A DNA stretch of 63,972 nt from Bdellovibrionales bacterium GWB1_55_8 (lineage in GTDB: Bacteria; Bdellovibrionota; UBA1018), in contig MEPR01000095.1 of the NCBI GenBank assembly GCA_001769835.1, forward strand, positions 18,471-82,442. Reading direction: 5' to 3'. A model generated the notes under the pieces. That model was not told where the DNA came from. It saw only the letters and a program-made list of their open reading frames with translations, and made no database searches. The position numbers and the translations under genes were made by a program. This document shows, one piece after another, positions 1-63,972 of this stretch; positions within the stretch are counted from its first letter, which is position 1, and each line of letters opens with the position of its first letter.

Positions 1-830
1 CACTTCTCAATGGCGGCGCGGTGAAATGCTGGGGAGACAACAGCTACGGCCAGCTCGGAAATGGTTTGACGGAAAACAGCGCGAGGCCCGTGAAGGTCAT
101 CGGCTTGCACACCGGTGTTCAGGCGATTGCAGCAGGTGCGTATCATACTTGCGCAACAACCAATGGAACGCTTCTCTGCTGGGGAGACAATCGTCGTGGA
201 CAACTTGGAAACGACTCAAAGGTGATGAGTGCCGTTCCGGTTCAGGTGAAATGGCTTACCCAGGGAGTACAGACGGCCTCGGCTGGGACATTCCACTCCT
301 GCGCTCTGGTCTCAGGCGGGGTAAAGTGCTGGGGTTACAATTTTTCAGGCCAGCTCGGAGACGGAACCGTTACTGATCACCTGACCCCCGTTCAGGTAAA
401 GGGACTCGAATCAGGTGTCCAATCCATTGACCTTGGCGACTTCCATTCCTGCGCCGTGCTTGAAGACGGGGTCCGGTGCTGGGGCTACAACGGATCAGGG
501 CAGCTCGGAGGCGCACAGGGAAGAAACGGCCTGGTGCCTCGCAAAGTCTCTCTGCCTGGAGTGCCGGTTTCGCTTGCCCTCGGAAGCTATCACACCTGTG
601 CATTGCTTCCCGATCAGAGCGTCTATTGCTGGGGTTACAATCACGAAGGCCAGGCGCTTCCTGGCACAGCCGCTAAAGTTCTTACGCCTCAGACGGTTCC
701 TTTCGCACAAGGCGCGGAGCTCGTCACGGCGGCGGCGAACCACTCGTGCGTGATTATTGAGCGCAAGGTTCACTGCTGGGGCTGGAACGGCGTGACCCGC
801 TTTTCGCCTGATCCCATTCAGCTTCGATAG
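1..830 (+). CDS. RCC1-repeat protein, 5' end outside the window
   Basis: The open frame runs in from the left edge (first complete codon at position 3) and stops at 828-830. It encodes about six blade repeats of roughly 50 residues. Each has the RCC1 signature CWGxNxxGQLGxG followed by an HTCA or HSCA strand. RCC1 repeats fold as a seven-bladed beta-propeller; in bacteria they usually occur in secreted or surface proteins of unknown ligand. A GTG at position 21 is an internal Val, because the repeat pattern continues upstream of it. Any signal peptide would be outside the window. The last repeat is degenerate, consistent with a propeller closing. Function is not known. Confidence 0.88.
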   Translation, partial: LLNGGAVKCWGDNSYGQLGNGLTENSARPVKVIGLHTGVQAIAAGAYHTCATTNGTLLCWGDNRRGQLGNDSKVMSAVPVQVKWLTQGVQTASAGTFHSCALVSGGVKCWGYNFSGQLGDGTVTDHLTPVQVKGLESGVQSIDLGDFHSCAVLEDGVRCWGYNGSGQLGGAQGRNGLVPRKVSLPGVPVSLALGSYHTCALLPDQSVYCWGYNHEGQALPGTAAKVLTPQTVPFAQGAELVTAAANHSCVIIERKVHCWGWNGVTRFSPDPIQLR

Positions 831-927
831 TTGAGACAAGCGCGCCTCAGTGTGCGCACACGGAGTTTATTCACCGTAGACTGTTGAAATATAAAGCAAT
901 TCACCAAAAGACCCCAAAAAAAACCGC

Positions 928-939
928 GACATGGATGTC
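928..939. promoter_or_regulatory. Short palindrome, possible activator site upstream of the sigma-54 promoter
   Basis: GACAT-GG-ATGTC is a perfect 5-bp dyad about 100 bp upstream of the sigma-54 promoter at 1033-1048, the distance at which NtrC-type activators bind. The rest of 831-1103 holds no gene. It contains a 10-bp palindrome TGTGCGCACA at 851-860, an AT-rich tract and a GGCT/AGCC hairpin near 949-960. Assigning the dyad to the activator encoded at 3354-4775 is inference. Confidence 0.3.
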
Positions 940-1032
940 TCAGTTTTGGCTGAATAGCCGTGATTATTGACTCTTCGACTCACATGCGCCGCGAAAACTC
1001 CCCAACTTAATGAAATCATGGGACATTTCTGT

Positions 1033-1048
1033 TGGCCCGATGCTTGCT
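1033..1048 (+). promoter_or_regulatory. Sigma-54 (RpoN) promoter
   Basis: The sequence TGGCCC-GATGC-TTGCT matches the sigma-54 consensus TGGCAC-N5-TTGCW with one mismatch. The invariant GG (1034-1035) and GC (1046-1047) are 12 bp apart as required. Transcription would start near 1059, giving a leader of about 45 nt to the ATG at 1104. The nearest sigma-54 activator is encoded at 3354-4775, which makes local control plausible. Confidence 0.6.
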
Positions 1049-1103
1049 CTATATCAGGTCGTAAGCAACTTGAACCACAGAACTTAAACCTTAGGAGGTA
1101 GTT

Positions 1104-1700
1104 ATGAAACCCGCAACCCTGTCAATCACTGATCGCCTTGGAATCGCCTACGGCACCGTCCTCTTTCTACTCATGCTCCCCGTGAGCATCTTCGTCTCGG
1201 CCCTTCCAGGCATGGTCATCTCAAACGCGATCTCAAATAAAGTTCTCGCCCTCACCCTCAATCTCGCCGTCATGGGAATCGGCGCGGTGGTCACTCTGGT
1301 GATGGCCCTCGTCAGCGGACTGGCCCTGAGCTATGGCCTCACCTGGTTCGCCCGGAAGCTCCACCTTCCCCAGATGGTGAGCGAAGTCGCCAAAAACCAG
1401 AAACCCCTGGAGGCGTCCAAAAGAATCAACATCGGAGCGATGGTCGGCCTGAGCGCCGCCATCCTGCTCTTCCTCTCGACGGGTGAATCGCCGATTGCCT
1501 CGGTCACCACCCGCGTCGAGCACCTCTTCCCTGGTCCGCTGGTCCTCAGCTTGGGTGATCTCTTCAGCTTCGACCTGAGCCACACCTATGCCGCCGCCAC
1601 GGGCTTCCTCTCGGTTGGGTTCCTCTTCGCGATCTTCGGAATCGCCTCGGGCAGCCTGGTCTCGGCCGCGGTCGAAAGACTCGCCTACCGGAAACACTAA
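1104..1700 (+). CDS. Integral membrane protein of unknown function
   Basis: A 198-residue hydrophobic protein with about four membrane segments (near residues 15-38, 46-78, 108-126 and 162-185) and short charged loops. I recognise no domain or catalytic motif. The start is well supported by an AGGAGG ribosome binding site at about 1093-1098. It lies just downstream of a sigma-54 promoter and is followed by a strong intrinsic terminator, so it can be made as a single-gene message. Its position directly before the fused bc cytochrome suggests, but does not show, a role in the same respiratory or signalling unit. Confidence 0.75.
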   Translation: MKPATLSITDRLGIAYGTVLFLLMLPVSIFVSALPGMVISNAISNKVLALTLNLAVMGIGAVVTLVMALVSGLALSYGLTWFARKLHLPQMVSEVAKNQKPLEASKRINIGAMVGLSAAILLFLSTGESPIASVTTRVEHLFPGPLVLSLGDLFSFDLSHTYAAATGFLSVGFLFAIFGIASGSLVSAAVERLAYRKH

Positions 1701-1715
1701 TCGGGATCTGACTTA

Positions 1716-1756
1716 CCGAACGCCGGGGATTACCTCCCCCCGGCGTTCGGTTTTTT
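1716..1756 (+). terminator. Strong Rho-independent terminator
   Basis: A perfect 13-bp GC-rich stem pairs 1716-1728 with 1738-1750 around a 9-nt loop and is followed at once by six T residues (1751-1756). It lies 16 nt after the stop of the membrane-protein gene and 75 nt before the cytochrome start. It should end most transcripts from the sigma-54 promoter, leaving the cytochrome to read-through or its own promoter. Confidence 0.9.
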
Positions 1757-1830
1757 CGTTCATAAACATGAAATTTCGCTTTGCTTTTGGCTGCTTGTCG
1801 GTGAAAAAGGGGCCTCAAGGTAAACCATCC

Positions 1831-3342
1831 ATGAAACACTCGATCCACCTGCTCTTCACGCTGGCGCTACTTGCGCCATCCCTCACATTTGCGTCAAAGC
1901 CCGCCGCAGCACCTTCTCCTTCCGCGAAGCAGGTGAATCTGCCCGCGGGCACGAATGATGTGGATAGCGCCATCATCAGCCACTTCGAAAACATCGTCGA
2001 TCACAGCCGGATCGCAGGAAAGTGCCTGAACTGTCATCCGAACCAGTTCAGAGATGTCAGCTCAAGTATTCATGGCAAAGCCGGTCTTCTGAAAACGCTT
2101 CCGGAAGGTTCCTTGTGCCTGACCTGTCACGAAATGAACCACATCGTGAAGGACCCGCTCAAAATCCAGAATTTCCAACTCGAAACCTTCTCGAACGTCC
2201 CGCACGAGCTCGCCTGCATGCGCTGTCATGCCGATGCGACGGTTGCCAAGGCTTTTGGTTTTCCGCCCCACGTCCCAAGTGAGTACGAGCAATCCATCCA
2301 CTACCGCAAAGCCGCCATTGGAGAAGCCAAAGCGCCTCTTTGCTTTGACTGCCACGGAGCCCACAACATCGTTCGAGTGGAAAACCCGAGCTCACCTGTT
2401 CACGAAGCTCAGCGCGTGAAGGTTTGCGCTCAATGCCATCCCGGAGCGAATGCGACCTTCGCCTCCGTGTTTGACCACACGCCGATCGGTCCTGAAGAAA
2501 AACCTCTCGAATACTGGGTTATCGTCATATTCAAGATCCTGACTCTGGGCACCTTCATGGCGCTCGGTCTTTTCATTCTACTGGACGTGATGGCGACGAT
2601 TCGCCAGGCGATCATGCCGAAATCAAAACGCCCGCATGAGCACGCGAAGAAAGAGGGCCCTCAGCAGTTCGTGGAACGCCTGCCGTTCCATCTTCGCCTT
2701 CAGCACTTCCTGATGCTCTCCAGCGTGATCACGCTGGTAATCACCGCCTGGCCGCTGCTCTCGCCTGAATCCAGCGTCTCACAGGCACTGACTCGAATGC
2801 TTGGCGGAGCCCACATGCTCGCGATGATCCATCGCACAGCGGGCTTCATCATGATCGGTGACTTCATTTATCACGTCGTTTTCCTTTACCTGCGTTTCCG
2901 CGCCGGCGGCCGGTTCCATCCGATGACACCGATGCCGAAGGATATTTTCGATTTGAAAGACATGATCTTCTTTTTCTTCGGACTACGCGACAAACGCCCG
3001 GACTTCGACCAGTTCGCGTTCCACGAGAAGTTCGACTATTGGGCCGTTTTCTGGGGTGTCGCCATGATGGGCGGCAGCGGGCTCGTGCTGACCTTCCCGA
3101 CCGTGACGGCGCATCTTCTCCCGGGCTGGGCAATCAAGCTCTCAAACATCATCCATGCTGACGAAGCTTTGCTTGCCGCAATGGTTCTGTTCATCTGGCA
3201 CTTCTACAACGTGCATTTGAAACCCGGCATTTTTCCGATGAACTGGGCCTGGCTCACGGGGCGTATGAAAAAAGACCTCTATGAGCATGAGCACGCCGGC
3301 CATGTCGAGAAGCTCCGTAAACAAGGCAAGTGGAAGGACTGA
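1831..3342 (+). CDS. Fused multihaem cytochrome c / membrane cytochrome b (CbcL-like quinone oxidoreductase)
   Basis: The protein has 503 residues from ATG 1831, chosen because a clean signal peptide begins there (basic N-terminus, hydrophobic core, cleavage near FAS-KP); upstream in-frame codons do not look like protein. The periplasmic half has five CxxCH c-haem motifs at residues 65-69, 96-100, 129-133, 171-175 and 199-203. The C-terminal half has about five membrane helices (near 228-255, 292-312, 332-356, 403-422, 444-462) with paired histidines typical of the HydC/FdnI dihaem cytochrome b family. This layout matches Geobacter CbcL, an inner-membrane protein passing quinol electrons to periplasmic cytochromes, but with fewer c haems. 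The b domain is clearly paralogous to the protein at 12855-13646. Confidence 0.85.
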   Translation: MKHSIHLLFTLALLAPSLTFASKPAAAPSPSAKQVNLPAGTNDVDSAIISHFENIVDHSRIAGKCLNCHPNQFRDVSSSIHGKAGLLKTLPEGSLCLTCHEMNHIVKDPLKIQNFQLETFSNVPHELACMRCHADATVAKAFGFPPHVPSEYEQSIHYRKAAIGEAKAPLCFDCHGAHNIVRVENPSSPVHEAQRVKVCAQCHPGANATFASVFDHTPIGPEEKPLEYWVIVIFKILTLGTFMALGLFILLDVMATIRQAIMPKSKRPHEHAKKEGPQQFVERLPFHLRLQHFLMLSSVITLVITAWPLLSPESSVSQALTRMLGGAHMLAMIHRTAGFIMIGDFIYHVVFLYLRFRAGGRFHPMTPMPKDIFDLKDMIFFFFGLRDKRPDFDQFAFHEKFDYWAVFWGVAMMGGSGLVLTFPTVTAHLLPGWAIKLSNIIHADEALLAAMVLFIWHFYNVHLKPGIFPMNWAWLTGRMKKDLYEHEHAGHVEKLRKQGKWKD

Positions 3343-3353
3343 TTCCCCTGGAC

Positions 3354-4775
3354 TTAAGACCCAGGGCGCTTCAATCCAAGCCGGCTCACGATGCGATGAA
3401 TGGTTCTTCGGTCAATCCCACTCGCTTCAGCGGCTGCCGAAATGTTCCAATCGTATTTCAAAAGCGTGTGCCTGACATAGCTCTCTTCAAAATGATCGAA
3501 CACTTTCTTTTTCGCTTCATTCAAAGGAAGCTCGTAAAAAGGAGACCAGTCAGCAGCAGGCTCATCAGTGGCGCCAGCGGATTTTCCCGAAACGCATGAT
3601 ATCTGGCCTGGCAGATCACCGACATCCACGACTCCGTCGCGATCAGCGAAAATTAGAAACTGCGCGAGATTCACCAGTTCGCGGACATTTCCGGGCCAGG
3701 AGTACCTCAGGAGGCAATCCTTCGCTTCCGGACTAATCTCTTTAGGAGCCGGACGCGCACGCGTTGAATGCGAAGACAGAAAATGCTGAAGAAGCAGCAG
3801 AATATCCTCCTTACGTTCCCTGAGCGGAGGGATTGTGATGGTGATGACATTCAGCCGGTAAAAGAGATCCTGCCGAAAGGATTTCTCGGAGATCATGAGG
3901 GGCAGCTCGCGATTTGTCGCCGAGACAAACCGGACATTGATCGAGCGTTCCTTGTTCGTCCCCAGACGCCGGACTTTCCTGTCCTCGATCACGCGCAGGA
4001 GTTTTGCCTGCAGCGCAACCGGCATCTCTCCGATCTCATCGAGGAACACCGTCCCGCCATCGGCGTTTTCAAAAAGACCGAGACGGGTTTCCGTGGCGCC
4101 GGTGAAAGCGCCGGCCTCATGACCAAACAGCTCGCTCTCCAGGAGATTTTCCGGAATCGCGGCGCAATTGATCGGCGCGAAATGCTTGCGCGCACGCGGC
4201 GACTTGCGGTGCAGAATCCGCGCGGCGAGTTCCTTCCCTGTTCCGCTCTCCCCATAGAGCAGGACGCTCGAATCCATTACGGCGGCGCGCTCCAGATCCT
4301 CGAACAATTTTCGCATGGGCTCGCTGCGGCCAATCAAGTCGCCGTATTGACTGAGGCCGGCCACCTGAGCCCGCAGAAACTGGTTCTCACGGCTGAGCCG
4401 GCTTTTATCGAGAGCGCTGTTGACCGCGTGAAGAAGCTGCTCAGGAGAAAACGGTTTCAGAAGATAGTCCGAAGCCCCGGCCTTGAGCGCCGAAATCGCG
4501 GTTTCCACCGTCGGAAAGCCGGTGATGAGAATAATTCCACAACCGTGCTCCGCCTGACGAATTCTCGAAATAAGCTCTAGTCCGCTCATCTGAGGCATGG
4601 TCATATCCGTGACCACCAGGTCCACGGATTGTCCCTCGAGGGTTTTCAATGCCTGCGGTGCGGACGAAGCCGTCAATACAGTATAGCCCTCGTCACCGAG
4701 GATATCCGAACAGGTCTCGAGCCAATCAGGTTCATCATCAACAACCAGGATGGTCTCAGTCCTTTTTTCCGCCAT
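3354..4775 (-). CDS. Sigma-54-dependent response regulator (NtrC family)
   Basis: 473 residues. An N-terminal receiver domain carries phospho-acceptor Asp57 and the conserved Lys in LLKPF. An AAA+ domain has Walker A GESGTGKE (175-182), the sigma-54 contact loop GAFTGA (222-227) and Walker B FLDE (about 244-247). The C-terminus is a Fis-type helix-turn-helix. The start at 4775 is chosen by domain length and a GGGAGG site just upstream. It overlaps the kinase gene by 20 bp, so the two are probably translationally coupled and form a cognate pair. Targets are probably local, since a sigma-54 promoter lies at 1033-1048. It converges with the fused cytochrome gene, 11 nt apart. Confidence 0.93.
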
Positions 4776-6684
4776 TGGCCCCTCCCACGATCGGAAGCAC
4801 GATCTCGAACTCGGCGCCGCCCTCGGGATGATTCCGAACGCGCATGGTTCCGGAATGCTCTTCAATAATGCCGTGGCTGATGGAAAGCCCAAGTCCCGTA
4901 CCCTTGCCCACCGGCTTCGTAGTAAAGAACGGTTCCATTACCTTGTCCAGGATATCGCCGGGAATTCCTTCACCGGAATCACGAACGCGGACGCGGACCG
5001 CTGGCTGGCTTTCAAGCGTGGCCATATCGGCACTCACTTTAATCTGACCGCCCCCGGCCATCGCGTCCACCGCGTTGTTGAAAAGGTTCAGGAATACCTG
5101 CGCCAGTTCATTGCGGTTACCCTCCACAAAGGGAAGGTCCGCGGGAATATCCTTCTCAAACTGGACATTCGCGCCGGCAAACCTCGAGCCGACCAGTTCC
5201 AAAGCATCGTGAATCGGATCCTGAACATGCAGCAGACTTTTCTCCTGCGGCCTTCTTCGGGAAAAAGTAAGGAGCGCACGAACAATGTCCGCCACGCGTT
5301 CAGACTGCTTGACGATCCGCTGAAGGTATTTCGTCACGTACTCCGGCGGCTGCGTGGGCTCTGACTGCAGACGATTCAGCACATAACGCGCTCCCGCGAG
5401 GATCACGCCATTCGGGTTATTCACCTCATGTGCCACACCGCCGGCAAGCTCTCCTACTGCGGCCAGCCTACCTGACTGAAGAAGCTTCTGATGCGTCTCT
5501 TCAAGCTGGGCACGCTGATAGTCGAGTTTGTCCTGCAATTCGCGATTGAAATTCTCGACCGTGATCTGCGCCAGGCGCTCGCTCGTGACATCGCGCCATT
5601 GCACGATGATCGCAAGCGGGATTCGCTCTGTGCCGAACAGAGGATAGGCTTCCTGAACGAGATATTTCTTCTGCCCTGCGATCGTGAACTCGATGTCCTG
5701 CTCTTCAAAGCTGAGGGACTGAAGACATCGTCGGCATAACTCCTCGACAGAGGGTGTCTGGCCCGGCAGGTTGATGATGGAACACGGCTCACTGATGAGA
5801 CTCTCTTCCGACGCTGATGCCCCCGCGTCAGTAAGAAGACTGGTCAGATAGTGATTCACCAGGACGATTCTGAGTTCCGTCGAAACCATGGCAACGCCGA
5901 TCTGCATACCGTTGAAGATGGTTTCAAGGGTATCGCGCGTATCGATAAGCTGATCGTCCCGGCGTTCGAGCGCCTCCATCAGCACACCGAATGTCGGCGA
6001 AAGAAAACTATCCGGATCCGCTCCCTCTGACCGGAACCGGACGGCGCGAATCACCCTCATCGTGAAGCGCGAAATGTAGATATCCACAAAAACGGCGGCA
6101 CCGAGCAAAAACAGGAAAGCCGTGATGAACATGACCGCGGAAAGTGCCAGGCTATCCTGCGCCGTCGAGTACAGAGCGGCGTAGGAAATGCCGATCTCAA
6201 GGCGCTCCTGCAGCCCATTCCGCTCGCTCAACGTCAGGAACACCCGGAATTCGGAGCCCTCTCCTGAAAGCGACGTCAGTTCGGGCTTGGGAAACTGTTT
6301 GGCGATCGGTCGGTCGGGGTTGATTCGAATCAAACGGATCCGGCCCTGCTGCTGCGGGCCAGGGGTGAGCCCGGCGCGCGCAAACGGGACGTCCCCGCGG
6401 TAAAATGCGCTCCAAAGCACAAGTTTATTATTCTGCGTGGTGCTCACGGCCAGTGTCGGCGAGATGGTACCTTCGCGGGCCTGATGGACCAGAGTCCCCA
6501 GATGAAGCGCAAGTTGATCCACGGATTCACGGGCGAATTCCACTTGCTGAAAAAAACCGATAATCGCGGTAGGCAGCAAAGCCACGAAACAGATCGACGC
6601 AAAAGCGAGGAGCTTCATGTACCGGGGCAGTCCGGAGCGGCTTGAACTTTTTGAAGTGGAGATGTCTTTTCGCAACTGAGCCAT
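4756..6684 (-). CDS. Membrane sensor histidine kinase, partner of the NtrC-like regulator
   Basis: 642 residues. Membrane segments near 24-45 and 180-202 bracket a periplasmic sensor domain of about 135 residues with no motif I recognise. A PAS-like region lies near 250-370 and a short coiled coil near 375-405. The HisKA box has His419 in GGVAHEVNNP, and the HATPase domain shows the N box and DSGEGIPG and GTGLGLS glycine motifs. It is the NtrB/ZraS-like class that pairs with sigma-54 activators. No haem motif is present, unlike the divergent kinase at 6748. The ligand cannot be told from sequence. Confidence 0.92.
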   Translation of the reverse strand: MAQLRKDISTSKSSSRSGLPRYMKLLAFASICFVALLPTAIIGFFQQVEFARESVDQLALHLGTLVHQAREGTISPTLAVSTTQNNKLVLWSAFYRGDVPFARAGLTPGPQQQGRIRLIRINPDRPIAKQFPKPELTSLSGEGSEFRVFLTLSERNGLQERLEIGISYAALYSTAQDSLALSAVMFITAFLFLLGAAVFVDIYISRFTMRVIRAVRFRSEGADPDSFLSPTFGVLMEALERRDDQLIDTRDTLETIFNGMQIGVAMVSTELRIVLVNHYLTSLLTDAGASASEESLISEPCSIINLPGQTPSVEELCRRCLQSLSFEEQDIEFTIAGQKKYLVQEAYPLFGTERIPLAIIVQWRDVTSERLAQITVENFNRELQDKLDYQRAQLEETHQKLLQSGRLAAVGELAGGVAHEVNNPNGVILAGARYVLNRLQSEPTQPPEYVTKYLQRIVKQSERVADIVRALLTFSRRRPQEKSLLHVQDPIHDALELVGSRFAGANVQFEKDIPADLPFVEGNRNELAQVFLNLFNNAVDAMAGGGQIKVSADMATLESQPAVRVRVRDSGEGIPGDILDKVMEPFFTTKPVGKGTGLGLSISHGIIEEHSGTMRVRNHPEGGAEFEIVLPIVGGANGGKKD

Positions 6685-6689
6685 TTTAA

Positions 6690-6717
6690 ATCACTGCAGG
6701 ACCCGGACGCCAGTGAT
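6690..6717. promoter_or_regulatory. Dyad between two divergent sensor-kinase genes
   Basis: ATCACTG (6690-6696) and CAGTGAT (6711-6717) form a perfect 7-bp inverted repeat with half-site centres 21 bp apart, filling almost half of the 63-bp gap between divergent kinase genes. The spacing of two helical turns is typical of a dimeric DNA-binding protein, so it may coordinate both operons. No regulator is assigned. Confidence 0.4.
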
Positions 6718-6747
6718 ATCATGAGCTAGCGCATACAGGAGCCTCCC

Positions 6748-8955
6748 ATGTCCATTCGTCCCGGCCGACGCCAGAGCCTCTACTCGCGCGCCCTACTTTT
6801 CACGTTGGTAGGCTGCGGATGTCTGCTTGGCGCCATTCTGGTTCAGTCCTGGATCATGGTGAACGGCACCGTCGATCGATTACTGCAGGAACGCATCAGC
6901 CTCGCCAAAAGCACCGCAAGCTACGTCGAACAACACATCAATTACCAACTTGAGCAATTATCGCGCGCCGCGGCTGAGACACTCAGTTCGTCACCGATGG
7001 ATCTGCGCGAGGTCAGGAAATCAATCGGTGCGCTCTATACGGGCACTGTTTTTGAGGAAGGGGCGTTCGTCCTCTGGCGTGATGGGCGCCCCCTGGCGTC
7101 CGTGCCGGAAGACGATCTTCTCGAAGAACTGCCGCCCGAACCGATCGCTGCGCTCGTTGCGCAGTCCAGGAATTCAGGACGTATCGCGGCTTCCAGCCTG
7201 ACGCATCTAGGGAAAACAAAAAGGCCCGTTCTGATTTTTTTACAGCCCATCCAGAAAAACTCGGGACCGATCCTGGGTTATATCGGAGGACTCCTTCACC
7301 CGGCCTCAAATAACCTGCTCGCACCCTTCACTCCGGGAGGCTCCGGAACCCGAAGTATTCTTCAACTTGTCGACAGCACGGGCACTGTCGTCAGCTCCAC
7401 GAGTCCCGCGCTGCTGTTCGACCCGACGGATCATGACAGCATGCTGAAGCGCGCGATTCAGGAAAGACGGGAAATCAAGGGTCGTTGCCATTCCTGCCAT
7501 GACAGCGCCGGAGGGGCTCCGGCGTCGCGCGAGTCAGAGGTGCTTGCTTTCGCGCCGCTCCGTCATCTTCCCTTTGGCATGGCCATTCGCCAACCGGAAC
7601 ATGAGGCCCTCGGTCCTGCGTTCGCCCTCCAGTCGCGCCTGATCTGGCTCGGAGTCGCTTTCGTCGTGCTGTTCGTCGGGTTTACCGCCCTCTCCGTGCA
7701 CAGCGTGGTCTCGCCGGTGAAACGGCTGACCCATGCCGTACGAGTCGTCGAGAACATGAATTCAGAGCTCCGCCTGCCTTCGTTCGGACACGACGAGATC
7801 GGCGAGCTGGCGAACGCCCTGGAACGCTGGCGAAACAGGGTCATCGAATCCGTGGCCACGCTGGAATTGCGCGAACGCGATATCCACAATCAGTTTGTCG
7901 CGACCACGCGCCACCTGAAGGCCTTGCAGGAAATAGGGAACCTCGGATCAGAAAAACAGAATCTGCAGGACTTTCTAAACGACGCACTCGCCGCCATGCT
8001 GAAATTTTTCGGATTCCAAAAAGGAAAACTCACCCTCACTCACGGTGAAAGGCATTTCGTTGCGACGAATCGTTCGCCTGAAGAAGACGGACAGAGCGTC
8101 GATGCGGCCGCCGAACTGAAGTTCGGGGAAATGGGCGTGAGCTGCTCGCTTGACAGCCCGATCGACCGCTCCCATGACCTGCCAGCTAACAGGATAGAAT
8201 CCCTGCTGCATCAGATCCTTGTGAGCGCCGCGCACCGCCTGCTGCATGAAAGGGACGCCGAGCGCCACAAGCAAAGCCGTGAGTTTCTCCAGGGCGTCCT
8301 GCGAGCCCAGGAGGAGGAGCGCAGACGCATCGCACGCGAGCTTCACGACACGCTCGCACAGGATCTCGCCGCGCATCGTTTCGAAATCGAGCGCATGATC
8401 AAGCACTCGCCGGCCGGGCCTGAGAGTGAGCTTCTCAAGCCGCAGCTTGCCGCCCTGGAAATCCGAGCCCACGAAATGCTGATCACCCTCCGCCGCCTGC
8501 TCCTGGACCTCAGGCCTTCCGTGCTCGACACGATGGGTTTTCTGCCTGCTCTTCAGTGGTACCTGGAACGCCTGGAGCGTGAGCATGGGATTCGGGGACG
8601 AGTGAGCGCGGAAAGCGATGGCTTGCACCTGAGCCCCGAAAGCGAGATGAACCTGTTCCGGATATTCCAGGAAGCGTTGAACAACGTCGTTCAGCATTCG
8701 CAGGCTCAACACGTTTTCGTGACAATCAATCAGGCAGATAACATGGTAGAGATGGTGATCGAAGATGACGGTCGCGGCTTTGATCTCGCATCACTGAAAA
8801 CGCGCCCCACGCCTTCGGGCACCGATGAACGCGGCCTGGGCTTGCTAGGCATCACGGAACGTTCCGAATTGCTGGGCGGGCAGATGCAGGTGCAATCAAC
8901 GCCAGGCGAAGGCACAAATATCAGCGTTCGAATTCCCGCTGGAGAGATTTCGTGA
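6748..8955 (+). CDS. NarX-type sensor histidine kinase with a c-haem motif in its periplasmic domain
   Basis: 735 residues, AGGAG 6 nt before the ATG. TM1 near 12-35 and TM2 near 297-320 enclose a periplasmic domain of about 260 residues that resembles Cache-type sensors. Close to TM2 it carries CHSCH (Cys247, Cys250, His251), the covalent c-haem attachment motif. A HAMP linker, a degenerate GAF-like region, a HisKA_3 box with His533 in RELHDT and a HATPase domain with DDGRGFD follow. HisKA_3 kinases pair with LuxR-type regulators, and one overlaps its stop codon by 4 bp. If haem is attached in the periplasm it could sense redox state, NO, CO or O2. That is inference, though haem-bearing periplasmic sensor domains are known in Geobacter and Desulfovibrio chemoreceptors. 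Confidence 0.9.
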   Translation: MSIRPGRRQSLYSRALLFTLVGCGCLLGAILVQSWIMVNGTVDRLLQERISLAKSTASYVEQHINYQLEQLSRAAAETLSSSPMDLREVRKSIGALYTGTVFEEGAFVLWRDGRPLASVPEDDLLEELPPEPIAALVAQSRNSGRIAASSLTHLGKTKRPVLIFLQPIQKNSGPILGYIGGLLHPASNNLLAPFTPGGSGTRSILQLVDSTGTVVSSTSPALLFDPTDHDSMLKRAIQERREIKGRCHSCHDSAGGAPASRESEVLAFAPLRHLPFGMAIRQPEHEALGPAFALQSRLIWLGVAFVVLFVGFTALSVHSVVSPVKRLTHAVRVVENMNSELRLPSFGHDEIGELANALERWRNRVIESVATLELRERDIHNQFVATTRHLKALQEIGNLGSEKQNLQDFLNDALAAMLKFFGFQKGKLTLTHGERHFVATNRSPEEDGQSVDAAAELKFGEMGVSCSLDSPIDRSHDLPANRIESLLHQILVSAAHRLLHERDAERHKQSREFLQGVLRAQEEERRRIARELHDTLAQDLAAHRFEIERMIKHSPAGPESELLKPQLAALEIRAHEMLITLRRLLLDLRPSVLDTMGFLPALQWYLERLEREHGIRGRVSAESDGLHLSPESEMNLFRIFQEALNNVVQHSQAQHVFVTINQADNMVEMVIEDDGRGFDLASLKTRPTPSGTDERGLGLLGITERSELLGGQMQVQSTPGEGTNISVRIPAGEIS

Positions 8956-9641
8956 ACAAAGTTCGCATGCTGTTGGCCGATGATCACACTGTGTTGCGAA
9001 TCGGCTTGCGCGCATTTTTTGAGGAACAGAAAGATCCGGCGTTTGAAATCGTAGCCGAGGCGGCTTCGGGAGAACAGGCCATCGAGCTCGTGACGCAACA
9101 CAGGCCGGATCTGCTTCTGCTCGACCTTTCAATGCCAGGCATGGGAGGCCTTGAAACGACGCTGGAGCTGAAACGTCGAGGAACGAGAACCCGAATCCTG
9201 ATCCTCACCCAGTTCAACGAAGCGATCTATCTCAGACGGGTTCTTGAGGCTGGCGCGAACGGTTACATCCTGAAATCTGCGCGTGGCGACGAACTCATGA
9301 GTGCCGTCAGGAACGTGCTTTCCGGCGGAACCTATATTGATCCGAGTCTCGCGGGCACGCTCCTGGGCGCCGCCGTTCCTCCGACCGAGGCCGGCATGGA
9401 GCAATCCACGCAATCCGCCGAGGACGCCTATTCACGCCTGACACCACGGGAACAGCAAATTCTGAAGTTGATCGCCGAAGGCTTCAGCAACAAGGAAATC
9501 GCGAGCAGTCTCGAGCTGGCGGTTAAAACGGTGATGTCGCATCGGATGAACCTGATGGACAAGCTAAGCATCCATAATCGCTCCAAGCTCGTTCAATTCG
9601 CGATCAAAGTGGGTTTGCTGCCGATCTCCCATTCCCAGTGA
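8952..9641 (+). CDS. LuxR/NarL-type response regulator
   Basis: 229 residues from a GTG that overlaps the kinase stop (GTGA), so translation is coupled. The receiver domain has the acidic pair Asp10-Asp11, phospho-acceptor Asp58 and the Lys in YILKSA. The C-terminal GerE-type helix-turn-helix begins at LTPREQQIL and includes SNKEIAS and VKTVMSH. It is the clear partner of the haem-motif kinase. Its target genes are unknown; the phased direct repeats upstream of 11319 are one candidate site. Confidence 0.94.
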   Translation: MNKVRMLLADDHTVLRIGLRAFFEEQKDPAFEIVAEAASGEQAIELVTQHRPDLLLLDLSMPGMGGLETTLELKRRGTRTRILILTQFNEAIYLRRVLEAGANGYILKSARGDELMSAVRNVLSGGTYIDPSLAGTLLGAAVPPTEAGMEQSTQSAEDAYSRLTPREQQILKLIAEGFSNKEIASSLELAVKTVMSHRMNLMDKLSIHNRSKLVQFAIKVGLLPISHSQ

Positions 9642-9644
9642 TCA

Positions 9645-10151
9645 TTATGTTTCAGGTTTGAGTTCAGTCAGGATCTGAGCAGCCGAAGCAGGATCAATTC
9701 GTGTGATCAGGAATACCGGTATTCCTTCGATGTTCGATGAAAACACGTGCCAACCTTCGGGGCAGCGTGCGCGATCCCTGAGACACTCACGGAGGTACGC
9801 GAACTCCTCTGGCAAGGGTTCGGACCCGCTGCCGACCCAGAGCGCGACCTCTTCCGGTTTCTCATTTGAGACAAGCCCGACCCACCAGCCTGGAACGGGC
9901 TTCTCGCGATGAAAGATCCTCTCCGGAGGCCAGCGCAAGGTTTCGGGAAGGTACGCTGGAAAAACCCGTTTCCCAGCTGAGGACGGAATTTCAGCGAGGC
10001 TTGCGGCGCGGAGCCAGCCGGGGTGCTCAATAGGTCCGAAAAATCCGCGATCCACGACGAGCAAAAAACTGACCATAGCGCCTGTCCAGATAGTTGCCAG
10101 CAGTAGTCGGAGCCACGGCCCTTTCACTCGCGATCTCATCGTATCCCCCAA
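9645..10151 (-). CDS. Membrane-anchored protein of unknown function
   Basis: 168 residues with one hydrophobic segment near 13-35 and a soluble remainder likely outside the cytoplasm. It has two Cys (ECLRDRARCPEGW) that could form a disulfide. Its start overlaps the end of the upstream metallopeptidase gene by 16 bp, so the two are probably made together; ATG 10139 is an alternative start. I recognise no family. The pairing with a peptidase suggests a substrate, inhibitor or partner, without direct evidence. Confidence 0.65.
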   Translation of the reverse strand: MGDTMRSRVKGPWLRLLLATIWTGAMVSFLLVVDRGFFGPIEHPGWLRAASLAEIPSSAGKRVFPAYLPETLRWPPERIFHREKPVPGWWVGLVSNEKPEEVALWVGSGSEPLPEEFAYLRECLRDRARCPEGWHVFSSNIEGIPVFLITRIDPASAAQILTELKPET

Positions 10152-11158
10152 AGAATCAGCAGCATCATGATGAATGTCGCGAGCCGCGGAAACCGCGAGC
10201 GTGACGCCGAACTTCGAAGCTCCTCCACTGGCGTATCCAGCAGGGCGCGAACCCTGCCGCGAGTGGTTTCGATTGCGATCTTCCGCGACACTTCCGCCCG
10301 CGCACGCTGAAATGCGCGCGCGCCCTTCTGCACAGCGCCGCGCTCCTGGACTTTGAGCAGCGCCGACGCAAGCGCCGCAGGACGCCCGGTTACGGCAGCG
10401 GCAAGCTCATCGCAGGCACGTTCGCGAAGCTCCAGAATTCCGCGAAATGCGATCAGCGCCGCAGGATTCAACACCTGAATGGCGCGAACTGCCCAAAGCA
10501 GAATTGTGCGCGGATTCCCACCGAAGGCGACATGCGCCAGCTCGTGGGCCAGAACGGCATCAAGCTCCTGATCATCGAGCTTCGACATTAGCGCGGAAGA
10601 AATCAGAATCCGCGGGGTCAAAATTCCGTGAAGGCTGGCGATCGACTCAGAAGATTCCAAACGAAATACATAAGGCACGCGCCCACGCCATCGCCGGTAC
10701 CCCTGGAATCCCGCGATCACCCGCTCAAGCGCTTGTTCCAGCCTTTGATCCCGAAAGGCCTCCCCTCGCGGCAAAGCGCGGGCACGCTTCCAGACAGGAA
10801 TGGCTTCCTGTAGAAGAAATATGAGGGCGGAACCAGCCACAAGGACGACAAAGGCAGCCAGAAAAGCCTCGGAATTCAACATTCGTGCAAGCCATGCCTG
10901 GACGCGAACGAGAGCACTCTCGGGCTGCATCTGAGTTCCGAAAAAAAGCCGCGCCACGGAAGCGAAGAGTGGAACCACGAGTACCATCTCAAGAGAAGCC
11001 GCGCGAAAAGCAGCTGATAGCGGGCCCGCGACGCGCTGAAGGCCGCTCACCCAGACCAGGGCGACGAGACCTTGCAGAACATTTGTCAGCACGAATTCCA
11101 TTAGCGAAAATGTTGGCACGACAGCCGCTTCGGGCGCAACTTCGCAATGTCTTTGCAT
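10136..11158 (-). CDS. Membrane zinc metallopeptidase (M48/M56-like)
   Basis: 340 residues. Several hydrophobic segments occupy the first 120 residues, followed by a cytoplasmic-type peptidase domain with HELAH at 205-209 and a downstream ERACDELA helix supplying the third zinc ligand, as in M48 and BlaR1-type M56 peptidases. A last hydrophobic segment closes the C-terminus. No beta-lactam sensor domain is present, so it is not BlaR1. The start is uncertain: an internal Met at 11101 would remove 19 residues of unremarkable sequence. It sits divergently from a small membrane-protein gene and is followed by an overlapping exported-protein gene. Confidence 0.82.
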   Translation of the reverse strand: MQRHCEVAPEAAVVPTFSLMEFVLTNVLQGLVALVWVSGLQRVAGPLSAAFRAASLEMVLVVPLFASVARLFFGTQMQPESALVRVQAWLARMLNSEAFLAAFVVLVAGSALIFLLQEAIPVWKRARALPRGEAFRDQRLEQALERVIAGFQGYRRWRGRVPYVFRLESSESIASLHGILTPRILISSALMSKLDDQELDAVLAHELAHVAFGGNPRTILLWAVRAIQVLNPAALIAFRGILELRERACDELAAAVTGRPAALASALLKVQERGAVQKGARAFQRARAEVSRKIAIETTRGRVRALLDTPVEELRSSASRSRFPRLATFIMMLLILWGIR

Positions 11159-11174
11159 CCAGATCGATTCAGGG

Positions 11175-11207
11175 CTGATAATTCACTGAAACAACACTGA
11201 TAAATAC
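11175..11207. promoter_or_regulatory. Three direct repeats phased at 11 bp
   Basis: CTGATAATTCA, CTGAAACAACA and CTGATAAATAC begin at 11175, 11186 and 11197, so the CTGAWA core recurs at exactly 11 bp on one DNA face. Such arrays are typical of cooperative response-regulator binding. They lie in the 140-160 bp divergent region between the metallopeptidase and the operon leading to the nine-haem cytochrome. A CTAGG/CCTAG hairpin follows at 11223-11240. Confidence 0.4.
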
Positions 11208-11318
11208 TTTTTTCAGGGCGATCTAGGTACTTTTTCCTAGTCCAGCTGAGGTCTCTGCCCGATGCCCCAACTCGTTTCTAAATGCTAACTTGGAATCATG
11301 AAAACGAGGAGACAAGCC

Positions 11319-11744
11319 ATGAAAGACTATAAAGCTGGAGAAAAAGTTGGATACGGACTGTATGTTTCGCCGAAGGCTCTCGACGTGAGATTCGTCGGAT
11401 CAGATGACGAAACACTCGCGGGAAAAAGAGGATCGGCCTACTACCGGCTCCCGGCCCTTTTGATGATCGCAGCCGCCCCGGTGCTGGGCGGGATCTTCGT
11501 GATGGCCTTCCCGCTGATGGTCCTCTTGATGGTGGCTGGTGCCATCCTGAGACTGGTTTACAATACGGTAAGCTCGGCAGTGGAGGCGAGAACACACCTT
11601 CTGCAGATGAACTGGCAGCCCAGCGCCGCTTACCTGAACAAGGACAAGAGCGAACGCAAAGAAGGCGAAAACACCACCGAGAAGACGAATGAACTGAAAG
11701 ACCTGAATCAGGAAGTTCAGAAACGTCGCAACGAGGAAAGCTGA
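11319..11744 (+). CDS. Small membrane protein upstream of the nine-haem cytochrome
   Basis: 141 residues from ATG 11319, preferred over ATG 11298 because an AGGAGA site (11307-11312) is correctly placed for it. One long hydrophobic stretch near residues 40-75 (one or two membrane helices) is flanked by polar ends, and the C-terminus is a highly charged, probably coiled-coil tail rich in Lys and Glu. I recognise no family. It ends 12 nt before the cytochrome c gene, so it is very probably in one operon with it and the cytochrome b gene. Confidence 0.7.
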   Translation: MKDYKAGEKVGYGLYVSPKALDVRFVGSDDETLAGKRGSAYYRLPALLMIAAAPVLGGIFVMAFPLMVLLMVAGAILRLVYNTVSSAVEARTHLLQMNWQPSAAYLNKDKSERKEGENTTEKTNELKDLNQEVQKRRNEES

Positions 11745-11756
11745 ACGGAGAGAGTA

Positions 11757-12845
11757 ATGGACAGGCGGACACGGTCTCAGAAATTCAGGGTTCGGCAGGA
11801 TTGGATTGTCGCGATGGGAATGGCCCTCGCGGTGGTCACCTGCTTACCCAGTCAGGCATGGTCAGGAGACCGCTCAAACGAAGGCTGCCTGATGTGCCAC
11901 TCGGAAAAAGGTGAATTCCTGAAGTTCGCCGATGGCTCGAAGAAATCACTCTTCGTTGATAAAGCGCAGTGGAAGAAGTCGGTGCACGGCGGAAAGCTCT
12001 CCTGCACCGACTGTCACCGGGAAATTTCGGATTACCCTCACCAAAAGAAAAAGTTCGAAGACGCCCGGGACTATACACTGGCACGTGCAAACACGTGCCA
12101 GCGCTGTCATTACGCCCATTACACACGAGTCCTGGACAGCACTCATTATGAAATTCTGAAATCAGGCATGCGCGAGGCCCCGACCTGTGTCGATTGCCAC
12201 GGCGCCCACGACATCCACGACCCGCGTACTCCGCGCCTGGGGATCAACGCCCGCTGCGCCACCTGCCATTCGGAAATCAGCGATACATTCAAGCAATCAG
12301 TGCATGGCAAGGCGCTTCTCGAGAACAACCCGGACGTTCCGGTTTGCACCGACTGCCATGGCGCACATTCAATGCCGAGTCCGAGCGACTCGAAGTTCCG
12401 CCTGACATCCTTCCAGATGTGTGCGCAATGCCATGGTGATGAAGAACGAATGAAGAAATACGATCTGAACACGGCCGTTCTTTCGACGTATCTCGATGAT
12501 TTTCACGGCTCTTCGAATCGTCTTTACGCCATGGGCGCGGGTAAGCCAACGAAACCCATCGCCACCTGCAGTGATTGTCATGGCGTTCACAACATCAGCT
12601 CTTTCAAAGGTTCCGCGACAAAAGCCGAGGCACGCGCCAGGGTCATTAAAACCTGCCGCACCTGCCACGCAGAGGTTCCTGATTCCTTTGCCGACGCCTG
12701 GCTCTCCCATTACGAACCTACGTTTGAAACGGCTCCACTCGTCTGGGGCGTGAAATTGGGTTACCGGGTTCTGATCCCTCTCATCATGATCGGACTGGTC
12801 CTGCACATTCTGCTGCACCTGTGGCGTTTGAAGACGCATCGGTAG
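11757..12845 (+). CDS. Nine-haem periplasmic cytochrome c with C-terminal membrane anchor
   Basis: 362 residues. A signal peptide ends near residue 36 (QAWS-GD). Nine CxxCH motifs lie at 44-48, 83-87, 114-118, 144-148, 167-171, 197-201, 222-226, 271-275 and 300-304, with many extra His residues as distal ligands, including the HGAH pattern of multihaem families. A hydrophobic helix at the C-terminus would anchor it in the inner membrane. The cytochrome b gene starts 9 nt later. Together they equal a split form of Geobacter CbcL, or of the CbcBA pair: quinol is oxidised by the b subunit and electrons pass to the haem wire. The final electron acceptor is not shown. Confidence 0.88.
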   Translation: MDRRTRSQKFRVRQDWIVAMGMALAVVTCLPSQAWSGDRSNEGCLMCHSEKGEFLKFADGSKKSLFVDKAQWKKSVHGGKLSCTDCHREISDYPHQKKKFEDARDYTLARANTCQRCHYAHYTRVLDSTHYEILKSGMREAPTCVDCHGAHDIHDPRTPRLGINARCATCHSEISDTFKQSVHGKALLENNPDVPVCTDCHGAHSMPSPSDSKFRLTSFQMCAQCHGDEERMKKYDLNTAVLSTYLDDFHGSSNRLYAMGAGKPTKPIATCSDCHGVHNISSFKGSATKAEARARVIKTCRTCHAEVPDSFADAWLSHYEPTFETAPLVWGVKLGYRVLIPLIMIGLVLHILLHLWRLKTHR

Positions 12846-12854
12846 GAGGAATAA

Positions 12855-13646
12855 ATGGCACGCACAAAAATCGTCCGCCGCCGCGACGGCACTGTCCTGG
12901 TCGAGAGATTTTCACCCTTTCGCAGGGTCGAGCATCTCATGGTGATCATTGTTTTCGTCCTGCTCGTGCTCACGGGATTTCCACAGAAATTCTATGAGTC
13001 CACCTGGGCGACATCGACTCTGAATTTCTTCGGAGGACTGGACCGGGCTCGAACGGTACACCGGGTTGCTGGGATGGTCTTCGCCTTTCAAGCGATCTTT
13101 CATATCGCGGTGATCATGATCGGCACATTGACAAAGAAGATGCGACTGACCTTGCTTCCGACGCCACAGGACCTTCGGGACGTTTTTGCGACCATGTCCT
13201 ACTACTTCGGCTATCGCAAAGAACACCCGCGCTATCCGAAATTCGATTATCGCCAGAAGTTCGAATATCTGGGAATGGTCCTGGGCGGAATGGTGATGGT
13301 TTTCACCGGTCTCGTCCTCCTCTACCCAGGGCTCACTGCGTCGATCATGCCTGGACAGATTATTCCAGCAGCGCGGATCATGCACTCCAGTGAAGCCCTG
13401 CTGGCGCTTTCAGTGTTGATCGTTTGGCACGTTTACGGATCGCATCTTTCGCCGGAGGTTTTCCCGATGGATACGAGCATTTTCACAGGCTACATGACCG
13501 AGGAAGAACTCGCCGAACGCCACAGCCTGGAATACGAACACGTCTTTGGCAAACCCCCCGCGCATCTGGCGGAGCATGCGGAAGCACCGAAAACGGGTGT
13601 GACGCTAACGCCGCCTGAAGATACCGATTCGGCGCCGAAAGCTTGA
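12855..13646 (+). CDS. Membrane cytochrome b subunit (HydC/FdnI-like)
   Basis: 263 residues, with AGGAGG overlapping the previous stop. About four membrane helices carry His in RVEHLM, VHRVAG, IFHIAV and VLIVWHVYGSHL, the pattern for two b haems near a quinone site. It aligns along its length with the C-terminal half of the fused cytochrome at 1831-3342, including MHSSEALLA against IHADEALLA and the FPMD/FPMN tail, so the two modules are paralogues. A charged, Pro-rich cytoplasmic tail of about 60 residues ends the protein. Confidence 0.87.
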   Translation: MARTKIVRRRDGTVLVERFSPFRRVEHLMVIIVFVLLVLTGFPQKFYESTWATSTLNFFGGLDRARTVHRVAGMVFAFQAIFHIAVIMIGTLTKKMRLTLLPTPQDLRDVFATMSYYFGYRKEHPRYPKFDYRQKFEYLGMVLGGMVMVFTGLVLLYPGLTASIMPGQIIPAARIMHSSEALLALSVLIVWHVYGSHLSPEVFPMDTSIFTGYMTEEELAERHSLEYEHVFGKPPAHLAEHAEAPKTGVTLTPPEDTDSAPKA

Positions 13647-13663
13647 GAAGCCGCTACGAGACA

Positions 13664-16600
13664 CTAGAACGGCAAAGCACCTAGACCCAGTGTCACGAGC
13701 ACTTCGGATTTCCCGCCGAATTCCTTCCGGAAGCCGCGGTGGTACTCCAAAGATACGTTCAGCGGAACACGAAGCAAGACCTCGGAACTGAGCCTCAGGC
13801 CCGTGCCAGCTGAAGGCAGCGTCGTCACGCCAAATTCGCTTCCGGGGAAGTAGGCGGCCTCGGTGAACACAAACCCACTCAGCTGCTCAAGAAAGACCGG
13901 GTTCGTTCCCCAACCACGGAAAATCTGTGAGACCGGAAAAACAAGATCCTGCGCGATGACACCCGCCATGCGAGAGAAATAGGCCTGGCGAGGATAACCG
14001 CGGAGCGCCAGTTGATCGAAGTCATCGCTCGGAAACGGGTCCACCACGCGCATGCTTCGCCCCTGCACTACCGCATTGGCGTCCACGAAACCGGATGTCC
14101 GGGAGGTCCAGGTGAGCTTCACTGAAGGGTTCCAGACCACATGGTCCCAAAGACGCACGTACTCGCTATCAGTCAGGAGCCCTTTCCAGGTCGGGCCTCC
14201 GGAATCCAAGTAGACTCGCGTGCCCCCGAAAGCCTGGCGCCCGCCCTCTGTCTCGACGGCAAGCCTCGAAGACTCGGAATTCGAGTAAGCCAGGCGCAGG
14301 TCAAAATGCGGAACATAGGGGAAACTGAAAACGCGCTGGTCGAAGCTGCTTCCCTCCGCGCGCTGATACTCGTGCGAGCGATCCAACTCCATGGCAAGGG
14401 CCGGAACCAGCACCGAATACGTGCGACGGAAAGGATACGAAACCATGCCGGAAATCCGGGTTCTACGAACGAAGTCCAGAACCGGCTGCCTGAGATAAAT
14501 CGCACGCGTATTGTTTTCCGCCGCGACCGTGATCGAGGGCCCGAGAGACCGGTTCGTGTAGAGCGCAAAATAATCCATTTTCTTGATCTGGCTATCGTAA
14601 GCCACGCCGAGCACATAGCGATGCCGGTCCACGGCGTCAAACCCGAGCAATTGCGCACCCACGTAAACTTCACGCGGCTCCAGATAAAGAACGGGAAACC
14701 ACTGGCGCGGCCAGATACTCGGAAAAACCGAATAGTCCCCGATTGGATAAATTTTCTCCTCCTCAGCAGCGGGAACAGCAACCGTCATCGGTGCAGGCGG
14801 CGGGAGCAGGGTCACCGCCGAGCGTTCGACCGGCTTTGAGGCAAGCGGCACCCGCGCGAGCTTTGAACCGGTATGCGTGAACACGCTCGCATAAAGCAGA
14901 TCCGGCTCCGTGGAGGAAAGGGCCGGAAAATGAATTCCCGTAGCCATGTTCGTGACAAGGTCTGCGGGGACGGTGCCGGACGTATCGCGTTTCAGACGAT
15001 AAACATTGTCCACGCCCGTGGCATCTGAAACATAATAGACATCCCCGTTCGGTCCCACGGCAGGAAAGCGATTCACATGGCCGTCTGAGACGAGAGTCCT
15101 GGGTGTATCTTTTCCAAGTTCAAGTTCCTCGAGCGTGCTTCCCGCCTTGCCACTCCGGTGCAGGGAGAAATAAATATTATGTCCGTCAGATGAAAACCGG
15201 GGATTGGCAACGCGATCATACTGCGCGGGCATGAAGAGGAGCCGAGGTTCACCCAAAACCAGTTCTCCATCGATCTCTTCCAGATCCGCGATGGCCAAGC
15301 CGGTTACGGCTTTCTTCGTAAGCGTGAAAACCAATGACTTTCCATCAGGTGAAGCATCGGGATCGCGAGCCCGAAGTCCGTCCGTGAGCCGCACGCCTTT
15401 TTTCTTTTCCAGATCGTAATAAAAAAGATCACTGAACTGCGAATAGACAGACTGCGTTTCAAGCGAACTGAAAAAGATGAATCGGGAAGCGGGCGAAAAC
15501 GCCAGCTGGGATCCCAGACGCTTGTCACTGAGCCGGGTGGTTTCACCCGTCTGAGTATCACGAAGATACAGGCCCATGCGCTTGGTGAGCGTTTCCATCG
15601 TGTAGGCGACGAAACGCCCGTCCTTCGATACGACGGGACCAAGGACCTGATAGCCATCTTCGGTCAGAATTTCCGGCCGGGTTTCCCCCTGCATGCGAAT
15701 CCTAGCGAGCTGATGCGCCATGCGAAGCCGCGAGTCCTCGACCCATTCATCCCAATACTGGTACCAGTTCTGTCCCGAGACATCCTCGATGTTCATATTG
15801 ACGAAAAAAGGCACACGCTGGCTCGACTGTGCGGAAAGGGTTCCTAAAATGCGACCTTCCGAGAGCCGCTCGGGCGCCCCTGCTGCCACCCGGTTCATCA
15901 ACTGGTATCCAAATAGATACGCCGTCTCGCCGCCAGGGAAATAAGGGTTGGTGCCGTTGACTCGATCCAACGAGACAAATTCCGGTTTTCCGAGCACGCC
16001 CGCATCCGCAGCGGCACGAAGAACCATATCGTAATAAGCGCTTCGGCCACGGCCCGCATCGGTAAATCGGGTTTCCATGTACACGGCAAGCCCCTCTAGC
16101 ATCCAGGAGGGCCAAATGGCGTTCGGAAGGAGAACATCTCCGAACACCTCGCGAAGCGGACTCCAAATCCCACGGGTGGCGTCCATGTTCAGAAAATGCG
16201 TGTACTCGTGGAGAATGACAAGTTTGAGCCAGTCATCGTAATCATTCGTGGTGAAGAAGGGATCCGGCGGTGTCGTCATCAGAACGATTCCGAACCGCAG
16301 AACCGGCGTCGCCATTCCATTTGCGGCGTCGGCGTTGTCGACCAGGATCACCTGCGCTCGAGCACGAGGCTCCCATTGCAGAATCGGAGTCAGGACAGCA
16401 TGCGCCTGCTCGAAGTAATTGGCCGACTTCTGCGCAACATCCGTGAGCTCTTCCGGGAAGTCGATCCGGAAATTCTCCGTTTCAATGCGTTTCCAGTTCC
16501 AGCGGGGATTCAAGCCAAGCTCGTCACCGATGTTTTGCGCAGCATGCACTTGCGCACCGTGGACCGGTGCCGCACCAGAAATCAGCGAGGCAAGAACCGC

Positions 16601-16669
16601 GATCCCGATGAACGCATCAGGAAGGAAGCGGCGAGAGCTTCTTGATCCGACCTGAACTGAAACTTTCAT
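13664..16669 (-). CDS. Giant exported protein: gluzincin-type peptidase, beta-propeller and C-terminal barrel
   Basis: 1001 residues from ATG 16669, which begins a plausible signal sequence ending near VHGAQ. The N-terminal domain has HEYTH (154-158) and the glutamate of MLEGLAVY (about 192), the zinc ligands of MA-clan gluzincins. The middle has TolB/PD40-like propeller strands such as SKDGRFVAYT and SPDGKSLVFT. The last 350 residues are rich in alternating aromatic beta strands like an outer-membrane barrel, ending in an aromatic residue. I infer a surface or outer-membrane protease, or a folding factor. It overlaps the ygfZ end by 53 bp, a long overlap, so the true start could be somewhat downstream. 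Confidence 0.78.
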   Translation of the reverse strand: MKVSVQVGSRSSRRFLPDAFIGIAVLASLISGAAPVHGAQVHAAQNIGDELGLNPRWNWKRIETENFRIDFPEELTDVAQKSANYFEQAHAVLTPILQWEPRARAQVILVDNADAANGMATPVLRFGIVLMTTPPDPFFTTNDYDDWLKLVILHEYTHFLNMDATRGIWSPLREVFGDVLLPNAIWPSWMLEGLAVYMETRFTDAGRGRSAYYDMVLRAAADAGVLGKPEFVSLDRVNGTNPYFPGGETAYLFGYQLMNRVAAGAPERLSEGRILGTLSAQSSQRVPFFVNMNIEDVSGQNWYQYWDEWVEDSRLRMAHQLARIRMQGETRPEILTEDGYQVLGPVVSKDGRFVAYTMETLTKRMGLYLRDTQTGETTRLSDKRLGSQLAFSPASRFIFFSSLETQSVYSQFSDLFYYDLEKKKGVRLTDGLRARDPDASPDGKSLVFTLTKKAVTGLAIADLEEIDGELVLGEPRLLFMPAQYDRVANPRFSSDGHNIYFSLHRSGKAGSTLEELELGKDTPRTLVSDGHVNRFPAVGPNGDVYYVSDATGVDNVYRLKRDTSGTVPADLVTNMATGIHFPALSSTEPDLLYASVFTHTGSKLARVPLASKPVERSAVTLLPPPAPMTVAVPAAEEEKIYPIGDYSVFPSIWPRQWFPVLYLEPREVYVGAQLLGFDAVDRHRYVLGVAYDSQIKKMDYFALYTNRSLGPSITVAAENNTRAIYLRQPVLDFVRRTRISGMVSYPFRRTYSVLVPALAMELDRSHEYQRAEGSSFDQRVFSFPYVPHFDLRLAYSNSESSRLAVETEGGRQAFGGTRVYLDSGGPTWKGLLTDSEYVRLWDHVVWNPSVKLTWTSRTSGFVDANAVVQGRSMRVVDPFPSDDFDQLALRGYPRQAYFSRMAGVIAQDLVFPVSQIFRGWGTNPVFLEQLSGFVFTEAAYFPGSEFGVTTLPSAGTGLRLSSEVLLRVPLNVSLEYHRGFRKEFGGKSEVLVTLGLGALPF

Positions 16670-17576
16670 CCGCAGAACTTTTGAAAAATCCAACGTCGAC
16701 TCCTTCGATGGAATGGCTCTTACGCACCAGGGCGAGCGCGAGATACTGACGGCCATCTGACACAACACTCGTTACAGAACCAATCGCCGCAGACAAGCCC
16801 CCGTGAGCTGAAATAGAATCCCCTGGCGAGGGGCCTCTTCCCTGCCCTTCAATCAGGACAAGCCTTTTTGCAGGAGCACCGATCGAGATGGTTCGCTCGA
16901 TGACCTCCTGTCCAGGATAACAGCCCTTTCCGCGGGGTAGAGATTCAATCAGGCCCAGCTCAAGCGGATTTGACTCGCTCGTGATTTCGACATCAATCAA
17001 TGGGCGAACCTGCGCCACTCGTAGAGCTTCCAGTTCCTCCGCCGTCGCCCCCTGAAGGCCTGAATCCTTGACCCATTGAGCCAGCTTTCCCGCGTTGCCA
17101 TAAACTCGCACTGACTCCGTGCCGAGATCCACCGATCCATGATGGAAAGCGCGAAGCCCGTCAGAAATCCCCTTCGTCTGAAAAGAGCCATTCTCCGTGA
17201 AACCGGCCCTGGCCCCGGCACCCGGACCAAAAAGAATGAGCGATCCCTCAGCATTCTCGCTCAGCTTGAATTTTTCGGCAAACGTGAGCTCCTCGACCAT
17301 GGCGAGCAGTTCTTTTTTCCAGTGATGGTTCTCTCCCGGCGAGAACTCAATCTCGTAAACTTCGGGACCCAGGCACCAGATCGTGTGATAACTTCGGATT
17401 TTCCCAGTACCCGAAAGAAAGCAGCTTCGGGTGCCATGACCTGGTTGAAGCTGCTTGATGTTGGCGGTACTGAGCCGGTGCAGAAAATCCTGAGCGTCAG
17501 GTCCCGCCATCTCAATCCTGAACGTTTCCCAAGACGTGATAACTTCGCGGCTGGCTGGCTGATAAATCTTCGGCAT
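16617..17576 (-). CDS. ygfZ: YgfZ/GcvT-like folate-binding protein for iron-sulfur cluster proteins
   Basis: 319 residues. The family signature KGCYPGQEVIER with the functional Cys is present around residue 215, in a GcvT-like fold. In E. coli YgfZ uses tetrahydrofolate and helps maintain certain iron-sulfur enzymes. That fits a genome region rich in iron-sulfur proteins (ferredoxin, radical SAM, pyruvate:ferredoxin oxidoreductase). It is divergent from the YhaM-like gene. Confidence 0.9.
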   Translation of the reverse strand: MPKIYQPASREVITSWETFRIEMAGPDAQDFLHRLSTANIKQLQPGHGTRSCFLSGTGKIRSYHTIWCLGPEVYEIEFSPGENHHWKKELLAMVEELTFAEKFKLSENAEGSLILFGPGAGARAGFTENGSFQTKGISDGLRAFHHGSVDLGTESVRVYGNAGKLAQWVKDSGLQGATAEELEALRVAQVRPLIDVEITSESNPLELGLIESLPRGKGCYPGQEVIERTISIGAPAKRLVLIEGQGRGPSPGDSISAHGGLSAAIGSVTSVVSDGRQYLALALVRKSHSIEGVDVGFFKSSADESFSSGRIKKLSPLPS

Positions 17577-17581
17577 TTCAT

Positions 17582-17599
17582 CGGTTTAGGCTAAAACCG
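17582..17599. promoter_or_regulatory. Small inverted repeat between ygfZ and the YhaM-like gene
   Basis: CGGTTT (17582-17587) and AAACCG (17594-17599) form a perfect 6-bp dyad with a 6-bp spacer in the 64-bp divergent region. It could be an operator or a short hairpin in either leader. No regulator is known. Confidence 0.3.
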
Positions 17600-17640
17600 C
17601 ATTTGAATCAAGCTTCCCTGCATGGTACGACACTCATCCG

Positions 17641-18645
17641 ATGAATACCCGCCCCAAAAGTCAATTCGCCAAGGAACTTAAAGACAAAGATAATGTCTCC
17701 TCACCGTTTCTGATCAAGTTCAGTGCGGTTGCCGTCGGCAAAAACGGCAAGCCTTACATGAACCTGGTCCTGATGGACAAAACAGGGGAAATCGAAGCCA
17801 GGGTTTGGGAGAATGCGAACGAACACGTCGGGCAAGCTGTTCGCGATGCCTTCGTTCAGGTCGAAGGTCGCTGCCAGACTTACCAAGGCCGCCGCCAGGT
17901 GGTCGTGAACCGGCTTCAGGTGCTTCGGGAAGACGAAATCGAACCCAAGGATTACATCGCTGAGAGCCCTTTGAATCCGGACGAGCTCCACGCACAGCTC
18001 CTGGTTTACGTGGAGTCGATGAAAGATCCCTTTTACCGGGCATTAGCGGAGGCCGTTCTTCGCGATGACGCAGATCTCGTGCAGCGGATGAAGCGGGCTC
18101 CCGCCGCGAAAAGCCTTCATCACGCCTACCGCAGCGGCCTCATCGAACATGTCCTTTCAATCACCCAGATCCTGGATCATCTTGCCGGCCATTATGGGAA
18201 ACATCTGGACCGGGACCTTCTTCTGCTCGGTGGTTTTTTCCACGACATCGGGAAGCTCTTCGAACTTTCCTATGAGCGCGTGACAGACTACACGACGGAA
18301 GGAAAGCTGATCGGACATCTTGTGATCGGAGTCGAGATCGTCGACCGCAAGATCCGCGAACTCGAGGCGCAGTCCGGCCGCTTGCCCGGGAGCTTCCCGG
18401 AAGAGAAGAAACTACTCATCAAGCACGTCATTCTGGCGCATCACGGACTTCTCGAGTTCGGCTCACCCAAGCGGCCTAAATGCCTCGAAGCGCTTATCGT
18501 CCACATGATTGACGACCTGGACTCCAAGGTGAACGCCATCCAGGCGTTCATCGAACAGGACGCCACTCCTGGCGCCTGGACCGCACTCAACCGTCAATAC
18601 GAGCGGTTCTTCTTCAAGCCTGAATGGGCTCGAGAGGAATACTGA
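17641..18645 (+). CDS. 3'-5' exoribonuclease of the YhaM type (OB fold plus HD domain)
   Basis: 334 residues. Residues 20-105 form an OB-fold nucleic-acid-binding domain, followed by an HD phosphohydrolase domain with HH at 160-161, His-Asp at 201-202 (FFHDIGK) and a further conserved His pair in ILAHHGL. This order and length match YhaM/CBF1, which degrades RNA and single-stranded DNA in Gram-positive bacteria; homologues occur in deltaproteobacteria. The 3' end overlaps the convergent tatD end by 32 bp. Confidence 0.86.
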   Translation: MNTRPKSQFAKELKDKDNVSSPFLIKFSAVAVGKNGKPYMNLVLMDKTGEIEARVWENANEHVGQAVRDAFVQVEGRCQTYQGRRQVVVNRLQVLREDEIEPKDYIAESPLNPDELHAQLLVYVESMKDPFYRALAEAVLRDDADLVQRMKRAPAAKSLHHAYRSGLIEHVLSITQILDHLAGHYGKHLDRDLLLLGGFFHDIGKLFELSYERVTDYTTEGKLIGHLVIGVEIVDRKIRELEAQSGRLPGSFPEEKKLLIKHVILAHHGLLEFGSPKRPKCLEALIVHMIDDLDSKVNAIQAFIEQDATPGAWTALNRQYERFFFKPEWAREEY

Positions 18646-19423
18646 AAAACCGGCGCGCATTATCAGTCGTCGCTTGAGCAAGCTCCGCGAACGGCATACC
18701 CCTGACTTCCGCAAGTCGGCGCGCGGTCTCGACCACCATGCTCGGCTCGCACCGTTTCCCGCGAAACGGGACAGGCGCGAGATAAGGCGCATCAGTCTCG
18801 ACGAGCAGTCTCTCAAGAGGGAAACGCCGTGCGGCCTCGCGAATCGACTCTGAATTTTTGAACGTGATCAGGCCCGAAAAGGAAATATAAAACCCGAGAT
18901 CAAGACAAGCCTCGCCGAATGCGAGCGTTCCGGTAAAGCAATGGATCACGCCGGGGATTCTTCCAGCAGGCACGGCCCGTACGTAATCGCGCAGGATCTC
19001 AAGAAGGTCCTCTTCCGCTTCCCGGCTATGGATGATCACCGGCAGACCGGCTTCTGCCGCGAACGCAAGCTGCTCGCGCAGCCTGTCTTTCTGAGTCTCT
19101 CGGGGTGAATGGTCATAATGATAGTCCAACCCCACCTCGCCGATTCCGCGACATTTTGGGTGTTTGACGGCGGTTCGCAGGATGTCCCAGTCGGACGCCG
19201 TCAGCGTCGAAGCCTCATGCGGGTGCACGCCAATCGTGTGATAGATTTCCGGAAACCGATCCGAGAGCGTCTGAACCTGCTTGATCGACGGGATATCCAC
19301 GCCAATCGTCACCAGCGTTTTCACGCCAAACAGGGCCGCCTCCCGAACCAGATCTTCCGCCGTTTTTGGTGCGTAATCGTAATTCAGATGGCAGTGACTA
19401 TCGATCAGTACCGGAATTGCCAT
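18614..19423 (-). CDS. tatD: TatD-family metal-dependent hydrolase
   Basis: 269 residues from ATG 19423, where the family begins (LIDSHCHLNYD). Metal ligands are visible in DSHCH, GEVGLDYHY, VIIHSRE, IHCFTG and VETDAPYLAP. TatD proteins are DNases or deacylases acting in DNA repair or quality control. The gene starts 1 nt after the stop of the VKOR-DsbA gene and is probably in its operon. Its end overlaps the YhaM-like gene convergently. Confidence 0.94.
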   Translation of the reverse strand: MAIPVLIDSHCHLNYDYAPKTAEDLVREAALFGVKTLVTIGVDIPSIKQVQTLSDRFPEIYHTIGVHPHEASTLTASDWDILRTAVKHPKCRGIGEVGLDYHYDHSPRETQKDRLREQLAFAAEAGLPVIIHSREAEEDLLEILRDYVRAVPAGRIPGVIHCFTGTLAFGEACLDLGFYISFSGLITFKNSESIREAARRFPLERLLVETDAPYLAPVPFRGKRCEPSMVVETARRLAEVRGMPFAELAQATTDNARRFFSIPLEPIQA

Positions 19424-19424
19424 G

Positions 19425-20603
19425 CTACTGGGCGCGCAGAAGGTGCTCGACGATTTCCGACCAGGCCGCGAGCGGGTAAGCCCCTTCCACTCTTCTTCCA
19501 TTGATGAAAAAAGTCGGCGTCGAACGAACACTCAATCGGATTCCCTCCTCGGTATCCACCGTGACCGATTGGCTTGCTTCGTCAGACACTATGCATTGGT
19601 TCAATTCCTGTTCGGAGGCTCCGGCGTCCTTGGCGAAACCGACCAGACGGCCTGGCGCGAGCATTTCCTGACGCTCGAAAAGCTCCTCGTACACGGGAGC
19701 GAACTTGCCCTGTTTATGCGCGCAGTAGGCGACTTTCGCCGCTTCACAGGCGGCAGCATGCGATCCGTTCTGCACTGCTGAGTTACAAGCCGGGTGCAGC
19801 GGGAAATTCCGGAACACCACCCGAACCTTGCCAGGATAGCGATTGATCAGTGCATTCAAGGTCAGAGCACCCACCTTGCAAAACGGGCACTGAAAGTCAC
19901 TGAACTCAACGATCGTGATCGGGGCATCGACCGGCCCAATCGAGGGGAACTCCGGCCCACTTTGTACGGGAAGAGGCGAAGCGGTGATTACCTGATTGAT
20001 AAGGATCTTCATTGTGCCAGAATCCAGGGTTCGCGCTTCAAGGCCCTTCAGACCGACGACAGTGATGGCCAGGAAGACAGCGGCCGTCATACCCAGAGTG
20101 CGCCATTTTCCGAAATCAGGTTTCTGGGTCGCGAACACCTCCGCTTTGAAAGTGAACACAGTGACAAAGGCGAGCAGGCTGGCTGCGTCCACGAAGAGGC
20201 AAAGCAGGCAGAATGTCTTGATCACCAGAACCATTACCGCAAGATAAAAAGCCGACGCGAGCAGGGCTACCGCGCTCACGGCAAAAGCGATCCGAAGCGC
20301 ATCGCGTCTCCAGGCGGAGCTACGCGCGGCCAAAGATACAACGAAAAGCACCACGAACCAGCCCGCCGCAAATGATGAAAGCGGCCAACCGGGAATGAGA
20401 TCCGCGAACGAACTGAGCGCGACCGCATCGCAGTTCATGGAAGAGCTGATGTTGCAGTAAGACCGAAAGCCCTCGGTTCCTGCACGCAGTCCGTAATAAT
20501 GTTTGCTCTGAAAAATACTGACGAGTGCGCCGCCGAACGCGAATATCGACAGCAGGTTCAGGCGCAAGGTACTGTATCGCGACGTCTGGTTGGTTTGAGC
20601 CAT
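19425..20603 (-). CDS. VKOR-DsbA fusion, disulfide-bond forming enzyme
   Basis: 392 residues from ATG 20603. Residues 15-155 form a four-helix vitamin K epoxide reductase domain with loop cysteines 50 and 58 and active-site CLLC at 132-135. After a linker helix the C-terminal 170 residues form a periplasmic DsbA/thioredoxin-like domain with CPFC at 239-242 and the cis-Pro loop STPTFF. VKOR passes electrons from the Dsb domain to quinone, so one polypeptide replaces DsbA plus DsbB. It starts 7 nt after the CcdA-like gene stop. Other Cys in the Dsb domain (HPACNS, AAACEAAKVAYC) may form structural bonds. Confidence 0.93.
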   Translation of the reverse strand: MAQTNQTSRYSTLRLNLLSIFAFGGALVSIFQSKHYYGLRAGTEGFRSYCNISSSMNCDAVALSSFADLIPGWPLSSFAAGWFVVLFVVSLAARSSAWRRDALRIAFAVSAVALLASAFYLAVMVLVIKTFCLLCLFVDAASLLAFVTVFTFKAEVFATQKPDFGKWRTLGMTAAVFLAITVVGLKGLEARTLDSGTMKILINQVITASPLPVQSGPEFPSIGPVDAPITIVEFSDFQCPFCKVGALTLNALINRYPGKVRVVFRNFPLHPACNSAVQNGSHAAACEAAKVAYCAHKQGKFAPVYEELFERQEMLAPGRLVGFAKDAGASEQELNQCIVSDEASQSVTVDTEEGIRLSVRSTPTFFINGRRVEGAYPLAAWSEIVEHLLRAQ

Positions 20604-20610
20604 TGTTGAT

Positions 20611-21390
20611 TTATCCCCCAAGTTGTCCTGCGCGGAACAGCAGGTATTCCGCAAAAATTAACAGCAGCATGCCACTGCCGATTTTCACTTTATTCATCCA
20701 TGCGCCTGATCTCGGCAAAATCCAGAGCGATCCGGCGAAGACCGCCACTACCAGAAGCAAAGTGCCAAGTCCGAGAGAAAATGCCAGCATCAGTGCGAAC
20801 CCAAGGCCGACCGATTGCGTGTTCGCAATGTACGCAAGAACGGAAGCCAGAACGGGGGTGGTACACGGAGCGGCTATGAATCCCGACGACGCTCCGAGCG
20901 CGAAGACCGACATCCAGCTGAATTCTCCGGGAGCAGAGCGTGGCAACCTTGATGCTGAACCAGGACGAATGCGCGCCCACCAAACGGCCGGGTCAAACGA
21001 CAACACGTCCATCATCGCGAGCGCCGCAACGGTCAGCACAGCGGAAAGGCCGACGTACCAACCTGAGGTATTGGTGAAAGAACCAAAAACTTTCCCGGTC
21101 AAACCCGCAAGTACTCCGAGAAACGAATAAACGACCGCCATGCCGGCGATGTAAACCAAGCCGCGCGTCCAGAGGGCCTGCCAACCGGGTCGGGCCCCCC
21201 CCGCGGAGCGGTCCTGTCCCATTCCGCCCATGGCGCTGATGGTGATGGGAATCATCGGATAGACACAGGGAGTGAGGCTCGACAGAACTCCGCCCAGATA
21301 AGCCAGCCCGATCGCTCCTGCGATCTGCCAGACACCCATTCCACCATCGCTCAGGAGTGCGCCGCTTAGAAATGCGTTAATTGAATCCAT
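20611..21390 (-). CDS. CcdA/DsbD-type transmembrane thiol reductant carrier
   Basis: 259 residues from ATG 21390, chosen for its GGGGAAG ribosome site. About six to eight membrane helices are present. The redox cysteines are Cys42 in SLTPCVYPMIPI and Cys176 in IAAPCTTPV, the DsbD beta-domain motifs. It has no periplasmic domains, so it resembles CcdA or ScsB-like carriers that move electrons from thioredoxin outward. In an organism with many c-type cytochromes, keeping CxxCH cysteines reduced for haem attachment is its likely job. It lies directly upstream of the oxidising VKOR-DsbA gene. Confidence 0.9.
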   Translation of the reverse strand: MDSINAFLSGALLSDGGMGVWQIAGAIGLAYLGGVLSSLTPCVYPMIPITISAMGGMGQDRSAGGARPGWQALWTRGLVYIAGMAVVYSFLGVLAGLTGKVFGSFTNTSGWYVGLSAVLTVAALAMMDVLSFDPAVWWARIRPGSASRLPRSAPGEFSWMSVFALGASSGFIAAPCTTPVLASVLAYIANTQSVGLGFALMLAFSLGLGTLLLVVAVFAGSLWILPRSGAWMNKVKIGSGMLLLIFAEYLLFRAGQLGG

Positions 21391-21464
21391 GCTTCCCCAT
21401 TCTAGCTTCTGAGGTAACATGAGACCACAGGGTTTGCTAGTACCGCACAGACCAGACTATTTTT

Positions 21465-22979
21465 ATGATCCGATCGTTTTTTCCCTTCAAAAGACCTGTC
21501 GCACTCGTACTTGTGGGGGCCACCCTGATGCTCGGGTGCACCCGCCAGCCTTCCCGTGAAGAGCAGTCCGCCTTGAAAGTACAACTATCCACCGAACCGG
21601 TATCACTGGATCCCGCCCTGGCTGAAGATGGAGTCTCTCTCCGCATTCTGGCGAACACAATGGAAGGGCTCGTGGGCTACGACTCAGCCGGACAGCTCCG
21701 GCTCCGGCTCGCGGAATCACACCGGGTCTCCAACGATCGTAAGCGCCACGAGTTCAAGCTTCAACGGAACGCATGCTGGTCTGATGGCATTCAGGTGACG
21801 GCGGCCCAGTTCGTTCGCGGCTTTCAGCGTTCGCTCGGGCCGGACTCAAAATCAAAACTTGCGCCACTGCTTTCCGGCCTAAGGGTTCACGAAAACGATG
21901 GCATTCTGGTCATTGAACTTGAAAAGCCGGCCCCGCATCTGCTTCACGCACTGACGCTGCCTGTTGCGTTTCCCATTCGCGACGACATTCTTTCGGCCAA
22001 CGGTGGGAAATGGCCTCTGACCGCGCCCGGAACCGGGCCGTACGCGATCAGAAACCACCTGCCGGATCGCAAAATTCAGCTCGAACGAAATCCTCACTAC
22101 TATCTCGATGCCTCGGGACCCGCGCAGGTGGACCTCGTCATCGTGGGTGACGAAACCACCGCCGCAAATCTGTTTGATCAAGGCAAACTGGATATTCTGA
22201 CGAAGCTTCCGCCGGCGGATTTCGCGAGACTCAAGAAGTCAGGCCGGGTCCGAACAGACCCGTTTTTCGCCACCTATTTCCTCTCCTTCAACACCCGCCA
22301 GGCTCCTTTCAACGACCCCGCTCTTCGTCGGGCCGTATCAGGCGCCATCAACCGCGAAGAGGTTGTGGCGATCCTCGATTCCGGCGAGCTGCCGGCTTCG
22401 GGCTGGCTTCCGCCGGGCATTGAGGGCGCGACTCCTTATCGCCGCGACCGGCTGGGTCAGGGCCTGTTTCGAAAATATGCGGGAAAATCCGTGATCGCCG
22501 GATTTGACGGCAACACACGTAATTTTCTGATCATGCAGAAGGTCCAGCAAGACGTGCAACAGAAGCTCGGGCTCCGCGTTCAGCTGAGAAACACCGACTG
22601 GAAATCGCATATTCAATCCCTGCAGACTGATACGCCGGCCATTTATCGCTTCGGCTGGCAGGCGCCTTTCAACGATCCGATCTCGCACCTCCGGGCCTTC
22701 ACGAGCAGGGACCCGAACAACTACAGCGGTTGGAAAAATGCAAAATATGATCGACTCATTTCGGAGATCGAAACAATGGAGTCGGGCCCGGACCGGGTGG
22801 CAAAGATCGCCCGAGCTGAAGAACTCCTCGTGAAAACCGAAGCGGCGGCGGTTCCGCTCTACCACTACGTTCAGAATCATGGAGTTTCAAAACGCGTCTC
22901 CGGCTTTCGGGCGAATCCTTTCGGAATGATTTTTTTCCGCGAGCTTCAGTTGGACCGTGGGCCAAAATCGAAAAAATGA
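21465..22979 (+). CDS. OppA-like solute-binding lipoprotein (family 5)
   Basis: 504 residues. The signal peptide ends in a lipobox with Cys25 (LMLGC), so it is a lipoprotein. The fold is that of peptide/nickel-binding SBP family 5: STEPVSLDPA at the N-terminus, the LRRAVSGAINRE helix and a YSGWKNAKYD segment. No permease or ATPase genes accompany it; instead it overlaps dinB by 4 bp (ATGA). It may serve a transporter encoded elsewhere or have a role in cell-wall peptide capture. Confidence 0.9.
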   Translation: MIRSFFPFKRPVALVLVGATLMLGCTRQPSREEQSALKVQLSTEPVSLDPALAEDGVSLRILANTMEGLVGYDSAGQLRLRLAESHRVSNDRKRHEFKLQRNACWSDGIQVTAAQFVRGFQRSLGPDSKSKLAPLLSGLRVHENDGILVIELEKPAPHLLHALTLPVAFPIRDDILSANGGKWPLTAPGTGPYAIRNHLPDRKIQLERNPHYYLDASGPAQVDLVIVGDETTAANLFDQGKLDILTKLPPADFARLKKSGRVRTDPFFATYFLSFNTRQAPFNDPALRRAVSGAINREEVVAILDSGELPASGWLPPGIEGATPYRRDRLGQGLFRKYAGKSVIAGFDGNTRNFLIMQKVQQDVQQKLGLRVQLRNTDWKSHIQSLQTDTPAIYRFGWQAPFNDPISHLRAFTSRDPNNYSGWKNAKYDRLISEIETMESGPDRVAKIARAEELLVKTEAAAVPLYHYVQNHGVSKRVSGFRANPFGMIFFRELQLDRGPKSKK

Positions 22980-24070
22980 GCGGCCGAAACCGTAAAATCA
23001 TTCACGTCGACATGGATGCTTTTTTCACTTCGGTCGAGCAGCGTGATCACCCCCATCTGCGCGGCCGACCCGTCGTAGTGGGCGGAAGCCCGAAAAGTCG
23101 CGGGGTCGTAGCCGCCGCCTCCTACGAAGCCAGGCGCTTTGGTATTCGTTCGGCTATGGCCAGCTCGCAGGCTGCCCGCCTTTGTCCCGGCGCCATTTTC
23201 GTCACGCCTAATTTCGACCGATACGTGGAGGTCAGTCATCAAATCCGTGAGATCTTCGCGACCGTCACCTCGCTGGTCGAGCCGCTCTCACTGGACGAAG
23301 CCTACCTCGATGTCACCGAGAACTTCCTGTCCGAGCCCCTGGCACGAAATATCGCTCGTTATCTCAAGCAACGTATTCGTGAAGAGACCGGTCTGACCGC
23401 GTCCGCCGGTGTCGGGCCCAACAAGTTCATCGCCAAAGTAGCGAGCGATTTTCGGAAGCCCGATGGACTTGTCGTGATTCCGCCGGAAAAGGTCCTCGAT
23501 TTCGTCGAAAAGTTGCCCGTCGAGAAACTCTGGGGGGTCGGTCCCGCTACGACCGCAAGGCTTCACGAACTCGGCTTGAGAAAGGCCGGAGACATTCGAA
23601 ACTTCGGTCAGGAGGCTTTGGTACGAACCCTTGGAAGCTCGGGCGAGTTCCTGTACGGGCTTTCCATCGGGGAAGATTCGAGGGAAGTCGACCCGAGTTC
23701 AGATCCGAAGAGCTGTGGAAGCGAGACCACCTTCGAGACCGATATTCTCTCCATCAGCGAGCTCACGGAAACGATTCGATCTCTCTCCGAGCATGTGGCA
23801 GCTGAGCTTGGAAAAATCGGGAGGCCCGCCAAATCGGTCACGTTGAAGGTCCGCTACGATGACTTCACCACCATCACGCGGTCACAGACGCTGAAGCGCC
23901 ACACGGACCAGGAAGAAACGATCGCTCGCACTGCGAGCGAACTCCTGCTTCGCAAGACTGAGGCCGGGCAAAGGCCCATTCGTCTCCTCGGTGTGGCCGC
24001 GAGCGGGCTTCTGAGTCCCGACGAGCCAATTCAACTCTGGTTTGAAATTTCCCCTTTTTCAGATGACTGA
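22976..24070 (+). CDS. dinB: DNA polymerase IV (Y family)
   Basis: 364 residues. Catalytic carboxylates are in HVDMDAFFTSVE near the N-terminus and SLDEAYLDV near residue 105. The helix-hairpin-helix region (LWGVGPATTARLHELG) and little-finger domain are complete. There is no obvious C-terminal beta-clamp motif. DinB performs translesion synthesis and is often SOS-induced, but here it overlaps the upstream lipoprotein gene and I see no LexA box of the common types, so it probably follows that gene's promoter. Confidence 0.96.
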   Translation: MSGRNRKIIHVDMDAFFTSVEQRDHPHLRGRPVVVGGSPKSRGVVAAASYEARRFGIRSAMASSQAARLCPGAIFVTPNFDRYVEVSHQIREIFATVTSLVEPLSLDEAYLDVTENFLSEPLARNIARYLKQRIREETGLTASAGVGPNKFIAKVASDFRKPDGLVVIPPEKVLDFVEKLPVEKLWGVGPATTARLHELGLRKAGDIRNFGQEALVRTLGSSGEFLYGLSIGEDSREVDPSSDPKSCGSETTFETDILSISELTETIRSLSEHVAAELGKIGRPAKSVTLKVRYDDFTTITRSQTLKRHTDQEETIARTASELLLRKTEAGQRPIRLLGVAASGLLSPDEPIQLWFEISPFSDD

Positions 24071-24156
24071 CCAGCAAGTACCCACCCTCCCGGACGAATC
24101 CATCTTCTTGTAATCAGGACCTTTTTAGCCCTAGATGGGTAAGTGTAATTTTCGTG

Positions 24157-24185
24157 TTGCATTACGGTTAGTTACAGCATATTAA
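24157..24185 (+). promoter_or_regulatory. Possible sigma-70 promoter for corA
   Basis: TTGCAT (24157-24162) and TATTAA (24180-24185) are separated by 17 bp, in AT-rich DNA 200 bp before corA. The remaining leader to 24388 contains two hairpins. Predicted by pattern only. Confidence 0.4.
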
Positions 24186-24268
24186 CCTAAATACGACGTT
24201 CGATATCGCACATAGGAATCGAGCTTCAATTGACAATCAGGACTCAGTTTTCCCCTCCCCAGAGTTGC

Positions 24269-24348
24269 CCGCCTGTCGAAAGCAGGCGGCACACCCATCT
24301 GGAAGCGGCGGCTCTTCTCTCCCCTCCATCCAAAGCCGCCGCTTCCAG
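24269..24348 (+). promoter_or_regulatory. Two adjacent hairpins in the corA leader
   Basis: The 317-bp gap between dinB and corA holds no gene. It contains a 7-bp stem (CCGCCTG 24269-24275 with CAGGCGG 24283-24289) and, 9 nt later, a perfect 15-bp stem (24299-24313 with 24334-24348) around a 20-nt loop rich in C and T. Neither is followed by a T run, so they are not ordinary terminators. A structured leader before a magnesium channel gene could be regulatory, or the long stem could be a dispersed repeat. Confidence 0.45.
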
Positions 24349-24387
24349 TTCCTCCCAAACCCAGCGAGCGTGCTATCCTCGTCCTCA

Positions 24388-25302
24388 ATGATCACCGAAT
24401 ACCCGAAGCGACCCGATCTCCCGTTTCGCTGGATTGACGTGGTTCTTCCTACGCGCGAAGAACTACAGAAGATCGCAGCCGAACACGGCCTTCACTCGCG
24501 CATGATCGAGGATTGTCTGGATCCCGAGCACCTGCCAAAGTACGAAGCTCTGAATGAAAAGGGCTTTCTGATTACGCGCGCCTTCGATCGACATGCACCG
24601 CCCAATGCCGACACCGCTCAAGCCTTGACCCGGAAAGTCGCGATCATTTTTGGTCCGGATATTTTCATCACCATTCACCGCGCCCCACAGGAGTGGCTTG
24701 AGGACGTCAGATCGCGCTGGGAATCGCGCGCGGCGGCGAATCACCAAACATCCTCTGACCTGCTGGCCGATTGCCTGAATGCCGCCCTGAGCAGCTTCGA
24801 AGAACCCCTGGAGCAGCTTGAAAACTCGATCGACACTTTCGAGCAAACACTCTTTGCAAACCGGGACGTCATCGCGCAACTCAAAGCGATTCATAGCGTG
24901 AAACGTCGCGCTTCGGCATTCAAGAGGATCCTCTGGCACACGACCAATACGATTCAACGTCTGCAACCACAGGAGCGGGTCGAAGCCCCCCTGTTTCAGG
25001 ACTTGAAGGAGAACGCCGAAGCCTACTTCGTCTATGCCGACGAGCTTCTCGAGGAGCTGCATGCTCTCCTGAACACCCAGCTTTCCATGGCCTCGCACCG
25101 AACCAACGAAATAGTCCGGGTGTTGACCGTGTTTTCAGTATTTTTCCTGCCACTCACGTTCATTGTCGGCATCTACGGAATGAATTTCCGACACATGCCT
25201 GAACTCGCCTGGACATGGGGATACCCGCTGATCATCGGGATCATGGCCCTGATCAGCTTTTTAATATTCCTTTGGTTCAGGAAAAAAGGTTTTTTGCGAT
25301 AA
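24388..25302 (+). CDS. corA: CorA-type magnesium/cobalt channel
   Basis: 304 residues from ATG 24388; upstream in-frame sequence is not protein-like and contains the leader hairpins. A long cytoplasmic alpha/beta and coiled-coil region is followed by two C-terminal membrane helices with the defining YGMN motif between them and a basic tail. CorA pentamers admit Mg2+ down the membrane potential. No clear ribosome binding site is visible. Confidence 0.92.
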   Translation: MITEYPKRPDLPFRWIDVVLPTREELQKIAAEHGLHSRMIEDCLDPEHLPKYEALNEKGFLITRAFDRHAPPNADTAQALTRKVAIIFGPDIFITIHRAPQEWLEDVRSRWESRAAANHQTSSDLLADCLNAALSSFEEPLEQLENSIDTFEQTLFANRDVIAQLKAIHSVKRRASAFKRILWHTTNTIQRLQPQERVEAPLFQDLKENAEAYFVYADELLEELHALLNTQLSMASHRTNEIVRVLTVFSVFFLPLTFIVGIYGMNFRHMPELAWTWGYPLIIGIMALISFLIFLWFRKKGFLR

Positions 25303-25315
25303 CCGTATCGAAGCG

Positions 25316-25744
25316 TTAGCGGCAGTTGAAAAACTGGTAATCGGCTACACGTCTTCCGAGATGAAACACATCCACGGATACACGGTCGGCGCCATGTTCC
25401 TCGATCTGAAGCTCCAGATATGCGCGCTCGACCTCAAGCTCAGCGAAAAACCTGCCCCAACCTTGCGTTACAACGGATGTCCGCGCGGGAATTTTTCCGC
25501 CCAGCTGACTTTCCAGCGACTCAAGCGCACGTCCCGAAAAATCCGCCTGGAAGAAAACCCGGTGACCACTTCCGGGCGCCCACGATTCTCCTCGCATCAG
25601 CCTGTACCCGTCCTGACATTCCTTCGCGACGCTCCAGTTCACATAGGTGGCGAACGCGGGCAGGGGCGCCAGGGCCACAAAGGCAATAAGAGGAAGCAGG
25701 CTTTTAAGAATTCTTCCAACTATCTGTCCAGACAGGTTTTTCAT
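25316..25744 (-). CDS. Small exported protein of unknown function
   Basis: 142 residues. A signal peptide ends around residue 32 (LPAFA-TY) and an AAGGAG site precedes the ATG. The mature part of about 110 residues is predicted mostly beta, with two Cys (AKECQDG and the penultimate position, FFNCR) that could form a disulfide. I recognise no family. It is monocistronic, convergent with corA at a distance of 13 nt. Confidence 0.7.
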   Translation of the reverse strand: MKNLSGQIVGRILKSLLPLIAFVALAPLPAFATYVNWSVAKECQDGYRLMRGESWAPGSGHRVFFQADFSGRALESLESQLGGKIPARTSVVTQGWGRFFAELEVERAYLELQIEEHGADRVSVDVFHLGRRVADYQFFNCR

Positions 25745-25846
25745 TCCGTACTCCTTAGTGACTCGCTGCTATCTATGGCAATGAGCCCACGAAGTCCACA
25801 GAACTATTCAATTAAGAATATCAAACAGTTAGCTCGACGAACACAG

Positions 25847-26350
25847 CTAATCTCGAAGATCCGATCCGACGCCGATCTGCCGGATCGCCTCATAAACCGC
25901 GATGCTCACCGTGTTGGATAAGTTCAGGGAACGAACGCGCGCGTCGTACATGGGAATTCGGACCGTGTCCGTGGGATAAGACGCAATCAGCGACTCGGGA
26001 AGTCCGAACGTCTCTCGTCCGAAAATCAGATAGGAACCGGGCTCAATTTTATGCTCGTACAAGGTGTGTCCGGCTTTTTTTGAAAACAGAATCTTCGGAG
26101 CATTCGGTGGCAGGGTTTTCAGGAAGGCTTCCAGATTCGCGTGCCTGATCACCCGAAGATGCTCCCAGTAGTCCAGGCCGGCACGCTTCAACCGCGCATC
26201 GGTGATCTCGAAACCAAGGGGCTCGACGAGATGAAGTGTGGAACCCGTGGCAAGGCACAGACGTCCGATCGTTCCCGTGTTCTGAGGGATCTCCGGCTCA
26301 ACCAGGACAACATTGAGCCCGAAACGCTCTTCCGGTTTGATCAATTTCAT
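25847..26350 (-). CDS. trmL: tRNA (cytidine/uridine-2'-O-)-methyltransferase TrmL
   Basis: 167 residues, the usual length for this minimal SPOUT enzyme. Motif 1 (EPEIPQNTGTIGRLCLATG), the GRETFGLPE loop and the RSLNLSNTVSIAVYEA knot motif are all present. TrmL methylates the 2'-OH of the wobble base of certain leucine tRNAs with SAM. It starts 14 nt after asnS, so the two translation-related genes are likely co-transcribed. Confidence 0.93.
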   Translation of the reverse strand: MKLIKPEERFGLNVVLVEPEIPQNTGTIGRLCLATGSTLHLVEPLGFEITDARLKRAGLDYWEHLRVIRHANLEAFLKTLPPNAPKILFSKKAGHTLYEHKIEPGSYLIFGRETFGLPESLIASYPTDTVRIPMYDARVRSLNLSNTVSIAVYEAIRQIGVGSDLRD

Positions 26351-26364
26351 TCAGAGCCGCCCGA

Positions 26365-27687
26365 TCAGGGCCGCAACGTATTGAGCATGCGCGGAAACGG
26401 AATCGTCTCACGCACGTGCTCGACACCCGTGAGCCAAGCAACAGTGCGCTCGATTCCCAACCCGAAGCCCGCGTGCGGCACCGAGCCGTAACGTCGAAGA
26501 TCGAGGTACCAGGAATAATCCTGCTCGCTCAATCCGTGCTCGGCGATCCGGCGCTTCAGAACATCGGCACTTTCCTCGCGTTGCCCGCCTCCGATAATCT
26601 CGCCATATCCGTCCGGCGCGATCAGATCGCAACCGAGTGCGTATTTACCGGTGCCGGAAACACCCGGGCCTCCGACTTCATCCGACTGCTTGAAGTAGAA
26701 CGCCTTGATCTGAGAAGGCATGTGATGAACGAACACAGGCTTGCTGAACTCTTCTCCGAGAGCTGTTTCATGAGGTGCACCGAAATCCTCACCCCAGGGA
26801 ATGCCCACTCCGCGCTTCTCGAGCACCTTTACGGCATCGTCGTATGAGATCCGAGGAAAAGGTCCGCGGATCGCTTCCAATTTCGAAAGATCCCGTTCGA
26901 GAGTTTTCAATTCCGCCGCGCGCTTTGAAAGCACCGACTGGACCACATGCTCAAGGAATTTCTCGCCCAGCTCCATCACGTCATTGATGTCGGCGTAAGC
27001 CATCTCGGGCTCGACCATCCAGAATTCCGTGAGGTGCTTCCGGGTTTTTGATTTTTCGGCGCGGAAAGTCGGGCCGAAAACATATACTTTTCCGAACGCC
27101 ATGGCACCCACTTCACCATAAAGCTGGCCGGACTGGGTCAGATACGCCTTCTCATCGAAATAATTCGTCGAGAAAAGCGTCGAAGTGCCCTCGCACGCGC
27201 TGGGAGTCAGCACCGGGGCGTCGAACCGAATAAAGCCGTTATCATCCAGGAACTCGTGAATCGAACGCATGATCTCGGCGCGAACTCGAAGCGCCGCCCA
27301 CTGGCGCGCGCTCCGGATCCAGAGATGGCGATGCTCCATCAGGAACTCGACCCCATGTTCTTTCAGGGAGATCGGATAGGGTTCAGCCACCTGCACGATC
27401 TTCAACGATTGCACACCCAGCTCGTATCCACCCGGCGAACGGGGTTCCTTGCGGACCTTTCCGGTCACCTCGACGGAAGACTCCTGCGTGAGCTTTTCAA
27501 ACTCCGCAAACGACTCCTCATTGCATTCACCCTTGAAAAGAATCGACTGCATCAAGCCGGTTCCGTCCCGCAGGATCAGGAATTTGATCTTTCCGGAACT
27601 GCGCTTGTTGTAAACCCAGCCACGGACGGTAACGACCTCGCCGTCGTACTTCGAAGCATCTTCGATGAAAAATCGGCTCAAGCTCAT
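26365..27687 (-). CDS. asnS: Asparaginyl-tRNA synthetase
   Basis: 440 residues. An N-terminal OB-fold anticodon-binding domain ([12 protein letters not shown]) precedes the class II catalytic core: motif 2 around [23 protein letters not shown], and motif 3 [22 protein letters not shown] and the overall length mark AsnRS rather than AspRS. GAGGAG precedes the ATG. The pepA stop lies 9 nt upstream, consistent with a pepA-asnS-trmL operon. A dedicated AsnRS means Asn-tRNA need not be made by the transamidation route. Confidence 0.96.
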
Positions 27688-27696
27688 AAATTCTCC

Positions 27697-29250
27697 TCAA
27701 AAATCAGCGGCAAAACGCGCAAGCGTCCGCACATAAAGGCCAGTCGCGCCCTTCTTTGGAATATACGAAAGATGGGTGACACCATTCGACATCGAAGCGA
27801 TATCCATGTGCGCCCAGGCGGTTCCCTTTTTGATGAACTGCTTCAGGAAAATCGCCCCACGAATCGCCCCGCCCTGCCCGTCGTTGCCGACGTTCTTCAT
27901 GTCAGCGGTATCGGATTTCATATCGTCGAAGTACTCGTCCCAGAGCGGAAGCTGCCAGATGCGCTCGCCGCAGCTCTCGCCAGCGCGCTTGACGGCATCC
28001 GCCAGAAGATCATCGTTCCCGAGAATCGCGCAGCATTGCTTGCCAAGCGCGATTCCAACCGCGCCGGTCAGGGTAGCCACGTCGATCACGGCATCCGGCC
28101 GGAAGTCATGGGCATAGTCCAGCACATCGGCGAGAATGAGGCGGCCTTCCGCATCCGTATTGATGACCTCGACTGTCTTGCCGGCACGCGATTTCAAAAC
28201 GTTGCCCGGCTGTATCGCCGTTCCGTCAGGCATGTTTTCTGTGAAGGCCATGATCCCGACCACGCGGTTCGGAACCTGCCAGAGCGCCGAAAGAACCATC
28301 GCGCCCATCACGGTCGCGGCACCCGTCATGTCGTGCTTCATGTCTTCCATTCGCAGAGCCGGTTTGATCGAAATACCGCCGCTGTCAAAGGTAATGCCTT
28401 TTCCCACAAGCGCGACCGTTTTCAAATTCTTCTTGGACCCGCGCGTCGGCACGTACTCCAGTACAACAATCCTCCCCTCGCGTTCGGCACCCTGCCCGAC
28501 ACCCAAGAAAAGTCCCATCTTCTCGGCGGCGGCCTCGCGCTCCGTCAGGACCTTGCATTTCAGGCCGTACTGGCGAGCGTACTTACGTGCCTCATTGGCG
28601 AAGTATTCAGGAATCCCGATATTCGATGGCTCATTGGACCAGTCACGCGTGATCCGGATGGCTTCCGCCGAGGCTCGAACGTGATCAAGTTCGCGTTCGA
28701 GCTGCTGACGAAGACCCTTTTCAGCGGTAACGAAAACCACGCGAACATGAGTGTCTTCAGAGCCCTTGGAGCCCTTCGCCGCCAAAAGGCTTGATTTATG
28801 TTTATTGTACTCGTAGGCCCCCAGAATCAGGCCTTCGGCGAACGCGCGTGCGACTGCGAGATGACTGAGCTCTGTCTTAAGGCCCTTCACGCCGAACAGC
28901 GTATCAACATGAACGACCGCAAGGCGGGCTTTCTCGGCCTTCAACTTGCCCCAAGCGTTCCCGCCGGCAGTGCGGGCCTTTTCTTCCGAAAATTCCGCAG
29001 GAGCACCCAAACCGACCAGCAGGCAGCTTTCAGCAGGGGCTTTTCCGCCGAATCGGACAAACTGAACAGATCCGTGGGCACCTTGAAACACTTCGCTTTT
29101 CCGAAAACGCTCCACGAGGGGAGCATAAACACCCTTGATTGGAATGGCTTTTTTCACCTTTCCGGCGGACTCCTGAAACACACCGACCAAGTCAGTATCG
29201 GCTGCACCGGAAAAAGACGGGCGGGATTCGAGAATCGGGAGCTTCCACAT
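27697..29250 (-). CDS. pepA: Leucyl aminopeptidase, M17 family
   Basis: 517 residues. The C-terminal catalytic domain shows the two-metal signature: VGKGITFDSGGISIKP, the KHDMTGAA segment and NTDAEGRLILADVLDYA. The N-terminal macro-like domain is present. AGGAG precedes the ATG. PepA is a cytosolic hexameric aminopeptidase and in some bacteria also a DNA-binding protein. It is divergent from the sugar transferase gene. Confidence 0.96.
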   Translation of the reverse strand: MWKLPILESRPSFSGAADTDLVGVFQESAGKVKKAIPIKGVYAPLVERFRKSEVFQGAHGSVQFVRFGGKAPAESCLLVGLGAPAEFSEEKARTAGGNAWGKLKAEKARLAVVHVDTLFGVKGLKTELSHLAVARAFAEGLILGAYEYNKHKSSLLAAKGSKGSEDTHVRVVFVTAEKGLRQQLERELDHVRASAEAIRITRDWSNEPSNIGIPEYFANEARKYARQYGLKCKVLTEREAAAEKMGLFLGVGQGAEREGRIVVLEYVPTRGSKKNLKTVALVGKGITFDSGGISIKPALRMEDMKHDMTGAATVMGAMVLSALWQVPNRVVGIMAFTENMPDGTAIQPGNVLKSRAGKTVEVINTDAEGRLILADVLDYAHDFRPDAVIDVATLTGAVGIALGKQCCAILGNDDLLADAVKRAGESCGERIWQLPLWDEYFDDMKSDTADMKNVGNDGQGGAIRGAIFLKQFIKKGTAWAHMDIASMSNGVTHLSYIPKKGATGLYVRTLARFAADF

Positions 29251-29274
29251 AAGTTTCTCCTAAGGGTGGCTATA

Positions 29275-29311
29275 TCAATCTGTCGTCAATCTGTCGGGCC
29301 AAGCTGCTTGG
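29275..29311. repeat. Tandem 11-bp duplication plus small dyad in a divergent promoter region
   Basis: TCAATCTGTCG occurs twice without a gap (29275-29285, 29286-29296), followed by the dyad CCAAG-CTG-CTTGG (29299-29311). The array lies between pepA and the sugar transferase gene. The 11-bp pitch would suit a cooperative regulator, but a simple duplication is equally possible. Confidence 0.4.
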
Positions 29312-29327
29312 GATTATCCGAAAAGGT

Positions 29328-29356
29328 TTGTGGTTCTTCAAAAAACTTTTTATTAA
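29328..29356 (+). promoter_or_regulatory. Possible sigma-70 promoter of the sugar transferase gene
   Basis: TTGTGG (29328-29333) and TATTAA (29351-29356) are 17 bp apart. Transcription would start near 29363, only about 8 nt before the ATG at 29371. There is no ribosome binding site before that ATG, so the message could be nearly leaderless, or the element is fortuitous. Confidence 0.3.
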
Positions 29357-29370
29357 CATAGAGATTCCTC

Positions 29371-30768
29371 ATGTTGAAGCGTTATCACCATATCGTTGGC
29401 GGCGTCTTTCGGGTGGTCGATGCCTCTGTCATCGGCCTGGTCTGGCTTGCGTCCTATTTCATCCGCTTCCACCTTGGAATTTTTGAAGTTTCCAAAGGGC
29501 TTCCGAAATTTGAAAGCTATGCCGCCCTCACGCCGCTGGTGATGATCCTATGGTCGACTGTTTTCGCGTCGATGAATGTCTATCAGTCCCGACGCATGCT
29601 CCGGCGCACACATGAAGCCCATCAACTCCTGAGGGCACACGGCGTCGCACTGCTTTTTTTCATCGCGCTCACGTATCTGATCACCGAGTACCGGTACTCG
29701 CGTATCGTTATGATCAACTTCGCCGTGCTCGGAGGCTTTTTCCTGGTTGCCTTCAGACTGAGCTTACGCAATGCATTGCGAGCAATCCGCCGAAACGGCC
29801 ATAACCTGAGGCATGTACTCGTGGTCGGAGAAGGAAAAGCCGTCGAGACGCTTGTCGCACGACTTGAAAAATTTCCGGAACTCGGATTCCGCGTTCTGGG
29901 TGCTGTCACCCATGAGAAATCGACCGCCATGACTGTCGCCGGCAAGCCCGTCATGGGGCATTTCGGGGAGATCAGGAAAGTACTCCAGGAAACCCGTGCT
30001 GATCGGCTCGTGATCTCGCTTCCGCGGCAGCAATACGGCGATCTGGACCGGGTGCTCGAGGAACTCAAAGACGAAACGATCGACGTGCAGCTGATCCCCG
30101 ACATTCACGAATACGTGACATTGGGGTGCGAAGTTGAGGATTTTGACGGACTTCCGATCGTTAATCTGAATGATTCGCCCCTGGACGGCTGGGGAGCTTA
30201 CGCCAAGCGGGCCACTGACATTCTGGTCGCGCTCATCGCTCTTGCTCTGCTTTCGCCAGTCCTGATCGTCATCGGTGTCCTCGTGAAAATGACCTCCAAG
30301 GGACCCATCCTCTTCGGTCAGGAACGAATGGGTCTGGATGGACGGACCTTTCAGATGCTGAAATTCCGTTCGATGCGAATGGATGCCGAGGCAAGCGGTG
30401 CTGTCTGGGCGACCCCTGGGGACGCGCGCCGCACACCGATCGGCGCGTTCCTGCGCTCGACCAGTCTCGACGAGCTTCCTCAGTTCTGGAACGTGCTCAC
30501 GGGGGACATGTCACTCGTTGGCCCACGCCCCGAGCGGCCGGTCTTCGTCCGCGAATTTCGAAAAGATATCGCGCATTACATGCTTCGCCACAAGGTGAAA
30601 GCCGGAATCACCGGCTGGGCGCAAGTGAACGGCTGGCGCGGTAATACATCGCTGGACCGCCGCATTGAATGCGATCTGTACTATATCCGGAACTGGTCTT
30701 ACCTTCTGGACTGGAAGATTCTTGTCATGACTTTATGGAAAGGTTTCATCAACCGAAATGCCTATTGA
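29371..30768 (+). CDS. Polyprenyl-phosphate sugar-1-phosphate transferase (WcaJ/PssY-like)
   Basis: 465 residues. Four N-terminal membrane helices lead into a Rossmann-like cytoplasmic domain (HVLVVGEGKAVETL). One further helix precedes the C-terminal bacterial sugar transferase domain with KRATDILVALIALALLSP, QERMGLDGRTFQMLKFRSM and DELPQFWNVLTGDMSLVGPRPERP. Such proteins load glucose-1-P or galactose-1-P onto undecaprenyl phosphate, the first step of exopolysaccharide or O-antigen units. It overlaps the LptF/G gene by 11 bp. Confidence 0.92.
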   Translation: MLKRYHHIVGGVFRVVDASVIGLVWLASYFIRFHLGIFEVSKGLPKFESYAALTPLVMILWSTVFASMNVYQSRRMLRRTHEAHQLLRAHGVALLFFIALTYLITEYRYSRIVMINFAVLGGFFLVAFRLSLRNALRAIRRNGHNLRHVLVVGEGKAVETLVARLEKFPELGFRVLGAVTHEKSTAMTVAGKPVMGHFGEIRKVLQETRADRLVISLPRQQYGDLDRVLEELKDETIDVQLIPDIHEYVTLGCEVEDFDGLPIVNLNDSPLDGWGAYAKRATDILVALIALALLSPVLIVIGVLVKMTSKGPILFGQERMGLDGRTFQMLKFRSMRMDAEASGAVWATPGDARRTPIGAFLRSTSLDELPQFWNVLTGDMSLVGPRPERPVFVREFRKDIAHYMLRHKVKAGITGWAQVNGWRGNTSLDRRIECDLYYIRNWSYLLDWKILVMTLWKGFINRNAY

Positions 30769-31915
30769 AAAAGGCAGATCCAACGCACTGCTCGCCACTC
30801 TCCGGTTTTTACGGCCTCGGAAGCTCGATGCGTATCTTCTCAGTGAGATCATCGGTCCGTTCGCAGGCGGGCTGCTTTTTTTCGTTTTCATTTTCCTGAT
30901 GTTCCAGGCCCTCCGGCTCGCCGAATTCTTCATCGTTCATGGCGTACCTGGACTCACCGTTCTGAAAATGGCTTTTTTGATGGGGATTTCGATCCTGCCC
31001 TCTGCATTGCCGGTCGCATTTCTGATCGCTGTCCTATCAGCCTTCGGGCGCCTCTCAGCGGACGGGGAACTTGTCGCGATCAAGGCGGGCGGCATGAGCA
31101 CGCTGAGAATGACCCTTCCCCTGCTTGTCGCAGCTGGCGTGGTATCCGCTTTATCTATCGCTCTGACGATGCAGTGGGTCCCCTGGGGTCAGACGAACTT
31201 CAAGCGCACTCTCGTTAAAGTCGGGAACACGCGCGTGGTGAGCGGCATTCGTGAAGGCATCTTCACCTCAGGCTTTTTCGACCTTCTGGTTTTCGCTGAT
31301 CGCGTCGACAGCAAGACCAACAGGCTGAAACGCGTCTTCATTTATGACGAACGCGAACCTAAGAATCCACTCACGGTGGTCGCGCGGTCGGGAGAAATCA
31401 TTCCGGTCAAAACACAGAGCGACCTTGGATCGGCGGCGCTCATGAAGCTTTATAACGGAAGCATTCATAGCCTCGATCCGGTCTCAAACAGTTATCAGAA
31501 AGTCGGTTTCGGGGAATACCGCCTGTACCTGAAAATGGACGAGGGAACCGCTAGTACCGTTCGAAAACCTGAAATGATCCCACACGCCGAACTGATTCAA
31601 CGGATCAAGAAGGCGCCTCCCGGTCAGTTTGAACACATTGAGCTTCGAGGCGAGTTCTGGCGACGCTGGGCCACGGCACTGACTCCGTTCTTCTTCGTTT
31701 TCATGGGCATTGGTTTCGGAACCGTGCGTACGCGCGCCGTACGCGCCGGAGCCGGCATGATTGGATTGTCGGTACTTCTTCTCTATTGGGGAGTTCACGC
31801 TTGGGCCACACTTCAGATGCAGAAAGGCCTGATTCCGCCTTTCTTCGCCCAGCAGCTCCCGAACGCCATCATTGGCCTGCTCGCACTATTCGCGTTTCGT
31901 CGAGCCAACTGGTGA
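30758..31915 (+). CDS. LptF/LptG-family lipopolysaccharide export permease
   Basis: 385 residues, six membrane helices in two sets of three around a periplasmic beta-jellyroll domain (about residues 130-290). The motif DGELVAIKAGGMS is characteristic of the YjgP/YjgQ family, the membrane half of the LptB2FG transporter that extracts LPS. Whether it is the F or G copy cannot be decided. Its last codons and stop (CGAGCCAACTGGTGA) lie inside the first unit of a tandem repeat. Coupling with the preceding sugar transferase supports an envelope role. Confidence 0.9.
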   Translation: MPIEKGRSNALLATLRFLRPRKLDAYLLSEIIGPFAGGLLFFVFIFLMFQALRLAEFFIVHGVPGLTVLKMAFLMGISILPSALPVAFLIAVLSAFGRLSADGELVAIKAGGMSTLRMTLPLLVAAGVVSALSIALTMQWVPWGQTNFKRTLVKVGNTRVVSGIREGIFTSGFFDLLVFADRVDSKTNRLKRVFIYDEREPKNPLTVVARSGEIIPVKTQSDLGSAALMKLYNGSIHSLDPVSNSYQKVGFGEYRLYLKMDEGTASTVRKPEMIPHAELIQRIKKAPPGQFEHIELRGEFWRRWATALTPFFFVFMGIGFGTVRTRAVRAGAGMIGLSVLLLYWGVHAWATLQMQKGLIPPFFAQQLPNAIIGLLALFAFRRANW

Positions 31916-32012
31916 GCTCAAGAAGAGCCAACTGGTGAGCTCAAGAAGAGCCAACTGGTGAGCTCAAGAAGAGCCAACTGGTGAGCTCAAGAAGAGCCAA
32001 CTGGTGAGCTCA
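31902..32012. repeat. 23-nt tandem repeat, four full copies plus a partial fifth
   Basis: The unit GAGCCAACTGG-TGAGCTCAAGAA repeats perfectly from 31902, 31925, 31948 and 31971; a fifth copy from 31994 is complete for 19 nt. The first copy includes the last codons and stop of the LptF/G gene. The final copy's end forms the 10-bp palindrome GTGAGCTCAC (32004-32013), which overlaps the 12-bp palindrome CACTTGCAAGTG (32011-32022). A diverged single copy, AGCCAACTAGTTAA, recurs at 32199-32212 among DnaA boxes. Perfect identity suggests recent slippage expansion, or functional iterons. Confidence 0.97.
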
Positions 32013-32247
32013 CTTGCAAGTGCCTGCGTCCGATTACACAAAGACTAGAGAACCCGAACAAAAAACCATGACATATGCCGACAAATTTCTGACATACATG
32101 AGTCGAACGCTTTAAAAACACCTAAATATACGGCGTTTTGTGGATAAGGTTACCCACATGCAGTTAAAAGCGGTCATATAAGACTAAATATGTAATCAAG
32201 CCAACTAGTTAAGGCCTGTGGATAACTCGGGTTTTCGTGTGGACAAC
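32013..32247. other. Convergent AT-rich intergenic region with a DnaA-box cluster (possible origin or DnaA-binding locus)
   Basis: Neither flanking gene starts here; the LptF/G gene and rodZ both end into it. It contains TGTGGATAA, the exact complement of the DnaA box TTATCCACA, at 32139-32147 and 32217-32225. One-mismatch boxes are TTACCCACA at 32150-32158 and TGTGGACAA at 32238-32246. The first two face each other as a near-palindrome. AT-rich stretches lie at 32113-32130 and 32175-32198. Iteron-like repeats adjoin it on the left. dnaA is not in the window. Alternatives are a DnaA-titration or reactivation site, or chance. Confidence 0.5.
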
Positions 32248-33309
32248 TTATTCGACCGGTTTTGGGGAGGCCAATGTATTCGGTTTAGGGGGTACCAGCA
32301 TGCCCAGGATTGCGGGCGCTCCAGGGAAAGGTTCCTGAATAGATTCAACAGCTTGCGCCGGAAAAATCAAGGTTAGATCACGGCCTCTCATGACTGCGGT
32401 CTTTTCCTCAGTCATTAATTTGGCGGCGCGGCCATTGTAGTTGAAACGGACCAATTTCGGGTCGGATACCTGAAAGCGGACCGTTTCACGAGCACGAAGC
32501 ACCAACACCTTGTCTTTACGAATCACAAAGCGCATCGGTTTGCGCTGATCCACCTGGAAGCGCACCCAGATGTCGTCAAGGGCCCGGAACACGGCCTTAT
32601 GCTTGATTTCTTCAACCGGGATAGTCACGCCCGAGTTCAAAGGGTCTTTTTTAGGATCTTCTTCTTCCGCGACTGACTGCGTCAGTGCCGTCGGAATCGG
32701 AGAAGGCGCCGGCAAAGCAACCGCCGCTACGAGCGGCGGCACAGGACTCGTCACGGGCGCAGGCGCGGCTGCCACGACGGGAGTCGCGCTTGGCCCCGCA
32801 GATGGCAGTGCTACAATTGCCGTCGCCGATGGCGACGGAAGGGGCTCTACCTTTGCGACGGGTGCCAAACCCTTCAGCTTCTCGATATGGGAGGCCTTGT
32901 GGTGTTTCAGAGTGGGCTTCAGCAGCAGGAAAACAATCCCGCCAAGAAGAAACGCCCCAAGGATGAAGCCCAAGACCGTTCGGCTTTGCTCAGTCTCCCG
33001 TTTCTCGAAAGCGTAACCACTGTGGCCCTGCTCTTTTTTCGGCCGTTCGCAGGTCTTACGCTCGATGTAATCACCAAAAGCGGTCAGGACCTCTTTGGAA
33101 TCCAGACCCAGAAAGCGGGAATATGAATTGACGAAGCCTCTGACAAAAGGCTTCGCCGGCAGTTCGATATAATGATCCGCCTCAAGGGCGCTCAATACGC
33201 GCACCCCGATTTTTGTTCCGGAAGCCACCTGCTCCAAGGTAAGCCCCCTTCGCTCACGCTCCAACCGGAGAAACTCACCCAGGCTCTGCTCGGTTCCGGA
33301 AATGGCCAT
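32248..33309 (-). CDS. rodZ: RodZ-like membrane helix-turn-helix protein
   Basis: 353 residues. An N-terminal Cro/XRE-type helix-turn-helix (LGEFLRLERERRGLTLEQVA, about residues 10-75) is followed by one membrane helix near 115-135, a Pro/Ala/Val-rich linker (about 150-215) and a C-terminal beta domain of the DUF4115 type. RodZ links the MreB cytoskeleton to the elongation machinery and sets rod shape. It follows the TPR lipoprotein gene without a gap; the PilF-RodZ order is common in proteobacteria. Confidence 0.85.
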   Translation of the reverse strand: MAISGTEQSLGEFLRLERERRGLTLEQVASGTKIGVRVLSALEADHYIELPAKPFVRGFVNSYSRFLGLDSKEVLTAFGDYIERKTCERPKKEQGHSGYAFEKRETEQSRTVLGFILGAFLLGGIVFLLLKPTLKHHKASHIEKLKGLAPVAKVEPLPSPSATAIVALPSAGPSATPVVAAAPAPVTSPVPPLVAAVALPAPSPIPTALTQSVAEEEDPKKDPLNSGVTIPVEEIKHKAVFRALDDIWVRFQVDQRKPMRFVIRKDKVLVLRARETVRFQVSDPKLVRFNYNGRAAKLMTEEKTAVMRGRDLTLIFPAQAVESIQEPFPGAPAILGMLVPPKPNTLASPKPVE

Positions 33310-34098
33310 CTAGGGAAGATACCTCAACTGTCCAATCGCACGCTCCGAGAGCTCTGTATCAGGAAACCGTTGCTGCACTTCCAGGAACTTCTTCCGCGCA
33401 AGATCGTACTGACGACTCTGCACATAGGCAATTCCAAGCGCATAATGGGCGTCACCAAAATTCGCACAAAGACTTCGAGTCGCGCGATCATAATCGCTCA
33501 CAGCTTCCCGAACCCGTGATTCGCGCAACTGCAGATGCCCACGATAATAATAGGCGATGCAAGCGAACTGCGGCGCTGAATTGATCGCACGATCCAGATG
33601 ACTCATTGCCGATTTATATTCGCCTTTCCGGTAGTAGATGATTCCAAGCGAGGTGAGGGGCTTGAACGAATCCCGGTAAAGGTTGTTATATCCAGCCCTT
33701 TTCAGGTGCGTTTCGGCTTCTTTGTACCTGCCCGCATCCATGAGTAATTTGCCAAGGGTGTTATTTCCCTCAGGGTAGTCAGGGTTCAATTGAACCGCAC
33801 GCCGCGCTTCGCGCAACGCCTCGTTCGGCTCCTTCCTGACAATGAAAGCAAGAGCCCTTGTGTGATAAGTCTCGGGGTATTTCGGGTCCTCGGATTCCGC
33901 CTTCATCAGATTCTCAAGAGAGCCGGTCACATCCCCTTCGACGAGCGCTGCATTGGCGATCTGAACATACATGCGCGCCCTTTCGCTCGGGGACACCTGG
34001 GCTTTCCTGGTGACAGATGCGCACCCGGAAAGGGCGATCATAGAAAACGCGGTCAGACATAAAAACCGCGTAGCCACCTGAACTGAAGAGCTTCCCAT
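33310..34098 (-). CDS. PilF/PilW-like TPR lipoprotein
   Basis: 262 residues from ATG 34098, where a lipoprotein signal peptide starts; the lipobox is LSGC. About six tetratricopeptide repeats follow, for example AVQLNPDYPEGNNTLGKLLMDAGRYKEAE. PilF proteins assist secretin (PilQ) multimer insertion for type IV pili. Immediate linkage to rodZ supports this assignment, although a general TPR lipoprotein cannot be excluded. Confidence 0.83.
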   Translation of the reverse strand: MGSSSVQVATRFLCLTAFSMIALSGCASVTRKAQVSPSERARMYVQIANAALVEGDVTGSLENLMKAESEDPKYPETYHTRALAFIVRKEPNEALREARRAVQLNPDYPEGNNTLGKLLMDAGRYKEAETHLKRAGYNNLYRDSFKPLTSLGIIYYRKGEYKSAMSHLDRAINSAPQFACIAYYYRGHLQLRESRVREAVSDYDRATRSLCANFGDAHYALGIAYVQSRQYDLARKKFLEVQQRFPDTELSERAIGQLRYLP

Positions 34099-34156
34099 GT
34101 CATTAAAGTTAAAGGGCAAAACGCGCGCTGTCAAAGGAGATCATTCATGCCGAACA

Positions 34157-35320
34157 TCATCGAACCAACAGAGCGGCTGACTCTATATGCGGCGTTTGAG
34201 GGAAAAAATCAAAAAGGGCAACAGCCTTCAGCCGCCATGATCGACGTATGAAGCGTGAGACATCGCGGGCCCAGGCATCCGGATCGCAGCCGACGGCGAC
34301 GAGCTCATCGACATTCATCCGGCAAATGGCCTCTTCAATTTCGGAAAAGCGATCAGCGAGACCTTCCCTTGGAGGATCAAGAATCGCCGATCTTCCAGCG
34401 CAAGGGAAAACCCGGTTTCGCGTCCGAGCGAGCCACTCCCCGACTCCTGCACGATGAAAATGGAAATGCGAAGGAACCCCCTCAGGCCGAACCGAGGGCG
34501 CGGAGAAGTCCACGCAGTGAATTTCAGCAAACCGTGCCGCAAGTCCTAGGGACAGGTTGCCACTGCCCCCGAACAGGTCAAAAAGAACCCGCTGCGGATC
34601 CGAGGTGATGGTATTCGCGATCCAGTTCCGAAGCTTTGCGTTCTGATCGTCATGGATCTGCCGAAAACCGGCCGCTCCGTGCCTCGAATTCCAAACTTTC
34701 CTGATCGCACCGGTCTCTTCGACCGCCACTTCCACTTTATAGGGTTTCGGTAGCCGCGAGCCTTCCTCGCGAAGAGTCTCCCAGGCCGAATTGATCTCGG
34801 GACGGGCGATATCACAGCGGTTAACAGGCACGAGATCGCGACTGCCGGCCGCGTGAAATCCTATTCGGGAGCCCTCACCGCGAAGCTGTACGCGATTGCG
34901 ATACTCCCAGATCCGCTCGGCAGGGTGCTCCTCAAAGGACGAAGGCAGCTCGATCTTCACCCGGGAGAGCGCATGTTGCACACCGGACGACTTCGTCTTC
35001 CATTGAAGTTCATACGGCAAATGTTGCCAGGTGCATCCACCGCAGCTCCCGAAAGCGGGACACCGCGGCTTCTGGCGTACAGGCGAGGAATCAAGAATCT
35101 CCAGCAGCTCGCCTTGGGCGTACTTCTTTTCCTCTTCTATGATCCGGACGCGAACCCGATCGCCAGGGGCCGTCTTTGGAACAAAAACCACCCGCCCAGA
35201 GGCATCCCGGGACACCCCGGATCCTCCGCGCGCGATATCTTTGATTTCGAGGACAATTGAATCGTCTTTCACATCTTCTGACACCCCCTTCTTGTGCTTG
35301 AAGGTGAGCGAAAAAGTCAA
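34157..35320 (-). CDS. RNA 5-methyluridine methyltransferase (RlmD/RumA family)
   Basis: 387 residues. A TRAM domain (about 20-75) is followed by the Fe-S cysteine cluster CPAFGSCGGC, a SAM-binding region FDLFGGSGNLSLGLA, the IDDPP-equivalent ILDPPREGL, and the catalytic Cys in VAVGCDPDAWARD. This is the 23S rRNA or tRNA U5-methyltransferase class; the exact target base is not decidable. The frame begins with TTG at 35320; GTG 35284 is a possible later start. The upstream gap to lepA (35321-35606) holds no gene I can support. Confidence 0.88.
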   Translation of the reverse strand: MTFSLTFKHKKGVSEDVKDDSIVLEIKDIARGGSGVSRDASGRVVFVPKTAPGDRVRVRIIEEEKKYAQGELLEILDSSPVRQKPRCPAFGSCGGCTWQHLPYELQWKTKSSGVQHALSRVKIELPSSFEEHPAERIWEYRNRVQLRGEGSRIGFHAAGSRDLVPVNRCDIARPEINSAWETLREEGSRLPKPYKVEVAVEETGAIRKVWNSRHGAAGFRQIHDDQNAKLRNWIANTITSDPQRVLFDLFGGSGNLSLGLAARFAEIHCVDFSAPSVRPEGVPSHFHFHRAGVGEWLARTRNRVFPCAGRSAILDPPREGLADRFSEIEEAICRMNVDELVAVGCDPDAWARDVSRFIRRSWRLKAVALFDFFPQTPHIESAALLVR

Positions 35321-35606
35321 TTCGATATGCGGTCTTGGTCCGCGTCGGGCGGTCCGCGAATTTCCGGAAACACTCCCCGATCGTTCCGAACGAACAGAGT
35401 GCCAAAGCGCACTTCCGGCGCCGCAACCAACCTATTTACTCAGAATTGAGGCAAGCGGGGCACTGTCACGCATCTGACCAGGATATTCCACAGGCTTGGA
35501 AAAGCCGTTCTCCAGCAAGGGATATCATCACGGACCCACACTCCTCTTGCCCTTCTCTCGCCCTCTCTGTTAGGTTCGTCCAAACTCTGGCGACCCACTC
35601 AAATTC

Positions 35607-37403
35607 ATGTCCAAAAACATAAGAAATTTCTGCATCATCGCGCACATCGATCACGGTAAATCCACTCTGGCCGACCGGCTTTTGGAACGCACGGGCACGG
35701 TCACGAAGCGCGAAATGGAAAGCCAGTTCCTCGACAACATGGACATCGAGCGTGAGCGTGGAATCACGATCAAGGCTCAGAGCGTCCGCCTGAATTACAA
35801 AGCCAAAGACGGGCAGCAGTACATCCTGAATCTGATCGATACTCCCGGTCACGTCGACTTCACCTATGAAGTGTCGCGTTCTCTTGCGGCCTGCGAAGGC
35901 GCGATCCTGGTGGTGGACGCCTCCCAGGGAGTGGAGGCACAGACACTGGCGAACGTCTTTATGGCGCTCGACGCGAACCTGGATGTTTTTCCGGTCGTGA
36001 ACAAGATCGACCTGCCTTCCGCCGAGCCCGATCGCGTTCTCAAAGAGGTCGATGAAATGATCGGGCTCGTGGACACCTCGCTCGCCGTTCGCGCAAGCGC
36101 GAAATCCGGAATCGGCATTGACGAGGTTTTGGAAGCGATCGTAAAGAACTTCCCGCCTCCGAAGGACGCCGATAACGAACCTGTCCGCGCCCTGATTTAC
36201 GACAGTTGGTTTGACGCTTACCAGGGTGTGATCGCGCTTTGTCGCGTATTCGAAGGCAACGTGAAAAAAGGCATGAAGATCCGTCTCCACCATGTGGGGA
36301 AAGAATTCGAAGTGCAGCGCCTGGGAATCTTCACACCCAAGTTCACCGACGTGGACACGATCGCAAGCGGAGAAGTCGGCGCAATTGTCTGCGGCATCCG
36401 GGACATTCGTGACATGAAAGTCGGCGATACTCTCATGGACGCGAACAATCTCGCGGCCGAACCGCTGGGTGGCTTCAAGGAATCCAAGCCCATGGTTTTC
36501 AGCGGGATCTACCCGATCAACGCAGAAGACTACAACGATCTCAAGGAAGCTCTTGAAAAGCTGCAGTTGAACGACTCGGCTGTCACGTTCGAACCGGAAA
36601 CCTCAAATGCGCTCGGCTTCGGGTTCCGCGCGGGTTTCCTGGGCCTCCTGCACATGGATGTCGTTCAGGAACGCCTCGAGCGTGAATACAACCTGAGCCT
36701 GATCACCACCGCGCCTTCCGTCGTCTACCGCGTCACCAAGACGGATGGCGAAGTGCTGATGATCGACAATCCGTCCAAGCTCCCGGACCAGACTCGCATT
36801 GCGACCATTGAAGAGCCCTACATTCGTCTCACGATTCACATGCCATCGGAATACGTTGGCTCGGTGATGGCGTTGTGCAATGAGCGCCGTGGCATGCAGG
36901 ACCGGATGGATTACGTGACCAGCGATCGCGTGGCCCTCATCTACCAGATGCCTCTCAATGAGATGGTCTTCGATTTTTACGACCGACTGAAGAGCGCCAC
37001 CCGCGGCTATGCGTCGATGGATTACGAACTCACCGATTATCGTCTTTCAGAACTCGTGAAACTCGATATCCTGATCAACGGCGACGCCGTTGACGCTCTT
37101 TCACTGATCATTCACCGCGAAAAGGCGGCCGTTCGCGGTCGTGAGCTCGCCAAGAAAATGAAAGAGCTTATTGACCGCCAGATGTTTGAGGTCAATATTC
37201 AGGCGGCTATAGGAACCAAGATCGTTGCGCGCGAGAACGTCTCCGCTCTTCGCAAGAACGTGACGGCGAAGTGCTATGGCGGCGACATCACGCGTAAGCG
37301 CAAGCTGCTGGAGAAACAAAAAGAAGGCAAGAAGCGCATGAAGCAAGTCGGGAGCGTCGAGATCCCGCAGGAGGCGTTCCTGGCCGTGCTGAAGGTGGAC
37401 TAA
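35607..37403 (+). CDS. lepA: Elongation factor 4 (back-translocating GTPase LepA)
   Basis: 598 residues, the normal length. GTPase motifs are [22 protein letters not shown] and NKIDLPSA. The EF4-specific C-terminal region includes [22 protein letters not shown] and the lysine-rich [33 protein letters not shown]. It is followed 12 nt later by the lepB homologue, as in many bacteria. Confidence 0.98.
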
Positions 37404-37415
37404 GAGGGGAGACCA

Positions 37416-38132
37416 TTGAGCGGAACGACTCAGAAAACGATTCGGGACTACACGATCGCGGTCACGCTCGCCGTGGTGATCGCGCTTCTGGTTCGTTTCT
37501 TTCTGATTGAAGCCTACCGGATCCCAAGCCAGGCCATGAAGCCCACGCTCCACGCCGGTGACACGATTTTTGTTTCCAAATCGCCGTTCGGACTCCGACT
37601 GCCAGGCGCCGGTAAACCCTTCACGAAGGGCCGCCTTCCGCACCGTGGCGAAGTTGTGGTTTTCTCATCACCGATCGAGCCGGATCGCGAATACATAAAA
37701 CGGGTGATCGCCCTGCCCGGTGAAAAGGTGGAAATTCGTTCAGGCCAGCTCTTCATTGACGGAAAAAAAATCATTCACTCCGCACAAAAAGTATCCGCCA
37801 AGGGAGAAGAAAACTGCGGCTCTGAAACACTTCCGGCAAGCCCCGGAGCATCGTTCCCCACACTCCACCATGGCCTCTGCTGGGAACCGCCGACGTTGGA
37901 AGACCTGCCCCCTTCGACCATTCCGGAAGGTTCCGTCTTCGTCCTCGGTGATCTTCGGACCGCTGGTGAAGGCCTGCGACGGCAGATGAGGGGCGAGAGC
38001 TGGGGAATTATTCCCCTCAACTCAATCAGGGGGTCAGCTCTATGGATCTGGCTTTCCGTGGAACCCGGTGGGAATGATGGCGGCTGGCTTCCAAAATTTC
38101 GCCTTCAACGCATGTTTCGGAGGATAAAATAA
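37416..38132 (+). CDS. lepB: Signal peptidase I homologue lacking the canonical catalytic serine
   Basis: 238 residues from TTG 37416 with GGGGAG upstream. One N-terminal membrane helix (about 11-30) precedes the S26 domain. Box B, usually PSGSMxPTL with the second Ser as nucleophile, here reads PSQAMKPTL, with Ala at that position. The general base Lys is kept (REYIKRVIALPGE). Box E, usually GDNRxxSxDSR, reads GDLRTAGEG. It may be an inactive relative, or may use the preceding Ser. Gene order lepA-lepB is standard, and lepB overlaps pyrB by 1 nt (TAATG). Confidence 0.85.
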   Translation: MSGTTQKTIRDYTIAVTLAVVIALLVRFFLIEAYRIPSQAMKPTLHAGDTIFVSKSPFGLRLPGAGKPFTKGRLPHRGEVVVFSSPIEPDREYIKRVIALPGEKVEIRSGQLFIDGKKIIHSAQKVSAKGEENCGSETLPASPGASFPTLHHGLCWEPPTLEDLPPSTIPEGSVFVLGDLRTAGEGLRRQMRGESWGIIPLNSIRGSALWIWLSVEPGGNDGGWLPKFRLQRMFRRIK

Positions 38133-39103
38133 TGGCGGATTCGATCAAGCATCTGATAGCGGCAGCGGATCTTACCGAGAAGCAGATCCGACGACTTCTG
38201 GATCTCGCGCGCGGCTTCGGCCCCCGCGTCACCAGGGGTGAAATCATTCCGCTGCTTCAGGGAAAAACAGTTGTTAACCTCTTTTTCGAGAATTCCACTC
38301 GGACCAGGCTCTCCTTCGAGCAAGCCACGCGCAAGCTCGGCGGAACCACCATGAATTTCTCCGCCTCGACTTCGAGTCTCAGCAAAGGGGAAACGCTGAT
38401 CGACACGGCGAAGAACATTCTGGCAATGGGGCCTCACTGCCTCGTTGTCCGTCACGCCTCCGCCGGTAGCCCCCATATTCTTTCCAAAGAGCTCACTATT
38501 CCCGTGGTCAACGCAGGTGACGGCTTTCATGAACATCCTACGCAGGGGCTGCTCGACGTACTCACCATGGAAGAGAAACTCGGCACAGTCAAAGGCAAGC
38601 GCGTGGTGATATTGGGCGACATCGCGCACAGCCGGGTCGCGCGTTCAAACATACATATTCTGAAGAAACTCGGCGCATCCGTGGCGGTGTGCGGACCTCC
38701 AACCCTTCTCCCGCCCAGGCCCGAGATCCTGGGCGTTGATTTCGCGTTCCGCCCCGAGGAACTGTTGCCCGACGCCGACGTGATCATGGCGCTTCGAATC
38801 CAGATGGAGCGGCAGAACCGGATGCAGATCCCCTCGGTGGCCGAATATTCAAAAATCTGGGGCATGAGCCGCGAACGCGCGAAGCTCCTGAAGCCCGAAG
38901 CAATCATCCTGCATCCCGGTCCCATTAATCGCGGCGTGGAACTCGACCCCGAGGTCGCCGACGGACCCAGATCAGTCATCCTGGACCAGGTGTTCAACGG
39001 GGTCCTGATCCGCATGGCGGTTCTCGCTTCGGTATGCGCACCGGAAAAAATCGAAGAACAGCTTAAAATCTCGCAAAGCCAGCCCGGAGGCCGCCATGTC
39101 TGA
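38132..39103 (+). CDS. pyrB: Aspartate carbamoyltransferase catalytic chain
   Basis: 323 residues. The carbamoyl-phosphate motif FENSTRTRLSFE, the second-domain HPTQGLLDVLT and HPGPINRGVEL near the C-terminus are intact. It catalyses the committed step of pyrimidine synthesis. It overlaps lepB by 1 nt and pyrC by 8 nt, so lepA-lepB-pyrB-pyrC-carA is one translationally coupled run. No regulatory PyrI gene is adjacent. Confidence 0.97.
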   Translation: MADSIKHLIAAADLTEKQIRRLLDLARGFGPRVTRGEIIPLLQGKTVVNLFFENSTRTRLSFEQATRKLGGTTMNFSASTSSLSKGETLIDTAKNILAMGPHCLVVRHASAGSPHILSKELTIPVVNAGDGFHEHPTQGLLDVLTMEEKLGTVKGKRVVILGDIAHSRVARSNIHILKKLGASVAVCGPPTLLPPRPEILGVDFAFRPEELLPDADVIMALRIQMERQNRMQIPSVAEYSKIWGMSRERAKLLKPEAIILHPGPINRGVELDPEVADGPRSVILDQVFNGVLIRMAVLASVCAPEKIEEQLKISQSQPGGRHV

Positions 39104-40406
39104 AAACAGCTCTCTTCTAATCAAAGGCGGACGAATCATCGATCCCTCATCCGGTCACGATGCTTTTGGAGATCTGTTGATCGAAGGCGGCATAATCTCG
39201 GCGATCGAGAAGCCCGGTCAGATCCCGGATTCCCGAGCCAAGAAGGTAATCCCGGCATCGGGGAAATGGGTCCTTCCAGGTCTGATAGACGCTCACGTCC
39301 ACCTGCGTGAACCCGGGATGGAATACAAGGAAACCATTGCCAGCGGAACCCGGGCAGCCGTGAGCGGAGGATTCACCTCCGTCGCCTGCATGGCGAATAC
39401 GCAGCCGGTGAACGACACGCCCTACGTGACGGCGTTTATCCGTGAGCGAGCCAAGCAAACCGCAGCCTGCAGAGTTTTTCCGATTGGCGCGGCAAGCAAG
39501 GGGCTGAAGGGTGAAGAGATCGCCGAGATCGGGGGAATGATCGCTGAAGGCGCTCGCGCAATCAGCGATGACGGGATGCCCATCATGAACTCCTACATGA
39601 TGCGAAAGGTGATGGATTACTCGAAAGCCTTCGGCGTGGCGGTAATCAGTCATGCCGAGGACTCATTTCTCGTAGGTCAGGGTGCGATCAATGAAAGCGC
39701 CTACTCCAACTCACTCGGCCTGAGAGGAAATCCCGCCGCAGCCGAAGAGATCCTCGTGGCGAGAGACATCGCGCTTTGCAGGCTCACGCGCTGCCGGCTT
39801 CATTTCGCGCATATCACCACGGAACTGGCTCTCGAGCACATCCGGCGCGCCAAGGATGCGGGGCTTCCCGTCACGGCGGAAGCCTCACCCCATCATCTCC
39901 TTTTGAGCGAAGAAGCGGTGGTGGGATACGACACCAATTTCAAAATGTCCCCTCCCCTCCGAGGAGAAAAGGATGTGGCGGCGCTCAGGAAAGCGCTCAG
40001 GGACGGTTCGATAGACCTGATCGCGACCGACCACGCTCCCCATGGCGTGATCGAAAAAGCCGTGGAGTTCGACCAGGCCGCCAACGGAATCATCGGACTT
40101 GAAACCGCCGTCGCAGCAACGCTCAAGCTCGTGCATGAAGGCGCACTGCCCGTGATGCGGTGGGTGGAATCACTGACGACTCGTCCAGCACAGCTCCTGG
40201 GGATTCCGTACGGAACGCTCAAGGTCGGCTCGGCCGCGGACGTGACCCTCATCGACCCGGACCAGATCTGGACAATACTGGAAAAAGACATCGTCTCAAA
40301 AAGCCAGAACACTCCTTTCCTGAACCAGAAGTTCAAAGGACGGGTGGTTGCGACCATCCTGGATGGAAAAATCGCCTACGCGATTGAGCAGGAAGGCGAC
40401 AGGTGA
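39096..40406 (+). CDS. pyrC: Dihydroorotase (class I, PyrC type)
   Basis: 436 residues. Metal ligands are in IDAHVHLREPGMEYKE, VISHAED, LHFAHITTE and ATDHAPHG; the aspartate of TDHAPH is present, so it looks catalytically complete. It closes carbamoyl-aspartate to dihydroorotate. It overlaps both pyrB and carA. Confidence 0.96.
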   Translation: MSENSSLLIKGGRIIDPSSGHDAFGDLLIEGGIISAIEKPGQIPDSRAKKVIPASGKWVLPGLIDAHVHLREPGMEYKETIASGTRAAVSGGFTSVACMANTQPVNDTPYVTAFIRERAKQTAACRVFPIGAASKGLKGEEIAEIGGMIAEGARAISDDGMPIMNSYMMRKVMDYSKAFGVAVISHAEDSFLVGQGAINESAYSNSLGLRGNPAAAEEILVARDIALCRLTRCRLHFAHITTELALEHIRRAKDAGLPVTAEASPHHLLLSEEAVVGYDTNFKMSPPLRGEKDVAALRKALRDGSIDLIATDHAPHGVIEKAVEFDQAANGIIGLETAVAATLKLVHEGALPVMRWVESLTTRPAQLLGIPYGTLKVGSAADVTLIDPDQIWTILEKDIVSKSQNTPFLNQKFKGRVVATILDGKIAYAIEQEGDR

Positions 40407-41527
40407 CCACCTCTGGCGTTCTGATTCTTGAAAGCGGCGCTGAATTTCAGGGACTGCTTCGGGGTGCCCCTGTTTCAGCTGACCGAATTCTCGCGTCCTC
40501 TCGTCAGGGCTATGGAGAAGCCGTCTTCAACACGTCCATGACCGGGTACCAGGAGATCCTCACGGACCCCTCTTATTACGGACAGATCGTGTGCATGACT
40601 GCTCCGCATATCGGAAATACAGGGGTCAACGAAATGGACCCGGAGAGTAGCCGCCCCTGGTGCGCCGGATTCGTGATCCATGAGCTTTGCGCCACCCCCT
40701 CCAACAGCCGGTCACAGAATGATCTCGAGTCCTATCTCAAAGACCACGGCATTCCCGCTTTGAGCGACGTGGACACACGCGCCCTGACCTTGCACCTCAG
40801 ATCCCGTGGCGTGGAACGCGCTTTGATTCTGCCGACCTCTGAACGCCACCGAAGTGCCGAAATTTTCGGAAAGCTGCCGCGTTTTGAGGGTCGCGACCTG
40901 ATTGCTGAGGTCACGACCCGCGAGATGTATCGCTTCGAAGACAAAGGGGAAGAAAAGGGAAGTCACCCTCTTCACATCGTGGCCATGGACTTCGGGATCA
41001 AGACAAACCTTCTCAGGTCACTCGCCGCCCAGGGCTGCTCCATCACGGTCGTTCCAGCTTCCACTGGCCCCGAAAAGATCCTGGCGCTCCGCCCGGACGG
41101 GCTATTCCTATCCAACGGCCCCGGCGATCCCGCTGCCGCACCTTATGCAGTGGAAACCATCCGTAAACTTCTCGGAAAGCTACCCATTTTCGGAGTCTGC
41201 ATGGGCCATCAGCTCCTGGCGCTGGCTGCCGGTGCAAAGACGTACAAACTCAAGTTCGGGCACCGTGGCGGCAATCAGCCGGTTCTGGACAACGAAACCG
41301 GCCGGGTAGAGATCAGCAGTCACAACCATGGTTATGCTGTGGATTCCTCCTCGCTGCCGGCTCAGGCGAAGATCACCCACATCAGCCTCAACGATCGCAC
41401 CGTCGAGGGGATCGCGATCCCGTCAGCGAACGCCTTCTCCGTTCAATATCATCCGGAAGCCTGCCCGGGCCCGCATGATTCAGCGGCGCTTTTCGATCGT
41501 TTCGCAGCGGCCCTAAAACGGGTATAG
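40403..41527 (+). CDS. carA: Carbamoyl-phosphate synthase small (glutaminase) chain
   Basis: 374 residues from a GTG overlapping the pyrC stop by 4 bp. The N-terminal CarA domain (FNTSMTGYQEILTDPSYYGQI) is followed by a class I amidotransferase with the nucleophile Cys in FGVCMGHQLLALA and His-Glu in QYHPEA. It supplies ammonia to CarB, which is not the next gene and must be encoded elsewhere. Confidence 0.97.
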   Translation: MTTSGVLILESGAEFQGLLRGAPVSADRILASSRQGYGEAVFNTSMTGYQEILTDPSYYGQIVCMTAPHIGNTGVNEMDPESSRPWCAGFVIHELCATPSNSRSQNDLESYLKDHGIPALSDVDTRALTLHLRSRGVERALILPTSERHRSAEIFGKLPRFEGRDLIAEVTTREMYRFEDKGEEKGSHPLHIVAMDFGIKTNLLRSLAAQGCSITVVPASTGPEKILALRPDGLFLSNGPGDPAAAPYAVETIRKLLGKLPIFGVCMGHQLLALAAGAKTYKLKFGHRGGNQPVLDNETGRVEISSHNHGYAVDSSSLPAQAKITHISLNDRTVEGIAIPSANAFSVQYHPEACPGPHDSAALFDRFAAALKRV

Positions 41528-41539
41528 TCTGAGGCCTTC

Positions 41540-42181
41540 ATGTATCAGAAATACCTAGAACCGGTCATTGAGGAGTTCTCCACTGGCGAATACTACCGCG
41601 AGGTGTATGAGGCCAAGCAGGAGTATTTTGAAAAAGCGGGGATCGTGTACGAGGACGACGTGGAGTTCGAACAGCGAATGTCGATCTTCATGGACTGGTA
41701 TCTTTTTGATCGAGACCTTCCCGGAGTGGACCTTCCGCCCATCAAATACTACTTCCGGAAGAACAAAGAGCGCTTCTCAAGTGAGGAACTCAACATTTAT
41801 CGGGATTTTTGCTCGACAATCCATTCCATCTTCCGGGTGAAACGATTTACCTGGAATCGGAAAGGCTTTGTTGTAGCGGACCTGTTTTCAAACAAAACCT
41901 ACAAAGTCACGGACTCCGAAATTAACCTGGGTTTTGCGCGCGGCGACATTTTCGAAGCCCGAATCATCCCTTTCAAGGGGGCTTTTGAATTTTCACGCGG
42001 CTTCTGCTTCCACCCGATTGAAATGGAATCATTCATCATGAGTGAGATCAAAAAAGTCCGCTCCCAGGAGAAGAAGACCCAAACCAAACTGATCCTGCAG
42101 CTGGCGTCCATGAAATTGAAGGCTTTGCGCTTTCAGCACATCGATATCCGCCACATCTATACTTTTGCTTCGAAGTTCTAG
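41540..42181 (+). CDS. Uncharacterised soluble protein
   Basis: 213 residues, no signal peptide or membrane segment, rich in aromatic and acidic residues in the first half (DWYLFDRDLPG), with a basic helix at the C-terminus. I recognise no family. It starts 12 nt after carA and probably shares its transcript. Base composition is like its neighbours, so it is not obviously acquired. Confidence 0.72.
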   Translation: MYQKYLEPVIEEFSTGEYYREVYEAKQEYFEKAGIVYEDDVEFEQRMSIFMDWYLFDRDLPGVDLPPIKYYFRKNKERFSSEELNIYRDFCSTIHSIFRVKRFTWNRKGFVVADLFSNKTYKVTDSEINLGFARGDIFEARIIPFKGAFEFSRGFCFHPIEMESFIMSEIKKVRSQEKKTQTKLILQLASMKLKALRFQHIDIRHIYTFASKF

Positions 42182-42250
42182 CGACCCGCCTTTTTCCTCT
42201 TGCGGGAAGAAATCTCCTCCCCCAGAGTTTCAGGTGGAGAACTGAAAAAT

Positions 42251-42571
42251 ATGAAACTCGCACTCACACTCGCTACCCTCATCGTGTTTTCCATGGCGGC
42301 CTTCGCCCAGGAAGCACCTCCGGCCGCAACAGACGCGATCCCAGGCACCGCGACTGAACAGGCCACGGCGCCACAAACAGCAGCGCTGCTGGAACAGACG
42401 CCTGAAGTTAAGACAACAAAGAGGGTAAAGACGGCAAAGAGGGCCAAGAAGGTCAAAAAAGCCAAGAAAGTGAAGATGGCCAAAAACGTCAAGAAAGCCA
42501 AGAAAGTGAAGAAAGCGAAAAACGTAAGGAAGGCAAAAGCCAAACGCGCTTCCAAAAAGCGGAGGGCTTGA
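42251..42571 (+). CDS. Exported lysine-rich repeat protein
   Basis: 106 residues from ATG 42251 (GGTGGAG upstream). A signal peptide ends at about residue 20 (AAFAQ-E). A Pro/Ala/Thr-rich segment follows, then a 50-residue tail almost wholly of Lys, Ala, Val and Arg. The tail contains a 12-residue repeat, VKKAKKVKMAKN then VKKAKKVKKAKN, mirrored by a 36-nt DNA repeat. It resembles histone-H1-like tails but is exported, so it may bind LPS, peptidoglycan or extracellular DNA. Low complexity prevents a family call. Confidence 0.68.
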   Translation: MKLALTLATLIVFSMAAFAQEAPPAATDAIPGTATEQATAPQTAALLEQTPEVKTTKRVKTAKRAKKVKKAKKVKMAKNVKKAKKVKKAKNVRKAKAKRASKKRRA

Positions 42572-42620
42572 GAATCTAATACCCAGAGGGGTTTTATTTT
42601 CGGCCCACCTAAGCTATGTC

Positions 42621-43745
42621 TTGAAACCAATGATTCCACGCAAACTCCTGGCAATCAAATTGCGCGCCTTGGGCGATACCGTCCTGATGACTGCACCGCT
42701 CCTCGAACTCAGACGGGCTTACCCTAATGCGGAAATCCATGTAGCCGTGGAAAGTCGCTGGGCACCCCTACTCGAAAACCATCCAGCGGTCGACAAGATC
42801 TGGCCTTACGTACGCCACTCCGATAAGGCGGCTCGCGCGAAAGCGGCGGCAAGACTTGCGATTCGCCTGAGAGATCAGCATTTCGATGCGGTCGTGAATT
42901 TCCATGCAAGCCCCTCAAGCGCGATGGTCAGCCGGGCCACGGGAGCCCGGGTTCGTTCCGTTCACTTTCATGGGCACAAGGACAAGAATCAGTATTCCAC
43001 AGTGAACATCCCCGGAAAGGGCACCCTGAAGCCCATCATCGAGCGCGACATGGATACGGTCCGTGCGCTCGGCCTTGAAATTCCCGAAGGGCAGATGCCG
43101 GTTATTTCGCTCAAACAGACCGAAATTTATCAGGCCGTGGCCCGCATTCAGCGCGATTTGAATTTGCCGAATCCGATTCTCGGGCTCACCTTTGGCGCTA
43201 GCCGAGTCACCAAGAGCTGGCCGATCGAGCGATTTGCCGCCGTCGCCGTGTCCTGGTGCAAGATGGACAAGGGCAGCGTTTTCGCATTCGCCGGTCCCGA
43301 TGAAGCCGAGCGGATGAGCGAGTTCCTGAAGGCAGTGGAAGACATCATCGTGAACGAAATTCCGAACGAGCAGGAGCGTTTTTCGATTCGAAACCGTATC
43401 GTCAGCGAAACCTCGGTGCCCCTGAGGCAACTCGCCGCCCTGCTGAGCCGCTTCGCGGTTTTCCTTGGCAATGACTCAGGTCCTAAACATGTGGCAGTAG
43501 CCGTCGGAACACCCACCGTCACGGTTTTCGGGCCCGAAGATCCATTCGAATGGCATCCGTATCCGACTGACAAGCACCCCTACCTTTTCGTGAAAAACCT
43601 GGAGTGCCGGAAAGATGCGGAGCCCGGGATGCCGCCTTGGTGCGGTGTCACGGAATGCCGCGAACAACACAAATGCATGGAACTCACCGGCGTTGCCGAA
43701 GTCCTTGCCGAGTGTCGGCGCGTTGCACGTCGCGAAACCGTATGA
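42621..43745 (+). CDS. Glycosyltransferase family 9 (heptosyltransferase-like)
   Basis: 374 residues from TTG 42621, or 371 from ATG 42630. It has the two-domain GT-B fold of ADP-heptose:LPS heptosyltransferases: LRALGDTVLMTAPL at the N-terminus, TFGASRVTKSWPIERFA and FLGNDSGPKHVAVAVGTPTVTVFGP at the nucleotide site. It most likely adds a heptose or related sugar to the LPS core. It overlaps the next glycosyltransferase gene by 4 bp. Confidence 0.9.
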   Translation: MKPMIPRKLLAIKLRALGDTVLMTAPLLELRRAYPNAEIHVAVESRWAPLLENHPAVDKIWPYVRHSDKAARAKAAARLAIRLRDQHFDAVVNFHASPSSAMVSRATGARVRSVHFHGHKDKNQYSTVNIPGKGTLKPIIERDMDTVRALGLEIPEGQMPVISLKQTEIYQAVARIQRDLNLPNPILGLTFGASRVTKSWPIERFAAVAVSWCKMDKGSVFAFAGPDEAERMSEFLKAVEDIIVNEIPNEQERFSIRNRIVSETSVPLRQLAALLSRFAVFLGNDSGPKHVAVAVGTPTVTVFGPEDPFEWHPYPTDKHPYLFVKNLECRKDAEPGMPPWCGVTECREQHKCMELTGVAEVLAECRRVARRETV

Positions 43746-44650
43746 AAGTTTCGGGATTCACTCTCGTCAGAAACGGCACCCGTTTCGATTATCCTTACCT
43801 CGAATCGCTCCGCTCGCTCCTGCCGATCGTTGATGAGTTGATCATCAATGTCGGAATCGGCGATGACGACACTCTTCAACGCCTACAAAGATTCGCCGCT
43901 GAAGAGGGGCAGAACAAGATCATCCTCTTCGAGAGTGATTGGCACCTCGATGACCCGGAACGGAAACGCGGCGGAAAAATTCTCGCTGAACAGACAAATC
44001 TCGCGCTCCAACGCTGCACCGGTGACTGGTGCGTTTACCTGCAAGCCGATGAAGTGCTTCATGAGCACGATCACGTCCGCCTCAGGCAAGCAATGGAACG
44101 CGCCAACGGAGACCAGCGGGTCGAAGGGCTTCTGTTCGACTATCTGCATTTTTACGGCTCGTTCGATGTTGTCCAGCATTCCCGCGGTACTTACCGGCAC
44201 GAGGTTCGCGCGATCCGCAGGAGCAGCGGGGCGGAAAGTGTCGGCGATGCTCAGAGCTTTCGAAGAGCGGACGGGACAAAGCTGAACGTGGTCCGCGCCG
44301 GAACCCGCGTCTTTCATTATGGCTGGGTAAGGACTCCCGAAGCCATGAAGGAAAAGACCTTCTTCATGGACCAGCTCTATCACGGCACCCCGAAGCCGGA
44401 AGATGCGGTGAAAGGCGTGCCCCACACCGGCGACAACTATCGTTACAAACGCTTTTGGGGTCTTCAGCGATACCGGGGTGAACACCCTGCCGTGATGTCA
44501 GAGCGAATCAGGACCAAGGGCTGGACTTGGGATCTTGAAAACTCCCCGCTTGTCTGGACCTGGAAAGACGGGAAAAAAATCGCGCTCGATAGTTTCGAGC
44601 AACTCACGGGCATTCGCCTGTTTGAATACAAAAGCTATAAGCTGCTCTGA
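43742..44650 (+). CDS. Glycosyltransferase, family 2-like
   Basis: 303 residues from the ATG that overlaps the GT9 stop (ATGA). The N-terminus GFTLVRNGTRFDYPY and the later LQADEVLHEHD resemble GT-A glycosyltransferases with an aspartate-containing metal site. Acceptor and donor are unknown. Coupling with the heptosyltransferase-like gene suggests LPS core assembly. It converges with a second GT2 gene. Confidence 0.8.
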   Translation: MKVSGFTLVRNGTRFDYPYLESLRSLLPIVDELIINVGIGDDDTLQRLQRFAAEEGQNKIILFESDWHLDDPERKRGGKILAEQTNLALQRCTGDWCVYLQADEVLHEHDHVRLRQAMERANGDQRVEGLLFDYLHFYGSFDVVQHSRGTYRHEVRAIRRSSGAESVGDAQSFRRADGTKLNVVRAGTRVFHYGWVRTPEAMKEKTFFMDQLYHGTPKPEDAVKGVPHTGDNYRYKRFWGLQRYRGEHPAVMSERIRTKGWTWDLENSPLVWTWKDGKKIALDSFEQLTGIRLFEYKSYKLL

Positions 44651-44653
44651 ATA

Positions 44654-45466
44654 TCAAAACCTTGCGTCGTAGCCCTTTTCAGCACGGCGATATTCAAGAT
44701 TGCCCAGAAGTGCACTCACCTTCTCAACGTTTTCCTGCGTGGGCGCGCGACGCGGATGGAAAACATGGAACTGAACGCATAGGCCTTTGGCGCCGATGGC
44801 GCGCTTTCGGCTGTTTCGCAGACGAATGAAGAGGTCACCGTCCTCGCCCCAATAGGACTCCAGCGCCTCATTAAAACCATTGATCTCGATCAGATCGCGT
44901 TTCCACGCGCTGAAGTTACTTCCCAGAATGTCGATCGGTTTCCTATAGCCCATCGCCGCCCTGAGGCGTTCACTCGGAATTCTGAGCGCGCGTTTGATGT
45001 TCAGCGTGTCCTTGTCGAGAGCGCTGCGAATCAGGCGAATGCTGATTCCATCGAGCTTCCCGGCAAGAATGTCAGAGAGAGACAGCTTTCGGCTAAATTC
45101 AGGACCGAGATCCACCCTGCGCCCGCAGACGAAAGCACCGGCAGAACGAAGTCGCAGGTGGTCCTCGACGAAGTGGCGCTCAACAATAACGTCGGCATCC
45201 AGGAAAATAAGATAATCGCTGGCTGCGGAATGAATCGCTTCATTCAGGATTCTCGCTTTGCGATAACCTTTATCCTCCTGGGTGATGAACCGCGGCCGGA
45301 GCGGGCTTTGATTGCAAAGTTCCTCGGTATCATCGCTCGACCCGTCATCAGCGACGATGAGTTCGAAGTCGCGCGTTGTCTGCCGCTCCAGACTGGCAAA
45401 AAGCAGCCTGAGCGACATGCACTGGTTGTAAGAAGTCGTGATGATCGTTGCTGAAATAGTGCTCAA
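44654..45466 (-). CDS. Glycosyltransferase family 2 with C-terminal galactosyltransferase-like domain
   Basis: 270 residues from TTG 45466, which overlaps the ugd stop (TTGA). GT-A motifs are ATIITTSYN, IVADDGSSDDT and the FLDADV metal site. The later FNEALESYWGEDGDLFIRL motif matches the glycosyltransferase family 2 C-terminal domain found in capsule polymerases. Coupling to UDP-glucose dehydrogenase suggests use of a UDP-uronic-acid donor, which is inference. Confidence 0.87.
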   Translation of the reverse strand: MSTISATIITTSYNQCMSLRLLFASLERQTTRDFELIVADDGSSDDTEELCNQSPLRPRFITQEDKGYRKARILNEAIHSAASDYLIFLDADVIVERHFVEDHLRLRSAGAFVCGRRVDLGPEFSRKLSLSDILAGKLDGISIRLIRSALDKDTLNIKRALRIPSERLRAAMGYRKPIDILGSNFSAWKRDLIEINGFNEALESYWGEDGDLFIRLRNSRKRAIGAKGLCVQFHVFHPRRAPTQENVEKVSALLGNLEYRRAEKGYDARF

Positions 45467-46764
45467 CCCCGCCCCACGCCAAAATAGCTGAATCCACGAC
45501 GCCGGAGTTCTTCAGGGCTGTAAATGTTTCTACCATCGAAAATCACGGGATGCCGCAATGAGGCCTTGATCCGGTCAAAATCAGGATGGCGGAACTCATT
45601 CCATTCGGTGACGAGCACCAGCGCATCCGCACCCTCGATCGCATCGTAGGCGGATTCACAATAGGTGATGCGGTCTCCAATGGCTACTCTGGCGGTTTCC
45701 TTCGCCACGGGATCGAAACCCCTGACGATCGCGCCTGCCCTCAAAAGCTCATCGATGATCACCGCGGCAGGGGCCTCGCGCATGTCATCTGTATTCGGTT
45801 TGAAGGCAAGCCCCCAAAGGGCGATCACTTTGCCCTGAAGCATTCCTTTGAAATAGCCCCGAATTTTCTCGACCATGTACTTCTTCTGACGCTCATTCGC
45901 GGTTTCGGCTGCCGCAACCACCCCGAGCGGAATCTCCTCGCGCCGACCCGTCGCCAGGAGCGCCTGAATATCCTTCGGGAAGCACGATCCGCCGTAGCCC
46001 ACCCCCGCATAAAGGAAATGCTTGCCGATGCGCACATCGGAACCCATCCCTCTCCTGATCGCCTCGATGTTGCCACCGACCTTGTCACAGAGGGCTGCCA
46101 TTTCGTTCATGAAGCTGATGCGAGTGGCAAGAAATGAATTGCACGCATATTTCGTCATTTCAGCAGACACGGGATCCATCCAGATCACCGGATTTCCCTG
46201 TCGGACGAAGGGCGCGTAGAGCTCAGCCATTTTCTGGTAAACTTCCTCTTTTTCCGTTCCGATGATCACACGGTCAGGCTTCAGGAAATCGTCGACGGCG
46301 GTTCCTTCCTTCAGGAACTCCGGATTACTCACCACATCGAAAGAATGCTTGGTGTGGGGGGACATCCAATCCGCGACAACACGATGAGATCCGATCGGCA
46401 CGGTGGATTTATTGACGATCAGGCGATAGCCCGTCATCGCTTGCGCCACCTCTTCCGTCGCTTGTTTCAAATATCTAAGATCGGGTTCACCCGTGGGCAG
46501 GGGAGGGGTTCCCACTGCCATGAAAATAATTTCGCTGGCACGCACGGCATCCGCTGTGTGGGTCGTGAACTGAATCCGTCCTTCTGCCGAAGCCCGCTCC
46601 ACGAGGGTGTCCAGGCCCGGTTCGTAAATAGGGATCTCGCCTCTTTTTAGGGCATCGATTTTCTTCGGATCGGAGTCCACGCAAATGACCGAATTGCCGG
46701 TATCCGCAAAGCAAGCGCCCGCAACCAATCCCACGTAACCCGTTCCAACCACCGCTATTTTCAT
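45463..46764 (-). CDS. ugd: UDP-glucose 6-dehydrogenase
   Basis: 433 residues. The NAD site is VVGTGYVGLVAGACFAD; the catalytic Cys lies in GYGGSCFPKD; Lys and Asn ligands are in ACNSFLATRISF and LAFKPNTDDMREAP. It makes UDP-glucuronate for surface polysaccharides. It is divergent from a GT2 gene 47 nt away, with glycosyltransferase genes on both sides. Confidence 0.96.
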   Translation of the reverse strand: MKIAVVGTGYVGLVAGACFADTGNSVICVDSDPKKIDALKRGEIPIYEPGLDTLVERASAEGRIQFTTHTADAVRASEIIFMAVGTPPLPTGEPDLRYLKQATEEVAQAMTGYRLIVNKSTVPIGSHRVVADWMSPHTKHSFDVVSNPEFLKEGTAVDDFLKPDRVIIGTEKEEVYQKMAELYAPFVRQGNPVIWMDPVSAEMTKYACNSFLATRISFMNEMAALCDKVGGNIEAIRRGMGSDVRIGKHFLYAGVGYGGSCFPKDIQALLATGRREEIPLGVVAAAETANERQKKYMVEKIRGYFKGMLQGKVIALWGLAFKPNTDDMREAPAAVIIDELLRAGAIVRGFDPVAKETARVAIGDRITYCESAYDAIEGADALVLVTEWNEFRHPDFDRIKASLRHPVIFDGRNIYSPEELRRRGFSYFGVGRG

Positions 46765-46811
46765 GCTTAATCTTTCCCAAAAATGCCGCCTTTATGCTAG
46801 TTTTTTCCACT

Positions 46812-47621
46812 ATGTCGCGCCCCCCCATCAGCGTCACCATCATCACCCTGAATGAGGAATCCAATATCGCGCGCGCCATCCGGAGCGCCTCCTGGGCGGA
46901 CGAACTCCTGGTAGTGGACTCCGGCAGTACGGATCGAACCGTACAGATCGCCTCAACGCTCGGAGCCCGGGTCCTGACGAACCCCTGGCCGGGTTATGGG
47001 CAGCAAAAGAATTTCGGGCAGAAGCAGGCCAGGCACGACTGGGTACTCAACATTGACGCCGACGAGGAAATTTCGCCTGAGCTGGCCGCTGAGATCCAGA
47101 CCTCACTGGCGCGGATAGGCGCCGGTGAAAGCAACGCGAGCGCGTTCTCTTTTCCAAGAAGGACCTATTATCTCAGTCGATGGATCCGCCATGGCGGCTG
47201 GTACCCGAATGTTCGCGTCCGCATGGCCGATCGGAAAAAAGCCGCCTGGACCGAGCCTTCGGTCCATGAAGACCTGAAGGTGCAGGGGGAGATTGTCCAG
47301 CTTCAGGGCGCTCTGAATCACTATTCTTTTCCAACCATCGAATCACAAATTCTGACCAACCTCAGATTTGCGCGCCTGGGCTCCGAGGCCCTGCGCAACA
47401 GGAAGCAAGCACCGTCCCTGCTGAAGCTCGTCGTCAAGCCGCTCGGCAAGTTCCTGGAGACCTATTTCCTGAAACTGGGAATGCTCGACGGCATATCCGG
47501 ATTCATCATTTCCGTAAACGCGGCCCACAGCATGTTCCTGAAGTATGCTTATCTGTTCGAGCCGGCGCTTTCGCATGAGAATGCGCCAAAACGTGAGGAA
47601 GCGAAAAAGTGCGAGTCCTGA
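46812..47621 (+). CDS. Glycosyltransferase family 2 (WaaE/KdtX-like)
   Basis: 270 residues from ATG 46812; ATG 46794 would add six unlikely residues. Signature motifs are TIITLNEESNIARAI, VVDSGSTDRT, QKNFG and NIDADEEIS, as in the LPS core beta-glucosyltransferase WaaE/KdtX group. The C-terminus has a possible membrane-associated helix. It overlaps the amidotransferase gene by 13 bp. Confidence 0.9.
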   Translation: MSRPPISVTIITLNEESNIARAIRSASWADELLVVDSGSTDRTVQIASTLGARVLTNPWPGYGQQKNFGQKQARHDWVLNIDADEEISPELAAEIQTSLARIGAGESNASAFSFPRRTYYLSRWIRHGGWYPNVRVRMADRKKAAWTEPSVHEDLKVQGEIVQLQGALNHYSFPTIESQILTNLRFARLGSEALRNRKQAPSLLKLVVKPLGKFLETYFLKLGMLDGISGFIISVNAAHSMFLKYAYLFEPALSHENAPKREEAKKCES

Positions 47622-48289
47622 TCATAGACAACAATATCGATGCCGATAGCTGGGGTGCCCGCGAGCTACGGGCCTTTGCGCGACTCCTTCCAGGAGCGGC
47701 TTTCCATGTCAGGCGTGCCCCTCACCGGGATCTGCCTGCATCGCCGGTCGGATTTGATCGCGTCATCGCCTCCGGTTCAAAAACCTCCGCGCTAGCGGAT
47801 GCCCCGTGGATCGAGCGGTTCCATGAATTCATTCGCAGAACAGTTGATAACGGAATTCCGTACCTGGGCGTATGTTACGGCCATCAATCCCTCATCCGGG
47901 CGCTCGGCGCCAAATCATTGGTGAGAAGCTCCAACCAACCTGAGTTTGGCTGGACGAAAATTGAACAGGTTTCAGCCTCGAGGCTTATGGAAGGACTTCC
48001 TCAGACGTTTTATTCTTTTTCGTCTCATTTTCAGGAGGTGAGTTCGGTACCGCAAGGCTTTCGGGTGATCGCCCGATCGGAATTCTGCGGAATCCAGGCC
48101 GCCGAACTGCTGGATCGTCCTGTGTTCGGAATCCAATTTCATCCCGAAAAGGACCTCAAAAGCGGCGAACGCACCTTGGCCTATCGGCGAAAAGTCGGAA
48201 TACCGGAATATCTTTTGAACCCGCACCGCGGCCGGGATCTCTACAACGAGACCGTAGGTGAAACCCTTTTCAGGAATTTTCTAAAATGA
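47609..48289 (+). CDS. Class I glutamine amidotransferase domain protein
   Basis: 226 residues from GTG 47609, overlapping the GT2 end. The catalytic triad is visible: Cys in LGVCYGHQSLIRALG, and His-Glu in FGIQFHPEKD. It resembles the stand-alone GMP-synthase-like amidotransferases. No synthase partner domain is attached. It is sandwiched between a glycosyltransferase and a flippase-like protein, overlapping both, so a role in amidating or aminating a cell-surface component is a reasonable inference. Confidence 0.87.
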   Translation: MRVLIIDNNIDADSWGARELRAFARLLPGAAFHVRRAPHRDLPASPVGFDRVIASGSKTSALADAPWIERFHEFIRRTVDNGIPYLGVCYGHQSLIRALGAKSLVRSSNQPEFGWTKIEQVSASRLMEGLPQTFYSFSSHFQEVSSVPQGFRVIARSEFCGIQAAELLDRPVFGIQFHPEKDLKSGERTLAYRRKVGIPEYLLNPHRGRDLYNETVGETLFRNFLK

Positions 48290-49344
48290 GCGCCCCACTT
48301 CCACCCATCGAGCGCCCTGCGCAAATCGCCTCCGCCAAGCAGAGGCAGAAACGTATCCTGACCTTCCTGCTCAAGGCGGCGCTGGTCGGCGGGCTCCTGT
48401 TCTTTCTCTCGAAGAAAGGCTTCATTTCGCTTCAAGATACGCGAGACGCCTTTTCCCGCTGGGACAAAATCCTGCCCGCCATTGCCGGCCTGATCTTCAC
48501 GGCCTTGCTGGGGATCGTTCGATGGCAATGGCTCCTGCGTGGCCAAGGAATCGAACTCTCCTGGACCCGGACGGCGGAGCTCACGTTCGTGGGGAACTTT
48601 TTCAACGTGGCCTTGCCCGGGGCCGTAAGCGGTGACGTGATCAAGGCTCTTTACATTGGGCGGGAAGTGCCAGGGCTCCGTGCACGTGCGTTCGGGAGCA
48701 TTCTTTTTGACCGGGTGGCGGGCGTTTCCGCCCTGGCCATCGTATCGGCAGGCGCTCTTCTGCTCGGGTTTCCCTCATTCAAGGGGACTGCTATTCTTTC
48801 AGCGCTCCGCGTCCTCGTGCCTGCCGCGGCAGCATGCGCGATCGCGTTCTACTGCTATCTTTTTCTCGTCCGCGAACATCAGGACCCCCTCCTCCGGATT
48901 CTGAAACGTCTGGAAGAGTTCCTTCCAAAGCTGGGATCTCTTACGCGAATTTATCTGGGACTTCGCCACTATCACCACCGGCGCTGGCTTGTGCTCAAAG
49001 TCCTCCTGCTCTCGATTTTCGTGCACCTGGTTGTCGGCTGGTCCTGCTGGAACTTCGCACAGGCACTCGGAGATACCGATATCGCACTCCTTGCGATTTA
49101 CGTGGTCGTCCCCCTCGGTCAGATCGTGACCGCCGTTCCGATCATGCCCGCAGGTATCGGCACCGGGCACGCGGCGTTTCTTTACCTTTTCCATCTGATG
49201 GGATCGCAGCGCGGAGCGGATGTGTTCACGCTCACAGCCCTCGTCAATTTGTGTCTGGGGGCCGCAGGAGGCCTGGTTTATCTTCGTTTCCGCTCGCGAG
49301 AACCACAAACTGCTGCGGTAATCGAGGCGTCCACAGCCGTGTGA
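48286..49344 (+). CDS. Lysylphosphatidylglycerol-synthase-like transmembrane protein (UPF0104/AglD family)
   Basis: 352 residues with seven or eight membrane helices. Family motifs are LRGQGIELSW, FVGNFFNVALPGAVSGDVIKA and PAGIGTGHAAFLYLF. Relatives are the flippase domain of MprF and glycolipid-linked AglD-type proteins. It lacks the MprF aminoacyltransferase domain. The start overlaps the amidotransferase stop (ATGA). A lipid-linked sugar translocation role would fit the operon. Confidence 0.87.
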   Translation: MSAPLPPIERPAQIASAKQRQKRILTFLLKAALVGGLLFFLSKKGFISLQDTRDAFSRWDKILPAIAGLIFTALLGIVRWQWLLRGQGIELSWTRTAELTFVGNFFNVALPGAVSGDVIKALYIGREVPGLRARAFGSILFDRVAGVSALAIVSAGALLLGFPSFKGTAILSALRVLVPAAAACAIAFYCYLFLVREHQDPLLRILKRLEEFLPKLGSLTRIYLGLRHYHHRRWLVLKVLLLSIFVHLVVGWSCWNFAQALGDTDIALLAIYVVVPLGQIVTAVPIMPAGIGTGHAAFLYLFHLMGSQRGADVFTLTALVNLCLGAAGGLVYLRFRSREPQTAAVIEASTAV

Positions 49345-49352
49345 CGGCATCA

Positions 49353-49370
49353 GGCTGGCAAACGCCAGCC
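49353..49370 (+). promoter_or_regulatory. Perfect hairpin directly before the helicase start codon
   Basis: GGCTGGC-AAAC-GCCAGCC is a perfect 7-bp stem with a tetraloop, ending 1 nt before ATG 49372 and covering the space where a ribosome binding site would lie. No Shine-Dalgarno sequence is visible. The upstream stop codon TGA (49342-49344) is in the same frame, so the helicase cannot start earlier. It may restrain translation. Confidence 0.55.
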
Positions 49371-49371
49371 C

Positions 49372-50502
49372 ATGATGCAGCTCAAGCCTTTTCAGAAACA
49401 TGCGTTGGAGGCATTGAAATCCGACCCTGCACACGTGCTCTGCATTGCTCCAACGGGCTCTGGAAAAAGTCTCATCTTCGAACGAAGAATCGCGGAAAAC
49501 AGGCAGAGAACCTTATTGGTCACGCCGTTGGTGGCGTTGGCTCGCCAGCAAAGCGCGAATGTGCAACGACACACAGAGGGGCGGCTTCGCGTCACGCTGG
49601 GCAGCGGCAGACCGTCTGAGGGTCCCCCTGCCGAGGGCCCCGGTAGCTGGATCGTGAGTCCGGAAACCTTGATCCACTCAGGTCGAAAGCACGCACTGAA
49701 CGCCTGGAGACCCGACTTCCTGGTCGTGGACGAGTGCCACTGCCTCTGGGAATGGGGAGAGAACTTCCGTCCCGCTTTTGCCGAAATCCCGAAACTGGTG
49801 GAACGCTTCGGGATCCCGCGCAGCCTCTGGTTGACAGCGACGATGCCGATGGCGGCCCGGATGGACCTTCGAAAACAACTTCCGCCTCTGATCGAGATCG
49901 GGGAATTCGATCTGCCGCCGTTTTTAGATCTTCAGATTGAAAGGGTTTCCTGGCGCGAGCGCATATCAAAACTCGTCAACTGGGTTCAAGATCAGGAAGG
50001 CCCCGGCGTGGTGTTTGCGCAGACTCGCGATTCCACCGAACGGCTTTGTCGAGTTTTTCACGCGATGGGGGAAAGCGCGGTGGCGTACCACGCAGGATTA
50101 AGCCAGGAGGAACGGCGCGCGATCGAGCAGAGTATCAGCAAAGCGGACATGAGAGTGATCATTGCCACGTCGGCGTTCGGGATGGGAATGGATCACAAAC
50201 ACCTGCGATGGGTGGTACTAGCCCAACCTCCGCCCTCGCTTCTGGCGCTCACCCAAGCAATAGGGCGGGCAGGTCGGGATCTCACTCAGAGGTCTCGGGC
50301 ATTGATCTTTTGGCACGAAGAAGATTTCCGCCTACTGGAGTGGACGATACAAGGCTCCGAAAGAAGGCGCTCCGATCTAAGAGACATGCTCGATTTTTTC
50401 AAGACTGAATCGTGTCGTCGCAATCTATTGAGACGCTATTTCGAACCCTTAAGACAAACTTCTTTGAAACCTTGCGGCCACTGTGACTTCTGCCTGCACT
50501 AA
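49372..50502 (+). CDS. Short RecQ-family ATP-dependent DNA helicase
   Basis: 376 residues, shorter than E. coli RecQ (about 610), with no HRDC domain. Motifs are I APTGSGKS, II VVDECHCLWEWG, III LTATMP, V ATSAFGMGMDHKHLRWVV and VI QAIGRAGRD. The zinc site is reduced to CRRNLLRRYF then CGHCDFC. Helicases of this type unwind DNA in recombination and repair. ATG 49375 is an equally possible start. Confidence 0.9.
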   Translation: MMQLKPFQKHALEALKSDPAHVLCIAPTGSGKSLIFERRIAENRQRTLLVTPLVALARQQSANVQRHTEGRLRVTLGSGRPSEGPPAEGPGSWIVSPETLIHSGRKHALNAWRPDFLVVDECHCLWEWGENFRPAFAEIPKLVERFGIPRSLWLTATMPMAARMDLRKQLPPLIEIGEFDLPPFLDLQIERVSWRERISKLVNWVQDQEGPGVVFAQTRDSTERLCRVFHAMGESAVAYHAGLSQEERRAIEQSISKADMRVIIATSAFGMGMDHKHLRWVVLAQPPPSLLALTQAIGRAGRDLTQRSRALIFWHEEDFRLLEWTIQGSERRRSDLRDMLDFFKTESCRRNLLRRYFEPLRQTSLKPCGHCDFCLH

Positions 50503-50592
50503 CACCATGCGGCGTGCAGCATGGACACAGCGCTGATAGAATTTTAATTTCGAATCTCAGGAAGTCCTAAACGCTGATCATGGAGGATTAGC

Positions 50593-51822
50593 ATGTACCG
50601 ATCTTCACTTCTTGCCCTGTTCTTTTGCGCCATTTCCATTGTTTCCGCATCTCAGACAGCGACCGCCGCTGGTGGGGAAAACCCGCCGCCACTGAAGGAA
50701 TGGACGTTTCTCACGTACCTGAACGGAAACAATGACCTGGACCGTTTCGGCACGACGAACATGAATCAGATGGAAGAGATCGGTTCGACGGCTGATATTA
50801 ATGTTGTTGTGCAATGGGCTAGCCTCGCTCGCAACGAAACCTTGAGAATCCTCGTTCAGAAGGATTCGGACTCGCGAAAAGTAACATCACCCGTGGTGCA
50901 GAACTTGGGCGGCGTCGACATGGGTGACTGGCGAAGTCTTGTCGATTTCATTGAATGGGGAGTTCGAACCTACCCGGCGAAGAAATATTTCATTAACGTC
51001 TGGAATCACGGGTCGGGCTGGCACCTGAAAAAAGTGGGAAATATCGGATCTCCCCGCATCAGCCCTTCAGATATCAGTCATGACGAGCGCACCGGCAACA
51101 AGATCACCACCGAGGAGCTCGGGCGAGCGATGAACGAGGCTTCGCGAAACATCGGTCGGAAGATCGACCTGTACGCCAGTGACGCGTGCCTTATGGGAAT
51201 GGCCGAAATTGCATCCGAAATGGTGGATTCCGTCCGATTCTTCGGCGGCTCCGAGGAAACAGAGCCCGGCTCAGGCTGGCCTTATGCGGAGTTTTTAGCT
51301 GAATGGGCTGCAAAACCCAAGGCAGACGGCGGCGAAGTGGGCGCGATGCTCACTCGAACTTACGTGCAATCGTACTCAGGGGGATCGAATGGCAATGAAA
51401 ATGTCACCTTCTCCATATTTGATCTCGAACAACTCCCGTCGCTCGAGCAGTCCATGCAAAGCCTGGCCGCAAGACTGGGCACCCTAGGATCGGCGGATCG
51501 CAAAACTGTGATCCGTGCCTCTGAAAAGGCTTTGAATTTCACGTTAGCGGACTACGTCGATCTTGCGGATTTCCTGAAATACCTGGGAACGTCAGGAATC
51601 AAATCCATGGATCCGGCCTCCATAAATTCCGTTCGCGCAGCACTGTCGCGAGTGGTCATCGCAAACCAGGCCACTGGACGATACAAGCCCGCAGGTGGTT
51701 TATCGTTCTGGTTCCCTGCGACCATCAGTCGTTACAATAGCTACGAAAAGCGATACCGAGATCTCAGGTTTAACGCGGAGACCAACTGGGGCGACGCGTT
51801 AGAGTTACTTCTCAGTCCCTAA
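50593..51822 (+). CDS. Exported clostripain-like cysteine peptidase (C11)
   Basis: 409 residues, GGAGG before the ATG. A signal peptide ends near residue 26. The caspase-fold dyad is His139 in NVWNHGSGW and Cys199 in YASDACLMGM, the C11 arrangement. YLNGNNDLD is the family N-terminal strand. C11 enzymes cut after basic residues and self-activate. There is no lipobox, so it is likely periplasmic or secreted. Confidence 0.9.
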   Translation: MYRSSLLALFFCAISIVSASQTATAAGGENPPPLKEWTFLTYLNGNNDLDRFGTTNMNQMEEIGSTADINVVVQWASLARNETLRILVQKDSDSRKVTSPVVQNLGGVDMGDWRSLVDFIEWGVRTYPAKKYFINVWNHGSGWHLKKVGNIGSPRISPSDISHDERTGNKITTEELGRAMNEASRNIGRKIDLYASDACLMGMAEIASEMVDSVRFFGGSEETEPGSGWPYAEFLAEWAAKPKADGGEVGAMLTRTYVQSYSGGSNGNENVTFSIFDLEQLPSLEQSMQSLAARLGTLGSADRKTVIRASEKALNFTLADYVDLADFLKYLGTSGIKSMDPASINSVRAALSRVVIANQATGRYKPAGGLSFWFPATISRYNSYEKRYRDLRFNAETNWGDALELLLSP

Positions 51823-51869
51823 CTTTTGAATTTCAAGAACTTACTAAAATCAATTTGCCTGAAATTGCA

Positions 51870-51892
51870 TTGCACTAGGCGTAAAAGTGCAA
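51870..51892. promoter_or_regulatory. Inverted repeat upstream of the mini-cytochrome gene
   Basis: TTGCAC (51870-51875) and GTGCAA (51887-51892) form a perfect 6-bp dyad with an 11-bp spacer, in AT-rich DNA about 75 bp before the start at 51966. It could be an operator; no regulator is known. Confidence 0.3.
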
Positions 51893-51965
51893 CTTATGGC
51901 AAAATGTCAAGATACCAACAACATCTCTGCACTCAGGAGAAGGGCGCAGAGTTTTAGGAGAAAAC

Positions 51966-52178
51966 ATGAAAGTCCTTATCGCATTGGCATTCATCGCAGT
52001 ACCGAGCTTGGCATTCGCGAAACCCGCTGACCTGAAAGTATACAAAGAAGCATTCCCGGACAAAGCCGCCTCCGCTTCGTGCAAAACCTGCCACACCAAA
52101 GGCAAGGAACTGAACGACTACGGCAAGAAATACCTGGAAGCTGGCAAGGATGCGAAAAAAGCCGGCCCCGCCGAATAA
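51966..52178 (+). CDS. Tiny periplasmic monohaem c-type protein
   Basis: 70 residues with a strong TTTAGGAGA ribosome site. A signal peptide ends at about residue 19 (AFA-K), leaving a mature chain of about 51 residues with one CKTCH motif near its middle and eleven lysines. The mature part has no Met and no His other than that of CKTCH, so the usual sixth haem ligand is absent. A terminator follows 26 nt after the stop, so the gene is a compact single unit, probably well expressed. It may be a soluble electron carrier or haem-bound sensor. Confidence 0.82.
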   Translation: MKVLIALAFIAVPSLAFAKPADLKVYKEAFPDKAASASCKTCHTKGKELNDYGKKYLEAGKDAKKAGPAE

Positions 52179-52204
52179 TCCCTCGGGATTCCAAATATAA
52201 GAAG

Positions 52205-52239
52205 AAGACGCCCATCTACGGATCGGCGTCTTTTTTTTT
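52205..52239 (+). terminator. Rho-independent terminator of the mini-cytochrome gene
   Basis: AAGACGCC (52205-52212) pairs with GGCGTCTT (52225-52232) around a 12-nt loop, and the T run continues to 52239. It separates the monohaem gene from the porin gene. Confidence 0.92.
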
Positions 52240-52281
52240 GTGTGCTACCCTTGAGTTCTGCAGCAACCAAGGAGATTCGTC

Positions 52282-53568
52282 ATGAAAACCGCGATTCTAA
52301 CGCTCACCTTTTTAACAGCCATTTCAAGCTACGCAGCCCCTCCAGAGGTCAGCTCCGGCTCCGCAGTGCGCGAAACTTTTCACGAATCGCCGGTGGCAGA
52401 AAGCCCCGAGCAGCCCGAAGCGCGCCTGACCAAAAACTGGGGTGGTGCCCGAACGCGGCTCTCGGATGCCGGCGTTGACGTTGGAGTCATTTACAAGCTC
52501 GACTGGAACAGTGTGCGGTCAGGCGGGACAGAACAGAACTCAGAGTTTCTCGGCAATTTTGACCTTCGCGCCAGCTTTGATCTTCAGAAGCTACTGAACT
52601 GGAAAGGCGCAAACTTCTTTTTTTATGTCCTCGGCAATCATGGCGGCGACCCTACGGAAAATGTCGGAGACATTCAGGGAACCAGTAATATCGAAACTCC
52701 CGCCAACACCGTCAAATTGTATGAGGCCTGGCTGGAACAAGTCGCGTTTAATGGCACCACATCTTTTCTCCTCGGGCTCCATGATCTGAACAGTGAATTC
52801 TATGTCACCCCAGCTTCAGGCCTGTTTTTGAACAGCAGCTTTGGGGTGGGCGCGGAGCTGGCCCTCACGGGTGCAAACGGTCCATCCATTTTTCCAACCA
52901 CCGCTCCCGCCTTTCGTGTACGCATTGAACCGATGGAAAAGTTCTATTTCCAGTCAGCTCTCTTTGGCGCGGTTGCCGGTAATCCAGACAAGCCTCACGG
53001 AACACATATCAGCTGGCAGGCATCCGATGGCTTCCTGTTCATCAACGAGCTGGCCTACCACGCGGGTTATGAGGAAGCTTCCGAGCATAAGGAACTACCG
53101 ATGAAATTCGCGATCGGCGCATGGACCTATACGGTTCCCGTTCAACCCGTAGCAGGAGATGAGGATTCCGAAAAAGTCGGAGACTTCGGTCTTTATCTGA
53201 TAAGTGAAGCCGCATTGAGTTCCGGATTAAGCTCTTTCGCGCGTTACGGGCTCACGAATGGAAAGGCGAACACGCTTGCCTCAAACCTGAGCGCTGGCTT
53301 CAATTTGAGCGGCTTGTTCGGTCGCGATCAGGACATCTTCGGCCTCGCCGTGACACGTGTGGGTCTCAGCAGGGATTTCCGGACAGTATCCGCGACCTCG
53401 GGCACCATTCTGGCCAGCACTGAAACGACATGGGAGCTCACCTATCGCGCGCAGCTCGTACCTGGCATCGTGCTCCAACCGGACTTACAATATGTGGTCA
53501 ACCCCGGCGGTGATACGTCACTCGATAATGCAGCCGTTCTGGCGGCACGGCTTGAAATATCCCTGTGA
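52282..53568 (+). CDS. OprB-like carbohydrate porin
   Basis: 428 residues, AAGGAGA before the ATG. A signal peptide (SSYA-AP) precedes a barrel with the family start LTKNWGGARTRLSDAGVDVGVIYK and the DLNSEFY motif; the last residues (LEISL) suit BAM recognition poorly, since a terminal aromatic is missing, but the family often lacks it. OprB proteins admit glucose and other sugars across the outer membrane. The substrate here is unknown. Confidence 0.9.
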   Translation: MKTAILTLTFLTAISSYAAPPEVSSGSAVRETFHESPVAESPEQPEARLTKNWGGARTRLSDAGVDVGVIYKLDWNSVRSGGTEQNSEFLGNFDLRASFDLQKLLNWKGANFFFYVLGNHGGDPTENVGDIQGTSNIETPANTVKLYEAWLEQVAFNGTTSFLLGLHDLNSEFYVTPASGLFLNSSFGVGAELALTGANGPSIFPTTAPAFRVRIEPMEKFYFQSALFGAVAGNPDKPHGTHISWQASDGFLFINELAYHAGYEEASEHKELPMKFAIGAWTYTVPVQPVAGDEDSEKVGDFGLYLISEAALSSGLSSFARYGLTNGKANTLASNLSAGFNLSGLFGRDQDIFGLAVTRVGLSRDFRTVSATSGTILASTETTWELTYRAQLVPGIVLQPDLQYVVNPGGDTSLDNAAVLAARLEISL

Positions 53569-53600
53569 TCAGCAATTCCTGATTAGAAAGAGGTCCCCTC

Positions 53601-54716
53601 ATGAAACCTGATTCACGCATTACGCAGCTTGCCGAAAACCTGATCAATTACAGTCTGGCCGTGCGCTCCGGGGAGAGTCTTTATATTGATATGATCGGGC
53701 GCGATACGCAGGAACTAGGCAAGGAACTGATTCGACTCGCGACTGAAAAAGGGGCCATTCCCTTCTGGAATGTTTTCGACGACGAGCTGACGAAATCTTT
53801 CTTTAGCATTGCGGGCGACAAGCAACAGGCGTCCTTCGCTGAATTTCATCGGGCGATCATGGAACGCGTGGATGCATATATCGGAATTCGGGGACCTCTG
53901 AATCCTTTCGAACTGAGTGACCTTTCGGCGGTTCAGAAAGAACTCAAGCAAAAACACTTCATGGAAGTCGTACATATGCGTACGCGCCTGAAGAAGCGCT
54001 GGTGTGTTCTGCGATATCCCAATGCAGCGATGGCCGCGCTCGCCAAAAAGAGCGTTTCCAGTTTCGAAGACTTCTACTTCAACGTCTGCAATCTGGATTA
54101 CTCGAAAATGTCCACCGCCATGGATCCGCTTGCCGAACTCATGAGAAAGACCGACCGGGTCCGCATCGTCTCGCCGGGAACGGACATCGAGTTTTCGATC
54201 AGGGGCGTGCCGGTCATCAAATGTGACGGCAAGCTGAACATCCCCGATGGCGAAGTCTTCACCGCTCCGATCAAGGAGTCAATGAACGGAAGAATCGCCT
54301 ACAATACGACTTCATTTTACCAGGGAACGCTTTTTAGGAATATCACGCTTGAAGTCCGCAACGGCCGGATCGAGAAATTCTCGGCTCCGGAACATGCCGC
54401 TGAACTGGAGCAGATCTTTGGAACGGATGCCGGCGCACGCTATTTCGGCGAATTCGCCATCGGGGTGAATCCGTTCATTCATGACCCAATGAATGACACG
54501 CTTTTCGACGAAAAGATCTTCGGTTCGATCCATCTGACTCCCGGAAACAGCTACGACGACGCGCCCAACGGAAACAACTCTTCAGTCCATTGGGATCTGG
54601 TTCTGATCCAGACACCCGCGTACGGTGGCGGCGAACTCTATTTTGACGGTAAACTGATCCGGAAAGACGGCAAGTTCACGCTTCCCGAACTCGAACCGTT
54701 AAACGGAAGATTCTAA
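53601..54716 (+). CDS. M29 family aminopeptidase
   Basis: 371 residues with GAGGTCC before the ATG. The family shows a C-terminal metal site with FGEFAIGVNP, a DEKIFGSIHLTPGNSY stretch and SVHWDLV, all present here. Metal-dependent, dimeric, cytosolic aminopeptidases of this family (AmpS, PepS, aminopeptidase T) have broad specificity. It is the second aminopeptidase in the window besides pepA. Confidence 0.92.
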   Translation: MKPDSRITQLAENLINYSLAVRSGESLYIDMIGRDTQELGKELIRLATEKGAIPFWNVFDDELTKSFFSIAGDKQQASFAEFHRAIMERVDAYIGIRGPLNPFELSDLSAVQKELKQKHFMEVVHMRTRLKKRWCVLRYPNAAMAALAKKSVSSFEDFYFNVCNLDYSKMSTAMDPLAELMRKTDRVRIVSPGTDIEFSIRGVPVIKCDGKLNIPDGEVFTAPIKESMNGRIAYNTTSFYQGTLFRNITLEVRNGRIEKFSAPEHAAELEQIFGTDAGARYFGEFAIGVNPFIHDPMNDTLFDEKIFGSIHLTPGNSYDDAPNGNNSSVHWDLVLIQTPAYGGGELYFDGKLIRKDGKFTLPELEPLNGRF

Positions 54717-54768
54717 GACTCTCACGTCCACGCGTCGGACGCGCAGGCCACGAAAGCCCCGGCCAGGA

Positions 54769-54796
54769 ATTTGACACGCAAGGCAGTGTGTCAAAT
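54769..54796. promoter_or_regulatory. Perfect 9-bp dyad upstream of the radical SAM gene
   Basis: ATTTGACAC (54769-54777) and GTGTCAAAT (54788-54796) are exact inverted copies with a 10-bp spacer, giving half-site centres 19 bp apart. The left arm contains TTGACA, a perfect -35 hexamer, but no good -10 follows at 17 bp. The site is about 50 bp before the gene at 54845 and probably binds a dimeric repressor or activator. Confidence 0.5.
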
Positions 54797-54844
54797 CCGT
54801 CTTCGATCTGGTCGTTCAGCAAAGGGCTGTGGTAATTAGAAGTG

Positions 54845-55702
54845 ATGAAACGCGCGAAGAAAAAATCTGCTGCCAAGAAACCAACTCGCCGCATCAAGGA
54901 ACCAAAGCCCACTCCGAAAATAAAACCTGCAGCAAAAAAGCCTCGCGCTATCAACTTTGTCTCGGGACCTTCACGCAGTCGCCGTTTTGGGTTTTCGGTC
55001 AATGTGAATTTCGGCACGCCTGGGCATAGCTGCGGATGGAATTGCGTTTACTGTCCCTGGCGCGCTCCAGGCGAAAAGATAACGAAAGCCCCAGAAACCG
55101 CCCCTCTCAACGCGATCGAGATTTTGGCAAGTCTTCGGGATCGCCTCGCTGGTGCACCCGAAGTGGAGACCGTGATTCTGGGAGGAAGCAGCGAACCCAC
55201 CACACACCCCGAATTTGCTGACATTGTGGCAGGCGTTCTTGAACTCAAAAAAGAGCTCCAAGGCAAATGGATCACAGTCTGCCTGAGTAACGGTGAAGGC
55301 CTCTCACAACCTTCCGTCCGAACTGCTTGCAACCGCCTGGACGAAACCTGGGTGAAGCTCGATTGCGCCGAGGATGTACTTTTCGGTAAAACGAACAAGC
55401 CCAGCCCGCGGAGCCTAAAGTCCGTCCGAGCTCTCGCAACCCCTCTCAAACAGATGCGTCGGCTCTGCGTTCAAAGCACCCTTTGGCGCTATCCGGATAA
55501 ACCTGGATTTCAAAACTGGTCAGCCGACAACTTAAGCGGACTCCTGGCACTCTACCAAGAGCTCAAGCCGCAAGTGGTGCACTTGGTAACAGTGAAGCGG
55601 AGGCGTGTCTTTGAAGGGGTACAGCCGGTCAGCTACGATGAACTGGAAGCGTTCGCGCTCAGGGTGGCGGAGCTTGGGATACCTGTCGAAGCTTTCGCTT
55701 GA
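54845..55702 (+). CDS. Radical SAM protein with a basic N-terminal tail
   Basis: 285 residues from ATG 54845 (GTG 54842 is one codon earlier). A lysine-rich tail of about 36 residues precedes the [4Fe-4S] motif CGWNCVYC (Cys63, 67, 70), followed by GGSSEPTTHPEF and a partial TIM barrel. The protein is related to wyosine-type and Cys-poor radical SAM families with no SPASM extension. No partner gene gives a substrate. The lysine tail could bind nucleic acid. Confidence 0.85.
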   Translation: MKRAKKKSAAKKPTRRIKEPKPTPKIKPAAKKPRAINFVSGPSRSRRFGFSVNVNFGTPGHSCGWNCVYCPWRAPGEKITKAPETAPLNAIEILASLRDRLAGAPEVETVILGGSSEPTTHPEFADIVAGVLELKKELQGKWITVCLSNGEGLSQPSVRTACNRLDETWVKLDCAEDVLFGKTNKPSPRSLKSVRALATPLKQMRRLCVQSTLWRYPDKPGFQNWSADNLSGLLALYQELKPQVVHLVTVKRRRVFEGVQPVSYDELEAFALRVAELGIPVEAFA

Positions 55703-55751
55703 TGATGTCCCCTTCCGCCACCCGGAGCGGAAGCGAATGGAATACTAAAGA

Positions 55752-55940
55752 TCAGGCTTTCACAGGGGCGTCAACCGGGCAAACCGCCTGGCATTGGGGT
55801 GACGCATGCTTGCCCTGGCACTCGGTGCAGGCGGCCGCGTTGATCACATACTTATCATCGCCGGCGGTAATCGCCGAATTCGGGCATTCCGGTTCGCAGG
55901 CGCCACAGCTGGTGCAGTCATCAGTAATTTTCAAAGCCAT
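55752..55940 (-). CDS. 2[4Fe-4S] ferredoxin
   Basis: 62 residues. Two clusters are bound by CTSCGACEPEC and CTECQ...CQAVCP, with the longer second-cluster loop of Chromatium-type (Alvin) ferredoxins. It lies 62 nt downstream of the pyruvate:ferredoxin oxidoreductase genes on the same strand and is the obvious electron acceptor. A 7-bp stem (CTTCCGC 55712-55718, GCGGAAG 55727-55733) lies downstream without a T run. Confidence 0.94.
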   Translation of the reverse strand: MALKITDDCTSCGACEPECPNSAITAGDDKYVINAAACTECQGKHASPQCQAVCPVDAPVKA

Positions 55941-56002
55941 TTATCTCTCCCTCACTTAAGTTTAGACGTTGATTATACACAAAAAGGCGCGGCTGTCAGC
56001 CT

Positions 56003-57583
56003 TCACTTCAAGCCGGCCAACTCTCTGATCAGGTTCCAGTTCTTCTGACGGTCTTCCTGTGATTTCAGGAGTGACTCAGATACCTTCCCGCCTTTGAAGT
56101 GCTGTGCAAAACGACCCTCTTTACGGGCAAACCAGACGAAATCGAACACTTCGCCCGTCTTAGGATCTTTGTGCCACTCTTCGCCGATGGAAGGGTTGCC
56201 TCTGAGATCCAGGCGTTCCTTGATCGTATTGCCCTTACGTGGATCATGAACATACAACGGGAACGCGCGGCTGATCACAGCCGCTTTCGCACGCTCCGCG
56301 CCCGCATCATCCGCGATACCGTGCTCAGGCATACAGGGTGAATAGGCGACGATCAGTGAAGGCCCTGGATATTCCAGCGCGTCCAGTACCGTTCGCAGGA
56401 AGTGATTGGGATATGCCGGCGAAACCTGCGCGACAAAAACATCGGGATGCATCATGGCGATGACACCGAGTTCTTTGCGGCGTTCAGTCTTTCCGAGCGA
56501 AGCCTTTCCATGGGCGCTCATCTTCGCGCTCTGACCCGTGAAGGTCGAGGTAGATGCCTGGCCTCCTGTGTTGGAGTATGACTGGGTATCCATCACCAGG
56601 ATGTTGATGTCCTCGCCCGTAGCCAGCGCTCGAGACACCGCTTGAAGACCGATGTCGGCCATGGCGCCGTCGCCGCCGAGAATCCAGACCTTGGTATCGT
56701 TTTTACCCTGCTGGTTCAGTCGCATCCGGACGCCAAGACCCGTCGGCGCGGCGTTCTCAAACAAGGAATTTGTCCACGGCACATTGAAGATGTTGTACGG
56801 GTAGGTCGAACTGAACACCGAATTGCAGCCCGTTGCCGCCACAATGGCGAGATTGTCGCCATACTTGGCAGTCGTCGCGCCAATCGCGAGCTTCAACGAG
56901 GTGATTTCTCCGCAGCCCATGCACGAGCCTGCGCCGCCCCGGTAAACCCATTTTTCGTCCTGCAGGAACATGTCTGTGAGCAGCCTGGGGTTCACATACT
57001 GCTCGGCGGTCCCTGGAAGATGCTGATGCGAGAACTCCACGGCTTTCGTGGTGAGAGCCATCTCTTCGTCGCTCTTCAACTTCATCGAGAGCGCCGCATG
57101 ATCACCGCAAACCTGAACGCACTCGCCGCATCCCTTGCACTTATCCGGATCGATCCACAGCGAGAACTGACCAGGAGTCTTTCCCTGTTTCTCGTATGTG
57201 TTCCAGAATTTGACGGTCTTCGAAAAACGGGACTGCGCGAAGTCCCTCACCGCGGGATCAGTCACCTTCGATAGTGCCTGATCCATCTCGGCCTGGGGTG
57301 TAACACGTGCGTGAATCGCCGCGTCCGGACAGACCACCACGCATTCCATGCAGGCAACGCACTTTTGCGCATCGTAGGCCGGGAATTCCGACGCGATCGA
57401 AGCAAAGCTTCTGCCACGGGCGGTCCCGGGAGGCAGTAGAGATCGTGCGGAATGAGCATCGGCCGGCAGCTCGGCATCCGCCTTGCCCGTCAGGTACTTC
57501 TGAAGGACATCCGTTTGGAAATTCGTCAGATCACGGGAGTCGCGATCGAACTTTTCTGAATTCTGGTCTTTGTTTTTCGACAT
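56003..57583 (-). CDS. Pyruvate:ferredoxin oxidoreductase, ferredoxin (delta) plus TPP (beta) half
   Basis: 526 residues. The first 150 hold two [4Fe-4S] motifs (CVACMECVVVC and CKGCGECVQVC). The rest is the thiamine-diphosphate domain with CMGCGE, ATGCNSVFSSTYPYN and GDGAMADIGLQAVSRA, including a proximal-cluster Cys. In typical NifJ these domains form the C-terminal half of one chain of about 1170 residues. Here the two chains sum to 1173. A clear GGGAGA site precedes its own ATG. It oxidatively decarboxylates pyruvate to acetyl-CoA, reducing ferredoxin. Confidence 0.93.
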   Translation of the reverse strand: MSKNKDQNSEKFDRDSRDLTNFQTDVLQKYLTGKADAELPADAHSARSLLPPGTARGRSFASIASEFPAYDAQKCVACMECVVVCPDAAIHARVTPQAEMDQALSKVTDPAVRDFAQSRFSKTVKFWNTYEKQGKTPGQFSLWIDPDKCKGCGECVQVCGDHAALSMKLKSDEEMALTTKAVEFSHQHLPGTAEQYVNPRLLTDMFLQDEKWVYRGGAGSCMGCGEITSLKLAIGATTAKYGDNLAIVAATGCNSVFSSTYPYNIFNVPWTNSLFENAAPTGLGVRMRLNQQGKNDTKVWILGGDGAMADIGLQAVSRALATGEDINILVMDTQSYSNTGGQASTSTFTGQSAKMSAHGKASLGKTERRKELGVIAMMHPDVFVAQVSPAYPNHFLRTVLDALEYPGPSLIVAYSPCMPEHGIADDAGAERAKAAVISRAFPLYVHDPRKGNTIKERLDLRGNPSIGEEWHKDPKTGEVFDFVWFARKEGRFAQHFKGGKVSESLLKSQEDRQKNWNLIRELAGLK

Positions 57584-57603
57584 AAAAATCTCCCTGCAAG
57601 CAA

Positions 57604-59547
57604 TCAGTTGCTAGCAATCAGCTCATCGGACAAACGAAGCACTTCTTCATAACCCCGTCTCACACAGGTGAGGTTATTCTGAACCACTTCCTCTCCGCGT
57701 TTCCCAAAGTACTTGCGCAGCACCTTTTCAACGCCATCCATGAGCTGTTGCTGATTCATCTTTCGCTCCGCTGCGAATGGAGTCACCTTCAGGAAAACAC
57801 CCAGGAGAAGAATCCCTTGCGTCCTCTGGAGGAGTTCCGCGGAGGTAACGACCTCTTTCGCGATTCCAAGCGCATCCAAAGCGTAAACCTGAAGCTTCCT
57901 TTGGCGGATCTCTTCCTTCACCTTGGTCGGAATACCCTTCCACAGAACTTTCAGATCCTTTTCCTGTGCTTGAAGGATTACGACACCTTTATCCCGCAAC
58001 CCGGCAAGCGCATCGCTGTGTCGGAATGCATTCAGATCATTGATCAGGACGGAGTCGACAACATTCAGATCCTGGTGGAACGCGATATGTTGCGGACCGA
58101 TGGTCAGATAATAAGTGGTCGGAAGCCCCTTCTTCTCGGCACCGTATTTCGGGAAGGCCTGTACCTTCAGATCAAAAAGATCGCCACAGACCGAGGCCAT
58201 GATCTTGTTCGTCGTGACCGAACCGTAACCACCGATCGAGTGACCACGTGTCGAGAAAGAGCCAGCGGGCCGGATATCCGGCTCCTGACCTTCCCAGGAA
58301 ATCGCATCCGCGTGCTTCACGCCAACGGCGAACCGGATTGTTCCGGCCGCACCTTTTTTCATGTTTTCGAGAATGGCGATGAAATCACTTGAACGGACGT
58401 CACGTCCACCAAGACCGCCCGAACCGTGCTGAATCACCGGTACGCGGGAAACCTTGGTAAACTCGGAGTGTCCCCAGAGCGCGTCAAGAAACGCAGATTT
58501 CAGATCGCGTGCCAGGGGATTTTCAGGCGCCGAGGATTCATCCATGCGTTCGAGAACCGCGATGGTCTTCACGTTTTTCAGCGCATCCACCAGCTCCGCA
58601 CCCGGGAAAGGCCGATAGGAAGTCACGTTGATAACGCCAACCTTCTCTCCTTTTTTCCTGAGCCAATCGACCGTCGATTTCGCGGTCTCCATGAAGGAAC
58701 CCATACCGACAATCGCGTAATCCGCGTCTTCCATCTGATAAGACTCGATGAGTCCATATCGGCGGCCCGTGAGGCGGTAGAACTCTTCCATGTTGCGCGA
58801 AAGAATCGCTTTCATGGGTTCGTAATAACCGCGCTGGGCGATCTTGCCCTTCATGTATGCATCCTGATTCTGCACGACGCCGCTCATGATCGGGTGCGCG
58901 GGATCCATCATGTTCTGAAGCGCTTCCGTGGGCGGCTTCAGATAGGTCTTGATGCACTCGGGCTCAAGGAGCTTCATCGTCTCAACAGTGTGAGTCGTCA
59001 GAAATCCGTCCTGAATATTGAAGAATGGCGTATAGGAATCTTCAGCCGTCTTGCGCGCAATCAGGCAAAGATCCCCAGTTTCCTGCGCGTTACGCGCAAA
59101 GAGCATACCCCAGCCGCAGTCCACGACACCCATGACATCGTCGTGCCCGGCGTGAACGTTCAGCGAGTGAACAGTCAGAGCGCGCGCCCCGATATTGAAA
59201 ACCACCGGGAGGCGTTTTCCACAAATCGTGTAGAGCACTTCCTTCATCAGGATGAGTCCCTGACCGGCCGTGAAAGTCGAAACCCGCCCACCCGTCAGCG
59301 CATAACCTTCGCAGACGCTTGCGGCGGAGTGTTCGCTCTCGGGCTCCATGAACACGAGAGTATCGCCCCACACATTTTTCTTACCATCGGCAACGGCCTG
59401 CTGGTATCCGACGCCCATATTCGTCGAGGGGGTGATGGGGTATGCTGCGGCACCCGTTGTCGCATGTGTTTCAACCCAAACCACTGCTGTTGATCCATCC
59501 GCCGTCGTGTCGACGCCCGGGTAAGGGAATTGCCCTTTTTCCGTCAT
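57604..59547 (-). CDS. Pyruvate:ferredoxin oxidoreductase, alpha plus gamma half
   Basis: 647 residues. Domain I (GSTAVVWVETHATTGAAAYPITPS, with the TPP-facing Thr), domain II (core and CoA binding, VINVTSYRPFPG) and the gamma domain (FSTRGHSIGGYGSVTTNKI) occur in NifJ order. The chain stops after gamma; 20 nt later the TPP half starts. GGAGG precedes the ATG. No RNA-level joining is needed, since both have their own initiation signals. Confidence 0.93.
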   Translation of the reverse strand: MTEKGQFPYPGVDTTADGSTAVVWVETHATTGAAAYPITPSTNMGVGYQQAVADGKKNVWGDTLVFMEPESEHSAASVCEGYALTGGRVSTFTAGQGLILMKEVLYTICGKRLPVVFNIGARALTVHSLNVHAGHDDVMGVVDCGWGMLFARNAQETGDLCLIARKTAEDSYTPFFNIQDGFLTTHTVETMKLLEPECIKTYLKPPTEALQNMMDPAHPIMSGVVQNQDAYMKGKIAQRGYYEPMKAILSRNMEEFYRLTGRRYGLIESYQMEDADYAIVGMGSFMETAKSTVDWLRKKGEKVGVINVTSYRPFPGAELVDALKNVKTIAVLERMDESSAPENPLARDLKSAFLDALWGHSEFTKVSRVPVIQHGSGGLGGRDVRSSDFIAILENMKKGAAGTIRFAVGVKHADAISWEGQEPDIRPAGSFSTRGHSIGGYGSVTTNKIMASVCGDLFDLKVQAFPKYGAEKKGLPTTYYLTIGPQHIAFHQDLNVVDSVLINDLNAFRHSDALAGLRDKGVVILQAQEKDLKVLWKGIPTKVKEEIRQRKLQVYALDALGIAKEVVTSAELLQRTQGILLLGVFLKVTPFAAERKMNQQQLMDGVEKVLRKYFGKRGEEVVQNNLTCVRRGYEEVLRLSDELIASN

Positions 59548-59794
59548 GATTCCTCCAGGGAAAGAGAAAGCGCGCGATCATAACCGCGCTCACAAGCTGT
59601 TTTGATTTCCAACGGACCTTACCACTAACGGCACCCAAATTTGTAAAAAAATCCGCCGTAGAATGTGTGTTTTTTTCGCAGTTTTTTCGTGTTCTTTCAA
59701 TGAGTTCACGACACAACGCCGCCCGTAAATTCAGGCGGCAATAGCTCATCGTAAACAGGGCGCAAGCGGGGCGCGGGCGAGCCGAACAGCCGGC

Positions 59795-59823
59795 AAAAAA
59801 AAATGGGCATAAAACAGGCCCAC
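59795..59823 (-). terminator. Terminator of the nuo operon
   Basis: On the minus strand, downstream of nuoN, GTGGGC then GCCCA pair (5-6 bp, 59804-59808 with 59818-59822) and nine T residues follow (A run 59795-59803 on the plus strand). The stem is weak but the T tract is good. The rest of the 289-bp gap to the oxidoreductase holds another GC stem (59718-59739) and poly-T runs, and no gene. Confidence 0.6.
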
Positions 59824-59836
59824 TTCCAAGACCGGC

Positions 59837-61273
59837 TTACTTGATGAACGGAAGGAACCAGGAAACTGTCTGCGCGTACACGGTTTCGTAGAAAGTCGGG
59901 ATGATACCAAGCACCATCACCGCTACCGTCGTAAGACCTACGGTCAACGCGAGAACCGGAGTCACAGGGACAGCACCGTCGCCCTCCACGGCCGGCTCAA
60001 TGTACATCTGTCGAATAATTCGAAGATAGTAGTACAACGAGATCGTCGAATTCACGGCCGCCAGCGTAACCAGCCAATGGAAGCCGGCCTGCGAGGCGAT
60101 ACTGAAAAGGAAGAACTTCCCTACGAATCCGGACAGCGGAGGAATACCCGCCAGGCTGAAAAGCGCGATCATGAGCGCAAGTGCCACGAGCGGACTGGTT
60201 CTCGCCAGGCCGCGATACTCTGAAATCTCCTCACGCCCGGTCTGATTTGAGTAAAGGACGATCACCGCGAATGCCGCCAGGTTCGTGAGAATGTACACGA
60301 GCATATAGAAGATCATGGCAGGAACACCTTCGTTCGTCGTGCCCAGAAAGCCCATGAGAACGTAACCGGCTTGCGAGATCGCACTAAAGGCCATGAAACG
60401 CTTCACGTTCTGCTGCACGATGGCGACGATATTTCCAAGAGTCATCGTGAGTGCCGCGAAAATCGCCAACGGCACGCTCCAATGAACGAGATAATGACCG
60501 AGCACCCGATAGAAAAGCTGGAACATCAGAGCCAGACCGGCTGCCTTTGACGCCACCGATAGGTAAGCCGTGATGGGCGTCGGAGCCCCCTGATAAACCT
60601 CGGCCGCCCACATATGGAAGGGAACGATCGTCAGCTTGAACCCGACGGACGCCGTGATCATCGCTGCCGCAAGCCACAGGGCTGGCGACGGCTGCAAGAC
60701 TTTCCCGATCAATTCAAGATTGGTTTCACCCGTCAGCCCAAACACCAGGCCTAGACCGTAGAGCAGAAACGCCGAGGAAAGCGCACCGAGAATCACGTAT
60801 TTCAAACCAGCTTCGCCCGAAATACCATCACGTTTCCACGCGGTGAGCGCGTAGAGAGGAATGGTGATCAGTTCGAGACTCACATAAAGACTGACCAGAT
60901 CTCGTGATGAAACAAGAAAAAGAGCTCCCGAAAGCGAGAACAACAGAATCGTATAGTACTCACCCGGGGAACCCAGTCTCTGTTTCGGAGACTTGGCGCG
61001 TCCATCGAGCAGATCAATCGAGATCGCAACGGTGATAATTCCCGCAATCAGAAAGAGGAGCTTGAACCACCAGGCGACGCTGTCTACCGCAAACTGGCCC
61101 CCGAACATCTGCCCCGATTCGGGCATCATCCAGACAACGGAACCCGCAGCAAGCCCGAGCCCGAGGAGCGTCAGGGCGCCGAGCACCGGTCGCTGGCGAT
61201 CGCTGATGAAGAGGTCAGTGAAAAGGAGCACGAAGGCCGTGCCAATGACAATCAACTCAGGTAGCATCAACAT
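59837..61273 (-). CDS. nuoN: NADH:quinone oxidoreductase subunit N
   Basis: 478 residues, about 14 membrane helices, an antiporter-like Complex I subunit. Conserved polar residues include Glu in LYVSLELITIPLYAL, Lys in HMWAAEVYQGAPTPITAYLSVASKAAG and Lys in NVKRFMAFSAISQAGY. The order NuoL-NuoM-NuoN on one strand matches the end of a standard nuo operon. It follows nuoM by 35 nt. Confidence 0.96.
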   Translation of the reverse strand: MLMLPELIVIGTAFVLLFTDLFISDRQRPVLGALTLLGLGLAAGSVVWMMPESGQMFGGQFAVDSVAWWFKLLFLIAGIITVAISIDLLDGRAKSPKQRLGSPGEYYTILLFSLSGALFLVSSRDLVSLYVSLELITIPLYALTAWKRDGISGEAGLKYVILGALSSAFLLYGLGLVFGLTGETNLELIGKVLQPSPALWLAAAMITASVGFKLTIVPFHMWAAEVYQGAPTPITAYLSVASKAAGLALMFQLFYRVLGHYLVHWSVPLAIFAALTMTLGNIVAIVQQNVKRFMAFSAISQAGYVLMGFLGTTNEGVPAMIFYMLVYILTNLAAFAVIVLYSNQTGREEISEYRGLARTSPLVALALMIALFSLAGIPPLSGFVGKFFLFSIASQAGFHWLVTLAAVNSTISLYYYLRIIRQMYIEPAVEGDGAVPVTPVLALTVGLTTVAVMVLGIIPTFYETVYAQTVSWFLPFIK

Positions 61274-61308
61274 TTCTTCTCAACCTCCAACATCAATCAA
61301 AAAAACAC

Positions 61309-62853
61309 TCAATACATCGCGAAAGAGCCGCCGGTTTCATGCAACCGATTCACGATCGGCATGATCGACGCCTCAATCAGATCTATCAGGAACCAGGGCA
61401 TAATGCCCGCGAACGCCAAAGTGGCCACCAGTACGCCCGTGCTGACCCGCTCCGTAAACGTCGCATCCGTCAGCTCCAGGAAATGGTGGTCTTCCACCGG
61501 ACCTTGAAACACCCGGGCCAAGCCGCGAAGAACATAAACCGCGGTCACGACGATGGACATCGTGGCCAGCACGGTCAGAACACGGGTTGCCGTGGAATTG
61601 GCCCAGGGGTTCCCGAAGAATCCGCCCAGAAATACATGCGATTCCGCGATGAAACCGGAAAAGCCCGGGAGCCCAAGAGACGCGAGACCGGCGATATAGA
61701 AGGATACCGCGAGCCAAGGCATCACTTTCGCGAGGCCACCCATTTCTGAAATAACACGGGTGTGAGTGCGGCCATAAACCATGCCGATCAAAGCGAAGAA
61801 CAGTCCGGTCATCACACCGTGACTGAACATTTGCAGAACAGCGCCTTTAAAGCCCATTAAATTGAGAGCCGCGACACCGAACAGCACAAATCCGCAGTGA
61901 CTGACCGATGAGTAGGCAGTGAAGTACTTCAGATCTTTCTGCATGATCGCGCCAAAGGACCCGTAGAGAATATTAATCGTGGTGAGCACCATGAAAAACA
62001 GTCCCCAGTCCTTCGCGCCATCCGGAAGCAGATAAACCGCGATCCGAAGCGCCCCATAGCCGCCCAATTTCATGAGCACGCCCGCGTGAAGCATCGAGAC
62101 TGCGGTTGGCGCCGAAGCATGGCCGTCCGGTGACCAGGTATGGAAAGGATAGAGCGCGCCGAGCACTCCAAACCCGATGAACAGCGCCGGGAATGCCCAG
62201 TACTGAAGATCGGCCGGATACTTGATCGTTGCAAGCTGCGTCAGGTCGAACGTGTGCAGACCGGAGGTGTGATAGATCGCGAGGAACCCGACAAGGATGA
62301 AGGCCGAACCCACCAGAAGCATCAACGTGAGCTTCATGGCCGAGTATTCCTTCGGGCCCGTGCCCCAGATACCGATCAGGAGGTACATGGGGAGCACCGC
62401 CACCTCATAGAACATGAAGAAGAGGAAAAGATCGAAGCTCAGGAAAACGCCGAAGACACCCGTGACAAGCGTCAGAAGCAGGACGAAAAACTCCTTCGTC
62501 CGCTCAGCGACATTCCAACTCGCCATTACCCCGGCGAAAATAATGATTGAGGTCAGGATAACCATCAGCATCGAGATGCCGTCGGTGCCGACCAGATACT
62601 GAATTCCCAAGCTGGGGAACCAGTCGAACTTTTCGACGAGATAGAGCTTCGTCAGCAGCGATGTCTTCATCTCCGCCATTTCTGGCGAAGCGAGCTGCCA
62701 ATAGCGATACGTCGTGATAGCGGTGAGAATCAGGTGCAACCCTGTTCCGGCAGCCGAAATCCAGCGAATCATTTTCCAGCGCTCGGCTGGAACCATCATC
62801 ACGGCGACCGCAGTCAGGAACGGTAAAAGAATCAGCCAACTTAGCAAACCCAT
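61309..62853 (-). CDS. nuoM: NADH:quinone oxidoreductase subunit M
   Basis: 514 residues with about 14 membrane helices. Proton-channel residues lie in FFMFYEVAVLPMYLLIGIWG (Glu), PFHTWSPDGHASAPTAVSMLHAGVLMKLGGYG (Lys) and KDLKYFTAYSSVSHCG (Lys). NuoM is one of three antiporter-like subunits pumping protons. It follows nuoL by 15 nt. Confidence 0.97.
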   Translation of the reverse strand: MGLLSWLILLPFLTAVAVMMVPAERWKMIRWISAAGTGLHLILTAITTYRYWQLASPEMAEMKTSLLTKLYLVEKFDWFPSLGIQYLVGTDGISMLMVILTSIIIFAGVMASWNVAERTKEFFVLLLTLVTGVFGVFLSFDLFLFFMFYEVAVLPMYLLIGIWGTGPKEYSAMKLTLMLLVGSAFILVGFLAIYHTSGLHTFDLTQLATIKYPADLQYWAFPALFIGFGVLGALYPFHTWSPDGHASAPTAVSMLHAGVLMKLGGYGALRIAVYLLPDGAKDWGLFFMVLTTINILYGSFGAIMQKDLKYFTAYSSVSHCGFVLFGVAALNLMGFKGAVLQMFSHGVMTGLFFALIGMVYGRTHTRVISEMGGLAKVMPWLAVSFYIAGLASLGLPGFSGFIAESHVFLGGFFGNPWANSTATRVLTVLATMSIVVTAVYVLRGLARVFQGPVEDHHFLELTDATFTERVSTGVLVATLAFAGIMPWFLIDLIEASIMPIVNRLHETGGSFAMY

Positions 62854-62868
62854 CTGAACTCTCTCCCC

Positions 62869-63972
62869 TTAAACCAGCACTGCCCAAAGCAGGATCATGG
62901 CAGCAATCGAACCGGCCAGAAACCAAACACCATAGGTCTGAACCTGACCCGTCTGAAGACGACTGGTCGCCATTGCGGCAGCACGCGTGGCCAAGCCAGT
63001 CAGATTCACCCCGCCGTCCACAACATGACGATCGAACCAGGCAATCGGAGTTGCGACAAAACGGAAGATCACCTTCCGAGTAACGAAAAGGTAGATCTCA
63101 TCGAAGTAGAACTTCTGCTTGATCGTTGTATAGACGCCGCCCAGCGCATTTGTGATCGCCGTCACGCGCGCATCGTTGCCACTGCCGTAGAGGAACCAGG
63201 CGGTCGAAATTCCGATTGCGGCAACCACCAGGCTCGGCGCCGCAATCGCCCAATTGATGTGCCCCGCATGCCCGGGACCGAACGAAACGAATTCGCCCAT
63301 CGGCACCCAGCCCGCGAACAGAGAAAATACCGCCAGGATAATCAGCGGAATCAGCATCGCAGGCGAAGCTTCATGCGCGTGCTCTGCGTTCTCGCTACGT
63401 GGTTTTCCCCAGAAAGCGACAAAATAGATCCGGAACATATAAAAAGCCGTGATCCCAGCAACCGTGAGACCCAGGGCGAAAATGCCCGTATGGCCCGTGG
63501 CCAGGGCCGCGGCGAGAATTTCGTCCTTGGAGAAGAACCCTGCGAGCGGATAAACCCCGGCGATTGCCAGAGTCGCGATCAACACGGTGATATGGGTGAT
63601 CGGCATTTTCTTGGCCAGGCCGCCCATGTCCCAGATCTCATTGCTGTGAACCGCATGAATCAGCGCGCCCGCGCCGAGGAAGAGCAGCGCTTTGAAGAAT
63701 GCGTGCGTGAAAAGGTGGAACATCGAAGCCGTGTAGCCAAGGGGCTCGGCAATCGTGGCGACACCCAGGGCGAACATCATGTACCCGAGCTGACTCAACG
63801 TGGAGAAGGCCAGCACTCGTTTGATATCATCCTGTGTACAGCCGATCACAGCCGCAAAAATCGAAGTAAACGCGCCGATATAGGCCACCACGAGAAGCGC
63901 GTCTCCAGAAGTCGCAAAGACGCCGAACATTCGGGCGACCAGATAGACACCTGCCACAACCATTGTCGCGGC
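62869..63972 (-). CDS. nuoL: NADH:quinone oxidoreductase subunit L, N-terminal part outside the window
   Basis: 367 codons of the C-terminal part; the frame is open to the right edge. It starts within the antiporter core: GCTQDDIKRVLAFSTLSQLGYMMFALG carries the conserved Lys. It continues through GGLAKKMPITH, FFSKDEIL and the amphipathic lateral helix (KQKFYFDEIYLFVTRKVIF) that lies along NuoM and NuoN, ending in a C-terminal membrane helix. The expected full length is about 620-650 residues. Confidence 0.96.
   Translation of the reverse strand, partial: AATMVVAGVYLVARMFGVFATSGDALLVVAYIGAFTSIFAAVIGCTQDDIKRVLAFSTLSQLGYMMFALGVATIAEPLGYTASMFHLFTHAFFKALLFLGAGALIHAVHSNEIWDMGGLAKKMPITHITVLIATLAIAGVYPLAGFFSKDEILAAALATGHTGIFALGLTVAGITAFYMFRIYFVAFWGKPRSENAEHAHEASPAMLIPLIILAVFSLFAGWVPMGEFVSFGPGHAGHINWAIAAPSLVVAAIGISTAWFLYGSGNDARVTAITNALGGVYTTIKQKFYFDEIYLFVTRKVIFRFVATPIAWFDRHVVDGGVNLTGLATRAAAMATSRLQTGQVQTYGVWFLAGSIAAMILLWAVLV

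Follow-up and report, generated by a model that had tools for sequence, protein, structure and literature searches.

A sensor histidine kinase gene in a 63,972-nucleotide stretch of contig MEPR01000095.1 from Bdellovibrionales bacterium GWB1_55_8 (hereafter the window) carries a CHSCH sequence in its sensor-coding part. This locus raises the question of whether the kinase senses through a covalently attached haem c and, if so, which signal it reads and which genes it controls. An earlier note on this DNA, prepared from the sequence alone, described the protein as a NarX-like kinase with a covalent haem motif that would tune adjacent cytochrome modules. This proposal was followed up by computational analysis of the kinase, its orthologues and its neighbourhood (Table 1).

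Table 1. Features of the kinase locus, with positions in the window.
Feature	Position	Strand	Evidence
Predicted c-haem double-Cache sensor histidine kinase (P0001), 735 aa	6748..8955	+	ORF, Pfam, orthologues
Kinase TM helix 1, residues 15-33	6790..6846	+	hydropathy
Periplasmic double-Cache (dCache) sensor domain, residues 34-298	6847..7641	+	AlphaFold model, dCache_1 match of G018 orthologue, hhalign
His229, candidate distal haem ligand	7432..7434	+	invariant in 9/9 haem-motif orthologues
CHSCH, predicted haem-c attachment motif, residues 247-251, end of beta3 / beta3-beta4 loop, membrane-proximal Cache module	7486..7500	+	
Kinase TM helix 2, residues 299-317	7642..7698	+	hydropathy
Kinase HAMP domain, residues 317-360	7696..7827	+	Pfam
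Kinase HisKA_3 dimerisation / phospho-acceptor domain, residues 524-593	8317..8526	+	Pfam
Kinase HATPase_c domain, residues 633-731	8644..8940	+	Pfam
NarL/LuxR-type response regulator, 4-bp overlap with kinase	8952..9641	+	Pfam; adjoins kinase in orthologous loci
Small single-TM periplasmic protein of the module, no Pfam match	9645..10151	-	orthologous loci
M56 (BlaR1-type) membrane peptidase, HELAH motif	10136..11158	-	orthologous loci
Conserved 18-bp promoter motif CTAGGTACTTTTTCCTAG, candidate operator of the regulator	11223..11240	+	
Degenerate second motif copy, about 22-23 bp downstream	11246..11262	+	by eye
Small one-TM protein of the module, no Pfam match; start chosen by homology	11319..11744	+	
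P0006, nine-haem c-type cytochrome with C-terminal TM helix	11757..12845	+	nine CxxCH
P0007, cytochrome b561 / FdnI-HydC-type membrane cytochrome b	12855..13646	+	Pfam, FdnI-/HydC-type models

A double-Cache sensor domain with a predicted haem-c site

The HAMP, HisKA_3 and HATPase_c domains of the kinase all score above their Pfam cut-offs (44.7 bits for HisKA_3 and 62 bits for HATPase_c). The locations of its two transmembrane (TM) helices place CHSCH (context KGRCHSCHD, with Cys247, Cys250 and His251) in a periplasmic part of 265 residues, 48 residues ahead of TM2 as judged by hydropathy. This agrees with the position near the second membrane helix given in the earlier note, whose residue numbers proved exact, and the overlap that it reported with a LuxR-type regulator is likewise present: the regulator, which carries Response_reg and GerE domains by Pfam, begins with a GTG codon at 8952 within the kinase stop codon. 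Only three open reading frames of at least 100 amino acids in the window contain CxxCH, namely two multihaem cytochromes and the kinase.

The description of the protein as NarX-like holds for the kinase core only. The NarX model yields 71.3 bits against a cut-off of 578, with the match limited to residues 523-729, and the NarQ model yields 106.6 bits against a cut-off of 553. A NarX-like sensor domain was ruled out by the dCache fold seen in an AlphaFold model and in its Foldseek matches. This model was computed from 28 sequences, comprising the nine haem-motif orthologues and haem-less relatives (dCache relatives included), and reaches a pLDDT of 92.4 and a pTM of 0.88; with five sequences only, pLDDT is 56. 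It comprises two Cache modules, one distal and one membrane-proximal, and a long helix at the N-terminus. In the proximal module, CHSCH lies at the end of beta3 (residues 243-248) and is followed by a low-confidence loop and then beta4 (residues 263-270).

In a Foldseek search of the PDB, each of the top 50 matches is a dCache-type sensor domain; those of Mlp37, PctA, DctB and mmHK1S are among them. Alignment of the sensor profile with haem-less dCaches by hhalign gives a probability of 98.8% over 233 columns, where some of these relatives had been found with the same profile. P0001 itself matches dCache_1 at a sub-threshold level only (13.2 bits, Pfam), and the orthologue from genome G018 alone scores 51.4 bits to dCache_1 (PF02743, curated cut-off 45), a result that is independent of the choice of relatives. 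These comparisons identify the sensor domain, with its predicted covalent haem-c site, as a double Cache.

Membership of the kinase in the haem-carrying single-Cache family sCache_heme (PF11845) was ruled out by three results. First, no PF11845 match at E <= 0.5-1 was found in P0001 or in three orthologues, and the kinase was not among the matches when its own genome was searched with this family. Second, the domain has two modules. Third, hhalign comparison of the sensor profile with the true sCache_heme domains of the phylum gives a probability of 1.7%. The same genome also encodes one genuine PF11845 protein (G000:C78:45031-45510, locus L053), which carries CLKCH and scores 81 bits. The closest haem-less relatives of the haem dCache are the sensor domains of the dCache hybrid kinases L034, L035 and L087 (family f9), which are useful as a 'before insertion' state of this domain.

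Conservation of the haem motif

A search of 58 genomes, made up of the source genome and its relatives, identified four orthologues of the kinase (G003, G006, G010 and G018), and a profile search of 369 genomes of the phylum extended the distribution to nine genomes from three families (f1, f9 and f22). The sensor domains of the orthologues are 35-55% identical to that of the window protein. Arg246, Cys247, His248, Cys250 and His251 (RCHxCH) are invariant in 9/9 orthologues. The earlier note had named loss of CxxCH in close homologues as evidence against its reading and had suggested checking Cys247, Cys250 and His251; such a loss is thus not seen, and all three residues are kept down to 35% sensor-domain identity. 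Among other dCache-type loci taken from the phylum, CxxCH was present in 0 of about 40. A chance occurrence of the motif was ruled out by its conservation in the orthologues together with its absence from the haem-less dCache controls.

Only one further residue among the His, Met, Cys, Lys and Tyr positions of the sensor domain is invariant in the nine orthologues, namely His229. In an alignment that includes 19 haem-less dCache domains, 14 of these have a residue in the corresponding column, and in none of them is it His. By topology, His229 is located ahead of a short helix that runs back along beta3. Its conservation and this topology suggest that His229 could reach the haem and hence is a candidate for the distal ligand.

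A cytochrome c assembly gene was found in all nine kinase genomes. Scanning of genome contigs with the single kinase protein returned just one unrelated Thiothrix kinase, and searches of plasmids with the kinase yielded matches to the kinase core only.

Linkage of the kinase to a cytochrome module

Orthologous loci share a fixed gene set: the kinase and regulator are followed on the opposite strand by the small periplasmic protein and the M56 peptidase, and then by the small TM protein, P0006 and P0007. This set is intact or nearly so in G000 (the source genome), G003, G010, G018 (on two contigs), G097, G099 and G186. The G333 locus has additional genes that separate the peptidase from the cytochrome, and in G006 the contig ends within the gene set, with the cytochrome half on another contig that carries the same promoter motif. 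At E <= 1e-40, strong orthologues of P0006 are present in all nine kinase genomes and in 0/360 of the remaining genomes among the 369. The naive probability of this co-occurrence is 3e-18, a figure that ignores relatedness through common descent or cassette transfer.

P0007 scores above the cut-off for Ni_hydr_CYTB, and it matches FdnI-type (7e-19) and HydC-type (2e-8) models below their cut-offs. The two cytochromes resemble CbcL of Geobacter sulfurreducens, which has nine c-type haems and a HydC/FdnI-like b-type membrane cytochrome and acts at the inner-membrane quinol side of electron export (PMC9129911, PMC6295460). Unlike CbcL, the module is split here into two genes, and the likeness is one of make-up. 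By this make-up, P0006 and P0007 appear to form a split CbcL-like module for electron transfer between quinol and periplasm.

The suggestion that the kinase acts on adjacent cytochrome modules therefore stands for P0006/P0007 (11757-13646), which are syntenic with the kinase, co-occur with it and have a regulator-like promoter site. It does not stand for P0005 (1831-3342, + strand), which has five CxxCH fused to a cytochrome b561/FdnI-type domain. P0005 was ruled out as a partner because G002 has it but lacks the kinase, and because it is located elsewhere in other genomes. Linkage of the kinase to the kinase pair P0003/P0004 was also rejected, because conservation of the pair beside it is seen in G003 only. 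In its make-up P0005 is CbcL/MtrH/MtoC-like, and it adjoins a HisKA kinase / NtrC-type regulator pair (3354-6684, - strand).

Several observations concern the remaining genes. The M56 peptidase gene overlaps that of the small single-TM periplasmic protein (together 9645-11158, - strand), and this pair is also found with nine-haem cytochrome modules away from the kinase (G003 C16 and G006 C138; L135 and L134). Members of the small one-TM family (11319-11744 in the window) have the conserved start MKxYxxxxxVxYGxYxSxxALDxRFVG, always lie directly ahead of a nine-haem cytochrome and are duplicated in some genomes. A search of viral contigs returned a short cytochrome-like match only. At the beginning of the window (21-830, + strand) is a fragment of an RCC1-like repeat protein with repeated CWG(D/Y/W)N motifs.

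A candidate operator at the cytochrome promoter

The motif CTAGGTACTTTTTCCTAG sits in the divergent promoter between the M56 peptidase and small TM genes, ahead of the operon for the small TM protein, the nine-haem cytochrome and cytochrome b. With at most one mismatch, it occurs once each in six genomes (G000, G018, G003, G006, G010 and G186), always at the cytochrome-operon promoter. By our own estimate, about 0.06 chance hits at this stringency would be expected over all nine genomes (about 38 Mb). The promoters of G097, G099 and G333 carry a degenerate motif with 4-6 mismatches, and G010 has a two-mismatch copy ahead of another small-TM-protein gene. Hits with three mismatches elsewhere are no commoner than those of a reversed control. 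In most genomes, a second degenerate copy is visible by eye downstream, and its spacing is as expected for a regulator that binds two helical turns apart. The motif CTAGGTACTTTTTCCTAG looks like the operator of the regulator. An Rfam search found nothing, and a sigma-70 scan returned nothing useful.

Possible signals read by the kinase

We assign a probability of roughly 60% to the reading that this is a two-component sensor with covalent haem c in the membrane-proximal dCache module, that redox gates it, and that its regulator acts on CTAGGTACTTTTTCCTAG to control the cytochrome operon. The cytochrome c maturation system would attach haem at Cys247 and Cys250, with His251 as the proximal ligand and His229 probably as the distal ligand. 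A change in the redox state of the haem brought about by the periplasmic electron pool, or an accompanying exchange of ligands, would then shift the proximal Cache module relative to TM2 and HAMP. By analogy with Cache domains in general and with GSU0582 and GSU0935, such a shift would set the activity of the HisKA_3 kinase. The overlapping NarL/LuxR-type regulator would bind the candidate operator and control transcription of the small TM protein, nine-haem cytochrome and cytochrome b561. Linkage of the regulator to this operon is observed in the loci; its binding, and the direction and sign of control, are what we infer.

The kinase might instead sense a gas, most likely nitric oxide, through haem c; in this case ligand binding at the distal side rather than redox would gate activity, and the cytochrome module would be adjusted to nitrosative or nitrogen-oxide conditions. 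Signalling by nitrogen oxides is an established role of HisKA_3/LuxR pairs, NarX-NarL among them. Furthermore, an sCache_heme of P. azotoformans that is fused to a signalling part binds NO, releases it slowly and does not form a stable complex with O2 (PMC12889525), and therefore the signal of the kinase could be a gas. However, the kinase domain is not an sCache_heme, the invariant His229 could occupy the sixth site, and there is no NO or nitrite enzyme in the conserved neighbourhood, where the partners are electron-transfer, peptidase and small membrane proteins. We regard NO sensing as unlikely and prefer redox sensing with moderate confidence, since a candidate sixth ligand is conserved and the neighbourhood is one of electron transfer throughout.

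Another scheme has haem attached at CxxCH, but the kinase reports haem supply or cytochrome maturation, such that the holo and apo states are the signal and expression of the nine-haem cytochrome is matched to maturation capacity. Strict coupling to a haem-demanding cytochrome is consistent with this scheme, and the M56 peptidase pair could serve quality control. Nothing observed separates haem-supply from redox sensing, but the invariant candidate distal His suggests a tuned coordination chemistry rather than occupancy alone, and we judge the scheme improbable. A cysteine pair that functions without haem, as a thiol/disulfide switch or metal site, would fit two lone periplasmic cysteines three residues apart but is very improbable, given that invariance extends beyond CxxC to the whole CHxCH, His248 and His251 included, that the position of the motif equals that of the beta3-beta4 haem insertion of sCache_heme (PMC12889525), and that the partner is a c-type cytochrome.

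Comparison with known sensors

The proposed redox-sensing kinase can be compared with sCache_heme (PF11845, also DUF3365 or Tll0287-like, and including GSU0582 and GSU0935), which was described in a preprint of February 2026 as the first case of a Cache family whose cofactor is covalently bound (PMC12889525). In these periplasmic sensors, a cytochrome-derived fragment with one CXXCH is inserted into a single Cache between beta3 and beta4, and the sensor, followed by TM2 and HAMP, feeds a kinase or chemoreceptor (PMC12889525, PMC8396549). The kinase studied here shares the beta3-beta4 position of the motif as well as TM2 and HAMP. Members have a redox- or NO-responsive haem c (PMC12889525, PMC8396549), and ligation linked to redox state is known from c-haem Cache sensors (PMC8396549). 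The kinase differs from this family in having two Cache modules rather than one, and in the context of its motif, which is RCHxCH compared with GC(L/V/N)xCHGxP in most sCache_heme members of the phylum. The remark in the earlier note that HisKA_3 kinases with c-type haem appear unusual needs correction, since c-type-haem sensor kinases as such are already known (PMC12889525, PMC8396549).

Both the two-module fold and the profile match are shared with dCache_1 domains (PF02743; PctA, Mlp37, DctB and mmHK1S), from which the kinase is set apart by its haem motif. Known domains of the dCache type recognise small ligands, for the most part through the distal module, and are not known to carry a cofactor. 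Like the NarX/NarQ-NarL/NarP systems, the locus has a HisKA_3 kinase core, HAMP and a NarL-type regulator in one operon, but NarX senses via a four-helix bundle (PMC3831638) whereas the kinase would sense via a dCache with a haem motif. DcrA of Desulfovibrio vulgaris also has a periplasmic c-type haem domain and is proposed to sense redox potential and oxygen (PMC8396549). However, DcrA is a chemoreceptor and not a HisKA_3 kinase, and its likeness to the kinase is one of described properties. In the literature searched, we found no sensor of the haem-c dCache kind linked to a CbcL-like module.

The lack of a PF11845 match together with the match to ordinary haem-less dCaches makes a second, independent acquisition of haem likely, and this looks to be the simplest reading of the sequences, as judged from searches of adequate sensitivity within this phylum. 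Strictly, replacement of one Cache module by recombination could also have given rise to the domain. There is perhaps an even chance for the broader hypothesis that the Cache superfamily acquired haem c on two or more occasions, and that it was inserted here independently in the membrane-proximal dCache module, at the position used by sCache_heme between beta3 and beta4, to give a dedicated redox sensor kinase that controls the inner-membrane quinol-cytochrome module of the same locus. Two features appear to be new, namely a double Cache with a predicted haem-c site and the strict genomic coupling of this sensor to a quinol-cytochrome module that has a probable operator.

Cache domains form a very large family of outside sensors, and covalent cofactors in them were reported only in 2026, in a single-Cache family only. 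A haem-c double Cache that is conserved across at least three families of one phylum and coupled to a single cytochrome module would add a second case, reached by convergence. The locus offers a complete circuit, with a sensor, a regulator, a candidate operator and a target, by which periplasmic redox sensing may switch inner-membrane quinol cytochromes.
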